Source: Alphaproteobacteria bacterium (GTDB lineage Bacteria; Pseudomonadota; Alphaproteobacteria; CAAHEQ01; UBA3637). From it: a stretch of 56,457 bases of DNA. Made by a program: the position numbers and the translations under genes. This document shows positions 1 through 56,457 of this stretch, piece by piece. The DNA is taken from the NCBI GenBank assembly GCA_015062385.1, contig SUUT01000009.1, positions 1 through 56,457 on the forward strand, given 5' to 3'. The stretch's first letter is position 1. Each line of letters starts with the position of its first letter. Under the pieces are notes generated by a model, which did not search any database, was not told the DNA's origin, and saw nothing but the letters and a program-made list of their open reading frames with translations.

Positions 1-3000
1 GAACAGCCTGCGTTTGTGATACAGACTATTATGGACCGAGTTGTGTCTATTGTGCGGGAGCCAATTCAAAATGGGATAGCACGAATAATAAATGTACGTG
101 TACATTAGCGAATAGCACATGGAACACCACACAAAATAAATGTATCTGTAATACGAATTATTACGGACCGAGTTGTACGTATTGTGCCGGCAATTACACA
201 AAATGGGACAGTACAAACAATAAGTGTACGTGTACGCAGACGAGCCGAGAATGGAATGCCAGTAAAAAAGCCTGTGTTTGTAAAACAGGGTATTATGGCG
301 ATAATTGTACCTATTGTGCGGGAACGAATGCCTCATGGGACAGTACGAATAAAAAATGTGTTTGTTCCAGTGGGTCATGGAGTGCTTCATCGAAAAAGTG
401 TGTGACAACAGAATCAACACAGGATACATGTTATGCTCCGAAAGTGTGGAGTGGGGGAAGTTGTAAAACGTGTTATCAGGTTAATAATGCTAAACCAAAT
501 TGGAATGGTTCAGCTTGTGCAGCTTGTCCAAGCGGTAAACCGTATTGGGATGGAACACAGTGTGTCGCAACGTGTCCGGCATCAAAACCGACATATGATT
601 CCAATAAAGTTTGTGTGACGTGTGCTAGTTTGGATTCAGCTAAACCATATTGGAACGGATCCAAATGCGTTGCCTGTTTAGATAACACACATTGTAAAGA
701 TAATTATTATTGCAATACATCCTCCACTTATGCGTGCGAAGAATTAAATTGTGATAAAATGGGATTTGAAACTCGCTCTTTCTATTGTAGTACTATAATT
801 TGGGATAATGATTCATTTGTTCCTTGGTTATATGTGAATAGACAATATTATACAGGAAGTGGAGATTGGACTAGAGTTCATGGATGTCGTAATTCTATTT
901 TAGTTGTTCCGCAAGATTTTCAGGGAAGTCTTGCTATGGGAAATTGTCGAGTTGGAACAGTTAAAATTGATGGGGTTGAATATAATTTAAATGGAACAAC
1001 ATATACTTTAAATCTTAAAAAAGGAATTCATAAAATTACTTTTGAAACACCACATGATAATAAAGGAAAAGAATGGTGTACAATTGATTTTCACAACACT
1101 CCGGGTTGGGATATTTGTATGCATTATAATGCAAGTTGTCCGGCAGGTTATTATTGTGAGCCTGACAAATTAAACCCTATTGTTTGTCCCACAGGACGAT
1201 ATTGTCCGGCAGGTGATAATTATTTTGGACCCAAAAAATGTTCAGCAGGGACCTATAATAATTTAAAGCAACAAGATGCACAAGCTGATTGTAAAAATTG
1301 TCCGGTTCATAATTATTGTCCGGAAGGATCCTCTAATCCGACAGCTTGTTCGAGTGGAATGTATTATCCGTTAACAAACGCAACACAATCTTCGCAATGC
1401 TTAAGTTGTAATACAACAACCATTACATACAACAGTATTCAAAATGCTTGTCATTTTTGTGATTCCCGATACTGGCGGAGTAGTGATGGAGCTTGCCTTT
1501 ATTGTGGTGATACAAATTATTATAACGGTATTACATCTGCCGAATGTATTCGGTGTACAAATAGATATTGGCGTTCGGATAATTACTGTTTTAATTGTAA
1601 TACGGTAGAAGCCCATAATAATGTCACACAAGCCCAATGTTTCCGCTGTTCCAATCGTTTTTGGCGGAGTAGTGGTAGTTATTGTGTTCATTGTAATCGA
1701 ACAGACACATGGGATACGACTAAACAGACGGAATGTGAACGGTGTACAAACAGATATTGGGTATTGTACGATTCAACAAATAAATATGGGTATTGTTATA
1801 AGTGTCCAGATGGGATGACTCGGGATTCTGCAACCGGCATTTGTACATGTCCAAGTGGACAAATATTCAGTCGGAATGAAAATAAATGTGTTGCTTGTAC
1901 ACAATCTGGTGAATTGTTATCTACACAAAAATCTAATGATGCCAGTTGTGGTGGTAAACGGTATTATGCTACAAATCAATATTCGTATTTGTGTACCAGA
2001 ACGGACCAAGTTCCGGCAACCAGTCAAACAGAGTGTTTCAGTTGTACCTCTGCAAAACGGCTTTGGAGAAGTGCTGATAAAGGATGTATTGCATGTAACG
2101 ATACAAGACATCACAACAGCATTACGCAAACTGAATGTGAACGGTGTACGAATCGATATTGGCGTTCGGATACTTATTGTTTAAGTTGTAATACGGTAGA
2201 TTATCAAGGAAGCACAACACAAGCCCAATGTTTCCGTTGTTCAAATCGTTTTTGGAGAAGTAATGGCAGTTATTGTGTGCACTGTAATGTTGACACATGG
2301 GATACAGTTAAACAAGCCGAATGTGAACGATGTACAAACAGATATTGGGTATTGTACGATTCAACAAATAAATATGGGTATTGTTATAAGTGTCCAGATG
2401 GGATGACTCGAGATTCTGAAACCGGCATTTGTACATGTCCAAGCGGACAAATATTCAGTCGGAATGAAAATAAATGTGTTGCTTGTACACAGTCTGCTGA
2501 ATTGCAATCAACCCAAAAGTCTAATGATACCAGTTGTGGTGGTACAAGATTCTATTCAACAAATCAATATTCGTATTTGTGTACTAGAAACGATCAATAT
2601 CCACAAACAAGTCAAGCAGAGTGTTTCAGTTGTACAAAAGCAACTCGTTTTTGGCGAAGTTCTGATAAAAAATGTATTGCTTGTAATGATTCAAATTATC
2701 ATAGTAGCGTAACACAAGCCGAATGTACAAGATGTTCTAACCGTTTCCATCGTTCAGCGGATAATTATTGTTTTAGTTGCAGTTCTAATGATTATTGGAA
2801 CAATTTCACGCAAGCAGAATGTCATCGTTGCTCTAATCGTTTTTGGAGAAGTGATGGGAAGTATTGCTTTAACTGTAATTCTACCGATTATTGGAATAGT
2901 TTTACACAGGCTGAATGTAACCGTTGCACTAATCGTTTCTATCGTTCATCGGATAAGTATTGTTTTAGCTGTAATCGGGCAGATTATCAGGAAAATGTAG

Positions 3001-3227
3001 CAAAATCACAATGCGATCGTTGTTCAAATCGTTTCCATAGAGCACATAATAATACGTGTATCAGTTGTAATGATGGCTCAACACATGCCAATACGACAAA
3101 AGCCGAATGTACGAGTAACTGTTCAAATCGTTATTGGAAAGTACACGATACAGCAAATCAGTTGGGATATTGTTATAAGTGTCCGGATGGTCAAAAGGCA
3201 AATAGCTCATTTACCGGTTGTCAATAG
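1..3227 (+). CDS. Giant Cys-rich repeat surface protein, 5' end outside window
   Basis: The reading frame (first full codon at base 3) is open from the left edge to the stop at 3225-3227, about 1,074 residues. The GTG at 402 is only an internal codon of this frame, so the gene starts outside the window. The product is extremely rich in Cys. Bases 1-390 encode EGF/laminin-like units of about 44 residues with the pattern YYGPSC-YCAG-WDSTNNKC. A segment at about 770-1140 is poor in Cys and looks beta-rich. The C-terminal two thirds consist of units of about 24 residues with motifs such as CSNRFWRS, YC--CN and TQAEC. The protein ends in a Cys-containing tail with no membrane anchor or sorting motif. 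By resemblance to the gene at 30472 I infer a prepilin-type N-terminus upstream, which cannot be seen here. Function is unknown; a secreted or surface adhesin or structural protein is likely. Confidence 0.85.
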   Translation, partial: TACVCDTDYYGPSCVYCAGANSKWDSTNNKCTCTLANSTWNTTQNKCICNTNYYGPSCTYCAGNYTKWDSTNNKCTCTQTSREWNASKKACVCKTGYYGDNCTYCAGTNASWDSTNKKCVCSSGSWSASSKKCVTTESTQDTCYAPKVWSGGSCKTCYQVNNAKPNWNGSACAACPSGKPYWDGTQCVATCPASKPTYDSNKVCVTCASLDSAKPYWNGSKCVACLDNTHCKDNYYCNTSSTYACEELNCDKMGFETRSFYCSTIIWDNDSFVPWLYVNRQYYTGSGDWTRVHGCRNSILVVPQDFQGSLAMGNCRVGTVKIDGVEYNLNGTTYTLNLKKGIHKITFETPHDNKGKEWCTIDFHNTPGWDICMHYNASCPAGYYCEPDKLNPIVCPTGRYCPAGDNYFGPKKCSAGTYNNLKQQDAQADCKNCPVHNYCPEGSSNPTACSSGMYYPLTNATQSSQCLSCNTTTITYNSIQNACHFCDSRYWRSSDGACLYCGDTNYYNGITSAECIRCTNRYWRSDNYCFNCNTVEAHNNVTQAQCFRCSNRFWRSSGSYCVHCNRTDTWDTTKQTECERCTNRYWVLYDSTNKYGYCYKCPDGMTRDSATGICTCPSGQIFSRNENKCVACTQSGELLSTQKSNDASCGGKRYYATNQYSYLCTRTDQVPATSQTECFSCTSAKRLWRSADKGCIACNDTRHHNSITQTECERCTNRYWRSDTYCLSCNTVDYQGSTTQAQCFRCSNRFWRSNGSYCVHCNVDTWDTVKQAECERCTNRYWVLYDSTNKYGYCYKCPDGMTRDSETGICTCPSGQIFSRNENKCVACTQSAELQSTQKSNDTSCGGTRFYSTNQYSYLCTRNDQYPQTSQAECFSCTKATRFWRSSDKKCIACNDSNYHSSVTQAECTRCSNRFHRSADNYCFSCSSNDYWNNFTQAECHRCSNRFWRSDGKYCFNCNSTDYWNSFTQAECNRCTNRFYRSSDKYCFSCNRADYQENVAKSQCDRCSNRFHRAHNNTCISCNDGSTHANTTKAECTSNCSNRYWKVHDTANQLGYCYKCPDGQKANSSFTGCQ
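1542..2720 (+). repeat. Tandem duplication of about 590 bp inside the Cys-rich gene
   Basis: Two adjacent in-frame copies, about 1542-2132 and 2133-2720. They are offset by 591 bp at the start and by 588 bp after a one-codon deletion. Long stretches are nearly identical, for example the segment encoding YWVLYDSTNKYGYCYKCPDG at about 1755 and 2343. Each copy encodes about 196 residues. The high nucleotide identity suggests recent duplication or gene conversion. Confidence 0.85.
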
Positions 3228-3256
3228 GGTTTTAACTGATTAAGTTATATTGAATC

Positions 3257-3285
3257 TTTACAACTTTTCATTTTTGTGATATAAT
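3257..3285 (+). promoter_or_regulatory. Sigma70-type promoter for the 3306 gene
   Basis: A TTTACA -35 (3257-3262) and a TATAAT -10 (3280-3285) are separated by 17 bp, just upstream of a GGAG ribosome site and the ATG at 3306. Confidence 0.6.
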
Positions 3286-3305
3286 GTGATAAAAATGGAG
3301 TTTGT

Positions 3306-4655
3306 ATGGTTAGTGATACACAGGGTATTTTAAATAAACAACGGCGTAGTGCATTGGTGCGACAATTTTTAAGTCCTCTTTTTATTTTTGGTGGATTGGT
3401 AAGTGTTTACACCGGTGTTAAGGAATATGCCGATTTAGATGCGATACCCTCAATAACCCAAAAGACAGATGATACGATAAAGAAGCAAGGTTCGCAGACG
3501 GATCCGCTTAATGTTGCCTTTTGGGGAATATTGGCAACATGTGTCGGGATAAAACAATTTTCCAAATCAAAAAAAATGTTAAGAGGAATTACGCAAAATA
3601 AAACAATGGCAGTTTCTGTTTCTTCTGAAGTATTAGATAAACTGATTTATCCGAAAGAATCAGAACAAACAACTGATTTTATGTATCGGTCATTGAATAA
3701 AACGGATTTAATTCGTTTTTGTGAAATGTTTAATTTATCCACCCTAACGCCGAAAGAACAACGGGAAACCTTACAAATGTTGTTGGATGTATCTGAAAAA
3801 GAGCCTTTTTTACGTTCATTTATCAGAACACCTATTCCTTATACAAATGCTTATTTTAATATAAACAAATTGCCGGAGTCTATTGAAAATATGGCTCTTT
3901 TAGAACAGAATGTGAATAGTTGTTTTTACCAAAAAATACCTGTTCGGAATATTGCTTTCTTTTTTCATGAATGGCGACATATTCAACAGTTTAATAATAA
4001 ATCCGTTATGCATTATACGTCCTTATCCGATAAATTCGGAATAGAAGTGTTTAGTGAAGCTGAAACAAAGGGATATGATACAATTTTGTCTATGTATGAA
4101 ACACATAAAACAACAGTTGGTCCGATTATGGATAAAAAGCATACGGCGTTGTTTATGGATGCGTTTACTGTCTATAATTATCAGCAATTTCAAAACAATC
4201 CTCAAAAATGGGCAAGATTTAATTTGTCTTCAAAAACAGAGGTAAAACAACAATTAGTTGCTCGGGCAGAAGCATTTCAAAATATGGTGGGAGTTGTGAT
4301 GCGGTTGTTGTTGGAAGAAAATCCGCAAATGCGTCAAAAGTTTTTGGAAAGTACTGTTGATAAATTTTTTGTGCAAACAAATATTATATCGCCTAAACAA
4401 AAGCGGAAATTTTTAAATCAAATGACACATATTAATACATATTGTGATGCTTGGCAAAGGGCTTATTTGCATCCATTTAATGCAACAAGCAAAAAAGATA
4501 CTGTTCATGTACTGGATTTGCAGACATTTAATGAATATTTGGATTATTATTCGCAAATTACAAAAATTAATTTATCCGGTATTTCAATCGGAAAGAAAAA
4601 AAATACAGTCTTTAATCTTTTACATCAACAAGCAGCGGCATATGCCACATCTTAA
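3306..4655 (+). CDS. Membrane-anchored putative zinc metallopeptidase (HEWRH)
   Basis: 449 residues; ATG preceded by GGAG at a good distance. Two hydrophobic stretches near the N-terminus (about residues 20-40 and 67-85) suggest a hairpin membrane anchor. The rest looks soluble and alpha-helical. Residues 221-225 read HEWRH, a match to the HExxH zinc site, and acidic residues E251/E253 in SEAET about 28 residues later could supply the third ligand, as in gluzincin-like enzymes. This resembles putative metallopeptidase DUFs such as DUF6782, but I cannot confirm the family. It has its own promoter and follows the Cys-rich gene by 78 bp, so it might process surface proteins; that is inference. 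No signal peptide cleavage site is evident. Confidence 0.7.
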   Translation: MVSDTQGILNKQRRSALVRQFLSPLFIFGGLVSVYTGVKEYADLDAIPSITQKTDDTIKKQGSQTDPLNVAFWGILATCVGIKQFSKSKKMLRGITQNKTMAVSVSSEVLDKLIYPKESEQTTDFMYRSLNKTDLIRFCEMFNLSTLTPKEQRETLQMLLDVSEKEPFLRSFIRTPIPYTNAYFNINKLPESIENMALLEQNVNSCFYQKIPVRNIAFFFHEWRHIQQFNNKSVMHYTSLSDKFGIEVFSEAETKGYDTILSMYETHKTTVGPIMDKKHTALFMDAFTVYNYQQFQNNPQKWARFNLSSKTEVKQQLVARAEAFQNMVGVVMRLLLEENPQMRQKFLESTVDKFFVQTNIISPKQKRKFLNQMTHINTYCDAWQRAYLHPFNATSKKDTVHVLDLQTFNEYLDYYSQITKINLSGISIGKKKNTVFNLLHQQAAAYATS

Positions 4656-4842
4656 TGGCGATTAGAAAAATAATATTAAGATATTATATAGACAAAGAGA
4701 TTGTTTATAATTTTAAAATTTCAATATAAATTACTATTAGGTACGAGCTTTTTGAATGGTGTTTGTCTGTCTCAAAAATTCGCAAGTTTTGCGATTTAGC
4801 TGAATTGATAGCAGACCCGTTTATAGAGATGTGTCCGGTGAT

Positions 4843-4876
4843 ATAAAAATCGGTGGCTTTTTACCACCGACTTAAG
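4843..4876 (-). terminator. Intrinsic terminator ending the 11890-4878 operon
   Basis: A 7-bp stem, TCGGTGG (4850-4856) with CCACCGA (4864-4870). Read on the minus strand it is followed by a run of T. It lies directly after the stop of the 4878-5714 gene. Confidence 0.75.
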
Positions 4877-4877
4877 T

Positions 4878-5714
4878 TTAACGAATTTTCGGAATTTTAA
4901 TTTCTGCAAAATATCCCGGAGGAATTCTGGTTTTTGAATATTTTGGATTAACCATAGAAATAGAATATTTTTGAATTTCCGTTAATTTGACTGCTTCATC
5001 AAAAAAGTCTTCTGCCACTTTGTCATACCGTGTTGAGTTCATAATGTATAAAACACAAGCTTCGCCCCTATCAATCATACCACAACGGCGTAGTGGTGTT
5101 GTCATGTCCTGATTGCGAACAACACCTTGTAATCCTTGTCGTTGTGGTTGTGGCGAAGAACCACCGCCAAACAATAATGAACCAAACATCATACCTATAA
5201 TAAGAACAATCAAACTAACCAACATAAATCCCTTTGTTGTGATAATTGTTGCCGGTAAGCCGAAATCAGAGGCAAAATTAGGGAAGTATGTCGAGGTGTT
5301 CTTATCCGAATTTACATGAGAACTGTTTATACCCTGTGCATGTGTTTCTCTCGGTATCTGAGCTGATTGTTGTTGCTGTGGATATGGTTGTCTTTGTATT
5401 TGTTGTTGATAGCCATCATGTGTCGGCTGCCTCATAGCGGGATTTACCCCCTGCTGTGGATGATGATTCCCCATTGGATTCATCCGTGGATTTCCACCTT
5501 GTTGAGGTCTGTATGCTCCTTGTCCGGACATTTGTTGTTGCATTGGAGGTCGCATTCCTTGTTGCGGACGGTTCATAGGATTATTCATTGGGGGACGTCC
5601 TGCTGCTTGATTCATCGGCGGATGCATATTTTGTCCTGTTGGATATTGTCCGTTTTGATGTTGCGTTTTTCCGCCCATTGGCTGTTGGGGTGGATTTTTT
5701 ATTGGTTGATTCAT
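4878..5714 (-). CDS. Pro/Gln/Gly/Met-rich single-pass membrane protein
   Basis: 278 residues. Residues 1 to about 130 are low-complexity, rich in Pro, Gln, Met, Gly and Asn (MNQPIKNPPQQPMGG and many HPQQG/RPPM pieces), and probably disordered. One strong transmembrane segment (about 157-182, GFMLVSLIVLIIGMMFG) follows. The C-terminal domain of about 95 residues contains two Cys (RCGMIDRGEACVLYIMN) and a basic IPPGYFAEIKIPKIR end. This topology suggests a cytoplasmic disordered tail and a small periplasmic domain, perhaps disulfide-bonded. An SD of GGAGGG precedes the ATG, and the start lies 2 bp after the stop of the secretin-like gene, so the two are translationally linked. No family recognised. 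A role as inner-membrane partner of the secretin-like protein is inferred from the linkage alone. Confidence 0.75.
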   Translation of the reverse strand: MNQPIKNPPQQPMGGKTQHQNGQYPTGQNMHPPMNQAAGRPPMNNPMNRPQQGMRPPMQQQMSGQGAYRPQQGGNPRMNPMGNHHPQQGVNPAMRQPTHDGYQQQIQRQPYPQQQQSAQIPRETHAQGINSSHVNSDKNTSTYFPNFASDFGLPATIITTKGFMLVSLIVLIIGMMFGSLLFGGGSSPQPQRQGLQGVVRNQDMTTPLRRCGMIDRGEACVLYIMNSTRYDKVAEDFFDEAVKLTEIQKYSISMVNPKYSKTRIPPGYFAEIKIPKIR

Positions 5715-5716
5715 TT

Positions 5717-6892
5717 TTATTTCCCTCCGACTAACCGTAAAAGTTTTAAATTCATAATTGTTAATAATTCTACACCGACATTGTTTTGATCAGGAATACC
5801 GATAACGGCTAACTCATCATCAATGGCGGTATTTACTTTGAATGTAGATAATTCGCCGCTTGTTGAATCAATCGTAACTTGTGTATCAATCCTTCCATTC
5901 TTTTTAAGGTGAGGGTATAGTAAAACAGATATTTGACTTTGAGCATATGCAGCATTTGCACAGCGATTGATATCAAATCTCATTTTCCAACCATTTGGAA
6001 CAACAGCCATACCCTGACTGATAGGTGTTACTTGATAATATTGACGGATATATTGCATCAGCTTTTTAGAACTGGTTTGATGATCCATAGACAATAATTT
6101 ACCCATCAACCCATTATTGGAAGAATGAATTTTATCCGCACCGAAGGATTGGATGATTTTATCCCAATTTCCATTCGTATTAAAAGATGTTAATGCATAA
6201 ACTTGTGTGTCAGCAACAAGAAGTTGTCCGTCTTTCATAATTTGAGTAACTAATTCCTGAATGCGTTCTTCTTCTTCCCGAGTTAATAATAATGATAAAA
6301 TGCCTGTATTCCAGTTGGGCGTAATGTTTTCAATGCCGGCACCTCTTAATGCATCTAAAACACCCAACATGAGTACACGATTATTGGGTAATTTTAACTC
6401 AAAATTAGCTCGACGGGATAAATATAACCCTTTTTGTTTTGCATCATATTTATAATATGTTTCTCCGGCACGAGTTAATTCATCTATTACAACGGATAAT
6501 TCCCCATAGATATCTTTTGCATTCAGTGTTACGTATGTTTCATCATCTGTAAACACTTCGATTTTTGCTTCTTCAACCAATTGTTGTAATGCTTCATCCA
6601 ATGGCATTTCTTCAAAAGAATAACCATTTACTTCATAACGAGGTAATTCATCTAGTGTGTTTGCCAATCGGAGTTTAAAATCATCTTTTTCAACTTTTAC
6701 GGATGTGATGATTTTTTGATTTCTGATGTCATCTGTTTGACAACGGAATGGCGTTTCAATATTCAATAATGTTACCGATTTTGTCGGAGTGTTAACAGCT
6801 CCGCTTGCCGGATATAAATTAAAAATTTGTGCCGATGCGACAGAAGCCAACATTATCGGTAAAGCAATTGAAAACAAATATTTTAATCTCAT
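5717..6892 (-). CDS. Secretin-like outer-membrane/periplasmic protein, short
   Basis: 391 residues with a Sec signal peptide (MRLKYLFSIALPIMLASVASA, cleavage after about residue 21). The first mature region (about 90-165) looks like a secretin N0/STN domain: MPLDEALQQLVEEAKIEV, then YVTLNAKDIYGELSVVIDEL. The next part (about 170-235) resembles an N1/KH-type domain ending in EEERIQELVTQI, the usual lead-in to the secretin core. The C-terminal part (about 300-391) is strand-rich with alternating hydrophobics but lacks the common VPLLGDIPVLG-type signature. Most secretins are longer (450-700 residues), so this is either a divergent type IVb-pilus/PilN-like secretin or a secretin-derived periplasmic ring protein. 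The ATG has AAAGGG upstream, and the next gene follows 2 bp downstream. Confidence 0.55.
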   Translation of the reverse strand: MRLKYLFSIALPIMLASVASAQIFNLYPASGAVNTPTKSVTLLNIETPFRCQTDDIRNQKIITSVKVEKDDFKLRLANTLDELPRYEVNGYSFEEMPLDEALQQLVEEAKIEVFTDDETYVTLNAKDIYGELSVVIDELTRAGETYYKYDAKQKGLYLSRRANFELKLPNNRVLMLGVLDALRGAGIENITPNWNTGILSLLLTREEEERIQELVTQIMKDGQLLVADTQVYALTSFNTNGNWDKIIQSFGADKIHSSNNGLMGKLLSMDHQTSSKKLMQYIRQYYQVTPISQGMAVVPNGWKMRFDINRCANAAYAQSQISVLLYPHLKKNGRIDTQVTIDSTSGELSTFKVNTAIDDELAVIGIPDQNNVGVELLTIMNLKLLRLVGGK

Positions 6893-6996
6893 TTTACTAC
6901 CCTTTTTCTACAATATTTTACATTATCAACTATAAAAACAATCTTTTTTCTTTTTACACTATTTTTAGTATCTTGTGAAGACTTTTTTTTATATGT

Positions 6997-9051
6997 TTAA
7001 GAGGCAAATGGATCCTCCATTATTTCAAATCCATCCGGTGCCGGTCCTAAATATTCTTTTTTGTTACTGTTATCAATCATTCCTAACATTCTACGTGCTT
7101 CATCTGCATCCATTTCTTCATTGACTAGAGGAGAAATATCCGTCGGGGCATTATCATAAGCAACTTCCAAATCTTTTTCTAAGGCAACTAAGCGATTTTG
7201 TAAAAGTTGTAATCCGTTAGAGCGTTCAGCTTCCAATGCAGGATAGTATGCCGGAGAGGATAAAACTTCTTTAATGTCTTTTTGTACTTGTTCCATTACA
7301 TCAATTAAAAAACCGTATTGTTTGTATGCATATATTTCAATTTTTCCCAATTCAATACAGCGAGCCTCAATCCATGCATGAACCATATTGACAAAATCTA
7401 ATTGTTTAAATACTTTTCGTGCCATAAATTGTTCTTTTGTTTCTGGGATTTCGGGTACATATGTTTGTTTTTGACTGGTGTTTGTGTTCAAACTGTTGAT
7501 AGTGGGTATTCCAGTTGTATAATTGATATTTTCATTTAGGAATGCTTCCGGATTATACGATCCATTATTTGCTTTGTGGAGGTCCTCATTCGGACTGTAT
7601 CCCGCATTTGGAGTATATCCCCCGTTCGGATCATATCCTGCATTTGGCGTATATCCTCCGTTCGGATCATATCCTACATTTGGATTATATCCCACATTCG
7701 GATCATACTCAGCATTTGGATCATATTCCGTATTCGGGTCATATCCCCCGTTCGGGTCATATCCCCCGTTCGGGTCATATCCCCCGTTCGGGTCATATCC
7801 CCCGTTCGGGTCATATCCTACATTTGGATCATATTCCGTATTCGGGTCATATCCCCCGTTCGGGTCATATCCTACATTTGGATCATATCCTGCATTCGGG
7901 TTATATCCCGCATTCGGGTCATATCCCGCATTCGGATCATATCCAGTATTCGGGTCATATCCAGTATTCGGGTCATATCCCGCATTCGGGTCATATTCCG
8001 CATTCGGATCATACCCAGTATTCGGGTCATATCCTACATTCGGATTATATTCCGTATTCGGATCATACCCAGCATTCGGGTCATATTCGGCATTTTGAAT
8101 GTAATTTATAGTTTGACTATTTTGTTCATTTTTTTGTTCAACGGGGTTTTCTTGGAATAGAACATTAGATGATTCTTTTGAGGATATAGGAATTTTTGGA
8201 ATGATAGGGATATGAGATGCTTGCGTATCTTGTTGTTTACTTGTTTCTGTGTTTAGAGGAGTGATATCTTCCGATATAATATCATTTTCTTCTTGAGAAA
8301 TAGGGATTTCTTGAATTTGTTCATTGGCAGGTATTTCTGTTTCTTGTTTTTCTATTTCGGTTTCATTAATGATTTCCTGTATAATGTTGTTATTTTCAAA
8401 AGAAATTGAATTTTCTACATCTGATGATTGTATATTCAATGGTTGATTGACCGATATATCATTTGTTAAGTCTTCGTCCGTATGTTCAATGATATCAACA
8501 ATATTATCAGCAATATCTATTGGTTGTTCTGAAACATCTGATTCATGTAAGATATCAACAGTATCATTTTCAGATATGTTTGTATTCGGGACATCTGTGT
8601 TTGCTGTTTCTTCATTTGAATCAATTACTGATGGTGTTTCTTCTTGTGTAGGAGCAGTTAGAGAAATATCCGGTTGTGATTTTGTTTCTGATGCGGCGAT
8701 TGTTTTTAATTTTTCACGTAACTGTGTAATGATGGCGGTTCCGTTTTCGCCAAAAAAATTTAACCAATATTCTAATGTTGGTATTCTGTCTTCAATATCA
8801 GATATGTTGAGTGGTTCTGTTTGTGTTAAATATTCTTGAACTTCACCCCAAGCCATGGTTGCCCCATAATAATGGTAGGCGTGGTCCAGTTTTTCTTTTA
8901 ATTCGGGGACCAAGTCGGGTAATTCATCGTAAATGCGGCTAACCCAGTTTTCTCCGATTTCTTCGGTAGCAACGGCAATAAAGGCGGCTAGAGAATCTTG
9001 TTCGCCTGTATAAGTTGTTAAAGCATCCATTAATCTGATTTTATTTGTCAT
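6997..9051 (-). CDS. Acidic protein with about 28 YDPNxG hexapeptide repeats
   Basis: 684 residues. An N-terminal helical domain (about 1-125, rich in Trp and Leu) is followed by a long acidic Glu/Asp/Ile/Asn/Thr-rich linker (about 125-320). Residues 323-490 hold about 28 tandem hexapeptides of the form Y-D/N/T-P-N-x-G/E, then a helical C-terminal domain (about 545-684) containing MVHAWIEARCIELGKIEIYA and ending in EIMEDPFAS. There is no signal peptide or membrane segment, so it is probably cytoplasmic unless exported by another route. It is transcribed 11 bp after the 9063-10883 gene, which has a similar plan: helical domain, acidic repeat region, other end domain. The function is unknown; the layout suggests a scaffold or length-measuring protein within this operon, as inference. 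Confidence 0.75.
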   Translation of the reverse strand: MTNKIRLMDALTTYTGEQDSLAAFIAVATEEIGENWVSRIYDELPDLVPELKEKLDHAYHYYGATMAWGEVQEYLTQTEPLNISDIEDRIPTLEYWLNFFGENGTAIITQLREKLKTIAASETKSQPDISLTAPTQEETPSVIDSNEETANTDVPNTNISENDTVDILHESDVSEQPIDIADNIVDIIEHTDEDLTNDISVNQPLNIQSSDVENSISFENNNIIQEIINETEIEKQETEIPANEQIQEIPISQEENDIISEDITPLNTETSKQQDTQASHIPIIPKIPISSKESSNVLFQENPVEQKNEQNSQTINYIQNAEYDPNAGYDPNTEYNPNVGYDPNTGYDPNAEYDPNAGYDPNTGYDPNTGYDPNAGYDPNAGYNPNAGYDPNVGYDPNGGYDPNTEYDPNVGYDPNGGYDPNGGYDPNGGYDPNGGYDPNTEYDPNAEYDPNVGYNPNVGYDPNGGYTPNAGYDPNGGYTPNAGYSPNEDLHKANNGSYNPEAFLNENINYTTGIPTINSLNTNTSQKQTYVPEIPETKEQFMARKVFKQLDFVNMVHAWIEARCIELGKIEIYAYKQYGFLIDVMEQVQKDIKEVLSSPAYYPALEAERSNGLQLLQNRLVALEKDLEVAYDNAPTDISPLVNEEMDADEARRMLGMIDNSNKKEYLGPAPDGFEIMEDPFAS
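7582..8085 (-). repeat. 18-bp tandem repeat array (about 28 copies)
   Basis: About 28 head-to-tail 18-bp units encode YDPNxG/E on the minus strand. Four consecutive units near 7741-7812 are identical at DNA level, so copy-number change by slippage or recombination is plausible and would always preserve the frame. The periodicity also keeps all three plus-strand frames open; those long opposite-strand ORFs are artefacts. Confidence 0.9.
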
Positions 9052-9062
9052 AATTTATTCCT

Positions 9063-10883
9063 TTATAAATCGATTTTGTTCAATGGTGTTGCCGGTACAT
9101 CCGTTTCAGAGTCATTCGTATCGGTGATGTGTGAAGCAATTTTTTGGGGGAATCCTTTGGGCATTGGGGGGATAGATCCAAACATCTTGGGTATTTTAGG
9201 TAAAGTACCGAATGGAGGAGGCGGTAATGGAATCCCTTTGTTTTGTGTTGGTTTAAATGTTGGAATGCTGTTTGGAATGGGCGGAGTGAAATTTATGTTT
9301 TGGGTTTCTGTATTAGGTATGTCCAGAGAGAATTGTACATCAGTTTGTTCCTTTACAATCGATTCGGTTGTTGTTTCAGAAATGTTACTATCTATAATTG
9401 TCGTTGCTTCTTCAACGTTATATTCCATTGGTTCGATAGATTCGGTTATAACATCCGATTCGGGGTTTGTAATAATACTCATATTGTCATCAGTCAATGA
9501 GCCCTCAGAGTTATATTCCATTGGTTCGATAGATTCGGTTATAACATCCGATTCGGGGTTTGTAACAATACTCATATTGTCATCAGTCAATGAGCCCTCA
9601 GAGTTATATTCCGTTGGTTCGGTAGATTCGGTTATAACATCCGATTCAGGGGTTGTGATAACATTCATATTGTCATTAGTCAATGTATCCTCAGAGTTAT
9701 ATTCCGTTGGTTCGATAGATTCGGTTATAACATCCGATTCGGGGTTTGTAACAATACTCATATTGTCATCAGTCAATGAGCCCTCAGAGTTATATTCCGT
9801 TGGTTCGGTAGATTCGGTTATAATATCCGATTCGGGGGTTGTGATAACATTCATATTGTCATCAGTCAATGTATCCTCAGAGTTATATTCCGTTGGTTCA
9901 GTAGATTCGGTTATAACATCCAATTCGGGGTTTGTAACAATACTCATATTGTCATCAATTAATGTATCCTCAGAGTTATATTCCGTTGGTTCGGTAGATT
10001 CGGTTATAATATCCGATTCGGGGTCTGAACCATTTATATCAATATCTATTGGGGTTTCTTCAAAGATATCTGTTGTTTCTGTATTATTTGAATCTGTATT
10101 TTGAATTAATGATTCAGTTTCAATTTGATAATGTTTTCTTTCAGATTGAATGGTATCAGTTGGTTTTGCTATAACAGATGTCATTTGTGCAGCAAGTTGT
10201 TCTGAAAGTGTTTTTGCAAACTGTATAAATGTATCATTTTGAGCTTTAATTATTTTTTGCAAAAATTGTTCTTGTGATATTTTCCATCGTTCAAAGTCTT
10301 GAATGGATATATTTGATGTATTTGCAGTTTCTTTTAAACCGGAAACATTTTTATTTATTTGTTCTTTTAAAGTATTTAGTGTTTCGTTTAAAATGGTTGT
10401 TTGATGTTGATTGCTTTCTTGCATTGTTTTCATTGTCTGTGCAATCAAGTCCATTTGTCCCAAGGAGGATTCCGATGTGTTTCCTTCATTTGAAATTGAT
10501 TGCCTGACAATTGGGGCAAATATTGGGAGTTCATCATCCGGAGCGGGTAAGTATCCGTCATTTCCCGTAATAACAGAATTGGCTTGTTGCTCTCCATTTG
10601 TATTTTCATCAACCGATTCATTTAGTGTTTTCCGCAAAAATTCTAAATATTGTCGTACGGTTGGTCCTCCCACAATATCTTTCATCATCATTAATTCTTC
10701 ATCGCTTGCAGCCAATAATAATTTATTGTATTCCGCAACAAATTCCGGCTTAAATGCACTGATTTGTCGGAATTGGTTAACTAATCTTTGTGCATTTAAA
10801 GCCGAAGTATTATCTAATGTTACTTTACGGTTAACAAATGCATTCAAAATTTGATTGGCTGAGTCAAGAGATTCTGAACTCAT
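9063..10883 (-). CDS. Acidic protein with 31-residue tandem repeats and Pro-rich tail
   Basis: 606 residues. The N-terminal domain (about 1-95) is helical. A central stretch (about 140-240) is predicted coiled-coil-like (NQHQTTILNETLNTLKEQ). From residue 288 there are six full 31-residue repeats plus a partial seventh with the consensus PESDVITEST-EPTEYNSE-DTLTDDNM, strongly acidic. The C-terminal region is proline-rich (GIPLPPPPFGTLPKIPKMFG) with several PxxP-like motifs and a basic end. No signal peptide is visible. A GAAAGGA ribosome site precedes the ATG. It is the second gene of the putative operon, 17 bp after the regulator. No family recognised; coiled coil, acidic repeats and polyproline suggest a flexible scaffold. 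Confidence 0.75.
   Translation of the reverse strand: MSSESLDSANQILNAFVNRKVTLDNTSALNAQRLVNQFRQISAFKPEFVAEYNKLLLAASDEELMMMKDIVGGPTVRQYLEFLRKTLNESVDENTNGEQQANSVITGNDGYLPAPDDELPIFAPIVRQSISNEGNTSESSLGQMDLIAQTMKTMQESNQHQTTILNETLNTLKEQINKNVSGLKETANTSNISIQDFERWKISQEQFLQKIIKAQNDTFIQFAKTLSEQLAAQMTSVIAKPTDTIQSERKHYQIETESLIQNTDSNNTETTDIFEETPIDIDINGSDPESDIITESTEPTEYNSEDTLIDDNMSIVTNPELDVITESTEPTEYNSEDTLTDDNMNVITTPESDIITESTEPTEYNSEGSLTDDNMSIVTNPESDVITESIEPTEYNSEDTLTNDNMNVITTPESDVITESTEPTEYNSEGSLTDDNMSIVTNPESDVITESIEPMEYNSEGSLTDDNMSIITNPESDVITESIEPMEYNVEEATTIIDSNISETTTESIVKEQTDVQFSLDIPNTETQNINFTPPIPNSIPTFKPTQNKGIPLPPPPFGTLPKIPKMFGSIPPMPKGFPQKIASHITDTNDSETDVPATPLNKIDL
9465..10022 (-). repeat. 93-bp tandem repeats, six full copies plus a partial
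   Basis: Six in-frame 93-bp units (31 codons) lie at 9465-10022, with a seventh partial unit running on to about 9400. Units alternate between two subtypes (NSEGSL-DDNMSIVTN and NSEDTL-DDNMNVITT), indicating duplication of a two-unit block. Confidence 0.85.
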
Positions 10884-10900
10884 TTTGGGATCCTTTCATT

Positions 10901-11890
10901 TTATGAAAACAGTATCATAACAACGCGGTGTAATCGGGTAGCTTCTTTTTTGGGCAACATAAATGTTTCTGCACGAATAGGGCTTAACACTGATATTTGT
11001 TCCGCATTTTCATCTACAATAGATATAGGTAAAAATTCATCATCCATAATTTGCATTAATGCAATATCTCCTTTTTTGGGAGTAGAGCAGGGCGATACAA
11101 CCAAAACAGCCTCCTGTGAAATAACAGGACCTAATGCAGCCGATTTCATACGTACGGCATACATATCTGTATCAAAAGACATATTGGATGGACACAAAAC
11201 AGAACCGACCGGTTGTTCTTTATCAATCTTAATGATACCGTTTTCTTTTGGAAATCCAAAAATCGGAACAGTTACTTCTTGCGAATCAGCGGCACGAATC
11301 ATAAAACGACTGACCGGTAAATCATTGTATCCGCCTTTACTTGCAAAAATACCACTTTTGCCTTCTGTTTGCTTTAATTCATCTAAAGCACCGGACATAT
11401 CCAATTCATAAATTTTTAATTGTAAATCGCTTTCGGAAAAACCGAGTGCATGTGCAATATCTTTAAATGTTTTTTCATCGACTTCCCGTTGTCCCATTTC
11501 AATCCGGTGATAGACGGAAAGAGTCATTTTGGCTCCTTTTGCAACGGCTTGTAATGTTAATCCCTTTTGACCACGCAGATACCTCAATCCAGCTCCTAAT
11601 GTTTTTAACCCGCTGCCGGAGTTGATTTTTCGACGACGTTCTTGTTCTCTTTTCCAAGCTTTAATTACTTCCGGTTGAGATGATTTTTCCGAGACAAATA
11701 AAGCTTCCGGTGGACAATCCAAATATTTGGATATTTTTGTTAATTGTGTTTCGTCAATTCGCCGATAACCTTTTTCGATTTTACTGATTGCCGATAAACT
11801 TAAATTTAAAACATCGGCTAAACTTTTCATTGTTTTGCCACGTACACGGCGAAACATTCGAATTTGATTTGGGAAAATAATTTCTTCCAT
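10901..11890 (-). CDS. Transcriptional regulator: two HTH-XRE domains plus S24-like domain
   Basis: 329 residues. The first XRE helix-turn-helix is at about 7-66 (KSLADVLNLSLSAISKIEKG) and the second at about 93-155 (LTLQAVAKGAKMTLSVYHRI). The C-terminal part (about 195-329) resembles the LexA/CI S24 fold (VLCPSNMSFDTDMYAVRMKS...GDIALMQI). The usual S-M-x-P nucleophile motif is degenerate (KSAALGP) and no clear partner Lys is seen, so self-cleavage is doubtful and a sensing or dimerisation role is more likely. It is the first gene of the operon running down to 4878, so it probably autoregulates that operon. A palindrome in its promoter region is a candidate operator. Confidence 0.8.
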   Translation of the reverse strand: MEEIIFPNQIRMFRRVRGKTMKSLADVLNLSLSAISKIEKGYRRIDETQLTKISKYLDCPPEALFVSEKSSQPEVIKAWKREQERRRKINSGSGLKTLGAGLRYLRGQKGLTLQAVAKGAKMTLSVYHRIEMGQREVDEKTFKDIAHALGFSESDLQLKIYELDMSGALDELKQTEGKSGIFASKGGYNDLPVSRFMIRAADSQEVTVPIFGFPKENGIIKIDKEQPVGSVLCPSNMSFDTDMYAVRMKSAALGPVISQEAVLVVSPCSTPKKGDIALMQIMDDEFLPISIVDENAEQISVLSPIRAETFMLPKKEATRLHRVVMILFS

Positions 11891-11922
11891 AATTTTTTTC
11901 TCCTTTATGCTGATTTAATATA

Positions 11923-11933
11923 TGTACTATACA
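11923..11933. promoter_or_regulatory. Candidate operator palindrome upstream of the HTH regulator
   Basis: TGTA-CTA-TACA is an inverted repeat about 33 bp upstream of the regulator start. It overlaps a TATAGT hexamer on the minus strand that could serve as a -10 element. It would fit autoregulation by the XRE protein but is too short to be strong evidence. Confidence 0.25.
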
Positions 11934-12109
11934 CTTCTTTTTTTTGGATGAAAATAGACAAAATTTAAAAAATCGAATTTTTTTAAAAAAAATGGCTTTT
12001 TTTGTTTTTTTTATTAAAAAAAGTTATTCCAATGTGCATACATAATTTTATTATTCTTAAAAAAAACTCATTTTTTGTTTTAGATAATACGGGTTAAAAA
12101 AAATTTTTT

Positions 12110-13048
12110 TTAATTTTGTCGCAGATTCTGAAATGGTTCTTGCCATTTTTCCATGAAAGAGGTTAATTCTTCGTTTGGTTTTTTCGGTAGAACGATATTG
12201 AGGGACACAAATAAATCCCCCTTTCCTTTTATTCCTTTATCTTTTAACCGTAGAGTTTTTCCACTGTCGGAGTAGGGAGGAACAGACATTCGGACAGAAC
12301 CATATGGTGTCGGAACGGTTATTTTGGTTCCTAAAACAGCTTCTTTGAGACTAATAGGTAGTGTTAATAATAAATCATTTCCATTACGGGTATAAAGCGG
12401 GCTTTTTTGTATTGATATTTTAATAAGAGCATCTCCGGATTGTCCATTGTGATTCACTTCGCCTTGTCCTTTTAGGCGTAATGTTGATTCGTCCGTTACG
12501 CCGGCAGGAATTTTTATTTTCAGGCGTTTTCCGTTGGAAAGTGCAACCGTTGTTTCGCCCCCGGTGACAGATAAATCAAAAGGAATTGTTAATTCATAAG
12601 TGACGTCTTTTCCGGCAGAAGCATATTGCCGGTATGTATCAGAACGCGTGCCTGAATGGGCGTGGTTTCGACCCATACCGAATAAGTCGGAAAAATCAAA
12701 ACCGCCGAATCCGCCCCCGAACATAGAAGCAAAATCTTCCGGATTAATGTTGTGTGCGTATCGGTTATTTCCTGAACCAAAACCATTAAATCCGCTATTT
12801 CCGCTAAAACCGCCGCCAAATGGAGTCGGGTTCCCTTCCGCATCAATTTCGCCGGCATCAAATCTCCGCCTTTTTTCCGAGTCGGAAAGCAATTCGTATG
12901 CAGCAGTCACGCTTTTAAATTTTTCTGCGGCTTTTTTGTCCGGATTTACATCCGGATGTAATGTTCGAGCCAATTTGCGATATGCTTTTTTTATTTCATC
13001 AGCTGTTGCTGTTTTACTTACACCTAATAAATCATAGGGATTTGTCAT
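12110..13048 (-). CDS. DnaJ-family co-chaperone, CbpA type (no zinc finger)
   Basis: 312 residues. The J-domain at about 4-67 contains the HPD motif (LHPDVNPDKK) needed to stimulate DnaK. A Gly/Phe-rich linker (about 75-130, FGGGFSGNSGFNGFG) follows, then two C-terminal substrate-binding beta domains (about 145-305, TYELTIPFDLSVTGG and GDLFVSLNIVLP). The four CxxCxGxG zinc motifs of true DnaJ are absent and the length is near the 300 residues usual for CbpA/DnaJ class II. Start supported by TGGAG upstream. It stands alone on the minus strand with AT-rich spacers on both sides. Confidence 0.88.
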   Translation of the reverse strand: MTNPYDLLGVSKTATADEIKKAYRKLARTLHPDVNPDKKAAEKFKSVTAAYELLSDSEKRRRFDAGEIDAEGNPTPFGGGFSGNSGFNGFGSGNNRYAHNINPEDFASMFGGGFGGFDFSDLFGMGRNHAHSGTRSDTYRQYASAGKDVTYELTIPFDLSVTGGETTVALSNGKRLKIKIPAGVTDESTLRLKGQGEVNHNGQSGDALIKISIQKSPLYTRNGNDLLLTLPISLKEAVLGTKITVPTPYGSVRMSVPPYSDSGKTLRLKDKGIKGKGDLFVSLNIVLPKKPNEELTSFMEKWQEPFQNLRQN

Positions 13049-13299
13049 AAAAAAACTCCATAAAAAATTAACATAAATTTATATATAATATAGGTGTATT
13101 TGAAAAAAAATCTACGAAAAAATACAAAAAAGATTATTATTTTTATAAAAAAACAGATAGAGTCAACTAAAAGGAAAATAAAGATATACAAATATGAAAA
13201 ATAGAGAGGATTAAGTTGCAAAATTTCAATTATTTGTAAAAAAAATAAATTTATGCAATTAAAATGATTGAAAAAAATAAAAAAGAGAAGTACGCTATG

Positions 13300-14898
13300 T
13301 TTTTAAAAGAAGGACAAAGTGGGCAAATGATTTTATATAATCAGACAGAAATTGTTCAGGCATTACTTAATCCACGCATCTATCCTGTCAGTTGGCATGT
13401 AAAAGAAGTTGAGATGCTTCAATCTCACATAGCCATGTTATTTTTAGCCGGTGATTATGCTTTTAAATTAAAACGTGCGGTTTTATCTCAGGGAACAGAT
13501 TTTTCGACACCTCAAAAAAGGCGGATTGCCTGTGTGCGGGAAATGAGACGTAGTACAATTTATGCTCCACATTTAGTTATCGGAATTCGTTCAGTACGGC
13601 GTTTACCGAACGGACGGATTACTCTCGGTGGAAAATTAGGAGAAGAAGTTGATACGCTGATAATTATGAAACGCTTGAAAAAAGCGGATATTTTAGGATT
13701 TAACATTCCCGATAAAGCTTTTGACAGATTTGAAATTATGGATTTGGCAGAACAACTTGCAGATTTGCACTGTAAAGCTAAAATGTTTCGAACGAAGTGG
13801 CGATTGGAAGATATTCAGCAAATTGTATTTGAAAATGAAAGAATTTTATCCCGTTTTGGAAGTGAAATTATAGATTCGGGAAAATTAACGGAATTAACAC
13901 GAGAAAGTTTGCAATATTTAGCACATAATGCACGATTGATTTCTTTGCGTCAAAAAAGCGGACATATTCGAAAGTGCCATGGTGAGTTGTTATTAAGTAA
14001 TATTGCACGTAAAGACGGAAAATATATTTTTTTCAGTCCAGTAGAACATAATACATCGTTAGATTGTATTGATACATTATATGATTTATCTTCGCTTTTA
14101 ATGGATTTTGAAATGCGTGGATTAAGACGATTGGCGAATATGCTGTTTAATCATTATTTGGCTTACACAAACGATATGACAGGATATCCGCTTTTGCCCT
14201 TATATCAGTCGATTCGGGCAATGATGCGAGCGGGAATATGTGCTAAAAAAGTTTCACTTTTAGATGGGAAAGAGAAAGAAGCAGCTATTCAAAATACACA
14301 AAAATATTTTGATTTAGCTTGTCAGTTTTTATTGAAATCGAATAAGCCTGTTCTTATAGCCTGTGGCGGATTGTCCGGTAGTGGAAAATCACGGCTTTCC
14401 AGAGAATTAGGCGGAAAACTTTGTCCGGCACCGGGAGCGGTTATTTTATGTGAAAACATAATCAAAAAACAAATGTCCGGATGTAAATTAACTCAACAGT
14501 TAGGTGAAGAATATAATTCGGAAGCCTATAAACAGGTTGTATATGATGTTTTAAATCAGCAAGCAAAAACCGCCTTGTCTATTGGATCAAGTGTTATTGT
14601 TGATGGGTTGTTTTATCATGAAGCAGACAGGATTACCATTGAACAAATCGCACGGGAATTAAATGTTCCATTTGTCGGATTTTGGGTAACGGCTCCGATT
14701 GATGTGCGGGAAAATCGCATACAAACCCGCAAAAGAAATCCATCAGATGTTTTGAATAAAGCTGATTTGGAAAAACAACAAAATACAAATATCGGGAACA
14801 TTACATGGAATTTGATTGATACAGATCAACCACGAGAACAAACATTGGAACAGGCATTAGCTATTCTTAAACAACAAGGTGTTTTAATAAATGGATAG
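13300..14898 (+). CDS. Two-domain kinase: aminoglycoside-phosphotransferase-like plus P-loop ATPase
   Basis: 532 residues from the ATG at 13300, which has GAGAAG six bases upstream; an in-frame ATG at 13264 lacks a ribosome site and would add 12 residues. The N-terminal part (to about residue 320) resembles the APH-fold kinases of COG2187 (GDYAFKLKR early, KCHGELLLSNIARKDG as a degenerate catalytic loop). The C-terminal part has a Walker A motif (GLSGSGKS, at about residue 357-364) and resembles the COG0645 AAA/gluconate-kinase-like domain. This fusion is common in Proteobacteria; its substrate is not established. The expected catalytic HGD is HGE here, so the first domain may be altered. Confidence 0.75.
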   Translation, partial: FLKEGQSGQMILYNQTEIVQALLNPRIYPVSWHVKEVEMLQSHIAMLFLAGDYAFKLKRAVLSQGTDFSTPQKRRIACVREMRRSTIYAPHLVIGIRSVRRLPNGRITLGGKLGEEVDTLIIMKRLKKADILGFNIPDKAFDRFEIMDLAEQLADLHCKAKMFRTKWRLEDIQQIVFENERILSRFGSEIIDSGKLTELTRESLQYLAHNARLISLRQKSGHIRKCHGELLLSNIARKDGKYIFFSPVEHNTSLDCIDTLYDLSSLLMDFEMRGLRRLANMLFNHYLAYTNDMTGYPLLPLYQSIRAMMRAGICAKKVSLLDGKEKEAAIQNTQKYFDLACQFLLKSNKPVLIACGGLSGSGKSRLSRELGGKLCPAPGAVILCENIIKKQMSGCKLTQQLGEEYNSEAYKQVVYDVLNQQAKTALSIGSSVIVDGLFYHEADRITIEQIARELNVPFVGFWVTAPIDVRENRIQTRKRNPSDVLNKADLEKQQNTNIGNITWNLIDTDQPREQTLEQALAILKQQGVLING

Positions 14899-14986
14899 CT
14901 TTTCTTGAAGTTTATTTTAAAAAAATGAACATTACAATATGAATTTCCGTTTTAAGTATTGTCTCAATAAAAAAATGGAGTTTAAA

Positions 14987-15394
14987 ATGTTCAAAAAGAA
15001 AATAATAATAACAAGTTTAATTACAGCAATTTGTTTTGGAGTTGTTTCTCCTGTAATGGCAGGATATAATACTATTTATATTCCAACTCATACAAATTAT
15101 CAAAATATTACCGGACAAACGGTTGTGTATACACCATCACAAACAGTTGTTATACAGGAAAATGTTTTGCCACAAACAATTGTTGTTCAAAAAACGCAAG
15201 AGCCGATTTATATTCAGAAAACAACAGGTTCAAATGATGCTTTATGGGTAGCAGGTATTGGGTCTTTTGTTGGTGGTGTTTTATTGAGTAATATTTTGCA
15301 TCAAAAGCATAAACCGAAACATCACGTTAAGCCGAAACCCCAACCGAATAGGGGGCATCATGCTCAAAACAAGCATCATAAGGGTAAGCATTGA
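14987..15394 (+). CDS. Small secreted/membrane protein with His/Lys-rich tail
   Basis: 135 residues from the ATG at 14987, chosen because TGGAG lies 6 bases upstream and the protein then opens with a signal peptide (MFKKKIIITSLITAICFGVV, cleavage near VMA/GYN). The mature part is rich in Thr, Val and Gln (QTVVYTPSQTVVIQENVLPQ). A second hydrophobic Gly-rich stretch (LWVAGIGSFVGGVLLSNIL) could be a membrane segment. The last 35 residues are strongly basic with many His-Lys pairs. Family not recognised; the His/Lys tail could bind metal or nucleic acid, as inference. A terminator palindrome follows. Confidence 0.7.
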   Translation: MFKKKIIITSLITAICFGVVSPVMAGYNTIYIPTHTNYQNITGQTVVYTPSQTVVIQENVLPQTIVVQKTQEPIYIQKTTGSNDALWVAGIGSFVGGVLLSNILHQKHKPKHHVKPKPQPNRGHHAQNKHHKGKH

Positions 15395-15418
15395 GGCATA
15401 ATTATTTAATATGTATAT

Positions 15419-15447
15419 AAAAAAGCATGAATATTCATGCTTTTTTA
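15419..15447. terminator. Bidirectional intrinsic terminator
   Basis: A perfect palindrome, AAAAAAGCATGAATATTC and its complement, giving a GC-containing stem flanked by A and T runs on both strands. It lies between the convergent genes ending at 15394 (+) and 15610 (-). Confidence 0.8.
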
Positions 15448-15609
15448 TGGTATTGAATGTTCAACCTATCTATATAAACAAGAAATGTAGGTGATTTAGC
15501 CTAACTATACGACTTGCAAGGTTTTAGGACTGACAAAGAAAAAAACTTATAATAGCTGATGGATGGATATAAATATTAAATTTGCTAAAATAATATGTAG
15601 GAAAACTCG

Positions 15610-16509
15610 TTAATTATATTCGGATTTGTCAAATCTGCGATGTATCCATAACCATTGCTCCGGATATTTTTTAATCCATTTTTCCAGTTCTTGATTGATT
15701 CGCAAAACCGTTTCATAAACAAAATCGTTGTTTGTTACATTTTTGGGTGTCTCTAAGGGATAAACTGTAATATCAAAATTACCGTCTGCCCGACGTAAAC
15801 ACATTGCCATTAAAATCGGAATATTCATCTTTTGAGATAATCCTGCAACAGCAGAAGCTGTCATCGCTGGTTTGCCGAAAAACGGCACGGAAAGTCCTTC
15901 TCTTAATTTTTGGTCACATAAAATAACAACGGCTTTTCCAGATTTTAAAACGCTTAACATTTTTTTAGCACCTTGTGTGCCTTTGGGAATTAATACCCCT
16001 TTTCTGCGTTGAAATAAAATTTTGTCCAACCAAGGGTTGTTTGCTGCACGGTAAACTGGATTTAAACAATAATCATCAAATAAATAGGTAGCAGCGGAAA
16101 TTTCAAAATTGCCTAAATGTCCGGAACAAACGAAACAACCTTGTTTTTTTTGAGCTAACTCTTGTAAATAGTTGATGCCGATTTTGTTGGCACGTTGAAA
16201 CAGTTTTGATGCATGTGGTAATTCACCATATACACGTCCCCAATGGATCCACATTTTTTTTAAAATGGTTTCTCTTTCCAAATCGGTTTTGTTTGGAAAT
16301 GCAATTTTCAGATTTTTTCGACCGATACGATTGCGATTAGGAAATAGATAGTAAAAAAAACGGCCTAAACAACCGCCAAGAGCTGATGAAAATTTTATCG
16401 GTAAAATTCGTAATAAAGAAATAAATATCAAAACAATACAACCGATTATCGGATCGCTGATAAATTGCTGAAATTTATTGCGATGAGATTGACGTAATAC
16501 CTGACTCAT
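15610..16509 (-). CDS. Lipid A late acyltransferase (LpxL/HtrB family)
   Basis: 299 residues, the usual length for the family. It transfers a secondary acyl chain from acyl-ACP to the Kdo-lipid A precursor at the inner membrane. The N-terminal membrane segment (about 24-45, IIGCIVLIFISLLRIL) is followed by the catalytic H-x4-E motif in SGHLGNFEIS. The conserved QWLWIHRRF motif lies near the C-terminus. The ATG overlaps the stop of lpxK by 4 bp, so it is the third gene of waaA-lpxK-acyltransferase. The acyl chain position cannot be read from sequence, so no symbol is given. Confidence 0.92.
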   Translation of the reverse strand: MSQVLRQSHRNKFQQFISDPIIGCIVLIFISLLRILPIKFSSALGGCLGRFFYYLFPNRNRIGRKNLKIAFPNKTDLERETILKKMWIHWGRVYGELPHASKLFQRANKIGINYLQELAQKKQGCFVCSGHLGNFEISAATYLFDDYCLNPVYRAANNPWLDKILFQRRKGVLIPKGTQGAKKMLSVLKSGKAVVILCDQKLREGLSVPFFGKPAMTASAVAGLSQKMNIPILMAMCLRRADGNFDITVYPLETPKNVTNNDFVYETVLRINQELEKWIKKYPEQWLWIHRRFDKSEYN

Positions 16510-17480
16510 TCAAAAACCCCCTTAATTAAAGCGGCAGCTTCCTGTGGTTTGTCAAATACAAAATGTCCGTCTATAATTTCAATGTGTTTGAGTAAATCTT
16601 TTGGGATTTTAACAGCATCTTTTGTTGTTGTCAGTAATGGTAATCCATTGGCAGATTTTATTAGCCGTTCTACGTCAAATCGGGTATAATAATAATGATC
16701 CGGATAACTTTCTGTTTTTACGACGTTAATTCCGTTTCTTTTTAAGATGTCAAAAAACTTTTGAGGTTGTCCGATACCGGCAAACGCCATAACTTTTTTT
16801 CCTTTTAAGGTTGAAAGTGTTCGTTTGTTTAACACAAAGGAACCGGTTAATATGGGTAAATCAATTTTGTTTCGTTGTAAATAAAATTGCACGCCCCATT
16901 CATCTTCACCAACAATAATGATTGCATCTGCTCGGGATAGTCCTTTTAAAACAGGCTCGCGTAAAGGTCCTGCCGGAATAACACATTCATTACCAAATCC
17001 TTTTTTACCATCAACCACAACAAATGAAAGTGTTTTTATTAAAGAAGGATTTTGAAATCCGTCATCCATAACGATACATTCGGCCCCTTTTCGAACAGCG
17101 AATTGTGCCCCACGTGCACGATGTCTATCAACAACGGTTGGTCCGTAGTAAGCAAGTAAAACCGCTTCATCTCCGACATCATACGATGCATGATTTTCCA
17201 AATCCACCAATACATTTTGGATGTGTGATTTATATCCGTGATTTAAGAAAAAGAAATTCTTTTTTTGTTTATGTAATATACCGGCAATAGCTAAACACAC
17301 AGGTGTTTTTCCCGTTCCCCCGATAGATAAATTACCGACACAGATGACCGGAACGGATGCCTGATACGGATTCGTATGCTTAAATCTGTATGCTGTTCCG
17401 TATGCATACAAATGACCGAATGGTTTTAAAAGTTTAGAAAGAAAATGATTGGGGCAGTCCCAAAAATCAGGTGTTTTCAT
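16506..17480 (-). CDS. lpxK: Tetraacyldisaccharide 4'-kinase
   Basis: 324 residues. It phosphorylates the 4' position of the tetraacyldisaccharide lipid A precursor using ATP at the cytoplasmic face of the inner membrane. The N-terminal amphipathic/hydrophobic region is followed by the Walker A loop GNLSIGGTGKTP (about 49-60) and the conserved DDGFQNPSL segment (about 140-148). It starts 1 bp after the waaA stop and overlaps the next gene by 4 bp, forming a tight lipid A/Kdo operon. Confidence 0.95.
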   Translation of the reverse strand: MKTPDFWDCPNHFLSKLLKPFGHLYAYGTAYRFKHTNPYQASVPVICVGNLSIGGTGKTPVCLAIAGILHKQKKNFFFLNHGYKSHIQNVLVDLENHASYDVGDEAVLLAYYGPTVVDRHRARGAQFAVRKGAECIVMDDGFQNPSLIKTLSFVVVDGKKGFGNECVIPAGPLREPVLKGLSRADAIIIVGEDEWGVQFYLQRNKIDLPILTGSFVLNKRTLSTLKGKKVMAFAGIGQPQKFFDILKRNGINVVKTESYPDHYYYTRFDVERLIKSANGLPLLTTTKDAVKIPKDLLKHIEIIDGHFVFDKPQEAAALIKGVFE

Positions 17481-18746
17481 TTATAATTCAAACCTTTCAT
17501 GTAATATGTCATATACCCGTTCCAAAACACTCATTTCGGAAGTTGCCATTTCTTCGGCTCTGACTGCTATTTTTTCGGCATTAGCCGGTTTCATCATGAA
17601 TGATAAAAGTTGTTTTGCCAATTCTTCTTTATCAGCAATTTCAACTAAGGCTTTTTGTTTTTTTGCTTGTGCAACGATTTCTCTGAAATTAAAAGCATGT
17701 GGTCCAATCATAACTGCTCGATGCAGACGCATTGGTTCTAACATATTTTGTCCGCCGAAAGGAATTAATGAACCACCGACAAAAACAAAAGGGGCCAACT
17801 GATAAATTAAACCCATTTCACCGATGGTATCTGCCAAATAAACATCTGTTTGACGGGTAATTTCTTCCTGACGGGAACGTCTGGAAACTGATAATCCTTG
17901 TTTTTTTAACATTTTTTCGATATCGTCTGCCCGATTAGGGTGTCGGGGAGAGATAATTGTTAATAAATTTTTGTATTCTTGTTTGATTTGATGATGTACA
18001 AATGCACCCATTTCTTCTTCATTACTGTGAGAGCTTGCCATACACCAACACGGACGATCCCCAATGGATTTTTTTAATCCTTTTAGTTCTTTTAAGTCAA
18101 ACGGTGGGCAGACGGCAGCAAATTTTAAATTACCCGTGCTGACAACATTTTTTGCCCCTAAAACCTTTAATCGACGAGCATCTTCTTTTGTTTGTCCGAA
18201 TGATAAGGAAAATAAGGATTGAATAGCACTGATAGTTTTGGGGGCTTTTTGCCATCGGGCAAAAGATTTATCGGAAATGCGTCCGTTTAACAAAATAAGG
18301 GGATGTTGTTTTTTATTGATTTCAACTAACAAATTTGGCCAAAAATCAGATTCGAACCATAAAACAGCAGTTGGGTTCCAATATTGAACAAATCGTTTTG
18401 CTGCCCAAGGAAAATCAACGGGAATATATTGATGGAAAGCTCCTTGGGGCAATCTTTTCGCCATAAGTGCCGCAGAAGTAACAGTGCCGGATGTTACCAT
18501 AACGGATAAATTTTTATTTTCGGCAAGTAGTTTTTTAACAAGGGGCAACATAGACAAACATTCACCGACACTTGCACCGTGCATCCATACAACACGACCA
18601 TTTGGACGCGGTTGTTTGGAATATCCCAATCGTTCATAAAAGCGTTTTTTATCTTCTTTTCCTTTAATATAGCGGATAACTAACCACATATATATAATAG
18701 GACTTAATAGTACAACAAGAATGCGATATAAAAATAATGTTGTCAT
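17481..18746 (-). CDS. waaA: 3-deoxy-D-manno-octulosonic acid transferase
   Basis: 421 residues from the ATG at 18746. A longer frame exists, but this start has GAAAG upstream and gives the usual N-terminal membrane anchor (FLYRILVVLLSPIIYMWLVI). It adds Kdo from CMP-Kdo to lipid IVA (family GT30). The motif WMHGASVGE contains the catalytic Glu, and the C-terminal nucleotide-binding part shows FVGGSLIPFGGQNMLEP. It heads the operon waaA-lpxK-acyltransferase. Its promoter lies in the 79-bp gap shared with the divergent regulator gene at 18826. Confidence 0.94.
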   Translation of the reverse strand: MTTLFLYRILVVLLSPIIYMWLVIRYIKGKEDKKRFYERLGYSKQPRPNGRVVWMHGASVGECLSMLPLVKKLLAENKNLSVMVTSGTVTSAALMAKRLPQGAFHQYIPVDFPWAAKRFVQYWNPTAVLWFESDFWPNLLVEINKKQHPLILLNGRISDKSFARWQKAPKTISAIQSLFSLSFGQTKEDARRLKVLGAKNVVSTGNLKFAAVCPPFDLKELKGLKKSIGDRPCWCMASSHSNEEEMGAFVHHQIKQEYKNLLTIISPRHPNRADDIEKMLKKQGLSVSRRSRQEEITRQTDVYLADTIGEMGLIYQLAPFVFVGGSLIPFGGQNMLEPMRLHRAVMIGPHAFNFREIVAQAKKQKALVEIADKEELAKQLLSFMMKPANAEKIAVRAEEMATSEMSVLERVYDILHERFEL

Positions 18747-18825
18747 TTTTTTTAACTTTCTGATATGATAAGTATGTCTGATGAATGTCACTACTTTAAC
18801 GCAAAATAAAAAAAAAGGCAAGGCA

Positions 18826-19413
18826 ATGATTCAAATTTATGTAAAAAATTCTTTATTTAGAGATACACTGATGAATGCATTAACAGAGTTTAATCCAACT
18901 CTTTATAATGAAACGGATAGTGTTGATAACATATTATTGTTAAATGGTGAGCAGCAGGACATAGATGAGTTTTTAAAGAATCCGCCTCAATATCCGGTTA
19001 TTCTGTTGGGTGGACATCATTCGGAGTCAGATGTAGAAATCAGTTTGCCTTGTTCCTTGAATGAGTTAAAAGGTCATATTAAAAATTTATTGCAAAAACA
19101 ACAAAATGCCCCGTCATTTGAAAATAAGCATTTTTTATTTGAGGGTTCTCATCGTCTGTTAACGCATAAAAAAAGTCAAACACAAATTCATTTAACGGAA
19201 AAAGAAACGCAAATGATTGTTTATTTGATTAAATCATTGCCCGAATCGGTTTCAAGAGTTGACTTGTTAACGGAGGTGTGGAATTATCGTCCGGATAGTG
19301 AAACACATACAGTTGAAACACATATTTATGCTTTGCGACAAAAAATTGGCGAATCAAATGCTGATAAATTTATTACAAATACATCAGATGGATACATTTT
19401 AGTCCAATCATAA
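18826..19413 (+). CDS. Atypical OmpR-type winged-helix regulator with degenerate receiver
   Basis: 195 residues from the ATG at 18826, which follows AAGGCAAGG; an upstream in-frame ATG at 18781 lacks a clear ribosome site. The C-terminal half (about 100-195) is a Trans_Reg_C winged helix (LTEKETQMIVYLI, SETHTVETHIYALRQKIG, TSDGYILV). The N-terminal half has the spacing of a receiver domain (ILLLNGEQQDIDE, YPVILLGG) but I see no acidic pocket followed by a phosphoacceptor Asp, so it is probably phosphorylation-independent. No sensor kinase is adjacent. It is divergent from waaA and upstream of rlmE, which has its own promoter. Confidence 0.75.
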   Translation: MIQIYVKNSLFRDTLMNALTEFNPTLYNETDSVDNILLLNGEQQDIDEFLKNPPQYPVILLGGHHSESDVEISLPCSLNELKGHIKNLLQKQQNAPSFENKHFLFEGSHRLLTHKKSQTQIHLTEKETQMIVYLIKSLPESVSRVDLLTEVWNYRPDSETHTVETHIYALRQKIGESNADKFITNTSDGYILVQS

Positions 19414-19420
19414 AATCATT

Positions 19421-19449
19421 TTGACAAATTAATAAAAAACACATATAAT
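19421..19449 (+). promoter_or_regulatory. Consensus sigma70 promoter for rlmE
   Basis: TTGACA (19421-19426), a 17-bp spacer, and TATAAT (19444-19449), perfect matches at both hexamers, 23 bp before the ATG at 19473 with a GGAGG ribosome site between. Confidence 0.85.
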
Positions 19450-19472
19450 ATTCTTCAAAAATCGGAGGATAT

Positions 19473-20174
19473 ATGCAATTTAATGCCAGACCACTTAAAA
19501 CACGATTAAAAAAAGTAAAAGGGCGTCGTGCATCCAGTACAAAATGGTTGCAACGTCAAATTAATGATCCGTATGTTTTGGAAGCTCATCGATTGGGTTT
19601 TCGGGGACGGGCTGCTTTTAAAATTATGCAATTGGATGATCAATTTCATTTTTTTAAACCAGGTAAAAGAGTTGTTGATTTGGGGTGTGCTCCTGGCGGA
19701 TGGTCACAAGTTGCCGTTGAACGGGTTAAGTCAACACCTGAAAATCCATTGGTTGTCGGAATGGATTTGTTGCCGGCACAACCGATTGCCGGGGCAAAAT
19801 TGGTTCAAATGGATTTTACAACGGATGAAGCTCCTGAAAAATTGCAGGAATTATTAAACGGGCATAAAGCGGATGTTGTTATGTCTGATATGGCGGCTAA
19901 TACAACAGGCATGCACAGCATTGATCACTTGCGGATAATGGGGCTTCTGGAAATGGCATATGATTTTGCCTGTCAAATTCTTAATCCGAACGGGGTATTT
20001 ATTGCTAAAATTTTTCAAGGTGGTACGGAAAATACGTTTCTTGCCGAAATGAAGAAAAATTTTGCAACGGTAAAGCATGCCAAGCCGGATGCAAGTCGAA
20101 AAGATTCATCGGAAGTTTATGTTGTGGCAACCGGATTTAAAGGGAATCAAAACGAATGCAGGAAGACAGATTAA
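19473..20174 (+). CDS. rlmE: 23S rRNA 2'-O-ribose U2552 methyltransferase
   Basis: 233 residues. It methylates U2552 of 23S rRNA using SAM during late 50S assembly. SAM-binding motif I is DLGCAPGGWSQVA, and the catalytic K-D-K-E residues fit RAAFKIMQL (Lys), SDMAANTTG (Asp) and the downstream Lys in GVFIAKIFQGG. The N-terminus is basic, as in FtsJ. Ribosome site GGAGG, strong promoter. The next methyltransferase gene overlaps its 3' end by 19 bp. Confidence 0.95.
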   Translation: MQFNARPLKTRLKKVKGRRASSTKWLQRQINDPYVLEAHRLGFRGRAAFKIMQLDDQFHFFKPGKRVVDLGCAPGGWSQVAVERVKSTPENPLVVGMDLLPAQPIAGAKLVQMDFTTDEAPEKLQELLNGHKADVVMSDMAANTTGMHSIDHLRIMGLLEMAYDFACQILNPNGVFIAKIFQGGTENTFLAEMKKNFATVKHAKPDASRKDSSEVYVVATGFKGNQNECRKTD

Positions 20175-21250
20175 AAGATTTAGCCGTTCAACTGATACAG
20201 GAAATACACAAGGCATCTCGTCCGGCAAGTGAAGTTATTAACGCTTTTACTCGAATGCATAAGTTTCTTGGTTCAAAAGACCGGCGTTTTTTAACGGACA
20301 TTGTTTGGCATTTTTTGAGGTATCAATCCAGATTAAATTTTTGTTATCCTGATAAATCCGTTCGAGAATTGTTGAATATAACTCAATTAAATGCCGATGT
20401 TATTAAAGAAGCTCCGTTATCTGTTCAATGGGAAGTGCCGGAGTGGCTTATTCCTCATATAGATAAAGCAGATAGAGAATTGCCGGCACTGTTAAGTATT
20501 CCGAATATTGTTTTGCGGGCAAATGGAAACAGAGTAGATATTCAGAAAAAATTATTGGATGAAGGAATTGAAACAAGTCCGACAGTTTTATCGCCGGTAG
20601 GATTGATTTTAAATAAGCGAGTAAACTTAAACACATCGGATTGTTACAAAAATGGTTTAATAGAAATACAGGATGAGGGTTCTCAATTGGTTGCATTAAA
20701 GACAGATGTTAAACCAAATCAGACTGTTTTAGATTATTGTGCCGGAGCTGGTGGAAAATCTCTTATTTTTGCACAGATGATGCAAAATAAAGGGCGAATT
20801 TTGGCACATGACATTTCTGAACGGAGTTTGAAAGAATTACAAAAGCGGGCAGTGCGTTCTCGGGTTTCTATTATTGAAACAACCACAAATTTAAATGAAT
20901 GGCATAAAAAGAATCCGAATATGCGTTGGGATTTTGTTATTGTTGATGCTCCGTGTTCAGGTACGGGAACATGGCGACGATGTCCGGATGCTCGTTGGAA
21001 ATTAACGCAATTGCAATTTAAGATGTTGGTACAAAAGCAGCAAACTATTTTGAATAAAGCAGCAACATTTGTTCCGCAAAACGGAAAATTGGTTTATATG
21101 ACGTGTTCTTTAACACGGGATGAAAATATTTTACAAGTACAACACTTTTTAAAAACACATAAATTATTTAAGTTGTGTTCACATAAACAATTTTCACCGT
21201 ATCAATCCGGAACGGATGGTTTGTTTTGTGCAATAATGGAGAGAACATAA
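20156..21250 (+). CDS. RsmB/NSUN-family rRNA m5C methyltransferase
   Basis: 364 residues. It has the RsmB/Sun fold: SAM motif AGAGGKSLIFAQMM, motif IV DAPCSGTGTWRRCP, and motif VI MTCSLTRDEN with the second catalytic Cys. E. coli RsmB is about 429 residues with a full NusB-like N-terminal domain; here that region is shorter (RLKDLAVQLIQEIH onwards), so the protein is an RsmB-like methyltransferase with a reduced N-terminal domain. The expected product is m5C in 16S rRNA, but the exact site is uncertain. It overlaps rlmE by 19 bp and is probably translationally coupled. Confidence 0.85.
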   Translation: MQEDRLKDLAVQLIQEIHKASRPASEVINAFTRMHKFLGSKDRRFLTDIVWHFLRYQSRLNFCYPDKSVRELLNITQLNADVIKEAPLSVQWEVPEWLIPHIDKADRELPALLSIPNIVLRANGNRVDIQKKLLDEGIETSPTVLSPVGLILNKRVNLNTSDCYKNGLIEIQDEGSQLVALKTDVKPNQTVLDYCAGAGGKSLIFAQMMQNKGRILAHDISERSLKELQKRAVRSRVSIIETTTNLNEWHKKNPNMRWDFVIVDAPCSGTGTWRRCPDARWKLTQLQFKMLVQKQQTILNKAATFVPQNGKLVYMTCSLTRDENILQVQHFLKTHKLFKLCSHKQFSPYQSGTDGLFCAIMERT

Positions 21251-21366
21251 TAAATGTTTCTTAGGATAATGAAGATTTGTTTTTTTAGATAAATATACAA
21301 TTTTGCTAAATAAAACACTAAGGTTGCATCTTTTTTTTTGAAAATGTGTTGTGCTTGTTTTTTTTT

Positions 21367-21410
21367 AAACAAAACCGTTTAATGAATAATTCAAAAAACG
21401 GTTTTGTTTG
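21367..21410. terminator. Bidirectional intrinsic terminator
   Basis: Inverted repeat AAACAAAACCGTTT / AAACGGTTTTGTTT around a loop of about 15 bases, between the convergent 20156-21250 gene (+) and the 21427 gene (-). Confidence 0.75.
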
Positions 21411-21426
21411 AATTAGCTTTACTTAA

Positions 21427-21753
21427 TTAACAACGAACATGTTGTTTGTTGATGTAAATTTTTGTAGTGTAATGTGCAATACATTCCAATGTTGGTGGTA
21501 ATGTGTTTGCCAAAGCATTTGCTTCTTTTTCCGGCGTTGGCGGTAAAGAATTTGCCAAAATGTTTGCTTCTTTTTCCGGCGTTGGCGGCAATGTATTTGC
21601 CAAAGCATTTGCTTCTTTTTCCGGCGTTGGTGGTAAAGAATTTGCTAAAGTGTTTGCTTCTTTTTCTGGCGTTGGTGGCAATGTATTTGCCAAAGTGTTT
21701 GTCACAGATGTTAAAATAAAACCTAATCCGATTGTTTTTAAAATATTTTTCAT
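21427..21753 (-). CDS. Small secreted protein with LPPTPEKEAN repeats
   Basis: 108 residues. The N-terminus MKNILKTIGLGFILTSVTNT is a signal peptide. The mature part is almost entirely five near-identical 15-residue units of the form LPPTPEKEAN-x-LAN-x; the last unit is broken (LPPTLECIAHY), then a short tail with two Cys, ending in HVRC. The repeats are encoded by 45-bp units with very high identity. Alternating Pro-Pro-Thr-Pro and Glu-Lys-Glu-Ala segments suggest an extended rod. Family not recognised. Adenine-rich sequence upstream may hold its promoter; no clear one assigned. Confidence 0.65.
   Translation of the reverse strand: MKNILKTIGLGFILTSVTNTLANTLPPTPEKEANTLANSLPPTPEKEANALANTLPPTPEKEANILANSLPPTPEKEANALANTLPPTLECIAHYTTKIYINKQHVRC
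21487..21710 (-). repeat. 45-bp tandem repeats (about five units)
   Basis: Units start with GCTTCTTTTTCCGGCGTTGG (plus strand) at 21521, 21566 and 21611, with a variant at 21656, exactly 45 bp apart. They encode the 15-residue repeat of the 21427 gene. Confidence 0.88.
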
Positions 21754-21962
21754 TTATTTTCCTTTTTTATTTTATTCTTCTTAATTACTAGCTATATTGA
21801 TATCAAAATTATTAGCAAAAAAGTTTTTGCAATATAATGCTTTAAAAAAATAAAGTCAAGAACTTTTTTTAAAAAAAGCGTTTTTTTATAAAAAAATAAA
21901 TTTTATTCGTATTTTTTCAAAATAAAGAATAAAACAGAGCGGAATGTTGAAAAAAATCTCAA

Positions 21963-23864
21963 TTAAAAATAATGATTAACTGAAAATTTAAAAGTGTTTT
22001 CAGAGCGATTCGTTTTTTTAGAGAAGCCATAAGACACGCCAATTTGCCAATTACGAAGTATATTATAATTGATTGTTGTCATTGCAGAAAGATTACGCAA
22101 CATCCAATTATCAGAAATATTTTTTGCAAATTCTGTTTGTACTTGTGTGCGGGGTAAATAATAAATAAAACCGGCCGATAGGCCAAATGCTATACCGAGA
22201 TTGTGTGGTAAGGCATTACCTCCGTAGCGGAATAAGGTGTTTGCCAAACCATATATATAAAATTGTTTAAATGGTTTTATTGTTAACCCAGAACCACCTT
22301 TTATCGTGTACATTAACTTTTCTTTGTTTGTTTTAGGATTCCATTCCCTGCTGATATAAGTATCTATTTGGTATGATATGGGATGAAAAAGTGCATTGTA
22401 GGGTGAAAATGAACTGATTTTTATTAAATTAAGATGTTGAAATTGTAATCTGTTTTGTTGTGGATAGTAACGCAAGACGGTATCTAAAAAATTAATTTCA
22501 GCCCCTTCCAATAAGCCGATTGGTGATTCGTTTAACGAATGATAGGCCGCTCGCCAGCCGATTTCTGTGAACGGATTCCCTTTATGAGTACCGGTTGAAA
22601 ATTGCAAACGCATCGAATCATGTGAATTTAAAACGGAATCTTGCGGAACAATAACTTCCGATGACTGTGTTTCAATATTCCGGCGAGCAGTTAATGTTTG
22701 TAAAGATTTTTTCCGATATTCTTTTAAAGATAAATGTTGTTTAACCCATTCATATTGTATATATTCATATGCTGTATCTAATATGTTTATTTGACTTTTT
22801 TCGGGCAATTCTTTTATATGATTTAACTCACCTGTTTTAACGTAATGAATAAGTGCTTTTTTTTCTGTTGTATTCATTTGTTCATAACGATATGCAATTC
22901 GTCGTTGACGAGAGGGGCGATAGTTAATACTTTTGACCATATTTTTTCTGTTATTTATGGCTTTTACCGTATCAAGCGGAATAGTTTGTAGTGGAAAATC
23001 ATCTGATAATTTTAATTCAGGACGAACGGCATCTAAGGCTTCCATTAATAAATATGAACAATTTTTTGTGAAGAAATAATAACGGGTTTGTGTATGTCCG
23101 ATTTCCCAAAGATGTGCGATAAAAAAATCTCTTTCCGAATCGCTTAAATTAAGTGTATATTCCCAAATATCCCGATTTTCCATGTTGTTATACATATTAA
23201 TAACATTGTAATAAGGTTTTACAGTAAAGCCACCATAGTATCCACCGGTTAACCCGTATATGGCATATAACGGTCCGGCTGTTTTTTCATCAACATAAGC
23301 CCCGTAATTAACGCCGTGAGCAACTAATTGTGTTTTTCCTTCGGGAATGTCTATACGCATTAATGTATGCCCGAACAATGAAGATGGATTGTTCATATAA
23401 GCATCTGTGTATAAGAAGGTAATGTTTGCCGGATTTAAATCTTTTTGGAATTTTTCAAATTCAGTGCAAGTTGGATAAGGGGTTTTGATTAATCCGTTTT
23501 TTTTAAGAAAAGTATATCGGGCAGGAAATAAACATTGTTTTGAAGTGTTTTTCTTTTGTGTAAACAATTTTATTGTTGATATTAATTCGGATTCGGGATT
23601 CGTTTTCCCGTCTTTTGATAAGAAAAAATTATCGGAATCAATTGAACTGATATAGTTTCCCCATAATTGAGGACGATAATGTGCTAAACTTAACCATTGA
23701 GGTGAATAAGCGATTTGATGGATGTTAATAGAATTTTTTTCATTGTTGCAAAACGATTTAAACTCATTGGACTGTGTAATTGCTTTTGCAGATAAACAAT
23801 AAGTGCATAAAATAAAAAAACAGAGAATCAAAAAGATAGATTGTTTGATTCTCTGTTTTGTCAT
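21963..23864 (-). CDS. DUF4105 (Lnb-type) periplasmic/outer-membrane protein
   Basis: 633 residues. An N-terminal hydrophobic segment (QSIFLILCFFILCTYCLSAKA) is a signal peptide. The central part (about 130-330) matches DUF4105: LYTDAYMNNPSSLFGHTLMR supplies a conserved His, and the later KNCSYLLMEALDAV a conserved Cys, a His/Cys pair as in NlpC/P60-like folds. The C-terminal third (about 400-633) is strand-rich with alternating residues and ends in Phe (FKFSVNHYF), as expected for an outer-membrane beta-barrel. It probably acts in the envelope, perhaps as a Cys hydrolase; the substrate is unknown. The gene starts 12 bp after the DUF3015 stop and its first codons contain a terminator-like hairpin. 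Confidence 0.8.
   Translation of the reverse strand: MTKQRIKQSIFLILCFFILCTYCLSAKAITQSNEFKSFCNNEKNSINIHQIAYSPQWLSLAHYRPQLWGNYISSIDSDNFFLSKDGKTNPESELISTIKLFTQKKNTSKQCLFPARYTFLKKNGLIKTPYPTCTEFEKFQKDLNPANITFLYTDAYMNNPSSLFGHTLMRIDIPEGKTQLVAHGVNYGAYVDEKTAGPLYAIYGLTGGYYGGFTVKPYYNVINMYNNMENRDIWEYTLNLSDSERDFFIAHLWEIGHTQTRYYFFTKNCSYLLMEALDAVRPELKLSDDFPLQTIPLDTVKAINNRKNMVKSINYRPSRQRRIAYRYEQMNTTEKKALIHYVKTGELNHIKELPEKSQINILDTAYEYIQYEWVKQHLSLKEYRKKSLQTLTARRNIETQSSEVIVPQDSVLNSHDSMRLQFSTGTHKGNPFTEIGWRAAYHSLNESPIGLLEGAEINFLDTVLRYYPQQNRLQFQHLNLIKISSFSPYNALFHPISYQIDTYISREWNPKTNKEKLMYTIKGGSGLTIKPFKQFYIYGLANTLFRYGGNALPHNLGIAFGLSAGFIYYLPRTQVQTEFAKNISDNWMLRNLSAMTTINYNILRNWQIGVSYGFSKKTNRSENTFKFSVNHYF
23813..23859 (-). 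terminator. Terminator-like hairpin inside the first codons of the DUF4105 gene
   Basis: Read on the minus strand, AAAACAGAGAATCAAA pairs perfectly with TTTGATTCTCTGTTTT (16 bp including the A/T ends, loop of 11) and is followed by a T run. It covers about codons 2-17 of the DUF4105 gene. It could terminate most transcripts coming from the upstream DUF3015 gene, acting as an attenuator within an operon. Confidence 0.6.
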
Positions 23865-23876
23865 TACAATATCCTA

Positions 23877-24344
23877 TTAAGCAACCTGAATAGATAATAA
23901 TTGTAATAATTCTGTTGCAACGGCAACAACTTCAACATCTTCAGAAGAGAAAATATCGTTGAAGTGTGTTTTGGCAACCAAAGCGACTTTTTCGGCAGGA
24001 ACATCTAAAATACCGGCAATCGTGTATAATGTTTCTCCTTCACCACGAGAGGCATCAAAGGCAAATTGTTCCATGTTATTTTCTAAAAATGTCAAAAACA
24101 TTCTTTGTGTGCCGCCGGTAATACGACCGTTTGGATCACAACCGGATGTTCCGGTAGAAATACCGAATGTTTGTGTTCCGAAAAAACCATTTGTTGTAAC
24201 GGCTAGGACTTGCGGAACTAAACCAGATTGACCACGCCAAGCCATACTTCCCAAACCACAACCGGTACTGTCATGAGCTTGAGCTCCATTTGAGAAAGCA
24301 ATTATTCCCAAAGCGGCAACAGAAGCTAAAATTATTTTTTTCAT
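23877..24344 (-). CDS. DUF3015-family secreted protein
   Basis: 155 residues from the ATG at 24344, preceded by GAAAGGA; a longer frame lacks this. The signal peptide is MKKIILASVAALGIIAFSNG with cleavage at AQA/HD. The mature protein opens with STGCGLGSMAWRGQSGLVPQ and contains GISTGTSGCDPNGRI and FDASRGEGETL, matching the DUF3015 pattern of two Cys and a small helical C-terminal part. A periplasmic role is expected; the molecular function of the family is unknown. It lies upstream of the DUF4105 gene by 12 bp, and the two are probably co-transcribed with attenuation between. Confidence 0.85.
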   Translation of the reverse strand: MKKIILASVAALGIIAFSNGAQAHDSTGCGLGSMAWRGQSGLVPQVLAVTTNGFFGTQTFGISTGTSGCDPNGRITGGTQRMFLTFLENNMEQFAFDASRGEGETLYTIAGILDVPAEKVALVAKTHFNDIFSSEDVEVVAVATELLQLLSIQVA

Positions 24345-24495
24345 ACGATATCCTTTCAAAAATGATTTACTTTGATAGCATAAAAGCAATCTTTTCAAAA
24401 AGCAATTATTTTTTGCATAAAAGTGTATTTCAGAACATACTTTTTATATTTTTTCAAAAGATAAGTTATCTGGTTGAATATGAGGGATAAAGAGC

Positions 24496-24524
24496 TTGCA
24501 AAATTTTGAATGTTTTGATATAAT
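24496..24524 (+). promoter_or_regulatory. Sigma70-type promoter for the 24554 small gene
   Basis: TTGCAA (24496-24501), 17-bp spacer, TATAAT (24519-24524), 29 bp before the ATG at 24554. Confidence 0.7.
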
Positions 24525-24553
24525 TAATATGTGAAATTGTAAAGGAGACGATT

Positions 24554-24727
24554 ATGAAAAAATATCTGTTCATATTGTTATTTGTTTGGGGCATATGTAG
24601 TGCCTGTCAAGTCATGGCTGCTGATGTTATTTGTAATATTGATGGTGACTTTTCAAAGGCTGATAAGTGTAATGTGCAAGATGTTGGGGCTAAAATGGGT
24701 TCCCCTTTGATTGATTCTAAAAAATAA
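24554..24727 (+). CDS. Tiny secreted peptide (57 aa precursor)
   Basis: 57 codons, starting ATG with AAAGGAGA 6 bases upstream and a good promoter. The first 22 residues (MKKYLFILLFVWGICSACQV then MA) form a signal peptide with likely cleavage at VMA/ADV. The mature peptide is about 35 residues with two Cys (VICNIDGDFSKADKC) that may form one disulfide. A Cys at residue 18 does not match a lipobox well (CSAC). Stop at 24725-24727, followed by a strong terminator at 24769. Promoter, ribosome site, signal peptide and terminator together make a real single-gene unit likely. Function unknown. Confidence 0.7.
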   Translation: MKKYLFILLFVWGICSACQVMAADVICNIDGDFSKADKCNVQDVGAKMGSPLIDSKK

Positions 24728-24768
24728 GAAATTAAAAGCAAGTTATTTTGTTTGATTCAGAATAACAT

Positions 24769-24798
24769 AAAAAAAAGACTGAAATTTTCAGTCTTTTT
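24769..24798. terminator. Bidirectional intrinsic terminator
   Basis: AAAAAAGACTGAAA pairs with TTTCAGTCTTTTTT, between the small gene (+) and the oxidoreductase gene (-). Confidence 0.85.
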
Positions 24799-24813
24799 TT
24801 ATACTGCAAATTT

Positions 24814-26370
24814 TTATTTTCCTGATAATAGTGCATCAATTAATTCTTGTACAGTCGGAATGTATCCGTCTTTATACATTGGATCTGTTCCGAAACGATA
24901 AGCACGATGACCTGCAAACATCAGGTTGTTATCAATACTTTCTCCATGTGCAATAGCAGTTAATGTTTTATTGATACAGAACGAACGGGAATCCGGTAAT
25001 CTGTCCAAATGTCCGTTTGCTTGTGACCAACCGGAGAACGCACAGGCAGAAAGACAACCGACACAATTGACCCTGTCTGTTTTAATTTGTGCATCTTCTT
25101 CTTTTGTTAAGAAGATAAGAGACTTATCCGGTGTGCGGACGGCAACGGGACGTTCGCCGGATTGATATGCATTTGCCCGTTTAAAGTCATGTTCTGTTAA
25201 ATAGACTGTGTGAGCCGCTGAAACAATAAACGGTTTTACAAAAATACCTTCCGGTTTTTCTGTATACGGCATTTCGGTGTCTTTCCTGTCAAACAGTGTT
25301 TGCATAAATTTGTTTCGGACAGCAGATGAGTAAAATCCGGTCGGTGAGAATTGTTGCAAAACAACGTCTTTTGGTTTTAATGCCCGCAAGCATCCTTGCC
25401 ATGCTTTAGCAACCGGACTTTCAACCGTTAACAATGGACGTGTTCCTAATTGGAATGCAATTAAACCGATTTCCGGATTATCAATGTATTCATCAAATTC
25501 GGATAGATTCCAAACACCGCCGGCCATAACAATGGGAACATGTTGTAAATTGTATTCGTTTAATTGTTTACGTAGAGCAACCAACCGTTCATACGGTCTT
25601 TCCGGTTTTTCGGGATTTTCGGAATTTGATAAACCGTTATGACCACCGGCCAACCATGGATCTTCATAAACAACACCACCTAAATATTCCGGACAGTTCT
25701 TATAACTGCGTAACCATAATGCTCGAAATGCCCGTGCGGAAGAAACAATCGGATAATAATATAAACCGTATTTTGCTGCAATTTCAGCTAATTTGTATGG
25801 CATACCGGCACCGCAAGTAATCCCGTGAACCAGTTTATGAACTTCACCTAACATACCATCAACAACAGGGACGGCTTCTCCCATTCTTTTTTGGTATTGA
25901 AAACGAAGAGTTCCCAACATTTGTTGTGCTTTTTCCCCAACGGCTTCTAATTTTTCCTGATATTTTTCCGGGGCTTTTTGAACCAAATTTTTCACAACGG
26001 ATTCGCAAGAATTCATAACGCCTTCCAAAATGGGGATACTTCCACCCATTTCCCATAAAACGTTCATATGGATACGTCCGTTTCCACCGGAAATTTCGTG
26101 AGCGATTTTAGCCTGTGAAATGCCTCCTTTAATGGACATTTCAATTAATTCGTTATGACGTTCTGCCCGTGTTTTTCGAGTATAAACTTTTGGAACAACT
26201 TTTCCTTTCTCATCAACAATATCGGCAAATACGCCAGAAATTGTTCCAACTGCTCCGGCTTTTGCCCAAGCACCGGAAGAATGTCCATCCGATACGGCAA
26301 CACCTTTTCCGCCTTCAATCAACGGAATAACTTCTTTGCCGGAAATAACAATTGGATTTAATTTTTTCAT
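24814..26370 (-). CDS. NAD(P)H-dependent flavin oxidoreductase (nitronate monooxygenase-like)
   Basis: 518 residues. A TIM-barrel FMN enzyme of the 2-nitropropane dioxygenase/nitronate monooxygenase superfamily (COG2070): VHGITCGAGMPYKLAEIA, VVYEDPWLAGGHNG, VPIVMAGGVW and IAFQLGTRPL mark substrate and FMN phosphate loops. It is longer than typical members (320-380 residues). The extra C-terminal domain contains NCVGCLSACAFS, a Cys-x2-Cys-x3-Cys cluster (with a Cys in RSFCINK later) that could bind an iron-sulfur centre or zinc. The physiological substrate cannot be deduced. ATG with GAGAGGTACC upstream. It is divergent from the 26537 signalling gene. Confidence 0.8.
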   Translation of the reverse strand: MKKLNPIVISGKEVIPLIEGGKGVAVSDGHSSGAWAKAGAVGTISGVFADIVDEKGKVVPKVYTRKTRAERHNELIEMSIKGGISQAKIAHEISGGNGRIHMNVLWEMGGSIPILEGVMNSCESVVKNLVQKAPEKYQEKLEAVGEKAQQMLGTLRFQYQKRMGEAVPVVDGMLGEVHKLVHGITCGAGMPYKLAEIAAKYGLYYYPIVSSARAFRALWLRSYKNCPEYLGGVVYEDPWLAGGHNGLSNSENPEKPERPYERLVALRKQLNEYNLQHVPIVMAGGVWNLSEFDEYIDNPEIGLIAFQLGTRPLLTVESPVAKAWQGCLRALKPKDVVLQQFSPTGFYSSAVRNKFMQTLFDRKDTEMPYTEKPEGIFVKPFIVSAAHTVYLTEHDFKRANAYQSGERPVAVRTPDKSLIFLTKEEDAQIKTDRVNCVGCLSACAFSGWSQANGHLDRLPDSRSFCINKTLTAIAHGESIDNNLMFAGHRAYRFGTDPMYKDGYIPTVQELIDALLSGK

Positions 26371-26478
26371 AGGTACCTCTCTTTAAAATAAAACATAAGA
26401 TTACTTTACTTATTTTTATATCAAAAATCAACAAAAAAACTTTTTTTATATAAAATATAAGAAAGTGAAGAAGAAATC

Positions 26479-26508
26479 TTGTATTTTTTATTGAAATTTA
26501 GCTATAAT
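26479..26508 (+). promoter_or_regulatory. Sigma70-type promoter for the HATPase-REC-PP2C gene
   Basis: TTGTAT (26479-26484), 18-bp spacer, TATAAT (26503-26508), followed by AAAGGGGG and the ATG at 26537. Confidence 0.6.
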
Positions 26509-26536
26509 ACAAAAAGTAATTTAAAAGGGGGATATA

Positions 26537-28522
26537 ATGCTCTATTTGACCGGTGATAATATTTCAAAGGAAAAAGTTTTAAAATTGGCAAAAAAATGCG
26601 GATTGCCGGTATGGCCGTCTGTTGAGCGACCGTTTTTATATCAGGGTGATTTTAATCAAATGCCGACAGCTTTGTGTGTACTTACTGAAAATTTAACGGA
26701 AACACGCCTACAAACACTTTTTCAAATTCCCATTTCGGCATTGGTAGATGCGAATGCAACCGTTCGCAGTATTGTGGACTTTATTAATGTGCAAAAGGAA
26801 AATATTTATTCAGACGGATTGGGCTTTTTATTAACGGGACCAGTTATTTACAATATAGATGTTGCTCAAATTTTTACCAAAGCATTGCAGGATAGACGTC
26901 ATTTTTCCGATTTTCGGATGGCATCCATTCATTTAGCCTTACATGAAGCATTGGTAAATGGGTTAATTCATGGCAACTTAAATTTATCCAGTTTAAAGCG
27001 ACAAAATTTAACAGAATATCAAGAATACGGAAAAACCGTTCAAAAACGTTTGACAAAGCCGGCATTTGCTCGTAAGGCAATTAGTATTACGGCAAAATGG
27101 ACACGACCCAAAATGAAAATTACCATTCGGGATGAAGGGATGGGATATTCTTTATCTGAAATTTTAAAGCAATCTCCAACCATTCAGTCAAAATCAGGAC
27201 GCGGATTACGTATTATTGCAAGTGCAGCTGATTCGTGTACCATTGATAACTATGGAAAAGAAATCTCATTATCATTCTTACGGGAAAAACCGGAACAGCC
27301 GGATATGGTTTCACCGATTAATGTTATTAAAAATGAAACGACAACTTCAAAAGAAGATTTGTCACAAGGAAAAGTGTTGATTATTGAAGACAATCAAAGT
27401 AATCAGGCGTTATTAGCCGGATTGCTGTCACAGTTAAATATTAAACAGATTGAAGTTGCAGAGGATGGGATAGACGGATTAAATAAAGTATTAACGTTTG
27501 AGCCTGATTTAATTATTTTAGATATTACGATGCCGAATTTAGATGGTTATGAAGTTTTACAGCGATTGAAATCGGTTGAACATACCCGATCCATTCCTGT
27601 TTTGATTCAAACAGCATCTGATACGCGGGAAGCTCGGGATAAAACATTTCGTGCAGGAGCGTCTGATTTTATTACCAAACCAATTAATCCGCTAGAATTT
27701 TTTGCTCGTGTACGGATTCATCTTGAAAACAGATTGTTGGTTAATCGATTAAAAAGTCGCTTAAAGCAAATTCACACAGAACTTTCTACGGCTCAAAATA
27801 TGCAAATGAGCTTGTTGCCGTGTCAGGCAACAATGATGGATATAAAAAAGAGATATGGATTGAATATGACATCATATTTTGAACCCTCAGATAAACTCGG
27901 TGGAGATTTTTGGCAGACTGTACCGTTAAGTGATAATCGTATCGGTTTTTATTTATGCGATTTTTCCGGTCATGGTTTAGCAACGGCATTAAATACGTTC
28001 AGATTGCATACATTGATTTTTCAAATGCATTCTCGTATCCAAAAACCATCTGATTTTTTAAATGAATTAAATCAACAATTGTATTTGTTATTGCAACGGG
28101 GACAATTTGCCACTTTTTTCTTTGGTATTTATGATCCGCAAAAACAGACATTGGTTTATTCCGGAGCAGCCGCACCGGCTCCGTTTTATTGGAACGGAAA
28201 TAAGTGGAAAGCACTCGCTACACGGGGATTGCCATTAGGTATTTCACAATCGGCAACTTATACCAATCATACTATTTCATTTAAAGAAGGAAACCGGTTG
28301 TTTTTATACAGTGATGCCTTAACGGAAACATTTAATGAGAGTGGTCGTCAATCCAGTGAAAAAACACTTTTAAAGGTTGTGCAAGAAGAAACGAGCGGTG
28401 TTTCCATTCAGGAAGGAATGAGTGGAGTAATGCATCGTTTCTTTAGATTTGCACCACCGCCACCACAAGATGATGTGACGGCAGTTTTTATCGAAGCTGA
28501 TAAATTATTTCCCACTTTTTAA
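26537..28522 (+). CDS. Signalling protein: HATPase (RsbW-like) - receiver - PP2C SpoIIE phosphatase
   Basis: 661 residues. After an N-terminal region of about 125 residues, a GHKL/HATPase domain (about 128-255) shows the N box HEALVNGLIHGN, then DEGMGY and GRGLRII. A receiver domain (about 278-400) follows with acidic pair EDN, phosphoacceptor Asp in LIILDITMPN, Thr in IQTAS and Lys in ITKPINP. The C-terminal part (about 420-655) is a SpoIIE-type PP2C Ser/Thr phosphatase (KLGGDFWQ, LCDFSGHGLATAL, PPQDDVTAVFIE). Phosphorylation of the receiver would control the phosphatase, and the HATPase may phosphorylate an anti-sigma antagonist: a complete partner-switching module in one chain. No antagonist or sigma factor gene is nearby. 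Very strong ribosome site. Confidence 0.88.
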   Translation: MLYLTGDNISKEKVLKLAKKCGLPVWPSVERPFLYQGDFNQMPTALCVLTENLTETRLQTLFQIPISALVDANATVRSIVDFINVQKENIYSDGLGFLLTGPVIYNIDVAQIFTKALQDRRHFSDFRMASIHLALHEALVNGLIHGNLNLSSLKRQNLTEYQEYGKTVQKRLTKPAFARKAISITAKWTRPKMKITIRDEGMGYSLSEILKQSPTIQSKSGRGLRIIASAADSCTIDNYGKEISLSFLREKPEQPDMVSPINVIKNETTTSKEDLSQGKVLIIEDNQSNQALLAGLLSQLNIKQIEVAEDGIDGLNKVLTFEPDLIILDITMPNLDGYEVLQRLKSVEHTRSIPVLIQTASDTREARDKTFRAGASDFITKPINPLEFFARVRIHLENRLLVNRLKSRLKQIHTELSTAQNMQMSLLPCQATMMDIKKRYGLNMTSYFEPSDKLGGDFWQTVPLSDNRIGFYLCDFSGHGLATALNTFRLHTLIFQMHSRIQKPSDFLNELNQQLYLLLQRGQFATFFFGIYDPQKQTLVYSGAAAPAPFYWNGNKWKALATRGLPLGISQSATYTNHTISFKEGNRLFLYSDALTETFNESGRQSSEKTLLKVVQEETSGVSIQEGMSGVMHRFFRFAPPPPQDDVTAVFIEADKLFPTF

Positions 28523-28537
28523 ATTAAAGGATTGAAA

Positions 28538-29233
28538 ATGATTAGATTATATACATCCGAACAACTTTGTGCCGAAAAAATTTTAATGCCGACTGAAAAG
28601 CAGGGACATTATTTACAACATGTTATGCGATTAAGGGAAAATGAAATTGTTTCTTTATTTAACGGGCAAGACGGTGAGTGGACGGCAGCTGTCCGGTTCC
28701 CTGAAAAAAAGAAGATTGAATTGCATATAAAAGAACAAATCAGGCAACAATGTACAGAAACAGATTGTATTTTGTGTTTTGCTTTAATCAAAAAAGAAAA
28801 TACGGATTTGATTTTGCAAAAAGCAACAGAGCTAGGTGTTACGGAAATTTATCCGATGATAACGGAACGGACGGTTGTTCGGCAATTTAATTTAGAACGT
28901 GCTCAGACAATTGTTGCCGAAGCTGCGGAACAATGTGAGCGTTTAACAGTGCCGGTTGTTCATCACCCCCAATCTTTACAGGAAACTATAAAACAATTAC
29001 AGGGGAATTGTACGCCTGTTTATTTAGCTGAACGGGCAGATGTATCCGATAATTTATCTCAGATTAAAATTCCTGCTTTTTTTATTGGTCCGGAAGGTGG
29101 TTTTTCCAGTTCTGAAAACCGGTTTTTAAGTGAGCAAAAAAATGTTAAAACCATTCATTTGGGTAATACGATTTTAAGGGCAGAAACAGCAGCTATTGCT
29201 ATATTAAGTTGTTGGCAATTTCGGATTTTTTGA
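28538..29233 (+). CDS. rsmE: 16S rRNA m3U1498 methyltransferase
   Basis: 231 residues from the ATG at 28538, 6 bases after AAAGGA (a TTG at 28532 is in frame but abuts the ribosome site). SPOUT fold: an N-terminal PUA-like domain (HYLQHVMRLRENEIVSLFNG) and a C-terminal knotted SAM-binding domain with FFIGPEGGFSSSE and LGNTILRAETAAI. It methylates U1498 in 16S rRNA. Sits 15 bp after the signalling gene, probably co-transcribed, and its 3' end overlaps the convergent cation transporter gene by 30 bp. Confidence 0.95.
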   Translation: MIRLYTSEQLCAEKILMPTEKQGHYLQHVMRLRENEIVSLFNGQDGEWTAAVRFPEKKKIELHIKEQIRQQCTETDCILCFALIKKENTDLILQKATELGVTEIYPMITERTVVRQFNLERAQTIVAEAAEQCERLTVPVVHHPQSLQETIKQLQGNCTPVYLAERADVSDNLSQIKIPAFFIGPEGGFSSSENRFLSEQKNVKTIHLGNTILRAETAAIAILSCWQFRIF

Positions 29234-30151
29234 TTGGTTTAAAATATATTGATGCTTTGTTCGTCCCCGTTTGTTTTGAGAAATCGGTTCCGGATGAATA
29301 ACCAAATGCATTGTTGGATATTTTTGATGAATTTTTTCTTCTATAATATCAGTTTTTTCATGTGCATCTTTCAGGCTTAATTCATCATCTAATGAAACGG
29401 AAAATTGTGCAAACATTTCATTGCCGGATAAACGGGTTTTTAAGTCAAAGCAGTCATATACTCCGGTAATAGAGCAAGCTGTTTTCTTGATTTCTTTTCG
29501 TATTTGTGGAGAGATTTCTTTATCCATTAACATATTGAGTGATTCTTTTAGAACAACAGAAATACTGTAAATAAGATATAGTGCAACAAAAATACCAAAT
29601 AAGGCATCCATAAAACACCATTTCAGATAATAAGAAATAATAATGGATACACAAACGCCGATATTCATAAAAATATCGCCGGTATAATGTGCTAAATCAG
29701 CCTTAATTGAAAGAGATTGTGTGCGTTTAACAACTAATCGTTGAAAAGAAATCAAGCCGGCAGTTAAAATAATTGCCAATATTGTTACGCTTAAGCCTAG
29801 CCCGACTTCTCGGAGTTCTTGCGGATTCATTAAACGAATAATGGATTCTTTTAATAAAATACAAGAAGCAACTATAATGATAAGTGATTGAATAAGACCG
29901 CCTAAGGCTTGTGCTTTTCCATGTCCAAATCGGTGTTCTTTATCGGCGGGAGTTGTTGCTTCCCGAACGGCAATTAAATTAACAAGGGAAGTTAGCATAT
30001 CTTGAACAGAATCAAACAAACTGGATAAAATAGCCATAGAACCGGTTAACACAAATGTTGCCAGTTTGGCTATCATTAACACAAATGCCGTTCCAACAGA
30101 AAAGAAACTGGCTAGTCGCATAAGATGATTGTTTTTTTCTTGTTCATTCAA
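29204..30151 (-). CDS. Cation diffusion facilitator (metal efflux)
   Basis: 315 residues. Member of the CDF/FieF family exporting Zn2+, Fe2+ or similar ions in exchange for protons. Six transmembrane segments (from about residue 12 to 200) are visible. The metal site residues sit in FDSVQDMLTS on TM2 (D-x3-D) and near HYTGDIF on TM5 (H-x3-D). The signature EHRFGHGKAQALGG lies between. The C-terminal cytoplasmic domain (about 205-290) is the usual dimerising ferredoxin-like domain ending in HLVIHPEP. The ion specificity cannot be settled from sequence. Converges on rsmE with 30 bp overlap. Confidence 0.92.
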   Translation of the reverse strand: MNEQEKNNHLMRLASFFSVGTAFVLMIAKLATFVLTGSMAILSSLFDSVQDMLTSLVNLIAVREATTPADKEHRFGHGKAQALGGLIQSLIIIVASCILLKESIIRLMNPQELREVGLGLSVTILAIILTAGLISFQRLVVKRTQSLSIKADLAHYTGDIFMNIGVCVSIIISYYLKWCFMDALFGIFVALYLIYSISVVLKESLNMLMDKEISPQIRKEIKKTACSITGVYDCFDLKTRLSGNEMFAQFSVSLDDELSLKDAHEKTDIIEEKIHQKYPTMHLVIHPEPISQNKRGRTKHQYILNQSKNPKLPTT

Positions 30152-30276
30152 TGTGTGATGTCCTTGTTTTTTGATTAAGTAGCTTCTTTTTACTTGAAAT
30201 CAATAGGAAGGTCAAGAAATATTAAAAATAAAGTTGTTTTGAATGAATAGATTAATTTTGAATAGTACGAGAGGAT

Positions 30277-30401
30277 AAAAAAGGGACGTATAAATGCAAC
30301 CATTTTTTTCACTTTTTTGTATTTTTTTTAATTTTAATTAAATAATTCAAATAAAACAATAATCTTTCATTTTTTTTAGAAACCGATTTTGCTGATTCGA
30401 A
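30277..30401 (+). repeat. 125-bp dispersed noncoding element, copy A
   Basis: Begins with A6 and ACGTATAAATGCAAC, continues through T- and A-rich blocks, and ends with CTGATTCGAA. Copy B at 56332-56456 has exactly the same length; by hand, ungapped, about 98 of 125 bases agree, with 23 of the first 24. Copy A lies 70 bp before the ATG of the giant prepilin-like gene. It sits in a 320-bp noncoding gap (30152-30471), whose remainder upstream of the element shows nothing else recognisable. It may be a promoter/leader or a recombination site. Confidence 0.75.
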
Positions 30402-30448
30402 GCGGGAAAAAAAGGTCCCTTTTGTTACACTCACTTTATAAATGCAAC
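30279..30448. repeat. Inverted and direct repeats bracketing copy A
   Basis: AAAAGGGAC at 30279-30287 is the exact reverse complement of GTCCCTTTT at 30415-30423. TATAAATGCAAC occurs as a direct repeat at 30289-30300 and again at 30437-30448, 148 bp apart. Such paired repeats could mark recombination ends, or a tandem promoter. Confidence 0.6.
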
Positions 30449-30471
30449 TTTATAATTGTGAGGAGAAGATT

Positions 30472-32637
30472 ATGCGAATCAAACTGAATGAACACGGACG
30501 GAGTATGGTAGAAATCCTAGGAGTTTTGGCAATTATCGGGATTCTATCAATCGGTGGTATGGCAGGTTATCAGTATGCGTATTCATCGTACCAAGCGGGA
30601 CAGATTCAAGATGTTATCGGCAAGGCTAAATTGTTGGCAACACAAAATAACCGGTCCTCTCGTGTAAAAGAAGTTCGGCGTTTTGTGGAAAATATGTTAT
30701 CCAAATATAAACCGGCTGATACGACCCCGATGGTCAACCATCGTGACGGCAAATACATTGTCGATTTATTTAAAGTAACGGATTCGGTTTGTGAAAAGCT
30801 GCAAAACAGACGGGAGATATTCAATTCCATGCACATCGGGATGACACCGGAAGCGTGTACAACAGCTGAAATGAATATGCAATTTACGTTTGACAGTATT
30901 GTCATCGGGGGAAGTGGTGTTAACGGAAGTGGGGATAGTTATGATAATCCAATCGAACGGTGTCCGGATAAACAAGTCTGGCGACAAAAGGAAGACGGAA
31001 CATATGGTTGTGTTTGTCGACACGCCTATGAATATGGAGAAGATTGTACCCGATGTGAACCGCCCCGCAGTTGGAATCAAGGCAATCAGAGTTGTCAATG
31101 TCCGGCAGATAAACCGATATGGGAATATGGTGTCTGTAAATGTATAGCTGATACGGATTGTCAATACAGTGGTACTGGTTTTTGTTGTGATGATACGGAA
31201 CAAGTGTGTCGACAATGTGATGAAACGGATTGTGATAAAACCAAAGGATTAACATTGGCAGATGGACGGTGTGTTTGTTCGGGACGGAAAGAATGGCGAC
31301 AAGATGAGGGGGATTCTGAACCGAGTTGTAAATGTCCCGTTAATACGCCGGCAGAAGCAAATTCTAAAACGTGCGAATGTCCGGACGGAAAAGATAATGT
31401 GGATGAAGACGGAGATGGGGTGAATGAATGTGTCACATCTTGTCCGAGTGATACGGGATTTACGGGACTGAGAAATCGCACGACAGGGAATTGTTTGTGT
31501 AATACAGGGGCAGGGTATAAAGCCGAATCGGAAATGGTCGGAGGGGTGCAAACGTGCGTGTGTGATGAATCAAGAGATTATTATCAAGGTCCCAATAAAT
31601 GTCTGCAATGTTATCAAGTAACAAAAGAATTTGCTCAAAAAAATTGGGGAAGCGATGATACATTAGGGCTGAATATAGATACGGTAGATGAAGATGTTTG
31701 GTATTGTGGATATTATGTAGAGCATCAATATGTATTTAATCCATCTGAAAATAGATTCTGTGGTACATTTGAAGTATTGAAAAAGAATTCCAGTGGTAAT
31801 TTTTATTGTTCTGCTGATTGTGCAGCAAGTCGTGGTGCTGGTTTGGGTGTTCCTGGGGGTAGATATATTACATGGGGATTTTGTGGATGTTATTATTATT
31901 CTGTTTGGGAAAATAATCGTTGTGTCAATCCTTGTAGTGATGGACAAAAGATAAACGGACAATGTTCTAAATGTTATGAAACTTCGTATACTTTTGATGG
32001 GACAACTTGTTATTCTTGTAATAATGGCATTCCGGCTCCACAAGAAGGCGCATGTATGTTCACATATAGGAATTGGTTGGCAAATACACCGGCATATTGC
32101 CATCCGAATACAAATGACGGTATTTCCGGAAGATATAACCAAACACAAAGTGGTGATTGTTCTTATGAAAAAGGTATTGGTATTGTTAAAAATGTATTGC
32201 CATATTGTGAATTTAATACAAAAATAACAGAGAATTGTCAATGTTCCACAGGTGGGAGTGTTGGTCAATATTGTTGTTCGGCATCAACATATCCGACATC
32301 AACGGGGTGTGCTTCTTGTCCGATAGGGCAGGTTCCAAACACTACTCGTACAGGATGTACAATGTGTGAGCCAAACACAATTACACAAAACGGAAAATGT
32401 GTTAAATGTGATAAGGGATATTACCCAAGCAGTCAACAAAATCGCTGTTTGGCTTGTCCGGCAGACAGAACAACCGATGAAGACGGGTTAACGTGTAGTG
32501 TTTGTGTGGATAGTTTAAAAGTATTTAATATGATAACAAATAAGTGCGAATGTAAAAATGGTTATGAAGAAAATCCGGTCAACGGAAGTTGTATTTTGTT
32601 TGAAGATGAAATTTTGGAAGAAGAAACAGATGAATGA
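30472..32637 (+). CDS. Prepilin-type N-terminus fused to giant Cys-rich domain
   Basis: 721 residues from the ATG at 30472, with GAGGAGA upstream. Residues 1-9 (MRIKLNEHG) form a type III prepilin leader; cleavage after Gly9 gives RSMVE with Glu at mature position 5, followed by the hydrophobic helix ILGVLAIIGILSIGGMAGYQ. To about residue 155 it looks like a pilin head. From about residue 160 on it is Cys-rich with EGF-like or granulin-like units (CVCRHAYEYGEDCTRCEP, CQCPADKPIWEYGVCKC). An AT-richer stretch (about 31600-32260) encodes an insert with aromatic residues. The tail is acidic (DEILEEETDE). It would need prepilin peptidase, inner-membrane assembly and disulfide formation. Same class as the gene at the left edge, preceded by element copy A. 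Confidence 0.85.
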   Translation: MRIKLNEHGRSMVEILGVLAIIGILSIGGMAGYQYAYSSYQAGQIQDVIGKAKLLATQNNRSSRVKEVRRFVENMLSKYKPADTTPMVNHRDGKYIVDLFKVTDSVCEKLQNRREIFNSMHIGMTPEACTTAEMNMQFTFDSIVIGGSGVNGSGDSYDNPIERCPDKQVWRQKEDGTYGCVCRHAYEYGEDCTRCEPPRSWNQGNQSCQCPADKPIWEYGVCKCIADTDCQYSGTGFCCDDTEQVCRQCDETDCDKTKGLTLADGRCVCSGRKEWRQDEGDSEPSCKCPVNTPAEANSKTCECPDGKDNVDEDGDGVNECVTSCPSDTGFTGLRNRTTGNCLCNTGAGYKAESEMVGGVQTCVCDESRDYYQGPNKCLQCYQVTKEFAQKNWGSDDTLGLNIDTVDEDVWYCGYYVEHQYVFNPSENRFCGTFEVLKKNSSGNFYCSADCAASRGAGLGVPGGRYITWGFCGCYYYSVWENNRCVNPCSDGQKINGQCSKCYETSYTFDGTTCYSCNNGIPAPQEGACMFTYRNWLANTPAYCHPNTNDGISGRYNQTQSGDCSYEKGIGIVKNVLPYCEFNTKITENCQCSTGGSVGQYCCSASTYPTSTGCASCPIGQVPNTTRTGCTMCEPNTITQNGKCVKCDKGYYPSSQQNRCLACPADRTTDEDGLTCSVCVDSLKVFNMITNKCECKNGYEENPVNGSCILFEDEILEEETDE

Positions 32638-32775
32638 TAATATTTTACATAGGGAGAGGGGGCATTCAATAATATGTTTTTTTTCTAAAAAAGTGTTTTT
32701 TCGGGTTGCTTTTAATAAAAAAATGGCTTACATTGATTGCATAGACTTTTTATCATTTTTATAAGGAGACAATCT

Positions 32776-33690
32776 ATGTATGATAATATAGAATTTATTA
32801 TTGCGTGTGGTGGAAAAAGTACACGTAATTTCCCGCATTCAAAAGCTGTTGCACATAAAGCATTGTTGCCGTTTGGGGATGTTCGGCTTATTGATTATGT
32901 GTTAAAAGATATTGTTAAAATGGGTGGGCGTCATGTGACAATAGTATGTTCTGACGAAAGCACAATAAAATCTTTTCAACAAGCTCTTGCAGAAGATGTG
33001 GTTGTAGAAGAAAAATTACGTAAAAGCGGTAAAGGAAAAATTGCCAATGTTTTACGTTCAACATTTTTACCGCAGGATATGGATATTAAATATGTGATTC
33101 AAAATACACCGTGGGGGACAGCGCATGTTTTGGGTTTAGCTCATCGTGTTTCGGCAAATCGTCATGGTGTCCTGATTTTTCCGGACGATTTAATTGATTC
33201 GGTTGATCCGGAACAGCCCTTTTTGAAAAAAATTGTAGATGCATTTTTGAAAAATACAAAACAGATTTTATTAACTGGTGTTGAAAAAGAAGATGTTAGT
33301 AATAATGCAATTCTTCATAATAGACGATTGATTGAAAAACCAAAACATCCCAGCAATCATGTTGGTATTTATTCTCCGTATGTTTTTCCGAAAGAATGTT
33401 TGGATTCAATAGTGGAAGAATTAGTTGTTATTGAAGAACAGGGTCATTTGCCGGAAACCTTACCTTTAGGTGAATGGGTGTATGTTGATGGTATTAATTC
33501 TTTCTTGGATAAAGGTGGGGAGGAATTGGGTTTCTTCGCAAACGTATATTTATTGGATACGGCTAAATATATTATGTTGGATACGGGAAATTTGGAATTA
33601 TATGAAGCGGCATTGATTCGAGAATTGTTGTCTCGTTCTGTTTTTAAAGAGCAAAATATGGAAATTGCCCGTCGTATTTTAAAAGGATAA
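32776..33690 (+). CDS. Sugar-phosphate nucleotidyltransferase (GalU-like)
   Basis: 304 residues from the ATG at 32776 (AAGGAG 9 bases upstream; a longer frame starting at 32737 is less likely). The NTP-transferase fold shows IIACGGKSTRNFPHSKAVAH then KALLPFGDVRLIDYVL, matching the nucleotide-binding GGxxTR...PK pattern with substitutions; HVLGLAHRV and FPDDLIDS supply the sugar and metal site (DD). GalU (UDP-glucose pyrophosphorylase) is the closest match in length and layout, but the substrate is not certain. Located between two pilin-like genes and ending at a strong terminator. It might supply sugars for glycosylation of surface proteins; inference only. Confidence 0.8.
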   Translation: MYDNIEFIIACGGKSTRNFPHSKAVAHKALLPFGDVRLIDYVLKDIVKMGGRHVTIVCSDESTIKSFQQALAEDVVVEEKLRKSGKGKIANVLRSTFLPQDMDIKYVIQNTPWGTAHVLGLAHRVSANRHGVLIFPDDLIDSVDPEQPFLKKIVDAFLKNTKQILLTGVEKEDVSNNAILHNRRLIEKPKHPSNHVGIYSPYVFPKECLDSIVEELVVIEEQGHLPETLPLGEWVYVDGINSFLDKGGEELGFFANVYLLDTAKYIMLDTGNLELYEAALIRELLSRSVFKEQNMEIARRILKG

Positions 33691-33705
33691 GACGTTGTTT
33701 ATTAC

Positions 33706-33748
33706 AAAAAAACATCCCACATAATTGATTGTGGGATGTTTTTTTTTA
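33706..33748. terminator. Intrinsic terminator between convergent genes
   Basis: ACATCCCAC (33712-33720) pairs with GTGGGATGT (33731-33739), flanked by A and T runs, so it can serve both the nucleotidyltransferase gene (+) and the pilin-like gene (-). Confidence 0.85.
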
Positions 33749-33799
33749 GACAAATAAAAAAGGACATTAACTGACTACATATAAATTTGTATTTGAAAA

Positions 33800-34309
33800 T
33801 TAAGGAGCTGTTGCAGAATCATCAACATGAATGTAACAGTTTTTTTCAGTTGTAAATGTGACTGTATTTTCATCTTCGTCGTCACAAGATTGTGATGCAA
33901 TTAAACAAATACTACGAAGTGTTTCATTAGCCTGTTCTAACATACGTTCACAGACAGATTGTGGAACTTTTGTATATTGAATTTTAAATGTATCTCCGTT
34001 TTCCGTTACTGTAATAGCTCCCCCCCATCTGTTGACTGGTGTGTTAGAACCGTCACAGTTTTCAAAAACACTTTCATTTTCATCACACAATTGTTCTGTT
34101 TTTAATCCGCTGTAATCGGCAGCCCAAGAATACATATCATTAATGTCTCGTGCAACCTGTTCAACTTCTAATAATGTTGCACTAGTTCTGAAATAAGAAT
34201 CAACGTAAGACATAGATGTAATTGCTCCGACCGAGATAACGCCGATAATTGCAATAACACCTAACATTTCAACCATGCTTCTACCGGATTCATTTGTGTT
34301 TTTATTCAT
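33800..34309 (-). CDS. Small type IV pilin-like protein
   Basis: 169 residues. The leader MNKNTNESG is nine residues, the same length as in the 30472 protein; cleavage after Gly9 gives RSMVE with Glu5, followed by MLGVIAIIGVISVGAI. The rest (about 35-169) is a pilin-like globular head with several Cys (LCDENESVFENCDG, SVCERM, ICLIASQSCDD) that could form disulfides. Major or minor pilin status cannot be decided. No assembly genes (PilB, PilC, PilD) are in the window. A run of 7 C/G at 34020-34026 lies inside the gene, in the codons for RWGGA. Confidence 0.85.
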   Translation of the reverse strand: MNKNTNESGRSMVEMLGVIAIIGVISVGAITSMSYVDSYFRTSATLLEVEQVARDINDMYSWAADYSGLKTEQLCDENESVFENCDGSNTPVNRWGGAITVTENGDTFKIQYTKVPQSVCERMLEQANETLRSICLIASQSCDDEDENTVTFTTEKNCYIHVDDSATAP

Positions 34310-34333
34310 GTGTTTATCCTTTTTTTTAAATGA

Positions 34334-35494
34334 TTATTTTTTATTATATTCTAAAACATATTTGATGACAAGACTTTTTTTTGGAGGGAAGTTTTTTTGT
34401 ACCCATAGTTTTTCAGCCAAGCATAATTTTTGTTGTATTTCTTTTCCGTTAAATCCTTTTTGATAAAAATCAACACCACTGACAGGAAAAACAGGTTTTT
34501 TGAGGTATAACAACTGATTGAATTTTTTTAGTGAAAATGGTTTAAGAATGCGATTTTTATATAAATGAAATAAAAAATTTTTTCGTCCTGTTTTCCACAG
34601 AAGGTATTGAGCTTGTTTCTGGGAGTGGGGTATTTGGATGTCTGATAAAAGAAGTTGAAGCTCTTTTTTTTGCATACGGCTCCATTTCCAGTCAGGCATT
34701 ATTGTTCCGTTTATTAATATAGCTAATCTTTCCAAGGCGGATGCACGAGGGTATATGTGAATGAATTTGTGGAATAAACCGAGATTGTATGATGGTAAGA
34801 TTTCATCTAAAACAGTCAGTTGCTGCATTAAAAAAAGTGTTTCAGAAGCGAAAGGAGCTGTTAAAATTTTTAAAAATTCATCACGAATACGTTCGATTGA
34901 TATTTTTTTTAAACCGGATTTTAATTTGTGGCAAGCTGTGAGTGCTGATTTATCCGTTTTTTTTGCTCCCATGTAGGCAATAAAACGAAAATAGCGTAAA
35001 ATGCGTAAAAAATCTTCTTCTATGCGTTTTTCCGGCATACCGATAAACTTAACCTGCTTGTTTTTTAAATCCGTCAATCCGTTAAAAAAATCAGATAAAT
35101 TGCCGTTATTATCCATATATAAAGCATTTATTGTAAAATCACGGCGAGTGGCATCTTGCCGATAATCCGTAATAAATGCAACATTGGCATGTCGTCCGTC
35201 TGTTTGCACATCGGTACGTAAAGTGGTAATTTCATAATTTTTTTTATTAATAACGGCTGTTATTGTGCCGTGTTTTAATCCGGCAGTATAATATCGGATA
35301 TTATTTTTTTCCAAAACCTTAATTGTTTGTTCCGGTAAAAGCGGTGTTGCCAAGTCATAATCATGAATAGATTTGTGTTGTAAGAAATCTCGAATACAAC
35401 CGCCAACCAGTCGGAGTTGATTGTCAAATATGGTAAACAAAAAATATATGTCCGGCGTTAATAATTTGTTTAAATTGTTTTGAATGCATTTCAT
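34334..35494 (-). CDS. CCA-adding tRNA nucleotidyltransferase / poly(A) polymerase family
   Basis: 386 residues from the ATG at 35494; a longer frame reaches 35623 but would overlap the divergent rnd gene. The class II nucleotidyltransferase head shows LVGGCIRDFLQ and HDYDLATPLL (DxD metal site), then TLRTDVQTDGRHA and DATRRDFTINALYMD. The RNA-binding domain follows (EDFLRILRYFRFIAYMG). It adds or repairs the 3' CCA of tRNAs; the poly(A) polymerase alternative cannot be excluded from sequence. No clear Shine-Dalgarno is seen at this start, so the start is moderately sure. Confidence 0.85.
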   Translation of the reverse strand: MKCIQNNLNKLLTPDIYFLFTIFDNQLRLVGGCIRDFLQHKSIHDYDLATPLLPEQTIKVLEKNNIRYYTAGLKHGTITAVINKKNYEITTLRTDVQTDGRHANVAFITDYRQDATRRDFTINALYMDNNGNLSDFFNGLTDLKNKQVKFIGMPEKRIEEDFLRILRYFRFIAYMGAKKTDKSALTACHKLKSGLKKISIERIRDEFLKILTAPFASETLFLMQQLTVLDEILPSYNLGLFHKFIHIYPRASALERLAILINGTIMPDWKWSRMQKKELQLLLSDIQIPHSQKQAQYLLWKTGRKNFLFHLYKNRILKPFSLKKFNQLLYLKKPVFPVSGVDFYQKGFNGKEIQQKLCLAEKLWVQKNFPPKKSLVIKYVLEYNKK

Positions 35495-35519
35495 AGTATT
35501 GAATATAAAGAAGAAATAC

Positions 35520-35547
35520 TTGCAAATCAAGAAAAAAAATGTATAAT
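35520..35547 (+). promoter_or_regulatory. Sigma70-type promoter for rnd
   Basis: TTGCAA (35520-35525), 16-bp spacer, TATAAT (35542-35547); the ATG at 35559 is only 11 bp downstream, so the transcript would have a very short leader or be leaderless. Confidence 0.55.
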
Positions 35548-35558
35548 GCATATTTGAA

Positions 35559-36728
35559 ATGATAATAACAACGACTACACAATTAGAAACGGTTTGTCGG
35601 CGTTTTGCGACACACTCTTTCATGACAATTGATACGGAATTTATTCGGGAAAAAACATTTTTTCCGGATGTTTGTTTAATACAGATTGCTTCGCCGGAAG
35701 AAGCCTATTGTATTGATCCGCTTGTGGCGGATTTGGATTTGAATCCCTTATTCGAATTATTACAGAATAAGACGGTTGTAAAAGTATTTCATTCCGGACA
35801 TCAAGATATTGAAATTTTATATCAGTTAAGTGGTAAAATTCCAACTCCTGTATTTGATACACAAATTGGGGCAATGGTTTGCGGTTTTGGTGAGAATGTC
35901 AGTTATCAGCAACTTGTGCAGACTTTTTTGAAAATTACGCTAGATAAAAGTATGCGGTGTACAAATTGGGAATGTCGCCCGTTAAGCGATTCGCAAATTC
36001 AATATGCATTAAGTGATGTTACTTATTTGCGGGATGTGTATCTGCAATTACAAAAAAAGATTAAGGAAACGCATCGGGAAAGTTGGATTGAAGAGGAATT
36101 AAAGGATTTAACAAATGAGGTGGTTTATAATCCGACTCCTGAATTTTTGTTAAAAAAAATAAAACCGCAAAGTGGTTTAAAAGGAGTGTCGTTGTATGTA
36201 TATCAACAGCTTTATTTATATCGAGAACAGTTAGCACGATTGCGGAACCGGCCTCGTCGTCAACTAATTAAGGATGATTTATTACAAGAGCTAGCTGTTA
36301 GGTTGCCTAAAACACCGGATGATTTAAAATCTTTACGCAATGTTTCCAAAGGATTTGAAAAATCAGCAATGGCGGTTGAATTGATAGCTCTTATTATGGA
36401 TTCTTTACAAGCGGATTGGAAAAAAAATACAATTGTTTCAGTTAAAACACAACAATTAACAAAATCTCAAAAAGGTTTGGTTGAAGTTTTAAAAATGATT
36501 TTACACATTGTTTCTATTCAGGAAGATGTTGCAGCCAGTATTATTACAACAACAGATGAGTTGGAGTTGTTTGTGTCGGGAAAAGATGTTTCGTTTAAAC
36601 ATGGTTGGCGGTATGATGTTTTTGGGGCATTAGCACAACAAATTTGTTCCGGAAAAAAAGCAATTTGTTATCATCCGACATTGAAGAAAATAATTTTTTC
36701 AGATATTCCCGAACAGAAGAAAAACTAA
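35559..36728 (+). CDS. rnd: Ribonuclease D
   Basis: 389 residues, near the usual 375. DEDDy 3'-5' exoribonuclease trimming tRNA precursors: motif I MTIDTEFIREKTFFPD, motif II FHSGHQDIEIL, motif III YALSDVTYL with the Tyr. An HRDC domain follows (about 205-290, YREQLARLRNRPRRQLIKDD), then a C-terminal region. It has no ribosome site near the ATG and a promoter that would give almost no leader. It is divergent from the tRNA nucleotidyltransferase gene, so two tRNA 3'-end enzymes share one control region. Confidence 0.93.
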   Translation: MIITTTTQLETVCRRFATHSFMTIDTEFIREKTFFPDVCLIQIASPEEAYCIDPLVADLDLNPLFELLQNKTVVKVFHSGHQDIEILYQLSGKIPTPVFDTQIGAMVCGFGENVSYQQLVQTFLKITLDKSMRCTNWECRPLSDSQIQYALSDVTYLRDVYLQLQKKIKETHRESWIEEELKDLTNEVVYNPTPEFLLKKIKPQSGLKGVSLYVYQQLYLYREQLARLRNRPRRQLIKDDLLQELAVRLPKTPDDLKSLRNVSKGFEKSAMAVELIALIMDSLQADWKKNTIVSVKTQQLTKSQKGLVEVLKMILHIVSIQEDVAASIITTTDELELFVSGKDVSFKHGWRYDVFGALAQQICSGKKAICYHPTLKKIIFSDIPEQKKN

Positions 36729-36740
36729 AAATATTTATAT

Positions 36741-36784
36741 CACAATCTTTTGTATTTGAATACCTTATTTGATGCAAGATTGTG
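36741..36784. other. Inverted repeat between rnd and murA
   Basis: CACAATCTT (36741-36749) and AAGATTGTG (36776-36784) form a perfect 9-bp stem with a 26-base loop between the convergent genes. No T run follows on either strand, so it is not a standard terminator. Confidence 0.4.
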
Positions 36785-36852
36785 TTGCGTTATTTTAAAT
36801 TAGTTTTTCTCGTATTATAATCGGATTGTTGGGATAAAAGAAAGCAGAGTGT

Positions 36853-38115
36853 TTAATCCGGCAAATTGATTCGTTGAATATCTGCACCGAGTTGTTGTAA
36901 TTTGTTTTCTAATTGATAGTATCCTCGATCAATATGATAAATGCGTTGAATAATTGATTCTCCTTTTGCAGCTAAAGCAGCCAAAACCAAACCGACACCA
37001 CCCCGCAAATCAGAAGACATAACGGTTGCTCCGGATAATTCGGATACACCCCGAATTAATACAGTATGACTATTTAATATTCTAATATTTGCACCCATTC
37101 GTTTTAATTCTGGAATGTGCATAAATCGATTTTCAAAAATACGCTCTTCTACCAAACTTTCTCCTTTTGCAAGCGATAACAAACTGGTTAATAATGCTTG
37201 TGCATCGGTCGGAAATCCGGGGTATTCACAGGTGATAATCGGTGTTGCCGTTAATGTTGCTTTTTGGGCATCAACAAGCAATCCGTCAGTTTGTTGTTCA
37301 AAACGAATATTGCTCTTCTTTAATGTATCGGCAACGGCACTTATTAGATTTAAACGGGCTCCCCTCATAAAAATTTTACCCTGTGTCAGTGCAGCGGCAA
37401 CGGCAAATGTTGCTGTTTCAATGCGGTCGGGTACAATAGCATGGGTACAGCCATTTAATTGTTCGACACCATTAATGATAAGTGTTTTTGTTCCGATTCC
37501 CTGAATATTAGCCCCCATTTTTTGTAATAAAGATATTAAATCAATAATTTCAGGTTCAAGAGCAGGATTGTGAATAATTGTTGTTCCCTTTGTCAGAACC
37601 GCTGCCATAATTGTATTGTGTGTTGCTCCAACGGAAATTTTCGGGAAAAATATTTCGGCACTATGGAGGGGTCCGACCGCTTTTACATATCCGTTTTCAA
37701 CACGAATATCCGCCCCCATTTCTTTTAATGCCATTAAATACAAATCTACCGGTCGTGTTCCGATGGCACATCCGCCGGGGAGTGATACCTCAGCATGTCC
37801 GAAACGGGATAATAATGGACCTAATACCCAAAAAGAGGCACGCATTTTAGATACATAGTCATAGTCGGCATGTGTTGACATGATGTTGTTGGCTTGTAGT
37901 GTGATTTCATTTTGTCCCTGAGTGATTTTCATGCCCATGCTCTCCAATAATTGGGCAAGTATCATAACATCCGATAAGTAAGAAACATTTGTTAAGTGAA
38001 TGGGGTCTTTTGTAAGAAGTGCTGCTGCCATAATGGGTAAAACAGCATTTTTTGCCCCGAAGATTTCAATGGTCCCATTGAGTTTTTTTTGTCCGATTAC
38101 ACGAAAAGCGTACAT
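36853..38115 (-). CDS. murA: UDP-N-acetylglucosamine 1-carboxyvinyltransferase
   Basis: 420 residues from the ATG at 38115, which follows AAAGGA; typical MurA length. It transfers enolpyruvate from PEP to UDP-GlcNAc, the first committed peptidoglycan step. N-terminal KLNGTIEIFGAKNAVLP carries the conserved Lys, and LPGGCAIGTRPVDLYL contains the catalytic Cys (about residue 116), so fosfomycin-sensitive chemistry is expected. DLRGGVGLVLAALAAKG is near the end. It is last in the order dtd - small ORF - murA, all on the minus strand and closely spaced. Confidence 0.96.
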   Translation of the reverse strand: MYAFRVIGQKKLNGTIEIFGAKNAVLPIMAAALLTKDPIHLTNVSYLSDVMILAQLLESMGMKITQGQNEITLQANNIMSTHADYDYVSKMRASFWVLGPLLSRFGHAEVSLPGGCAIGTRPVDLYLMALKEMGADIRVENGYVKAVGPLHSAEIFFPKISVGATHNTIMAAVLTKGTTIIHNPALEPEIIDLISLLQKMGANIQGIGTKTLIINGVEQLNGCTHAIVPDRIETATFAVAAALTQGKIFMRGARLNLISAVADTLKKSNIRFEQQTDGLLVDAQKATLTATPIITCEYPGFPTDAQALLTSLLSLAKGESLVEERIFENRFMHIPELKRMGANIRILNSHTVLIRGVSELSGATVMSSDLRGGVGLVLAALAAKGESIIQRIYHIDRGYYQLENKLQQLGADIQRINLPD

Positions 38116-38128
38116 AAAAAATCCTTTG

Positions 38129-38314
38129 TTAGTCTTGATTTTTCTTATTTTCACGTGCTTGTTTTTGTTTTTTTCTTAAAAGAAGATTTTTTTGTAAAGC
38201 ACGAGCCTCTTTTGCAAATTTTTCTGCTTTTTTGCGTGAAAAATGATGACATTCTTCTGCTGTTGCAATTAAGCGTTCAATAACTTCATTTTCAGTTGTT
38301 TCATTTTGTTTCAT
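38129..38314 (-). CDS. Small Lys/Glu-rich protein between dtd and murA
   Basis: 61 residues from the ATG at 38314, which has GGAAAG upstream and overlaps the dtd 3' end by 14 bp; stop 13 bp before murA. The sequence is helical and charged (MKQNETTENEVIERLIATAE, then a Lys-rich tail RKKQKQARENKKNQD). No membrane segment. The tight spacing with both neighbours argues for a translated gene in the dtd-murA operon. No family recognised; DNA/RNA binding is possible from charge alone. Confidence 0.55.
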   Translation of the reverse strand: MKQNETTENEVIERLIATAEECHHFSRKKAEKFAKEARALQKNLLLRKKQKQARENKKNQD

Positions 38315-38756
38315 TCTTTTTACTTTCCAAAATAAATGTTGCCGGTCCGTCATTTTCAATATGCACAATCATATCTGCCCCAAAAATACCCGTTTCGACA
38401 GGAATGTTTAAATGACGTAGCTGTGTTATTAAAAGTTCAAATAATTGATTCGCTTTTTCCGGATTGCCGGCTTTTGTAAAAGATGGTCGGCGACCGGTAT
38501 TGCAATCGGCCAATAAAGTAAATTGAGAAACGAGCAAAATTGAACCGTTTATGTCTAAAAGGGATTTGTTCATTTTGCCGTTTTCATCGGCAAAAACCCG
38601 AAGATATGCAATTTTGTGAGCCATCTTTTCAATTTCTGCCGGCGTATCCGTTTCTTCCATGCCGGCTAAAATGCAAAATCCTTTCTGACATTTTCCGACA
38701 CATTCTTGTTGGACAAAAACAGATGCTTTATTAACCCGTTGAAGAATTAATTTCAT
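38301..38756 (-). CDS. dtd: D-aminoacyl-tRNA deacylase
   Basis: 151 residues from the ATG at 38756 with GAAAGGA upstream. It hydrolyses D-aminoacyl-tRNA (for example D-Tyr-tRNA) so that D-amino acids are not used in translation. Family motifs: SQFTLLADCNTGRRPSF and the Gly-cisPro loop NDGPATFILES near the C-terminus. Standard length (145-150). It is the first gene of the unit with the small ORF and murA. Confidence 0.95.
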   Translation of the reverse strand: MKLILQRVNKASVFVQQECVGKCQKGFCILAGMEETDTPAEIEKMAHKIAYLRVFADENGKMNKSLLDINGSILLVSQFTLLADCNTGRRPSFTKAGNPEKANQLFELLITQLRHLNIPVETGIFGADMIVHIENDGPATFILESKKNETK

Positions 38757-38843
38757 TTGATATCCTTTCAATTTTTTCTAGTATACAAAATTTTTATTAA
38801 ACGTCAAGAGATGAAATGTTTTATTTTTATGTGTGTAAAATTA

Positions 38844-38872
38844 TTGACAAAATCAAATAGAAGTGCTATTCT
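38844..38872 (+). promoter_or_regulatory. Sigma70-type promoter for the ankyrin gene
   Basis: TTGACA (38844-38849), 17-bp spacer, TATTCT (38867-38872), followed by TAAGGAG and the ATG at 38899. Confidence 0.65.
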
Positions 38873-38898
38873 TTATTTAAAATTAAGGAGCGTATGAA

Positions 38899-39723
38899 AT
38901 GCAGGATAAATTTTTACATCAAAATACACAGGAAAATATCCAATCTGACGAGCAAGACAGCGTGAAACAAGAACGGGCAGTAGCACGTTTAAAATTGATG
39001 TATGCCATTAATACATCTGATAATGAAGCGGTGCAATCTATTTTAAATCAATATAATAATCAAAATGAATTTATTGATAATTTAAATACGCCGTTATTGT
39101 ATTCTATTGATCTTAATAATTTAAAAGCCATTCAAATTTTGTTGGATAAACAAGCGGATGTATTTCAATCAAATCGCTATGGTCGGACAGCGATATGGGA
39201 TGTTGTTCGACATGATCGCCAAGAGGTTGCCAAACTGTTATTTGATTCGTTAAGTGCTGATGATTTACAAAAAGCTCAAAAAATTACATATGGACCATCT
39301 AAAGATTCTTTGATGCATGTTGCGGCCAAATATGCTTCTGGTGAAATGATGCAAATATTGCTGAAGTTTGGTTTTAGTCCGAATGAACAAAATGCCGAAG
39401 GGAAAACGCCCGTTCATTGTTTGGGATATCAAAATGATAAGAGAAAAGCAAAAGTTTTTTTAAGACAAGCGGACAAATATGGTATTGATATGACAATAAG
39501 AGATAATTGTGGAAAATTACCGGAGCGGGAATGTTTTGATGATGTTGCCAAAATGGTACATCGAGCAAGAAAAAATCAAATTTTAAAGCGAAGAAAAGAG
39601 TTTTTACATCAACGGCATATGGATTGTTTGGAAGAACAAAAGAATCGTCGGAAATCCAGAATTGATAGTCGAGCTCAACGGGCATATCTAGAAAATGTTC
39701 GATTGCAACGGGGTAATGGATAA
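38899..39723 (+). CDS. Ankyrin-repeat protein
   Basis: 274 residues. About four to five ankyrin-like repeats span about residues 35-210: NTPLLYSIDLNNLKAIQILL, GRTAIWDVVRHDRQEVAKLL, DSLMHVAAKYASGEMMQILL, GKTPVHCLGYQNDKRKAKVF. The C-terminal part (about 220-274) is a basic helical tail rich in Arg/Lys (RRKEFLHQRHMDCLEEQKNR). No signal peptide or membrane segment, so it is cytoplasmic or exported by a non-Sec route. Ankyrin proteins mediate protein binding and are frequent in host-associated Alphaproteobacteria; the partner is unknown. Two overlapping ATGs (38894, 38899) exist; only 38899 is in frame. Confidence 0.8.
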   Translation: MQDKFLHQNTQENIQSDEQDSVKQERAVARLKLMYAINTSDNEAVQSILNQYNNQNEFIDNLNTPLLYSIDLNNLKAIQILLDKQADVFQSNRYGRTAIWDVVRHDRQEVAKLLFDSLSADDLQKAQKITYGPSKDSLMHVAAKYASGEMMQILLKFGFSPNEQNAEGKTPVHCLGYQNDKRKAKVFLRQADKYGIDMTIRDNCGKLPERECFDDVAKMVHRARKNQILKRRKEFLHQRHMDCLEEQKNRRKSRIDSRAQRAYLENVRLQRGNG

Positions 39724-40275
39724 TCAGTCAGATGAATTATCTAAATCCGATTCGTTTATTTGGTGTTTAAAACTTTGAGTTAACGCTGCTTTTGCACAAC
39801 AAAATGAAAATCCTTGCCGACCTAAGGCTGCTAAATCCTTTTTAAAGAATTCCATGGAAACTGGTTGTTTTAAGGATGTTCTAAATCCTCCCTTTTTATG
39901 GCGTTTTAACCAATTGAAAGCTTGTTCAGTATCGGAAGCATCTTGTTCTGTTAGATATTTTTTAACAATTTCATTTGAAATACCGGCCTGATTTAATTTT
40001 TGAAGAATGAATGCGGTTGATTTTCCTTGTCTTAATAGGATACGAACCTGATTTTCTGCGAATCTGTTGTCGTCTAAATATCCCAGTTCTTTCATTTTTT
40101 TGAGAATGACTTCTATATGATTATGTATGTCTGTGGGGATTTCTAAGCCTGCTTGACGGGCTTTATCAATGCGTCGAAGTAACATTTGCCGAACTTTTGC
40201 AGAAGATGCCTCATATTTTGATAAATAAAAAAGAGTGATGTTGTATAATCTTTTTTCCGTTAACGGTTTTATCAT
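39724..40275 (-). CDS. recX: RecX regulatory protein
   Basis: 183 residues from the ATG at 40275 (AGGAG 9 bases upstream; TTG at 40281 is too close to it). It modulates RecA filaments. The three tandem three-helix repeats fit: YNITLFYLSKYEASSAKVRQ, ILKKMKELGYLDDNRFAENQ, then RILLRQGKSTAFILQKLNQA, with FKKDLAALGRQGFSFCCAKA at the end. recA is not adjacent, as is common in Alphaproteobacteria. Its stop abuts the stop of the convergent ankyrin gene. Confidence 0.88.
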   Translation of the reverse strand: MIKPLTEKRLYNITLFYLSKYEASSAKVRQMLLRRIDKARQAGLEIPTDIHNHIEVILKKMKELGYLDDNRFAENQVRILLRQGKSTAFILQKLNQAGISNEIVKKYLTEQDASDTEQAFNWLKRHKKGGFRTSLKQPVSMEFFKKDLAALGRQGFSFCCAKAALTQSFKHQINESDLDNSSD

Positions 40276-40341
40276 TGACAAATGCTCCTGTTTTTTCCAT
40301 AATAAACAATATAATTATAAACAAATTGAAAGGAAAAGTAA

Positions 40342-41178
40342 ATGGATATTATTTTACCGTTTATGTTGGATAAAGGATTTTCTCGGGGGGTATATATTAA
40401 CGCTGATAAAACAATTGCCGATGTATTGGCTTGTCATTCTTACCCGAAAATTATTGAAAATGTTTTGTCAGAAGTTATTGTTTTGACGTTGGCATTATCG
40501 GCTAATTTAAAATACAATGGCACATTTTCTTTGAATATCAGAGGTGGAGGACCGATTCAAACGGTTTTTGTTTCTGCAACACATGATAAAAAAGTACGAG
40601 GATATGCTGTATTTGATTCTGAAAATTTACCGGTAGATGATTTAAGTAATCAGGCGTTATTTGGAAATGGAGAATTGCTTTTTTCGGTTTCTCAAATCGG
40701 ACAGGAACCATATCAGGGGATTATTCAGTTAACACAACAGACATTAACGGAAACAGTTCTGTCTTATTTTAAGCAATCTGAGCAAATCAAAACAGAACTG
40801 GTTTTACGGCGTCAAGACAACAAAGTACGGTGTTTGCTTTTACAACAAATGCCATTAAGTGATGATATGAATGTCGATACGGCAAATGATATTTGGGAAA
40901 CGGAATGTGTTCTGTTAAAAAGTGTTCGAGATGAGGAATTGTTTGATGAGAATTTAACGCCGGCAGATATTTTATATCGGTTATTTCATGCAAATGAAGC
41001 AACTGTATTTGATGGTGTTGTGCCAATGTTTTCTTGCCCGTGTCATCGGAGTCAGATGGAAACATTTTTGAAACGAATGACACCACAGGAAAGAGAAGAT
41101 TTATACCAAGATGGTAAAATTATAACGGAATGTCAGTTTTGTCAAAATCAATTTACTTTTACACAGGAAGATTTCTAA
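40342..41178 (+). CDS. hslO: Redox-regulated chaperone Hsp33
   Basis: 278 residues. Holdase activated by oxidation and unfolding. The C-terminal zinc centre is intact: CPCH (CxC) near residue 232 and ECQFC (CxxC) near 267. The N-terminal domain shows RGGGPIQTVFVSATHDKKVRG, the usual Hsp33 core. GAAAGGAAAAG precedes the ATG. Directly followed by a lipoprotein gene with no gap, then comEC, forming a probable operon. Confidence 0.95.
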   Translation: MDIILPFMLDKGFSRGVYINADKTIADVLACHSYPKIIENVLSEVIVLTLALSANLKYNGTFSLNIRGGGPIQTVFVSATHDKKVRGYAVFDSENLPVDDLSNQALFGNGELLFSVSQIGQEPYQGIIQLTQQTLTETVLSYFKQSEQIKTELVLRRQDNKVRCLLLQQMPLSDDMNVDTANDIWETECVLLKSVRDEELFDENLTPADILYRLFHANEATVFDGVVPMFSCPCHRSQMETFLKRMTPQEREDLYQDGKIITECQFCQNQFTFTQEDF

Positions 41179-41733
41179 ATGAAATATATCATATCAATAT
41201 GTTTTTTGTTGTTTTTAAATGCGTGTCAGGCACCGGCATTGAAGCGTTTCTCCGTTTATACGTATGCAGAAGAAAAGCCGATTGTTTTAAATGTATCTGA
41301 TGTTGTTCTTCAGTCGGAAATTCAACGATATGACCGATTGCCACATATTGAGGAAAAATTACCGATTTCGCCTGAGGATGCGTTGAAAGAATGGGCAGAT
41401 AATCGGTTTTATGCCGCTGATAAATTATCTTCGGCACAGGCGGTAATTACAATTAAACAAGCCTATATGACTCAAAAAGAAGAAAAAGGACCGAATTGGT
41501 ATACCTTTGATAATGATGCGTATCGGTTAACGTATGAAGTACAAATGGCGTTTGTTGATAACGGAAAAGTTTTATATCAACATTCGGTAAACGGATGGGA
41601 AAGTTCATCTTTGCCACAACGTAGTTCATTGTCGGATAAAGAAGCTGCTTGGCAAAAAATGTTAAATGCCATGGTACGTAAAGTCAATCAACAATTAACG
41701 GAAAGTGTTCCAACTGTTTTTAAAGTCCGATAA
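41179..41733 (+). CDS. Lipoprotein of unknown function
   Basis: 184 residues. Signal peptide MKYIISICFLLFLNAC with a good lipobox LNAC, so lipidation of Cys16 and an outer- or inner-membrane anchor are expected. The mature part is soluble, with a YTYAEEKPIVLNVSDVVLQS segment and a pattern (VITIKQAYMTQKEE, DAYRLTYEVQMAFVDNGKVL) resembling LptE/YajG-like two-layer folds, but no family is recognised firmly. Its ATG follows immediately after the hslO stop. Confidence 0.75.
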   Translation: MKYIISICFLLFLNACQAPALKRFSVYTYAEEKPIVLNVSDVVLQSEIQRYDRLPHIEEKLPISPEDALKEWADNRFYAADKLSSAQAVITIKQAYMTQKEEKGPNWYTFDNDAYRLTYEVQMAFVDNGKVLYQHSVNGWESSSLPQRSSLSDKEAAWQKMLNAMVRKVNQQLTESVPTVFKVR

Positions 41734-41749
41734 AAGGTAGATCAATTAT

Positions 41750-43783
41750 ATGAGACGGGTATCGGATTTTGTGACAGCCATGACGGAAAAAGAACCGAAT
41801 TTGCCGTTATTGACGATTGTTGCTTTTATCGTTGGTGTTTTGGTCTATTTTAATTTGTCATTTGAGCCGTCTCTTGCTAAATTGACAGTTCCTTTTTGTG
41901 TGCTAGGAATTGTTTCTATTTTGCCTGTTTTTCGGGTAATTCGGTTGTTTTTATTGATACCATTATTTTTTGTATTCGGATTAATTGTTTGTACAATTCA
42001 TACAATGAATACGGATACAATGTTTTTACCATATCCGGTAGAACGGGTGTATGTGACAGGAGAAGTTTTGTCGGCTATGGGGGGACTAAACAATACGCAG
42101 GTTGTTGTTACATTAAAGTCGGTTCAAAAAGAACATTCAGGGTATAAAAAAGATGTTTTTTCGGCAAATGATTTGCCTCAAAAAGCACGATTGATTATTG
42201 TTGATGAAATTTCAGAATTGCAAAAAGGAGATGTTGTTTCCGGATTTGTTTATTTATTATCTCCGCCGAGTTTACCCATAACGCCGTTTGGGTATAATGA
42301 GGCTCGAACTTTTTTTTATGAAGGTATCGGAGCAAAAGGGGTATTGCAATATCCTGTTGTTCAAAAAGGGAAACAACCGGAACAGTCTTGTTTTGAAACA
42401 ATTATTTCTTCCGTAGAGAGAATGATACGTCAAAAGATAAATCAGAATATTGAATTTGAAAATCAAGGGATAGCCGAAGCTCTCGTTTTGGGAAATACCC
42501 GCTATGTTACTACATCTTCTAAACTGCTTTACAGAGATTTAGGTCTATCGCATATTTTATCTGTTTCCGGTTTTCATATCGGATTAATCGCTTTTTTAGT
42601 GTTTGGTTTTATTCGATTGGGTTTGAGTTTGTTGCCTGAAATTTTTTCGGCTATTTGGGGTAAACGAATTGCTGTTCTGTTTGCCTTGGTTGTCAGTGGA
42701 TTTTATGTGTTTCTTTCAGGGGCACATCCGCCGGCAATTAGGGCGTTTATTATGGTTGGTGGGGCTTTGATTGCAGTGTTTTTTGATAAACGGGCTTTGT
42801 CTATTCGAAGTTTGTTTGTTGCTGCTTTTTTAATTTTGTGTTATGAGCCGGTTTTATTGATGTCTGTCAGTTTTCAGCTTTCTTTTATCGCTGTTTTGTG
42901 TTTAGTCGGTATTTGCTCTGTTGGCAAGAAATTTCTTCAAAAGCGTTCGGTAAGTGTTAAAATTATTTTTTCGATATTGTTGTTTTGCTTTTTTAATTTT
43001 TGTGTAACTGTGGTAACAGCCCCGTTTGTTGCGTATGCCTTTCATCAGTTGCCACTTTATGCCGTTTTGGGTAATTTGTTATTAAGTTCAGTGTTTGCGT
43101 GGGCAATTATTCCGATTTTGTTCGGAGCGGTTGTCTTTATTGCAACGCCGATAGCCGATTGGTTGTTTTATGGAGTGGATATTTTATTGAACTTTGTTCG
43201 ATGGGTTGGTATGCCGATAACTTTATGGCCGAATGCAAGTATATATGTGCCGTATTTTGAAGCCTGGGGTTTGGTTGTTTGGACATTTGGACTGATTGGA
43301 TTCGTTTTGTTTTATGGTAAAATCAGATGGTTGTTTTTGGGAGGTATGTTTTTATTTTTAATTGCTTTTTATGATATTGAAAAACCAACGGCATTAATCG
43401 GTGACGGAGGGCAGTTTATAAGTGTCAAACAAGGTAAGATTTATTATGAGACGGAAAGTTTATATCATAAGCAATTACATCAAGCATTATTGGGATATGT
43501 TGATTTTGACAAATATCGGATAAAACCGATTTCGTTGTTATCTTCTTCTGTTGTCGGATTTGATGAAAATACGTGTCAGGATGCATTGTTTTCCGTTCAA
43601 AGAAATAAACAGATGAATTTGTGTCCTCGCTTGATTACGCCACAACAAATACGGCGTTGGCAGACGGTTTTGCTTTATTTAAAGTCGGATGATTCGTTTA
43701 AAATCAAATTAGGGTGTGAAACAAATAAAGACAGACCTTGGGGATGTGTGTGTCCTGTTTTTTCTTATAAGAATTTTTTTTAG
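41750..43783 (+). CDS. comEC: ComEC/Rec2-family DNA uptake channel, without metallo-beta-lactamase domain
   Basis: 677 residues. The N-terminal DUF4131-like part with two to three membrane segments is followed by a soluble OB-like region (PVERVYVTGEVLSAMGG), then the competence core from about residue 240 (GLSHILSVSGFHIGLIAFL, FYVFLSGAHPPAIRAFIM) with about ten helices. The C-terminal metallo-beta-lactamase domain of long ComEC is missing; only a short remnant (ALIGDGGQFISVKQGK) is present, as in many Alphaproteobacteria. It would pass single-stranded DNA across the inner membrane. Competence in this organism is not shown by anything else in the window. Confidence 0.88.
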   Translation: MRRVSDFVTAMTEKEPNLPLLTIVAFIVGVLVYFNLSFEPSLAKLTVPFCVLGIVSILPVFRVIRLFLLIPLFFVFGLIVCTIHTMNTDTMFLPYPVERVYVTGEVLSAMGGLNNTQVVVTLKSVQKEHSGYKKDVFSANDLPQKARLIIVDEISELQKGDVVSGFVYLLSPPSLPITPFGYNEARTFFYEGIGAKGVLQYPVVQKGKQPEQSCFETIISSVERMIRQKINQNIEFENQGIAEALVLGNTRYVTTSSKLLYRDLGLSHILSVSGFHIGLIAFLVFGFIRLGLSLLPEIFSAIWGKRIAVLFALVVSGFYVFLSGAHPPAIRAFIMVGGALIAVFFDKRALSIRSLFVAAFLILCYEPVLLMSVSFQLSFIAVLCLVGICSVGKKFLQKRSVSVKIIFSILLFCFFNFCVTVVTAPFVAYAFHQLPLYAVLGNLLLSSVFAWAIIPILFGAVVFIATPIADWLFYGVDILLNFVRWVGMPITLWPNASIYVPYFEAWGLVVWTFGLIGFVLFYGKIRWLFLGGMFLFLIAFYDIEKPTALIGDGGQFISVKQGKIYYETESLYHKQLHQALLGYVDFDKYRIKPISLLSSSVVGFDENTCQDALFSVQRNKQMNLCPRLITPQQIRRWQTVLLYLKSDDSFKIKLGCETNKDRPWGCVCPVFSYKNFF

Positions 43784-43853
43784 TTGTTTTTTAAAACCCA
43801 AGGAGATACGGTTTTTGCTTGATTTTTCATTTAAAGCGGTTTAAAATGCCGTT

Positions 43854-44180
43854 ATGAAAAAATTATTTTTATTGAGTTTTTGCATGGTGTTGTCGGCTTG
43901 TTCTACGCAACAGGATGTTTTTAAGGGACGGGAACGGATGCCTGTTCAATCGCATCATTTTTTAACAGGACAGACTCAAAAAGCAGTTAAAACGGCCTTG
44001 GGCAATCCTCATGTGCAACGAACGGAAGAACCCTATTGTTTATGGATATATAATCAGGATAACTGTTCTGTTTTGGTTTATTTTAATGGAAAGAAACGGG
44101 TGGATTATGCAGAAGCTCGGGGAGAATGTAAACGTTTAACGGCATTATATCGGTTACCGGAAAAAGAAAGGAAAGGATAA
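43854..44180 (+). CDS. SmpA/BamE-like small lipoprotein
   Basis: 108 residues. Signal peptide MKKLFLLSFCMVLSAC with lipobox LSAC. The mature domain carries the family pattern of BamE-like folds: LTGQTQKAVKTALGNPHVQR, then PYCLWIYNQDNCSVLVYF. A small lipoprotein of the outer membrane, possibly assisting membrane-protein assembly, but the similarity is at fold level and the true function is open. It ends 2 bp before hisS and is likely co-transcribed with it. Confidence 0.7.
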   Translation: MKKLFLLSFCMVLSACSTQQDVFKGRERMPVQSHHFLTGQTQKAVKTALGNPHVQRTEEPYCLWIYNQDNCSVLVYFNGKKRVDYAEARGECKRLTALYRLPEKERKG

Positions 44181-44182
44181 AA

Positions 44183-45541
44183 ATGGCACAAAAAGTGACA
44201 CCACGTATTTTATCAGGATTTATGGAGTTGTTGCCGGAAGAACAACTTGTTTTTGATAGAATGAAACAAATTATTGCAAATACATACGAATCATTTGGTT
44301 TTGTTGCTTTAGATACACCGGTTTTAGAGTTGTCTGAAATTTTGCTTGCCAAAGCGGGTGGAGAAACTGAAAAACAAATTTACCGATTTACAAAAGGTGA
44401 TACGGATATGTGTATGCGGTTTGATTTAACCGTTCCATTGTCACGATATGTGGCTCAACACCAAAATGAATTGGCATTTCCGTTCAGACGTTATCAAATT
44501 TCGAAATCATATCGAGGTGAACGTCCTCAACGTGGTCGTTTTCGGGAGTTTTATCAGGCAGACATTGATATTGTCGGTAGTGAAAAATTGTCGATTTTAT
44601 ATGATGCCGAAATTCCCAGTATTATTTATCGGGTGTTAACAAAATTGGGCTTGAAACGATTCCACATTCGTATGAATAATCGTAAATTATTACAGGGATT
44701 CTATGAACACATTGGATTAAGTGAACAATCTGCTGAAATTTTAAGAATTATTGATAAAACGGATAAAATCGGGGAAGATAACGTTCGGTTATGTTTGTCT
44801 GATTTGGGAATTAATGCTGACTTGATTACACGAGTGTTGTCATTTGCTCAAATCAAAGGTTCTGTGGCAGAAGTTTTATCACAATTGGGAGCGTTAGACA
44901 TTGATAATGCAACTTATCAGTTGGGATTGTCCGAATTGCGAATGGTAACAAATGCATTGAACAGTATGGGTGTTCCGGAAACAAATTTTTTGATTGATTT
45001 GCGGATTACGCGTGGATTGGATTACTATACCGGAACGGTTTATGAAACGTTTGCCGATGATTTTCCGTCTTGGGGATCAATTTGTTCTGGAGGTAGATAT
45101 GATAATTTAGCTGGTTTTTATACGGACAGAAAATTGCCCGGAGTGGGTATGAGTATAGGATTAACCCGTTTTTTTGATGTGTTGAAAGCACAAGGATTAT
45201 TAAATATGGGTCCTAAAACACCGGCATCCGTATTGGTTATTCCGATGAGTGAAAAAGAATCTTCTTTAGCTTTGCAAATTGGGCAGATATTAAGACAAGA
45301 TGGTATTAAAACAGATGTTTTGGGATCAGATACAAAGTTTAAAAACAAAATGGTATATGCCAATAAATTGGGAGTTCCATATGTTGTGATTTTAGGTGAA
45401 AGCGAAATGCAAAACCAAACGGCTGTTTTAAAAGATATGGCTCGTGGGGAACAGCAAACGGTAGCGTTGGATAAATTAGCTCCGGCAATTCGATTGCTTC
45501 AGAATTTAGAACCGCTCTTACCTGTTATTAAAGATTGTTAA
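44183..45541 (+). CDS. hisS: Histidyl-tRNA synthetase
   Basis: 452 residues. Class II synthetase charging tRNA-His. Motif 2 in SYRGERPQRGRFREFYQADI, histidine-specific loops in GLDYYTGTVYETF and CSGGRYDNLAGFY, and motif 3 in GVGMSIGLTRFF. The C-terminal anticodon-binding domain starts near residue 345 (PASVLVIPMSEKE). AAAGGA before the ATG. A strong terminator follows directly. Confidence 0.97.
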   Translation: MAQKVTPRILSGFMELLPEEQLVFDRMKQIIANTYESFGFVALDTPVLELSEILLAKAGGETEKQIYRFTKGDTDMCMRFDLTVPLSRYVAQHQNELAFPFRRYQISKSYRGERPQRGRFREFYQADIDIVGSEKLSILYDAEIPSIIYRVLTKLGLKRFHIRMNNRKLLQGFYEHIGLSEQSAEILRIIDKTDKIGEDNVRLCLSDLGINADLITRVLSFAQIKGSVAEVLSQLGALDIDNATYQLGLSELRMVTNALNSMGVPETNFLIDLRITRGLDYYTGTVYETFADDFPSWGSICSGGRYDNLAGFYTDRKLPGVGMSIGLTRFFDVLKAQGLLNMGPKTPASVLVIPMSEKESSLALQIGQILRQDGIKTDVLGSDTKFKNKMVYANKLGVPYVVILGESEMQNQTAVLKDMARGEQQTVALDKLAPAIRLLQNLEPLLPVIKDC

Positions 45542-45543
45542 TT

Positions 45544-45577
45544 AAAAAAACGGACAGATTTTGTCCGTTTTTTTAGA
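45544..45577 (+). terminator. Intrinsic terminator after hisS
   Basis: AAACGGACA pairs with TGTCCGTTT around a 5-base loop, followed by a T run, right after the hisS stop. Confidence 0.88.
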
Positions 45578-45767
45578 ATTTAATGTAGTGCTTCTAATGT
45601 AAACAGACGGGGCTAGATAATTTACTTTGCTATGTGAGAGGATGTAATATGTTAAACCATAGTGTGAGGTTTGAAACGGTTAATGTTGCTTGTATTGGTA
45701 AAGGAAGTTTATGATTGCATATTTTAAAAAATTGTATTAAAGTTCAAACAAAAGGAAAAAGGTATCA

Positions 45768-46877
45768 ATGCGGATTTTAATATACAAAAAAAATAAGTTA
45801 ATTGGAACAAGTGGTGGAATTGAAAAGGTTATTTCTTGGTTCTCGGGAGCATTAAGCAAGCAGGGTCATGAGGTTTTTGTTGTAACACGGGATGTTCAAA
45901 AAGGAGACTTGTTTTATCCTTTATTGCCAGAAGTAAAATTTCAACAGTTACCGATTGTGTTTCCCAAATGGCGTAAATTAATCGGAAAAGTATTTAAACA
46001 GATATTGCCGTATTTCAATCAGGATGCTTATGTGCAAAAAGCAATTAATCAATATTTTTCGATTATACAGCCGAATGTTATTATTGCAACGGGTGTTTCG
46101 GATTTTATAGATGTGTGTAAATATACGGGGGGGGGGCATATTTGTAAAAAGTTTATTCAAATTCATAATAATCCTAAAACCGCCTTAAAGAAAAGAAAGA
46201 AAAAATTATATCAACGGCTTTTTCAATATGCAGATGGAATACAGGTATTATTGCCGTCTTTTGTTTCTGCTGTCCGCACATATTATTCCGGACAAATAAG
46301 TGTTATCGGTAATACAGTTCTTAAAAACGATATTCAGACAGCACGCCAAAATATAATTATTTATGTTGGAAGGGTAGAGCCCAGTAAGCGACAACATTTG
46401 TTGATAGAGGCTTTTGCTCAAATTCATTTAAAATATCCGGATTGGAAAGTACATTTTTGGGGAGAAATTAATGTGCCGGACTATTATCAAAAATGCATTT
46501 CTTTAATTCGGCAATATAATTTAAAAGAGTGTGTTCTATTTAAAGGGCGAACGCAACAAATGTCACAAGAATTGGCAAAGGCCTCAATTTGTGCATTTCC
46601 AAGTGCAGCGGAAGGATTTGGTTTAGCTTTGGCAGAATCTATGTCGGCAGGATTACCGAGTGTCGGATTTCGTGAATCTATCGGTGTTAATGAACTGATT
46701 CATCATAATCATAATGGATTATTGGCAACTGATTTAAGAGATTTCGTCGATTGTTTGGAAAAATTAATAGTCAATGAAGATTTGCGAGTACGATTAGGTA
46801 ATAATGCCCGAATAATTTCAGAACAGTATAGTTCAGATAAAATATTAAATGCTTGGTTAAATCTAATTGAGAAATAA
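45768..46877 (+). CDS. Family 4 glycosyltransferase, candidate phase-variable
   Basis: 369 residues. GT-B fold with the C-terminal GT4 part clear: IYVGRVEPSKRQHLLIEAFA (about 200-219), FKGRTQQMSQELAKASICAF and SAAEGFGLALAESMSAGLPS, including the E-x7-E motif. The N-terminal acceptor domain has SGGIEKVISWFSGALSKQGH. Ten consecutive G at 46127-46136 encode part of TGGGH at about residues 120-124; gain or loss of one G shifts the frame to an early stop, so expression may switch on and off. The gene reads in frame as given. First of a surface-polysaccharide cluster with glf and a GT2. Confidence 0.88.
   Translation: MRILIYKKNKLIGTSGGIEKVISWFSGALSKQGHEVFVVTRDVQKGDLFYPLLPEVKFQQLPIVFPKWRKLIGKVFKQILPYFNQDAYVQKAINQYFSIIQPNVIIATGVSDFIDVCKYTGGGHICKKFIQIHNNPKTALKKRKKKLYQRLFQYADGIQVLLPSFVSAVRTYYSGQISVIGNTVLKNDIQTARQNIIIYVGRVEPSKRQHLLIEAFAQIHLKYPDWKVHFWGEINVPDYYQKCISLIRQYNLKECVLFKGRTQQMSQELAKASICAFPSAAEGFGLALAESMSAGLPSVGFRESIGVNELIHHNHNGLLATDLRDFVDCLEKLIVNEDLRVRLGNNARIISEQYSSDKILNAWLNLIEK
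46127..46136 (+). repeat. Poly-G tract of ten in a glycosyltransferase gene
   Basis: Ten G in a row within the coding sequence of the GT4 gene, the longest G run seen in this AT-rich window. Reading forward with one extra G gives a TAA four codons later; with one fewer, a TAA also appears within about 20 codons. This is the form of a slipped-strand contingency locus. Confidence 0.85.
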
Positions 46878-46981
46878 ATTTAACTTAAATATCAAATAAA
46901 AAGAATAAATTTTACTTCATTGTTTATCATAATAGAGTATGTTAAAATTTTTTATATTTTAATTTTAGCAAAGGATAATCA

Positions 46982-48106
46982 ATGCAAGAAAAGATTAAAA
47001 ATTTAATAGTAGGATGTGGATTTTCGGGGGCAACATTGGCCTATAAGATTGCAACGGAACTTAACGAACCGGTGACAATTATTGATACAAAAAATCATAT
47101 TGGTGGAAATTGTTATGACTATACGGATGAAACAGGCGTTTGTGTTCATCAATACGGAACACATATTTTTCATACGAATTTAAAAGATGTATGGGACTTT
47201 GTCAGTCAATTTACAAAATGGAATCCGTATATGCATGAAGTTCGGGGATATATTGATGGGCAGGAGGTTCCCATTCCGTTTAATTTAAACTCTATTCATC
47301 AGGTTTTTCCTAAAAGCATTGCTGATAAACTGGAAGAAAAATTAATTTCACGTTTTGGTTTTAATGTAAAAGTTCCGATTTTGGAATTACGCAAAGTCGG
47401 AGATGAAGATTTGACCTTTTTGGCTGATTATATTTATGAAAAAGTATTTTTGCATTATACGTTAAAACAATGGGGTATGAAACCGGAAGAGTTAGATCCG
47501 GCCGTAACGGGACGTGTCCCTGTTTATATCAGTCGAGATAACCGTTATTTTCAAGATACTTATCAAGGAATACCATTAAACGGTTATACGCCGGTTATTG
47601 AAAAAATGCTTGCACATCCGTTGATTACGGTTCAATTAAATACAGATTTTAACCAAATAAAAGAGACTGTATCATACGAAAGATTATTTTATACGGGTCC
47701 GATTGATGAATTTTTCAATTACGAATTGGGCGAATTGCCATATCGCAGTTTAAAGTTTGATTTTGTGACATTTGATAAGCCTTATTTCCAATCCGGTTCG
47801 GTTATCAATTATCCGAATAATTACACATTTACCCGAATTGGAGAATATAAATACTTTTTGGATGACAAAACCGACAAAACGGTTGTGTCTTTTGAATATC
47901 CGCAAGCCTTTGAATTGGGTAAAAATGAACGATATTATCCCATTGTAAAAGATGAAAACCAGACTTTATATAATCGGTATTTGGAAGAAGCAAATAGTTT
48001 GTCGAATGTTTACTTTTTAGGTCGGTTGGGTGATTATAAATACTATGATATGGACAAGGCAATTGCTCGTGCATTGGCTTTGTTTGAAGAAATTAAAGGT
48101 CGGTAG
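46982..48106 (+). CDS. glf: UDP-galactopyranose mutase
   Basis: 374 residues. Flavoenzyme interconverting UDP-galactopyranose and UDP-galactofuranose, the donor for Galf in surface polysaccharides. N-terminal FAD-binding GxGxxG in VGCGFSGATLAYKI, then HIGGNCYDY and YGTHIFHTN typical of Glf. The arginines expected at the active site fit PVYISRDNRYF and THIFHTN contexts. AAAGGA precedes the ATG. The next glycosyltransferase starts immediately after its stop, so both are in one operon. Confidence 0.95.
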   Translation: MQEKIKNLIVGCGFSGATLAYKIATELNEPVTIIDTKNHIGGNCYDYTDETGVCVHQYGTHIFHTNLKDVWDFVSQFTKWNPYMHEVRGYIDGQEVPIPFNLNSIHQVFPKSIADKLEEKLISRFGFNVKVPILELRKVGDEDLTFLADYIYEKVFLHYTLKQWGMKPEELDPAVTGRVPVYISRDNRYFQDTYQGIPLNGYTPVIEKMLAHPLITVQLNTDFNQIKETVSYERLFYTGPIDEFFNYELGELPYRSLKFDFVTFDKPYFQSGSVINYPNNYTFTRIGEYKYFLDDKTDKTVVSFEYPQAFELGKNERYYPIVKDENQTLYNRYLEEANSLSNVYFLGRLGDYKYYDMDKAIARALALFEEIKGR

Positions 48107-49213
48107 ATGACTGTTTCTCCGAAAATATCCGTTATTGTGCCGATTTATGGTGTAGAAAAATATTTGTGTCAATGTGTGGACAGCATATTGGCACAAACAT
48201 TAACGGATATTGAAATTATTTTGGTTGATGACGGATCAAAAGATAGATGTCCCGAAATTGTAGATGAATATGCAAAAAAAGATTCTCGGATTGTTGCTGT
48301 GCATCAGGAAAATGGTGGGTATGGACGTGCCGTTAATCATGGAATTGAATTGGCAAAAGGCGAATATATTGGTATTGTTGAACCGGATGATTGGATTTTT
48401 CCGAATATGTATGAAACATTATATACTGATGCAAAAAAGTATGATGTTGATGTTGTTAAAGGAACGTATAATGAATTTTTTGATTGCGAATCAGGAGAAG
48501 GATATATACAAATCAGTTCGGAAACGGAAAATATTCAACCCTTAGAAAATCCATTTACTATTTATGATTATTCTATGCCGTTATTAAATCATGCCAGTAT
48601 TTGGACGGGTATTTATCGGTTGTCTTTCATTAAGAAAAATAAGATTCGGGTTTTTGAAAAAAATAAAGGTCGATATGCCGATCAAAATTGGCGGTACGAA
48701 ACCTTAATTCTTGCTGATAAAATTTATTGGGAAGATAACCCATTCTATAATTATCGGTTAACAAATGAAAATGCATCTTCTTTCAAAAAAAATAATCCGG
48801 ATGATGTTTTTGATGTTTATAGCTCATTGGATTCGTTTTTTGTAAGGTATCCCGAAAGGTATAAACAGGTGCAAGATGTTTATTATTATGGGCTTTTTCG
48901 ACATTTGTTTTGGAATTTAAATCGGGTTGAATCGAAATACAGATTGTATTTGTTTAAAAGAATGCATATTGTTTTTAGAAAAATGGATAAATCGGTTGTG
49001 TTAAAATCTAATCTGTTTTCACCAAAAGAAAAAATAACGTTTCAACGGTTGTATAGGAAAACGTATTTGTTGGAAATTTTATCAAAATCAGCAGTTGAAT
49101 GGTGTTTTTCAATGAAAAATTCCGATTGTCGACAATATAAAGTTATTAAATTATTTGGTGTTTCCTTTCGTTTTAAGAAAAAGAAAAAAAGATTAAAAAT
49201 TAAAGTTATTTAA
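48107..49213 (+). CDS. Family 2 glycosyltransferase
   Basis: 368 residues. GT-A fold: ISVIVPIYGVEKYLCQCVDS and IILVDDGSKDRCPEI at the N-terminus, NGGYGRAVNHGIELAKGEY, and the metal-binding EPDDWIFP. The C-terminal half is less conserved and ends in a very basic stretch (RFKKKKKRLKIK), possibly membrane-associating. Directly abuts glf, so it is a candidate galactofuranosyl- or other hexosyltransferase acting on the same polysaccharide; the donor is inferred from the neighbour only. Confidence 0.9.
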   Translation: MTVSPKISVIVPIYGVEKYLCQCVDSILAQTLTDIEIILVDDGSKDRCPEIVDEYAKKDSRIVAVHQENGGYGRAVNHGIELAKGEYIGIVEPDDWIFPNMYETLYTDAKKYDVDVVKGTYNEFFDCESGEGYIQISSETENIQPLENPFTIYDYSMPLLNHASIWTGIYRLSFIKKNKIRVFEKNKGRYADQNWRYETLILADKIYWEDNPFYNYRLTNENASSFKKNNPDDVFDVYSSLDSFFVRYPERYKQVQDVYYYGLFRHLFWNLNRVESKYRLYLFKRMHIVFRKMDKSVVLKSNLFSPKEKITFQRLYRKTYLLEILSKSAVEWCFSMKNSDCRQYKVIKLFGVSFRFKKKKKRLKIKVI

Positions 49214-49327
49214 GGCGCCAAATATAACATTGCTCATTTGCGTGGGGTGTGACGGATAATTCAATCCAGTTGTGAAACTTTGGAATTTATGAACGAAATT
49301 CGAATGTTTGTCTTTGTTTGTGGACAA

Positions 49328-50134
49328 TTATTTTAAAAAAGATGAAAGTGTGACGGGAACGGGCAAAAGTTGCCATTGATTGTCAAACGGGAAATGTGTT
49401 TTGATGAATTTTCGGGGATTTGCATCAAAATAATCGTTATTTAAAGATTTTCCTTTTGTTAATTCTTGAATGTTTGGGGTTTTTTGTTCTCGTTTTTGTA
49501 ATAGTTTTTCCATGGCACGATTGTTCCGAATTTCCTTTGCTGTATAGGCTCGATCTTCATTGTGCATCCAATAAGTATCAACAAGCATCCATTGATTATC
49601 CACTTTGACGGCATTCCAAGCAGCTTCATACTTCTGCATATCATAATTAGGAATGAGCCCTGTTTGTTGGAGGGCATGTGTAACGGTTTGCAATTTGGGA
49701 TTGCTTCTGCGTGGAGTTGTCACATATTTACCGGCATAACCTTCAATAATAACGGATTCTAACCCGGCAGTTTGACAAAGTTGATGATAGAGTTCTGCAT
49801 AATCAAAGCTTGTGCCCAGTCTGGTTTTTAAAATGTTTTGGGAAGACGGATAATCAGCTAGTATGTTTTTGTTGGTAGCTTCTTTGATTTTTTTGTCTGC
49901 ATATCCGTTTTTTTGGAATTGATAGGCGACATAAGCCGCTAAAATACGGGCCTTTTCCTTGTCTGTCTGCTTGTTGTTCGTGAGGGATTTTACAATGCTT
50001 TCGATGGATGATGCCTTGTTTAATGGTAATTTTTTTGCGATATTATCCAGTTGTGCATAATTAGTGGCGAAAACTGGTACTGAAAATGTGAGAATAATGA
50101 CAAAGTAAAAAACTTTTTTTAGTATTTTATGCAT
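49328..50134 (-). CDS. Secreted transglutaminase-like protein lacking catalytic residues
   Basis: 268 residues with a signal peptide (MHKILKKVFYFVIILTFSVP, cleavage near VFA/TNY). The middle (about 55-175) has the transglutaminase-like fold: KARILAAYVAYQFQKNGYA, then LGTSFDYAELYHQLCQTAGL where the family has G-x-C-x-x-Y-A, so the nucleophile Cys is Ser here. EAAWNAVKVDNQWMLVDTYW matches the family's HAWNxVxxxGxWxxxDxTW, with the catalytic His replaced by Ala; the Asp remains. It is therefore probably a non-catalytic binding protein. The C-terminal region resembles KY-type peptidases in layout (YFDANPRKFIKTHFPFDNQW). It follows the 50137 gene by 2 bp. Confidence 0.75.
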   Translation of the reverse strand: MHKILKKVFYFVIILTFSVPVFATNYAQLDNIAKKLPLNKASSIESIVKSLTNNKQTDKEKARILAAYVAYQFQKNGYADKKIKEATNKNILADYPSSQNILKTRLGTSFDYAELYHQLCQTAGLESVIIEGYAGKYVTTPRRSNPKLQTVTHALQQTGLIPNYDMQKYEAAWNAVKVDNQWMLVDTYWMHNEDRAYTAKEIRNNRAMEKLLQKREQKTPNIQELTKGKSLNNDYFDANPRKFIKTHFPFDNQWQLLPVPVTLSSFLK

Positions 50135-50136
50135 AT

Positions 50137-51027
50137 TTAATCCTTTGTGTTTACTTCAAAATTACGTTGCCAATGATGATATACCGGCTTGTGCAAAATT
50201 GTAGCTAAGTACATATTTGTTGGCAATACCTTTTCGAGGTGTTGCACAACTTGTTGTATGGTTGGATCCTGTTGATTGTTTTTTAATAGTTCTTGTGTTT
50301 TTTTACCGCTAAACAGGGCTAAAATACTTTGAGGTGTTTTTTTTGTTTCTCGAGTTTCATTGATAAGTACAATAGCTGTTAATGGTAGATTTTTGGATAG
50401 ACAAACATCCATCATCGTTTGCGGTTCTTCTGTTTGTGTAAAAGTATATTTGTGTTCCGGATGAAAGTAGCCGGGGATTTTGCTTCGAAAAATCCGTTCC
50501 CATAAATCTCTTATACTAATTAATTCTCCGACATGGGATAAAAAAGCATCTAATTCTTTTATTTGTTTGGCATGTTTTTTAATTTCATTTTTTGTAGTAT
50601 AAGAGGAGGTGGAGGTTTGATGGAAGATTGTTTTTCGGATGTTTTTTTGAATTGGTCCTAAATTCATCAGCGAGGTAAAACACTTTGGAAAAATTTGACG
50701 GGGAAAAACGTTTGTCAGGCATTCTCGGGCAAATTTGTAATCCTCTGCTTGTAGTGCCAAATCCATAAGAGTGTATCTGTTTTTGTCGTGTTTATATAGA
50801 AATGCTTTGAAAAACGGATTGATTTTTGTGCCATCTAATTCAACGGATAAATCGTCAAAGTGTCCGGATAATAAACGCATTTGTTTATATGTTTCCTCAT
50901 TGCGAGAAGCAAAATACCTTGCGAATGTAACAATTTCGGCATTGTTCCGAGCGGCATAAACCTCGTTTATCGGCATATCGGGATATGCGGCATGTATTAT
51001 TTTGATGTTTTCTTCCGGTTGGGTCAC
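50137..51027 (-). CDS. Helical protein of unknown function (ankyrin-like)
   Basis: 296 residues, no signal peptide and no membrane segment. Mostly helical, with stretches reminiscent of degenerate ankyrin repeats: NRYTLMDLALQAEDYKFARE and QTMMDVCLSKNLPLTAIVLI. Not recognised at family level. It is the first of a two-gene unit with the secreted transglutaminase-like protein (2 bp apart). GGAGG lies about 6 bases before the ATG. Confidence 0.65.
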   Translation of the reverse strand: MTQPEENIKIIHAAYPDMPINEVYAARNNAEIVTFARYFASRNEETYKQMRLLSGHFDDLSVELDGTKINPFFKAFLYKHDKNRYTLMDLALQAEDYKFARECLTNVFPRQIFPKCFTSLMNLGPIQKNIRKTIFHQTSTSSYTTKNEIKKHAKQIKELDAFLSHVGELISIRDLWERIFRSKIPGYFHPEHKYTFTQTEEPQTMMDVCLSKNLPLTAIVLINETRETKKTPQSILALFSGKKTQELLKNNQQDPTIQQVVQHLEKVLPTNMYLATILHKPVYHHWQRNFEVNTKD

Positions 51028-51177
51028 AATGCCTCCGTTTTGTTTGATAATCTCTTTATAAAAATACAGCTGTTTTAAAAAAATGTCAAGGGAGTTGAAT
51101 CCGTGCTTGAAAACGGATTTAAATTGTGCTAAGCATAAAAAAAGAGTGTGTTTAATTTAATTTTAAGGAGTAAAAAA

Positions 51178-51933
51178 ATGCGTCGTAAATTAATTGCCGG
51201 AAACTGGAAAATGAATGAATTAAAAACAGAAGGATTGGAATTAGCACAGGCTGTTTTTGATAAATGTGCTGGACAAAAATTACCGTTTGATGTGTTGATT
51301 TGTCCACCCATGAGTTTATTGGGTATGGTTGCGGATTTACCGCACGAAGTTGTTGGTGTCGGTTCACAGGATGTTGCGTATACAACAAAATCCGCTGGGG
51401 CTTTTACAGGAGATGTTTCTGCCACTATGGTTAAGGATTTAGGTGCAACACATACACTTGTTGGTCATTCCGAACGGCGGACGATGCATCATGAAACGGA
51501 TGAAGTTGTTTGTCAAAAGGCATTAAATGCAATGGATGCCGGTTTGACTGCTGTTATTTGTATCGGAGAAACAGAATCCGAACGTGAAAATGGTGAAGCA
51601 TTAACTGTTGTTGCACGTCAAATTAAAGGTTCTGTTCCGAAAACGGCAACAGCGGATAATTGTGTGATTGCTTATGAACCCGTTTGGGCAATTGGCACGG
51701 GAAAAACACCAACGACAGAGGATGTTGCAGAAGTACATACGGCAATTCGTCAGGAATTGACATCTTTGTTGGGTGAAAAAACGGCTTCTCAAATGCGTAT
51801 TTTATACGGAGGTTCCGTGAAACCTTCAAATGCAAAAGAATTGTTGTCCGTTGAAAATGTTGATGGGGCATTAATTGGTGGTGCAAGTTTAAAAATTGAA
51901 GATTTTTGGGGTATTGCCGCAACACAATTATAA
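51178..51933 (+). CDS. tpiA: Triosephosphate isomerase
   Basis: 251 residues from the ATG at 51178 (AAGGAG 8 bases upstream; the longer frame from 51148 is unlikely). Interconverts DHAP and glyceraldehyde-3-phosphate. Catalytic residues present: Lys in AGNWKMN, His in VGHSERR, Glu in AYEPVWAIGTGK; phosphate loop in YGGSVKPSNA and GALIGGASL. First gene of the tpiA...secG, kdsA, eno series. Confidence 0.97.
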   Translation: MRRKLIAGNWKMNELKTEGLELAQAVFDKCAGQKLPFDVLICPPMSLLGMVADLPHEVVGVGSQDVAYTTKSAGAFTGDVSATMVKDLGATHTLVGHSERRTMHHETDEVVCQKALNAMDAGLTAVICIGETESERENGEALTVVARQIKGSVPKTATADNCVIAYEPVWAIGTGKTPTTEDVAEVHTAIRQELTSLLGEKTASQMRILYGGSVKPSNAKELLSVENVDGALIGGASLKIEDFWGIAATQL

Positions 51934-51972
51934 ATAAAAACGGGGCGTTTGCTCTTTGAGAAAGGAAAAAAG

Positions 51973-52521
51973 ATGCGATTTGGTTATTTAATGTTTATCG
52001 GGTTGATGTTTGCAGGTGTATCGGCACAAGCTGATGTCGGTTCGTGTCTGAAAAATTTACCGGATACGATAAAAACGGATTCGCAGGAAGAAGCGTTTAT
52101 TTTTAAAAAAGGTTTTCGCCCCGATTCTTATCAGATTGTTGCTAAATCGGATAAAAAACAAAATTATTATCAAACATATCATAATGAAGTGTGTTTTGCC
52201 AAAGTCGCTTCATTGGCAACAGATATGGGTCGGTTGACAAATACTAAAATTAAAAGATATGCAAAAGAAGCGAGTTCTTTTCAAATTACGGGGCAAGATC
52301 GTGCCGAAATTGAAAAAGAACGGTTTTTTTATACAATGGGTGTTGAGCAAGATCAAACAAATGTGTTGATGGTAACCGGTTTTAATAATCGTATTTTGCA
52401 GGTACGGATGACATGTCAGGCAATGACTTCTTTTGAGAAAAAAGAAAACAGACGGATGACCGTTCATTGGGCAAAAGAATTAGCGAAAAACTTATTAAAT
52501 GTTGTTAAAAACTGTAAGTAA
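51973..52521 (+). CDS. Secreted protein, paralogue of its downstream neighbour
   Basis: 182 residues from the ATG at 51973 with GAGAAAGG upstream. Signal peptide MRFGYLMFIGLMFAGVSA with cleavage at AQA/DVG. The mature part starts SCLKNLPDTIKTDSQEEAFI and ends with WAKELAKNLLNVVKNCK; three further Cys (EVCFAK, MTCQAM, NCK). The next gene shows the same plan (MCIKNLP start, TSCRLM and DCL end), so the two arose by duplication. Periplasmic; function unknown. Located between tpiA and secG. Confidence 0.72.
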   Translation: MRFGYLMFIGLMFAGVSAQADVGSCLKNLPDTIKTDSQEEAFIFKKGFRPDSYQIVAKSDKKQNYYQTYHNEVCFAKVASLATDMGRLTNTKIKRYAKEASSFQITGQDRAEIEKERFFYTMGVEQDQTNVLMVTGFNNRILQVRMTCQAMTSFEKKENRRMTVHWAKELAKNLLNVVKNCK

Positions 52522-53095
52522 AATTTTTGGGCTTTTGGGATATATATGCCTCTCATCGGCTTGTGTGGCCGATGAAGTATCCGATATGTGTATCAAAAAT
52601 TTACCGAATCGACTTGGTTTGGAAAAAAATGCCCCTGAAACAATGCGTTTTGTTGGCGATGAAACGGATATAATTGATTATGAAAGTCAAAAAGGCGGAC
52701 AAGGTTGGGGATATGCCCGTAAATATCGAAATGGTTCTTGTGAGGTAATTGTTTATGTGTATAATCGGGAAAAGGAATCTATTTCAAATGATGATGTTTC
52801 TGCGGAATTAGCGTATTTTGATGGTTTTACTCCGGAAGGGCAGTTTCAAAAGGACGTTGGTGATGATGTTTTTTCCGGTATTGCAGGGATAAAAGCGGTT
52901 GATGAAACAGTTGGTAAGCAAGTTCATATGGTTTCTATTACGGCAAAACACGGGCAATTTATAAAATATCGTACCTCTTGTCGATTAATGTCAGATTTAA
53001 AAGAAGAAGCTAATTTCCGATTGGCGGATATGTTTACAACACAGGTTATAAAAGGGACATACGGGCTGTTATCGGATTGTTTGTCGGAGAAATAA
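52499..53095 (+). CDS. Secreted protein, second paralogue
   Basis: 198 residues; the ATG at 52499 overlaps the preceding gene by 23 bp, so translation is coupled. Signal peptide MLLKTVSKIFGLLGYICLSS then ACVA with cleavage near CVA/DEV; the Cys is not a good lipobox. Mature part DMCIKNLPNRLGLEKNAPET and, later, YRTSCRLMSDLKEEANFRLA align with the upstream protein. Sequence divergence between the two is large, so the duplication is old. Unknown periplasmic function. Confidence 0.72.
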   Translation: MLLKTVSKIFGLLGYICLSSACVADEVSDMCIKNLPNRLGLEKNAPETMRFVGDETDIIDYESQKGGQGWGYARKYRNGSCEVIVYVYNREKESISNDDVSAELAYFDGFTPEGQFQKDVGDDVFSGIAGIKAVDETVGKQVHMVSITAKHGQFIKYRTSCRLMSDLKEEANFRLADMFTTQVIKGTYGLLSDCLSEK

Positions 53096-53134
53096 AAAAT
53101 ATTGTTGTTTTTTTGACAAAAAGATTCTTTGTGC

Positions 53135-53163
53135 TTGCAAAATAATCAAAAATACGATATTGT
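53135..53163 (+). promoter_or_regulatory. Sigma70-type promoter for secG
   Basis: TTGCAA (53135-53140), 17-bp spacer, TATTGT (53158-53163), 31 bp before the secG ATG at 53195. Confidence 0.55.
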
Positions 53164-53194
53164 TAAGCATCGTTTAAACAACAAAGGAAAGAAA

Positions 53195-53491
53195 ATGCAA
53201 ACAATTATTTTAACAATTCATATTATTTTAGCTATTTGTATCACATTACTTGTTTTATTGCAACGTTCCGAAGGTGGTGCTTTGGGGGCTTTGGGAGGCG
53301 GTCAAAGTGCATCTAGCTTGTTTACCGGTCGTCAGGCAGGTAATCTTTTAACACGCATGACGGTTTATTTGTTTGTCGGATTTATTGCGACCAGTTTAAC
53401 ATTGGTTATTATGGCAAAAAAAGTGAACCAAGCCGAAACAATATCTATTGTTCCGACAACAACAGAACAAAGTGTACCGGTAGAAAAATAA
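53195..53491 (+). CDS. secG: Protein translocase subunit SecG
   Basis: 98 residues from the ATG at 53195 with AAAGGAAAG upstream. Two transmembrane helices (TIILTIHIILAICITLLVLL and about LFVGFIATSLTLVIM) separated by the family's conserved cytoplasmic loop LQRSEGGALGALGGG. Stabilises the SecYE channel and assists SecA. Ends with a short hydrophilic tail. Confidence 0.92.
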   Translation: MQTIILTIHIILAICITLLVLLQRSEGGALGALGGGQSASSLFTGRQAGNLLTRMTVYLFVGFIATSLTLVIMAKKVNQAETISIVPTTTEQSVPVEK

Positions 53492-53515
53492 TTCTTAATT
53501 TTGGGAGGGTATAAG

Positions 53516-54343
53516 ATGCAAAAAATTGTTGAATTAAAGAACATACGTTTTTCAAATGAAAGTCCGTTTGTTTTAATTGCTGGTCCCTGCCAAATGGAAA
53601 GTGCCTCACACGGGATGGAAATGGCTTCTGCTTTAAAGGAATTAACGGATAAAATGCATATTCCGTTTGTTTTTAAAGCCTCTTTTGATAAAGCAAACAG
53701 AACCAGTATCAATGGTATTCGAGGTATGGGGTTGGAAAAGGCTTTAATCGCATTTGCCGATATTAAATCCAAATTAAATTGTCCGGTATTGACTGATATT
53801 CATGAACCATTTCAATGTCCGATTGCCGCAGAAGTGATTGATGTTTTGCAAATTCCAGCATTTTTATGTCGTCAAACGGATTTGGTTGTTGCTGCCGGCA
53901 AAACAGGATGTGTTATTAATGTTAAAAAAGGTCAGTTTATGGCCCCGTGGGATATGAAAAACGTTGTCGCTAAAATTGAAAGTACAGGAAATGATAAAAT
54001 TATTTTAACGGAACGGGGTGTTTCTTTTGGATATAACACTTTGGTTGTAGATATGCGTTCTTTGCCGATTATGAAGCAAACCGGATATCCGGTTGTATTT
54101 GATGCGACACATTCCGTTCAACAACCGGGTGGGCAGGGTGCATCAAGTGGTGGACAACGGGAATTTGCCCCGGTTTTGGCAAATTGTGCCGTCACAACGG
54201 GAATTGCTGGTGTCTTTATTGAAACACATGAAACGCCGGATACGGCTCCAAGTGATGGACCAAATATGATTCCGTTAAAAGAAATGCAATCCGTGTTAGC
54301 GAAATTACAGCAGTATGATGCGATTGCTAAACAGGATTTTTAG
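53516..54343 (+). CDS. kdsA: 2-dehydro-3-deoxyphosphooctonate aldolase (KDO-8-P synthase)
   Basis: 275 residues from the ATG at 53516; the in-frame TTG at 53501 is less likely. Condenses PEP with arabinose-5-phosphate to make Kdo-8-phosphate, precursor of the Kdo used by the waaA product. [28 protein letters not shown] and [14 protein letters not shown] are diagnostic. GGGAGGG precedes the start. Follows secG by 24 bp and precedes eno. Confidence 0.96.
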
Positions 54344-54359
54344 GGGAACAAAAGAATAA

Positions 54360-55697
<1,338 letters not shown>

Positions 55698-55711
55698 GAA
55701 CAGATGGTTTA

Positions 55712-55751
55712 AAGAAAAAAGCGTTCCTTGAAAAAGGAACGCTTTTTTTAA
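55712..55751 (+). terminator. Intrinsic terminator after eno
   Basis: AAAAGCGTTCC pairs with GGAACGCTTTT around an 8-base loop, followed by T residues, 14 bp after the eno stop. Confidence 0.88.
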
Positions 55752-55971
55752 GGTATAAAACAGATAGCGGAAGATGATTCAGTTCGCCTGAACGGTTTGA
55801 ACAAAGTTTGAAATGTAATATTATTTGTGGTAACTAAACAAAGTTTAAGGATAAATAGATATAAAAATACTTTAATGATTTTATTCAGATATTTAATATA
55901 ATGAATAAATTTTTATTCTGTCTGATGATTAATTTCAGCAGACAGGAGGATATATTCACAAACTGTCTTGT
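55752..55971. other. Noncoding spacer, nothing recognised except small hairpins
   Basis: No open frame with start and ribosome site. CTGTCTG (55918-55924) and CAGACAG (55939-55945) form a 7-bp stem, directly followed by AGGAGG with no start codon behind it. AACTGT (55961-55966) with ACAGTT (55974-55979) then a T run makes a weak plus-strand terminator. Possibly a small RNA end, or remains of a lost gene. Confidence 0.4.
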
Positions 55972-56247
55972 TTACAGTTGTTTTTTTGTTGGACATTCAG
56001 AATAATTGCTTAAATATGCAGTAATATCTTGTTCAACCCAATATGGATTTGGGTAGTGTATACATTCAGATTTTTGAGTGTTTAAAAAATAATCATTGCA
56101 GAGAGTTTATACATAGTCGGAGAGTAAAATTTTCCGTAATGTTTCTTATCTGTATATATCTGGAAAGAAATATAAGCATTGTTGTGGCACAATCGACGTG
56201 TAAAACAAAGAATTTTTGTTCTGTTATTTGCTTTAAAAGCGACTGAT
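55972..56247 (-). pseudogene. Possible decayed coding remnant
   Basis: On the minus strand two overlapping frames read protein-like. The first (about 56247-56082) gives YTDKKHYGKFYSPTMYKL and then a stop. The second (about 56106-55972) continues with CNDYFLNTQKSEC and PYWVEQDITAYLSNYSECPT, ending in a stop. Neither has a start codon with ribosome site. A single frameshift near 56100 would join them. The source family is not recognised. A plus-strand frame (56043-56246) exists but looks less protein-like. Confidence 0.25.
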
Positions 56248-56262
56248 TCGTCGCTTTTTTTG
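56235..56262 (+). terminator. Intrinsic terminator in the right-end spacer
   Basis: AAAAGCGAC (56235-56243) pairs with GTCGCTTTT (56250-56258) around a 6-base loop, followed by T. No gene clearly uses it. Confidence 0.7.
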
Positions 56263-56331
56263 TGATATTTGAAAAACTTTTTTTTAGATTATTTCGTTAT
56301 TTAGATAAACAATAATTTTCCTATTGCTATA

Positions 56332-56456
56332 AAAAAAGGTACGTATAAATGCAACAATTTTTTACACATTTTGGTAAATTTTTTAATTTTGTATAAGGCA
56401 TTCAATTAAAAGAAGAAACTTCCATTTTATCAAAAATCTGATTCTGCCAATTCGAA
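56332..56456 (+). repeat. 125-bp dispersed noncoding element, copy B
   Basis: Same length and order of blocks as copy A (30277-30401): A6, ACGTATAAATGCAAC, T-rich and A-rich blocks, final ATTCGAA. The window ends one base later. By analogy with copy A, I predict that a prepilin-headed Cys-rich gene begins within about 100 bp beyond the right edge. Confidence 0.75.
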
Positions 56457-56457
56457 T

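Follow-up and report, generated by a model that had tools for sequence, protein, structure and literature searches.

Which function could keep a 125-bp noncoding sequence alike, without a single gap, at two distant places of one contig? The question is raised by the window analysed here, i.e. the whole stretch of 56,457 nucleotides, where one copy (copy A) lies just upstream of a large gene encoding a prepilin-like, Cys-rich protein and the other (copy B) stops at the contig end. A preliminary description had counted by hand an ungapped match of about 98/125 positions between the two, a count borne out at exactly 98/125 by the present analysis, in which both copies were also recovered as a repeat family (D10, 78%). 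Two readings were offered at the time, namely a shared promoter or leader RNA for a family of surface proteins, or a recombination site exchanging their genes.

Copy number and boundaries of the element

The genome to which the window belongs (G000) is a fragmented gut Alphaproteobacteria MAG of 1,812,063 bases in 45 contigs. Across these 1.81 Mb, the core motif ACGTATAAATGCAAC was matched 120 times with at most 2 mismatches, against 5 times for the reversed control, and the 3' motif GGGAAAAAAAGGTNCCTTTT 140 times with at most 3 mismatches, against 0 for the control. In the stretches around the copies, 104 two-ended matches were recorded, which amount to 102 copies once 2 duplicate registers are removed; the genome-wide search for further copies advocated in the preliminary description thus yielded about 100, nearly all beside prepilin-like, Cys-rich genes. 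Contigs of G000 often break within the element (e.g. C2:56457, C12:1-110, C13:1-120 and C19:1-110), which its copy number, and possibly mixed orientations, would lead one to expect.

Counted from the anchor ACGTATAAATGCAAC, the conserved unit extends from about -17 (TATCTGY) to about +147 (..CCCTTTTATTACACTC), column conservation setting in abruptly at -17 and fading past +147, and the 125 bp first delimited were slightly short, the unit spanning about 30269-30432 in copy A. From the anchor to GGGAAAAAAAGG, the spacing is exactly 118 in 93/102 copies. Chance or recent duplication alone was discarded as an explanation in view of the copy number relative to the reversed-pattern controls and of the sharp boundaries, mean pairwise identity being 0.32 in the upstream flanks and rising inside to 0.89 at the far site, 0.82 in the interior and 0.94 at the gene-side site (0.48 in the 5' untranslated region).

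Genes adjoining the element

As many as 92 of the 102 two-ended copies adjoin a gene with a prepilin motif (of the GRSMVEMLGVLAVIGVLS type), in which a GxxxxE cleavage motif, cut after the G, is followed by a hydrophobic stretch; the proposal that the element is common to a family of prepilin-like, Cys-rich genes is thereby upheld. When the whole 721-aa protein encoded in the window was compared with Pfam and NCBIfam, no curated pilin family was matched, and no relative of the prepilin-like gene was found among the viral contigs searched. Regarding the other 10/102 copies, several lie where a contig stops and a few stand before genes of another kind. Switch copies before genes devoid of the prepilin motif include those at L066 (+, 700), L123 (+, 700) and L141 (-, 686) of G000, where the product is thymidylate-kinase-like, bears a signal peptide at its N-terminus, or is ankyrin-repeat-like, respectively. 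Besides, a longer switch, with a spacing of 142 instead of 118, precedes a distinct group of short prepilins (MKKNESGRSMVEMLGV...) at orthologous loci of G000 (L065 (+, 700) and L084 (+, 672 and 2672)) and of the sister species G023 (L216 and L232).

Elsewhere in the window, positions 1-3227 hold a Cys-rich frame that contains internal repeats and is truncated by the window start; it may be the end of a further large protein of the Cys-rich family. Two neighbouring reverse-strand frames bear tandem repeats, one of 18-bp units at 7529-8176 (23 registers) and the other of 93-bp units at 9307-10143 (7 registers).

Probable crossover sites and covariation of their core

The ends of the element form an inverted repeat, AAAAGGNAC...GTNCCTTTT, within a pair of 26-bp sites (12+2+12; Table 1). 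In 101/101 copies, the paired sites agree at the first core base, when composition alone predicts an agreement of 0.58; the core types are 72 GA, 27 TA and 2 AA, and every one of the 29 departures at the core base (29/29) is matched in the partner site. At the remaining site positions, agreement is close to that expected from composition, changes in the arms occurring without compensation. RNAalifold independently returned the same picture, with double changes at the core pair (10/30) and at none of the other pairs. The Hin/Gin-type serine invertases act on 26-bp sites whose 2-bp overlap has to be identical for strands to be exchanged, and the confinement of covariation to the core is explained by just such a 2-bp recombination overlap and not by an RNA helix.

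Table 1. Location of the features of copy A and copy B in the window
Feature	Position	Strand	Remark
Copy A, far crossover site, 26 bp (12-bp arm, GA core 30285-30286, 12-bp arm)	30273..30298		Inverted repeat AAAAGGNAC/GTNCCTTTT
Copy A, putative invertible segment between crossover cores, 132 bp core base to core base	30287..30415		Assembled in predicted OFF orientation
-35 hexamer TTGCAT within segment, A-tracts upstream of hexamer	30294..30299	-	Currently points away from gene
Copy A, gene-side crossover site, 26 bp, core TC at 30416-30417	30404..30429		
-10 hexamer TACACT, fixed, gene side, outside segment	30426..30431	+	
Ribosome-binding site AGGAG	30461..30465	+	Seen in sequence
Gene predicted to be controlled, Cys-rich prepilin-like protein MRIKLNEHGRSMVEILGVLAIIGILS..., 721 aa	30472..32637	+	
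Copy B, far site (56328-56353, core TA) and interior	56328..56457		Gene-side site and gene lost at contig end

These data bear directly on the nature of the complementary ends. Strong conservation, a fixed length and ends that are complementary, and indeed paired by RNAalifold, would also be expected from a cis-acting leader RNA, or from a static promoter copied along with the gene family, the terminal inverted repeat being then an RNA stem. Yet a single base pair covaries, at the core, with the arm changes left uncompensated; the consensus fold is weak (-3.7 kcal/mol); and the interior occurs in both orientations (see below), which an RNA would not tolerate. The search for a conserved RNA structure by covariance, as put forward in the preliminary description, therefore disclosed double changes at the crossover core only together with a weak fold, and at gathering thresholds no known RNA family of Rfam was matched in the whole window. 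The leader RNA was rejected on the core-restricted covariation and the inverted interiors, and it is hard to give this reading any appreciable credence. From the initial suggestion of a shared promoter or leader RNA, the promoter is retained and the leader RNA abandoned, since covariation is restricted to the crossover core and transcription is predicted to start beyond the element, on its downstream side.

Orientation of the interior

Among the gene-linked copies, 87 have the gene on the GGGAAAAAAAGG side and 5 have it on the TTGCA side (L068, L069, L079, L094 and L107 of G000). At these five minority loci the gene keeps its own ATTACACTC- or TATAAT-type flank, and the interior is therefore inverted relative to the gene. 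For copies elsewhere with a far flank of the copy B type, the gene is on the right. In G023, 46 motif matches were found, both orientations being again present. At three loci whose far flanks are orthologous between G000 and G023 (about 93, 89 and 88% identical), the interiors stand in opposite orientations, as they match at 104/127, 106/127 and 108/127 positions in reverse complement but at 67/148, 68/159 and 61/145 when compared directly; with one genome per species, the evidence for both orientations comes from paralogous loci and from loci compared between species.

A predicted promoter split by the gene-side site

Reading outward from the TTGCA end, the hexamer found after N17 conforms to TAnnnT in 92/92 gene-side flanks of G000 (including TACACT 49, TATAAT 22 and TATACT 15) as against 2/92 far-side flanks, and likewise in 27/27 gene-side and 0/27 far-side flanks of G023. 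The -35 reads TTGCAT or TTGCAA in 91/92 copies of G000 and is present at one end of the segment only; TTGCAT is a partial match to the consensus TTGACA. With the segment in the majority orientation, CGGGAA or AGGGAA occupies the -35 position next to the gene instead. Since the minority orientation completes a promoter and the majority orientation does not, the former is predicted to be ON and the latter OFF, whereby 5/92 gene-linked switches would be ON in the G000 assembly and about 95% OFF.

Were an alternative sigma factor to recognise GGGAAA at the -35 position, the inversion would still be real and the majority orientation would be the ON state, a view favoured by the near invariance of GGGAAAAAAAGG beside the -10 in that orientation. 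This invariance is however explained by GGGAAAAAAAGG forming half of the 26-bp crossover site; furthermore, just 2/92 far flanks place a -10 opposite the -35 end, which is what a need for silence at that end would produce, and sister species with other repeats keep the -35 block and not GGGAAA, so that a reversed assignment appears very unlikely.

With the anatomy of the element, its copy number, its association with one type of gene, its occurrence in both orientations, the covariation of its core and the asymmetry of its promoter all observed by comparison of sequences, the 125-bp repeat is very probably the body of an invertible promoter switch, present in about 100 copies, mostly OFF, before prepilin-like genes. 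From the sequences we further infer active flipping, transcription, the identity of the enzyme and a benefit to the cell. In the proposed mechanism, two inverted 26-bp sites with a matching 2-bp core in each copy (GA, TA or AA) would flank a segment carrying the -35 with its A-tracts at one end, the -10, the ribosome-binding site and the prepilin-like gene being fixed outside. Inversion of the segment would fall to a site-specific recombinase, most probably the only intact Mpi-family serine invertase, which lies beside dnaA. Inversion to ON would assemble TTGCA[T/A]-N17-TA(C/T)A(C/A)T before the gene; in the OFF state, the -35 would face the far flank, which lacks a usable -10, and the gene side would present [C/A]GGGAA at the -35 position.

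Candidate recombinases

One intact Mpi-type serine invertase is encoded in G000 (C26:78020, 250 aa), beside dnaA, with Mpi-type remnants at C42 and C3. It scores 271.3 bits against NCBIfam NF009949 (Mpi family), for a cut-off of 272 (E 4.7e-81), contains a resolvase catalytic domain (PF00239, E 2.3e-30), in which an RVSS motif aligns with the RVS serine of the solved DNA invertase 4m6f, and exhibits a C-terminal helix-turn-helix (HTH_38) that falls below its own cut-off. Its dnaA-hsp20 neighbourhood is the same in the sister species G025, G026 and G027, and the relatives that bear the invertase in the GTDB collection are for the most part MAGs of gut Alphaproteobacteria, with rabbit and sheep among the sources. 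G023 carries the same sites as G000, and the search of its 310-contig draft for a close orthologue of the dnaA-locus Mpi returned none, the best homologues being at about 60% and 56%. As G023 shows only these more distant homologues, we infer the link between enzyme and sites rather than regard it as settled, and the Mpi-family invertase beside dnaA is most likely the enzyme that flips the segments. An Mpi-family invertase is also found intact at C170:3603 of G023 (L303) and without its N-terminus at C42:49179 of G000 (L306), both corresponding to the same locus, adjoining NUDIX-like and GNAT-like genes.

The same invertible promoter could instead be flipped by a FimB-like tyrosine recombinase, for which two proteins qualify (193 aa at C12:131553 and 198 aa at C12:71102), both stand-alone, of the size of FimB/FimE and weakly similar to tyrosine-type DNA invertases. 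Their distribution across the genus weakened them as first candidates. An intact version of the 193-aa protein, 92-96% identical, occurs in G020 and G024, both devoid of the element, and the element-bearing G023 yielded only fragments of it; the 198-aa protein is without close relatives elsewhere in the genus. Besides, the overlap is of 2 bp in serine recombinases and of 6-8 bp in tyrosine recombinases, and the one-base covariation better fits the former, making a tyrosine recombinase the less likely enzyme, with a chance that is still worth keeping in mind.

Gene exchange near the element

Behind most of the about 20 far flanks of G023 that are orthologous to those of G000, a different gene body follows, and the junctions between G000 and G023 gene bodies fall at the element or in the conserved N-terminus; a few shared far flanks keep the same gene body (84-99%). 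Different gene bodies behind shared flanks imply that the repertoire has been reshuffled between species at or near the element. The element could on this account be chiefly a mobile or cassette-exchange site swapping whole genes between loci. Nevertheless, the swaps are equally well accounted for by homologous recombination within the conserved stretch of leader and N-terminus, and cassette exchange leaves the promoter asymmetry and the in-place inversion unexplained, so that this role as the chief one is improbable. The initial idea of a recombination site is consequently kept, with in-place inversion rather than gene exchange as its main action; exchange is seen between species and may have come about through the invertase or through homologous recombination.

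Probable switches in sister species

The number of prepilin-like genes per genome is 103 in G000, 90 in G027, 78 in G028, 49 in G023, 32 in both G021 and G026, 17 in G025 and 9-11 in G020, G022 and G024. At the loci examined in five sister species (G025-G028 and G021), the same layout is encountered with other inverted repeats before the prepilin genes (e.g. AAATAAACGTAC, TCAGTATAAATTAAACGTAGGT and TGTCAAAAAAACGTCCCTTTTTT), and the -35 block AAAAAAAGTGTTGCAA is kept in four of them (G025-G028). Among the copies listed, AAAAGTGTTGCAA is followed by TAnnnT at N17 in 4/16 cases for G025, 5/30 for G026 and 6/53 for G027, from which most switches would be OFF there too. The loci L325-L327, L335-L337 and L345-L347, assigned by elimination to the low-copy genomes G020, G022 and G024, display mostly ordinary TTGACA-type promoters without a comparable inverted repeat.

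Comparison with known systems

As in Bacteroides fragilis, where Mpi controls 13 regions (PMC4747536), a master serine invertase, here a candidate, would act on many dispersed invertible promoters of surface genes. The differences lie in the number of sites (about 100 against 13), in the genes served (a single pilin-like family and not capsule operons), in the splitting of the promoter, whose -10 stays outside the segment, and in the host, an alphaproteobacterium. Short inverted repeats around a flippable promoter near surface genes are also a feature of the invertons detected with PhaseFinder and PhaseFinderDC, for which a survey of 125 strains gave medians of 8.5-14 per genome in inverton-rich phyla, counted at most 181 in a single genome, all kinds taken together, and found repeat-homology groups to comprise 2-72 members (PMC11892184). 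What sets the present case apart is that a single repeat type accounts for about 100 copies in 1.8 Mb, almost all of them in front of members of one gene family.

The fimS switch of E. coli is a single locus, served by a tyrosine recombinase and holding the whole promoter inside the segment, whereas about 100 loci with a split promoter are found here. The Vpma genes of Mycoplasma agalactiae are clustered, in contrast to the about 100 dispersed genes each endowed with its own switch. What is shared with fimS and FimB-FimE is in-place promoter inversion and the control of pili, a 314-bp segment being flipped by FimB (PMC9993118); what is shared with Vpma is a surface protein family varied by site-specific recombination, through Xer1 (PMC5634654). 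In the open literature searched, no split invertible promoter and no such system in this lineage was found. The kind of system is thus already known from invertons and Mpi, and its scale, its split promoter and its lineage appear to be new.

Significance

The single covarying core base provides a clean and reusable signature separating recombination sites from RNA stems. Since the promoter is split, the predicted ON or OFF state can be read from the assembled sequence alone, and metagenomes already available could be surveyed for expression states.

In this gut lineage, uncultured and little known, about 100 mostly OFF switches would let each cell show a changing, small subset of a large repertoire of surface proteins, with evasion of host immunity or of phage, or changing adhesion, as a possible benefit. 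More tentatively, and with doubt outweighing confidence, antigenic variation could be genus-wide, with one master invertase, about 100 one-gene switches nearly all OFF for a single Cys-rich, pilin-like family, and elements that also serve as junctions for gene reshuffling between loci. The promoter-inversion repertoire described here would be among the largest of a single type known, devoted to one surface protein family.
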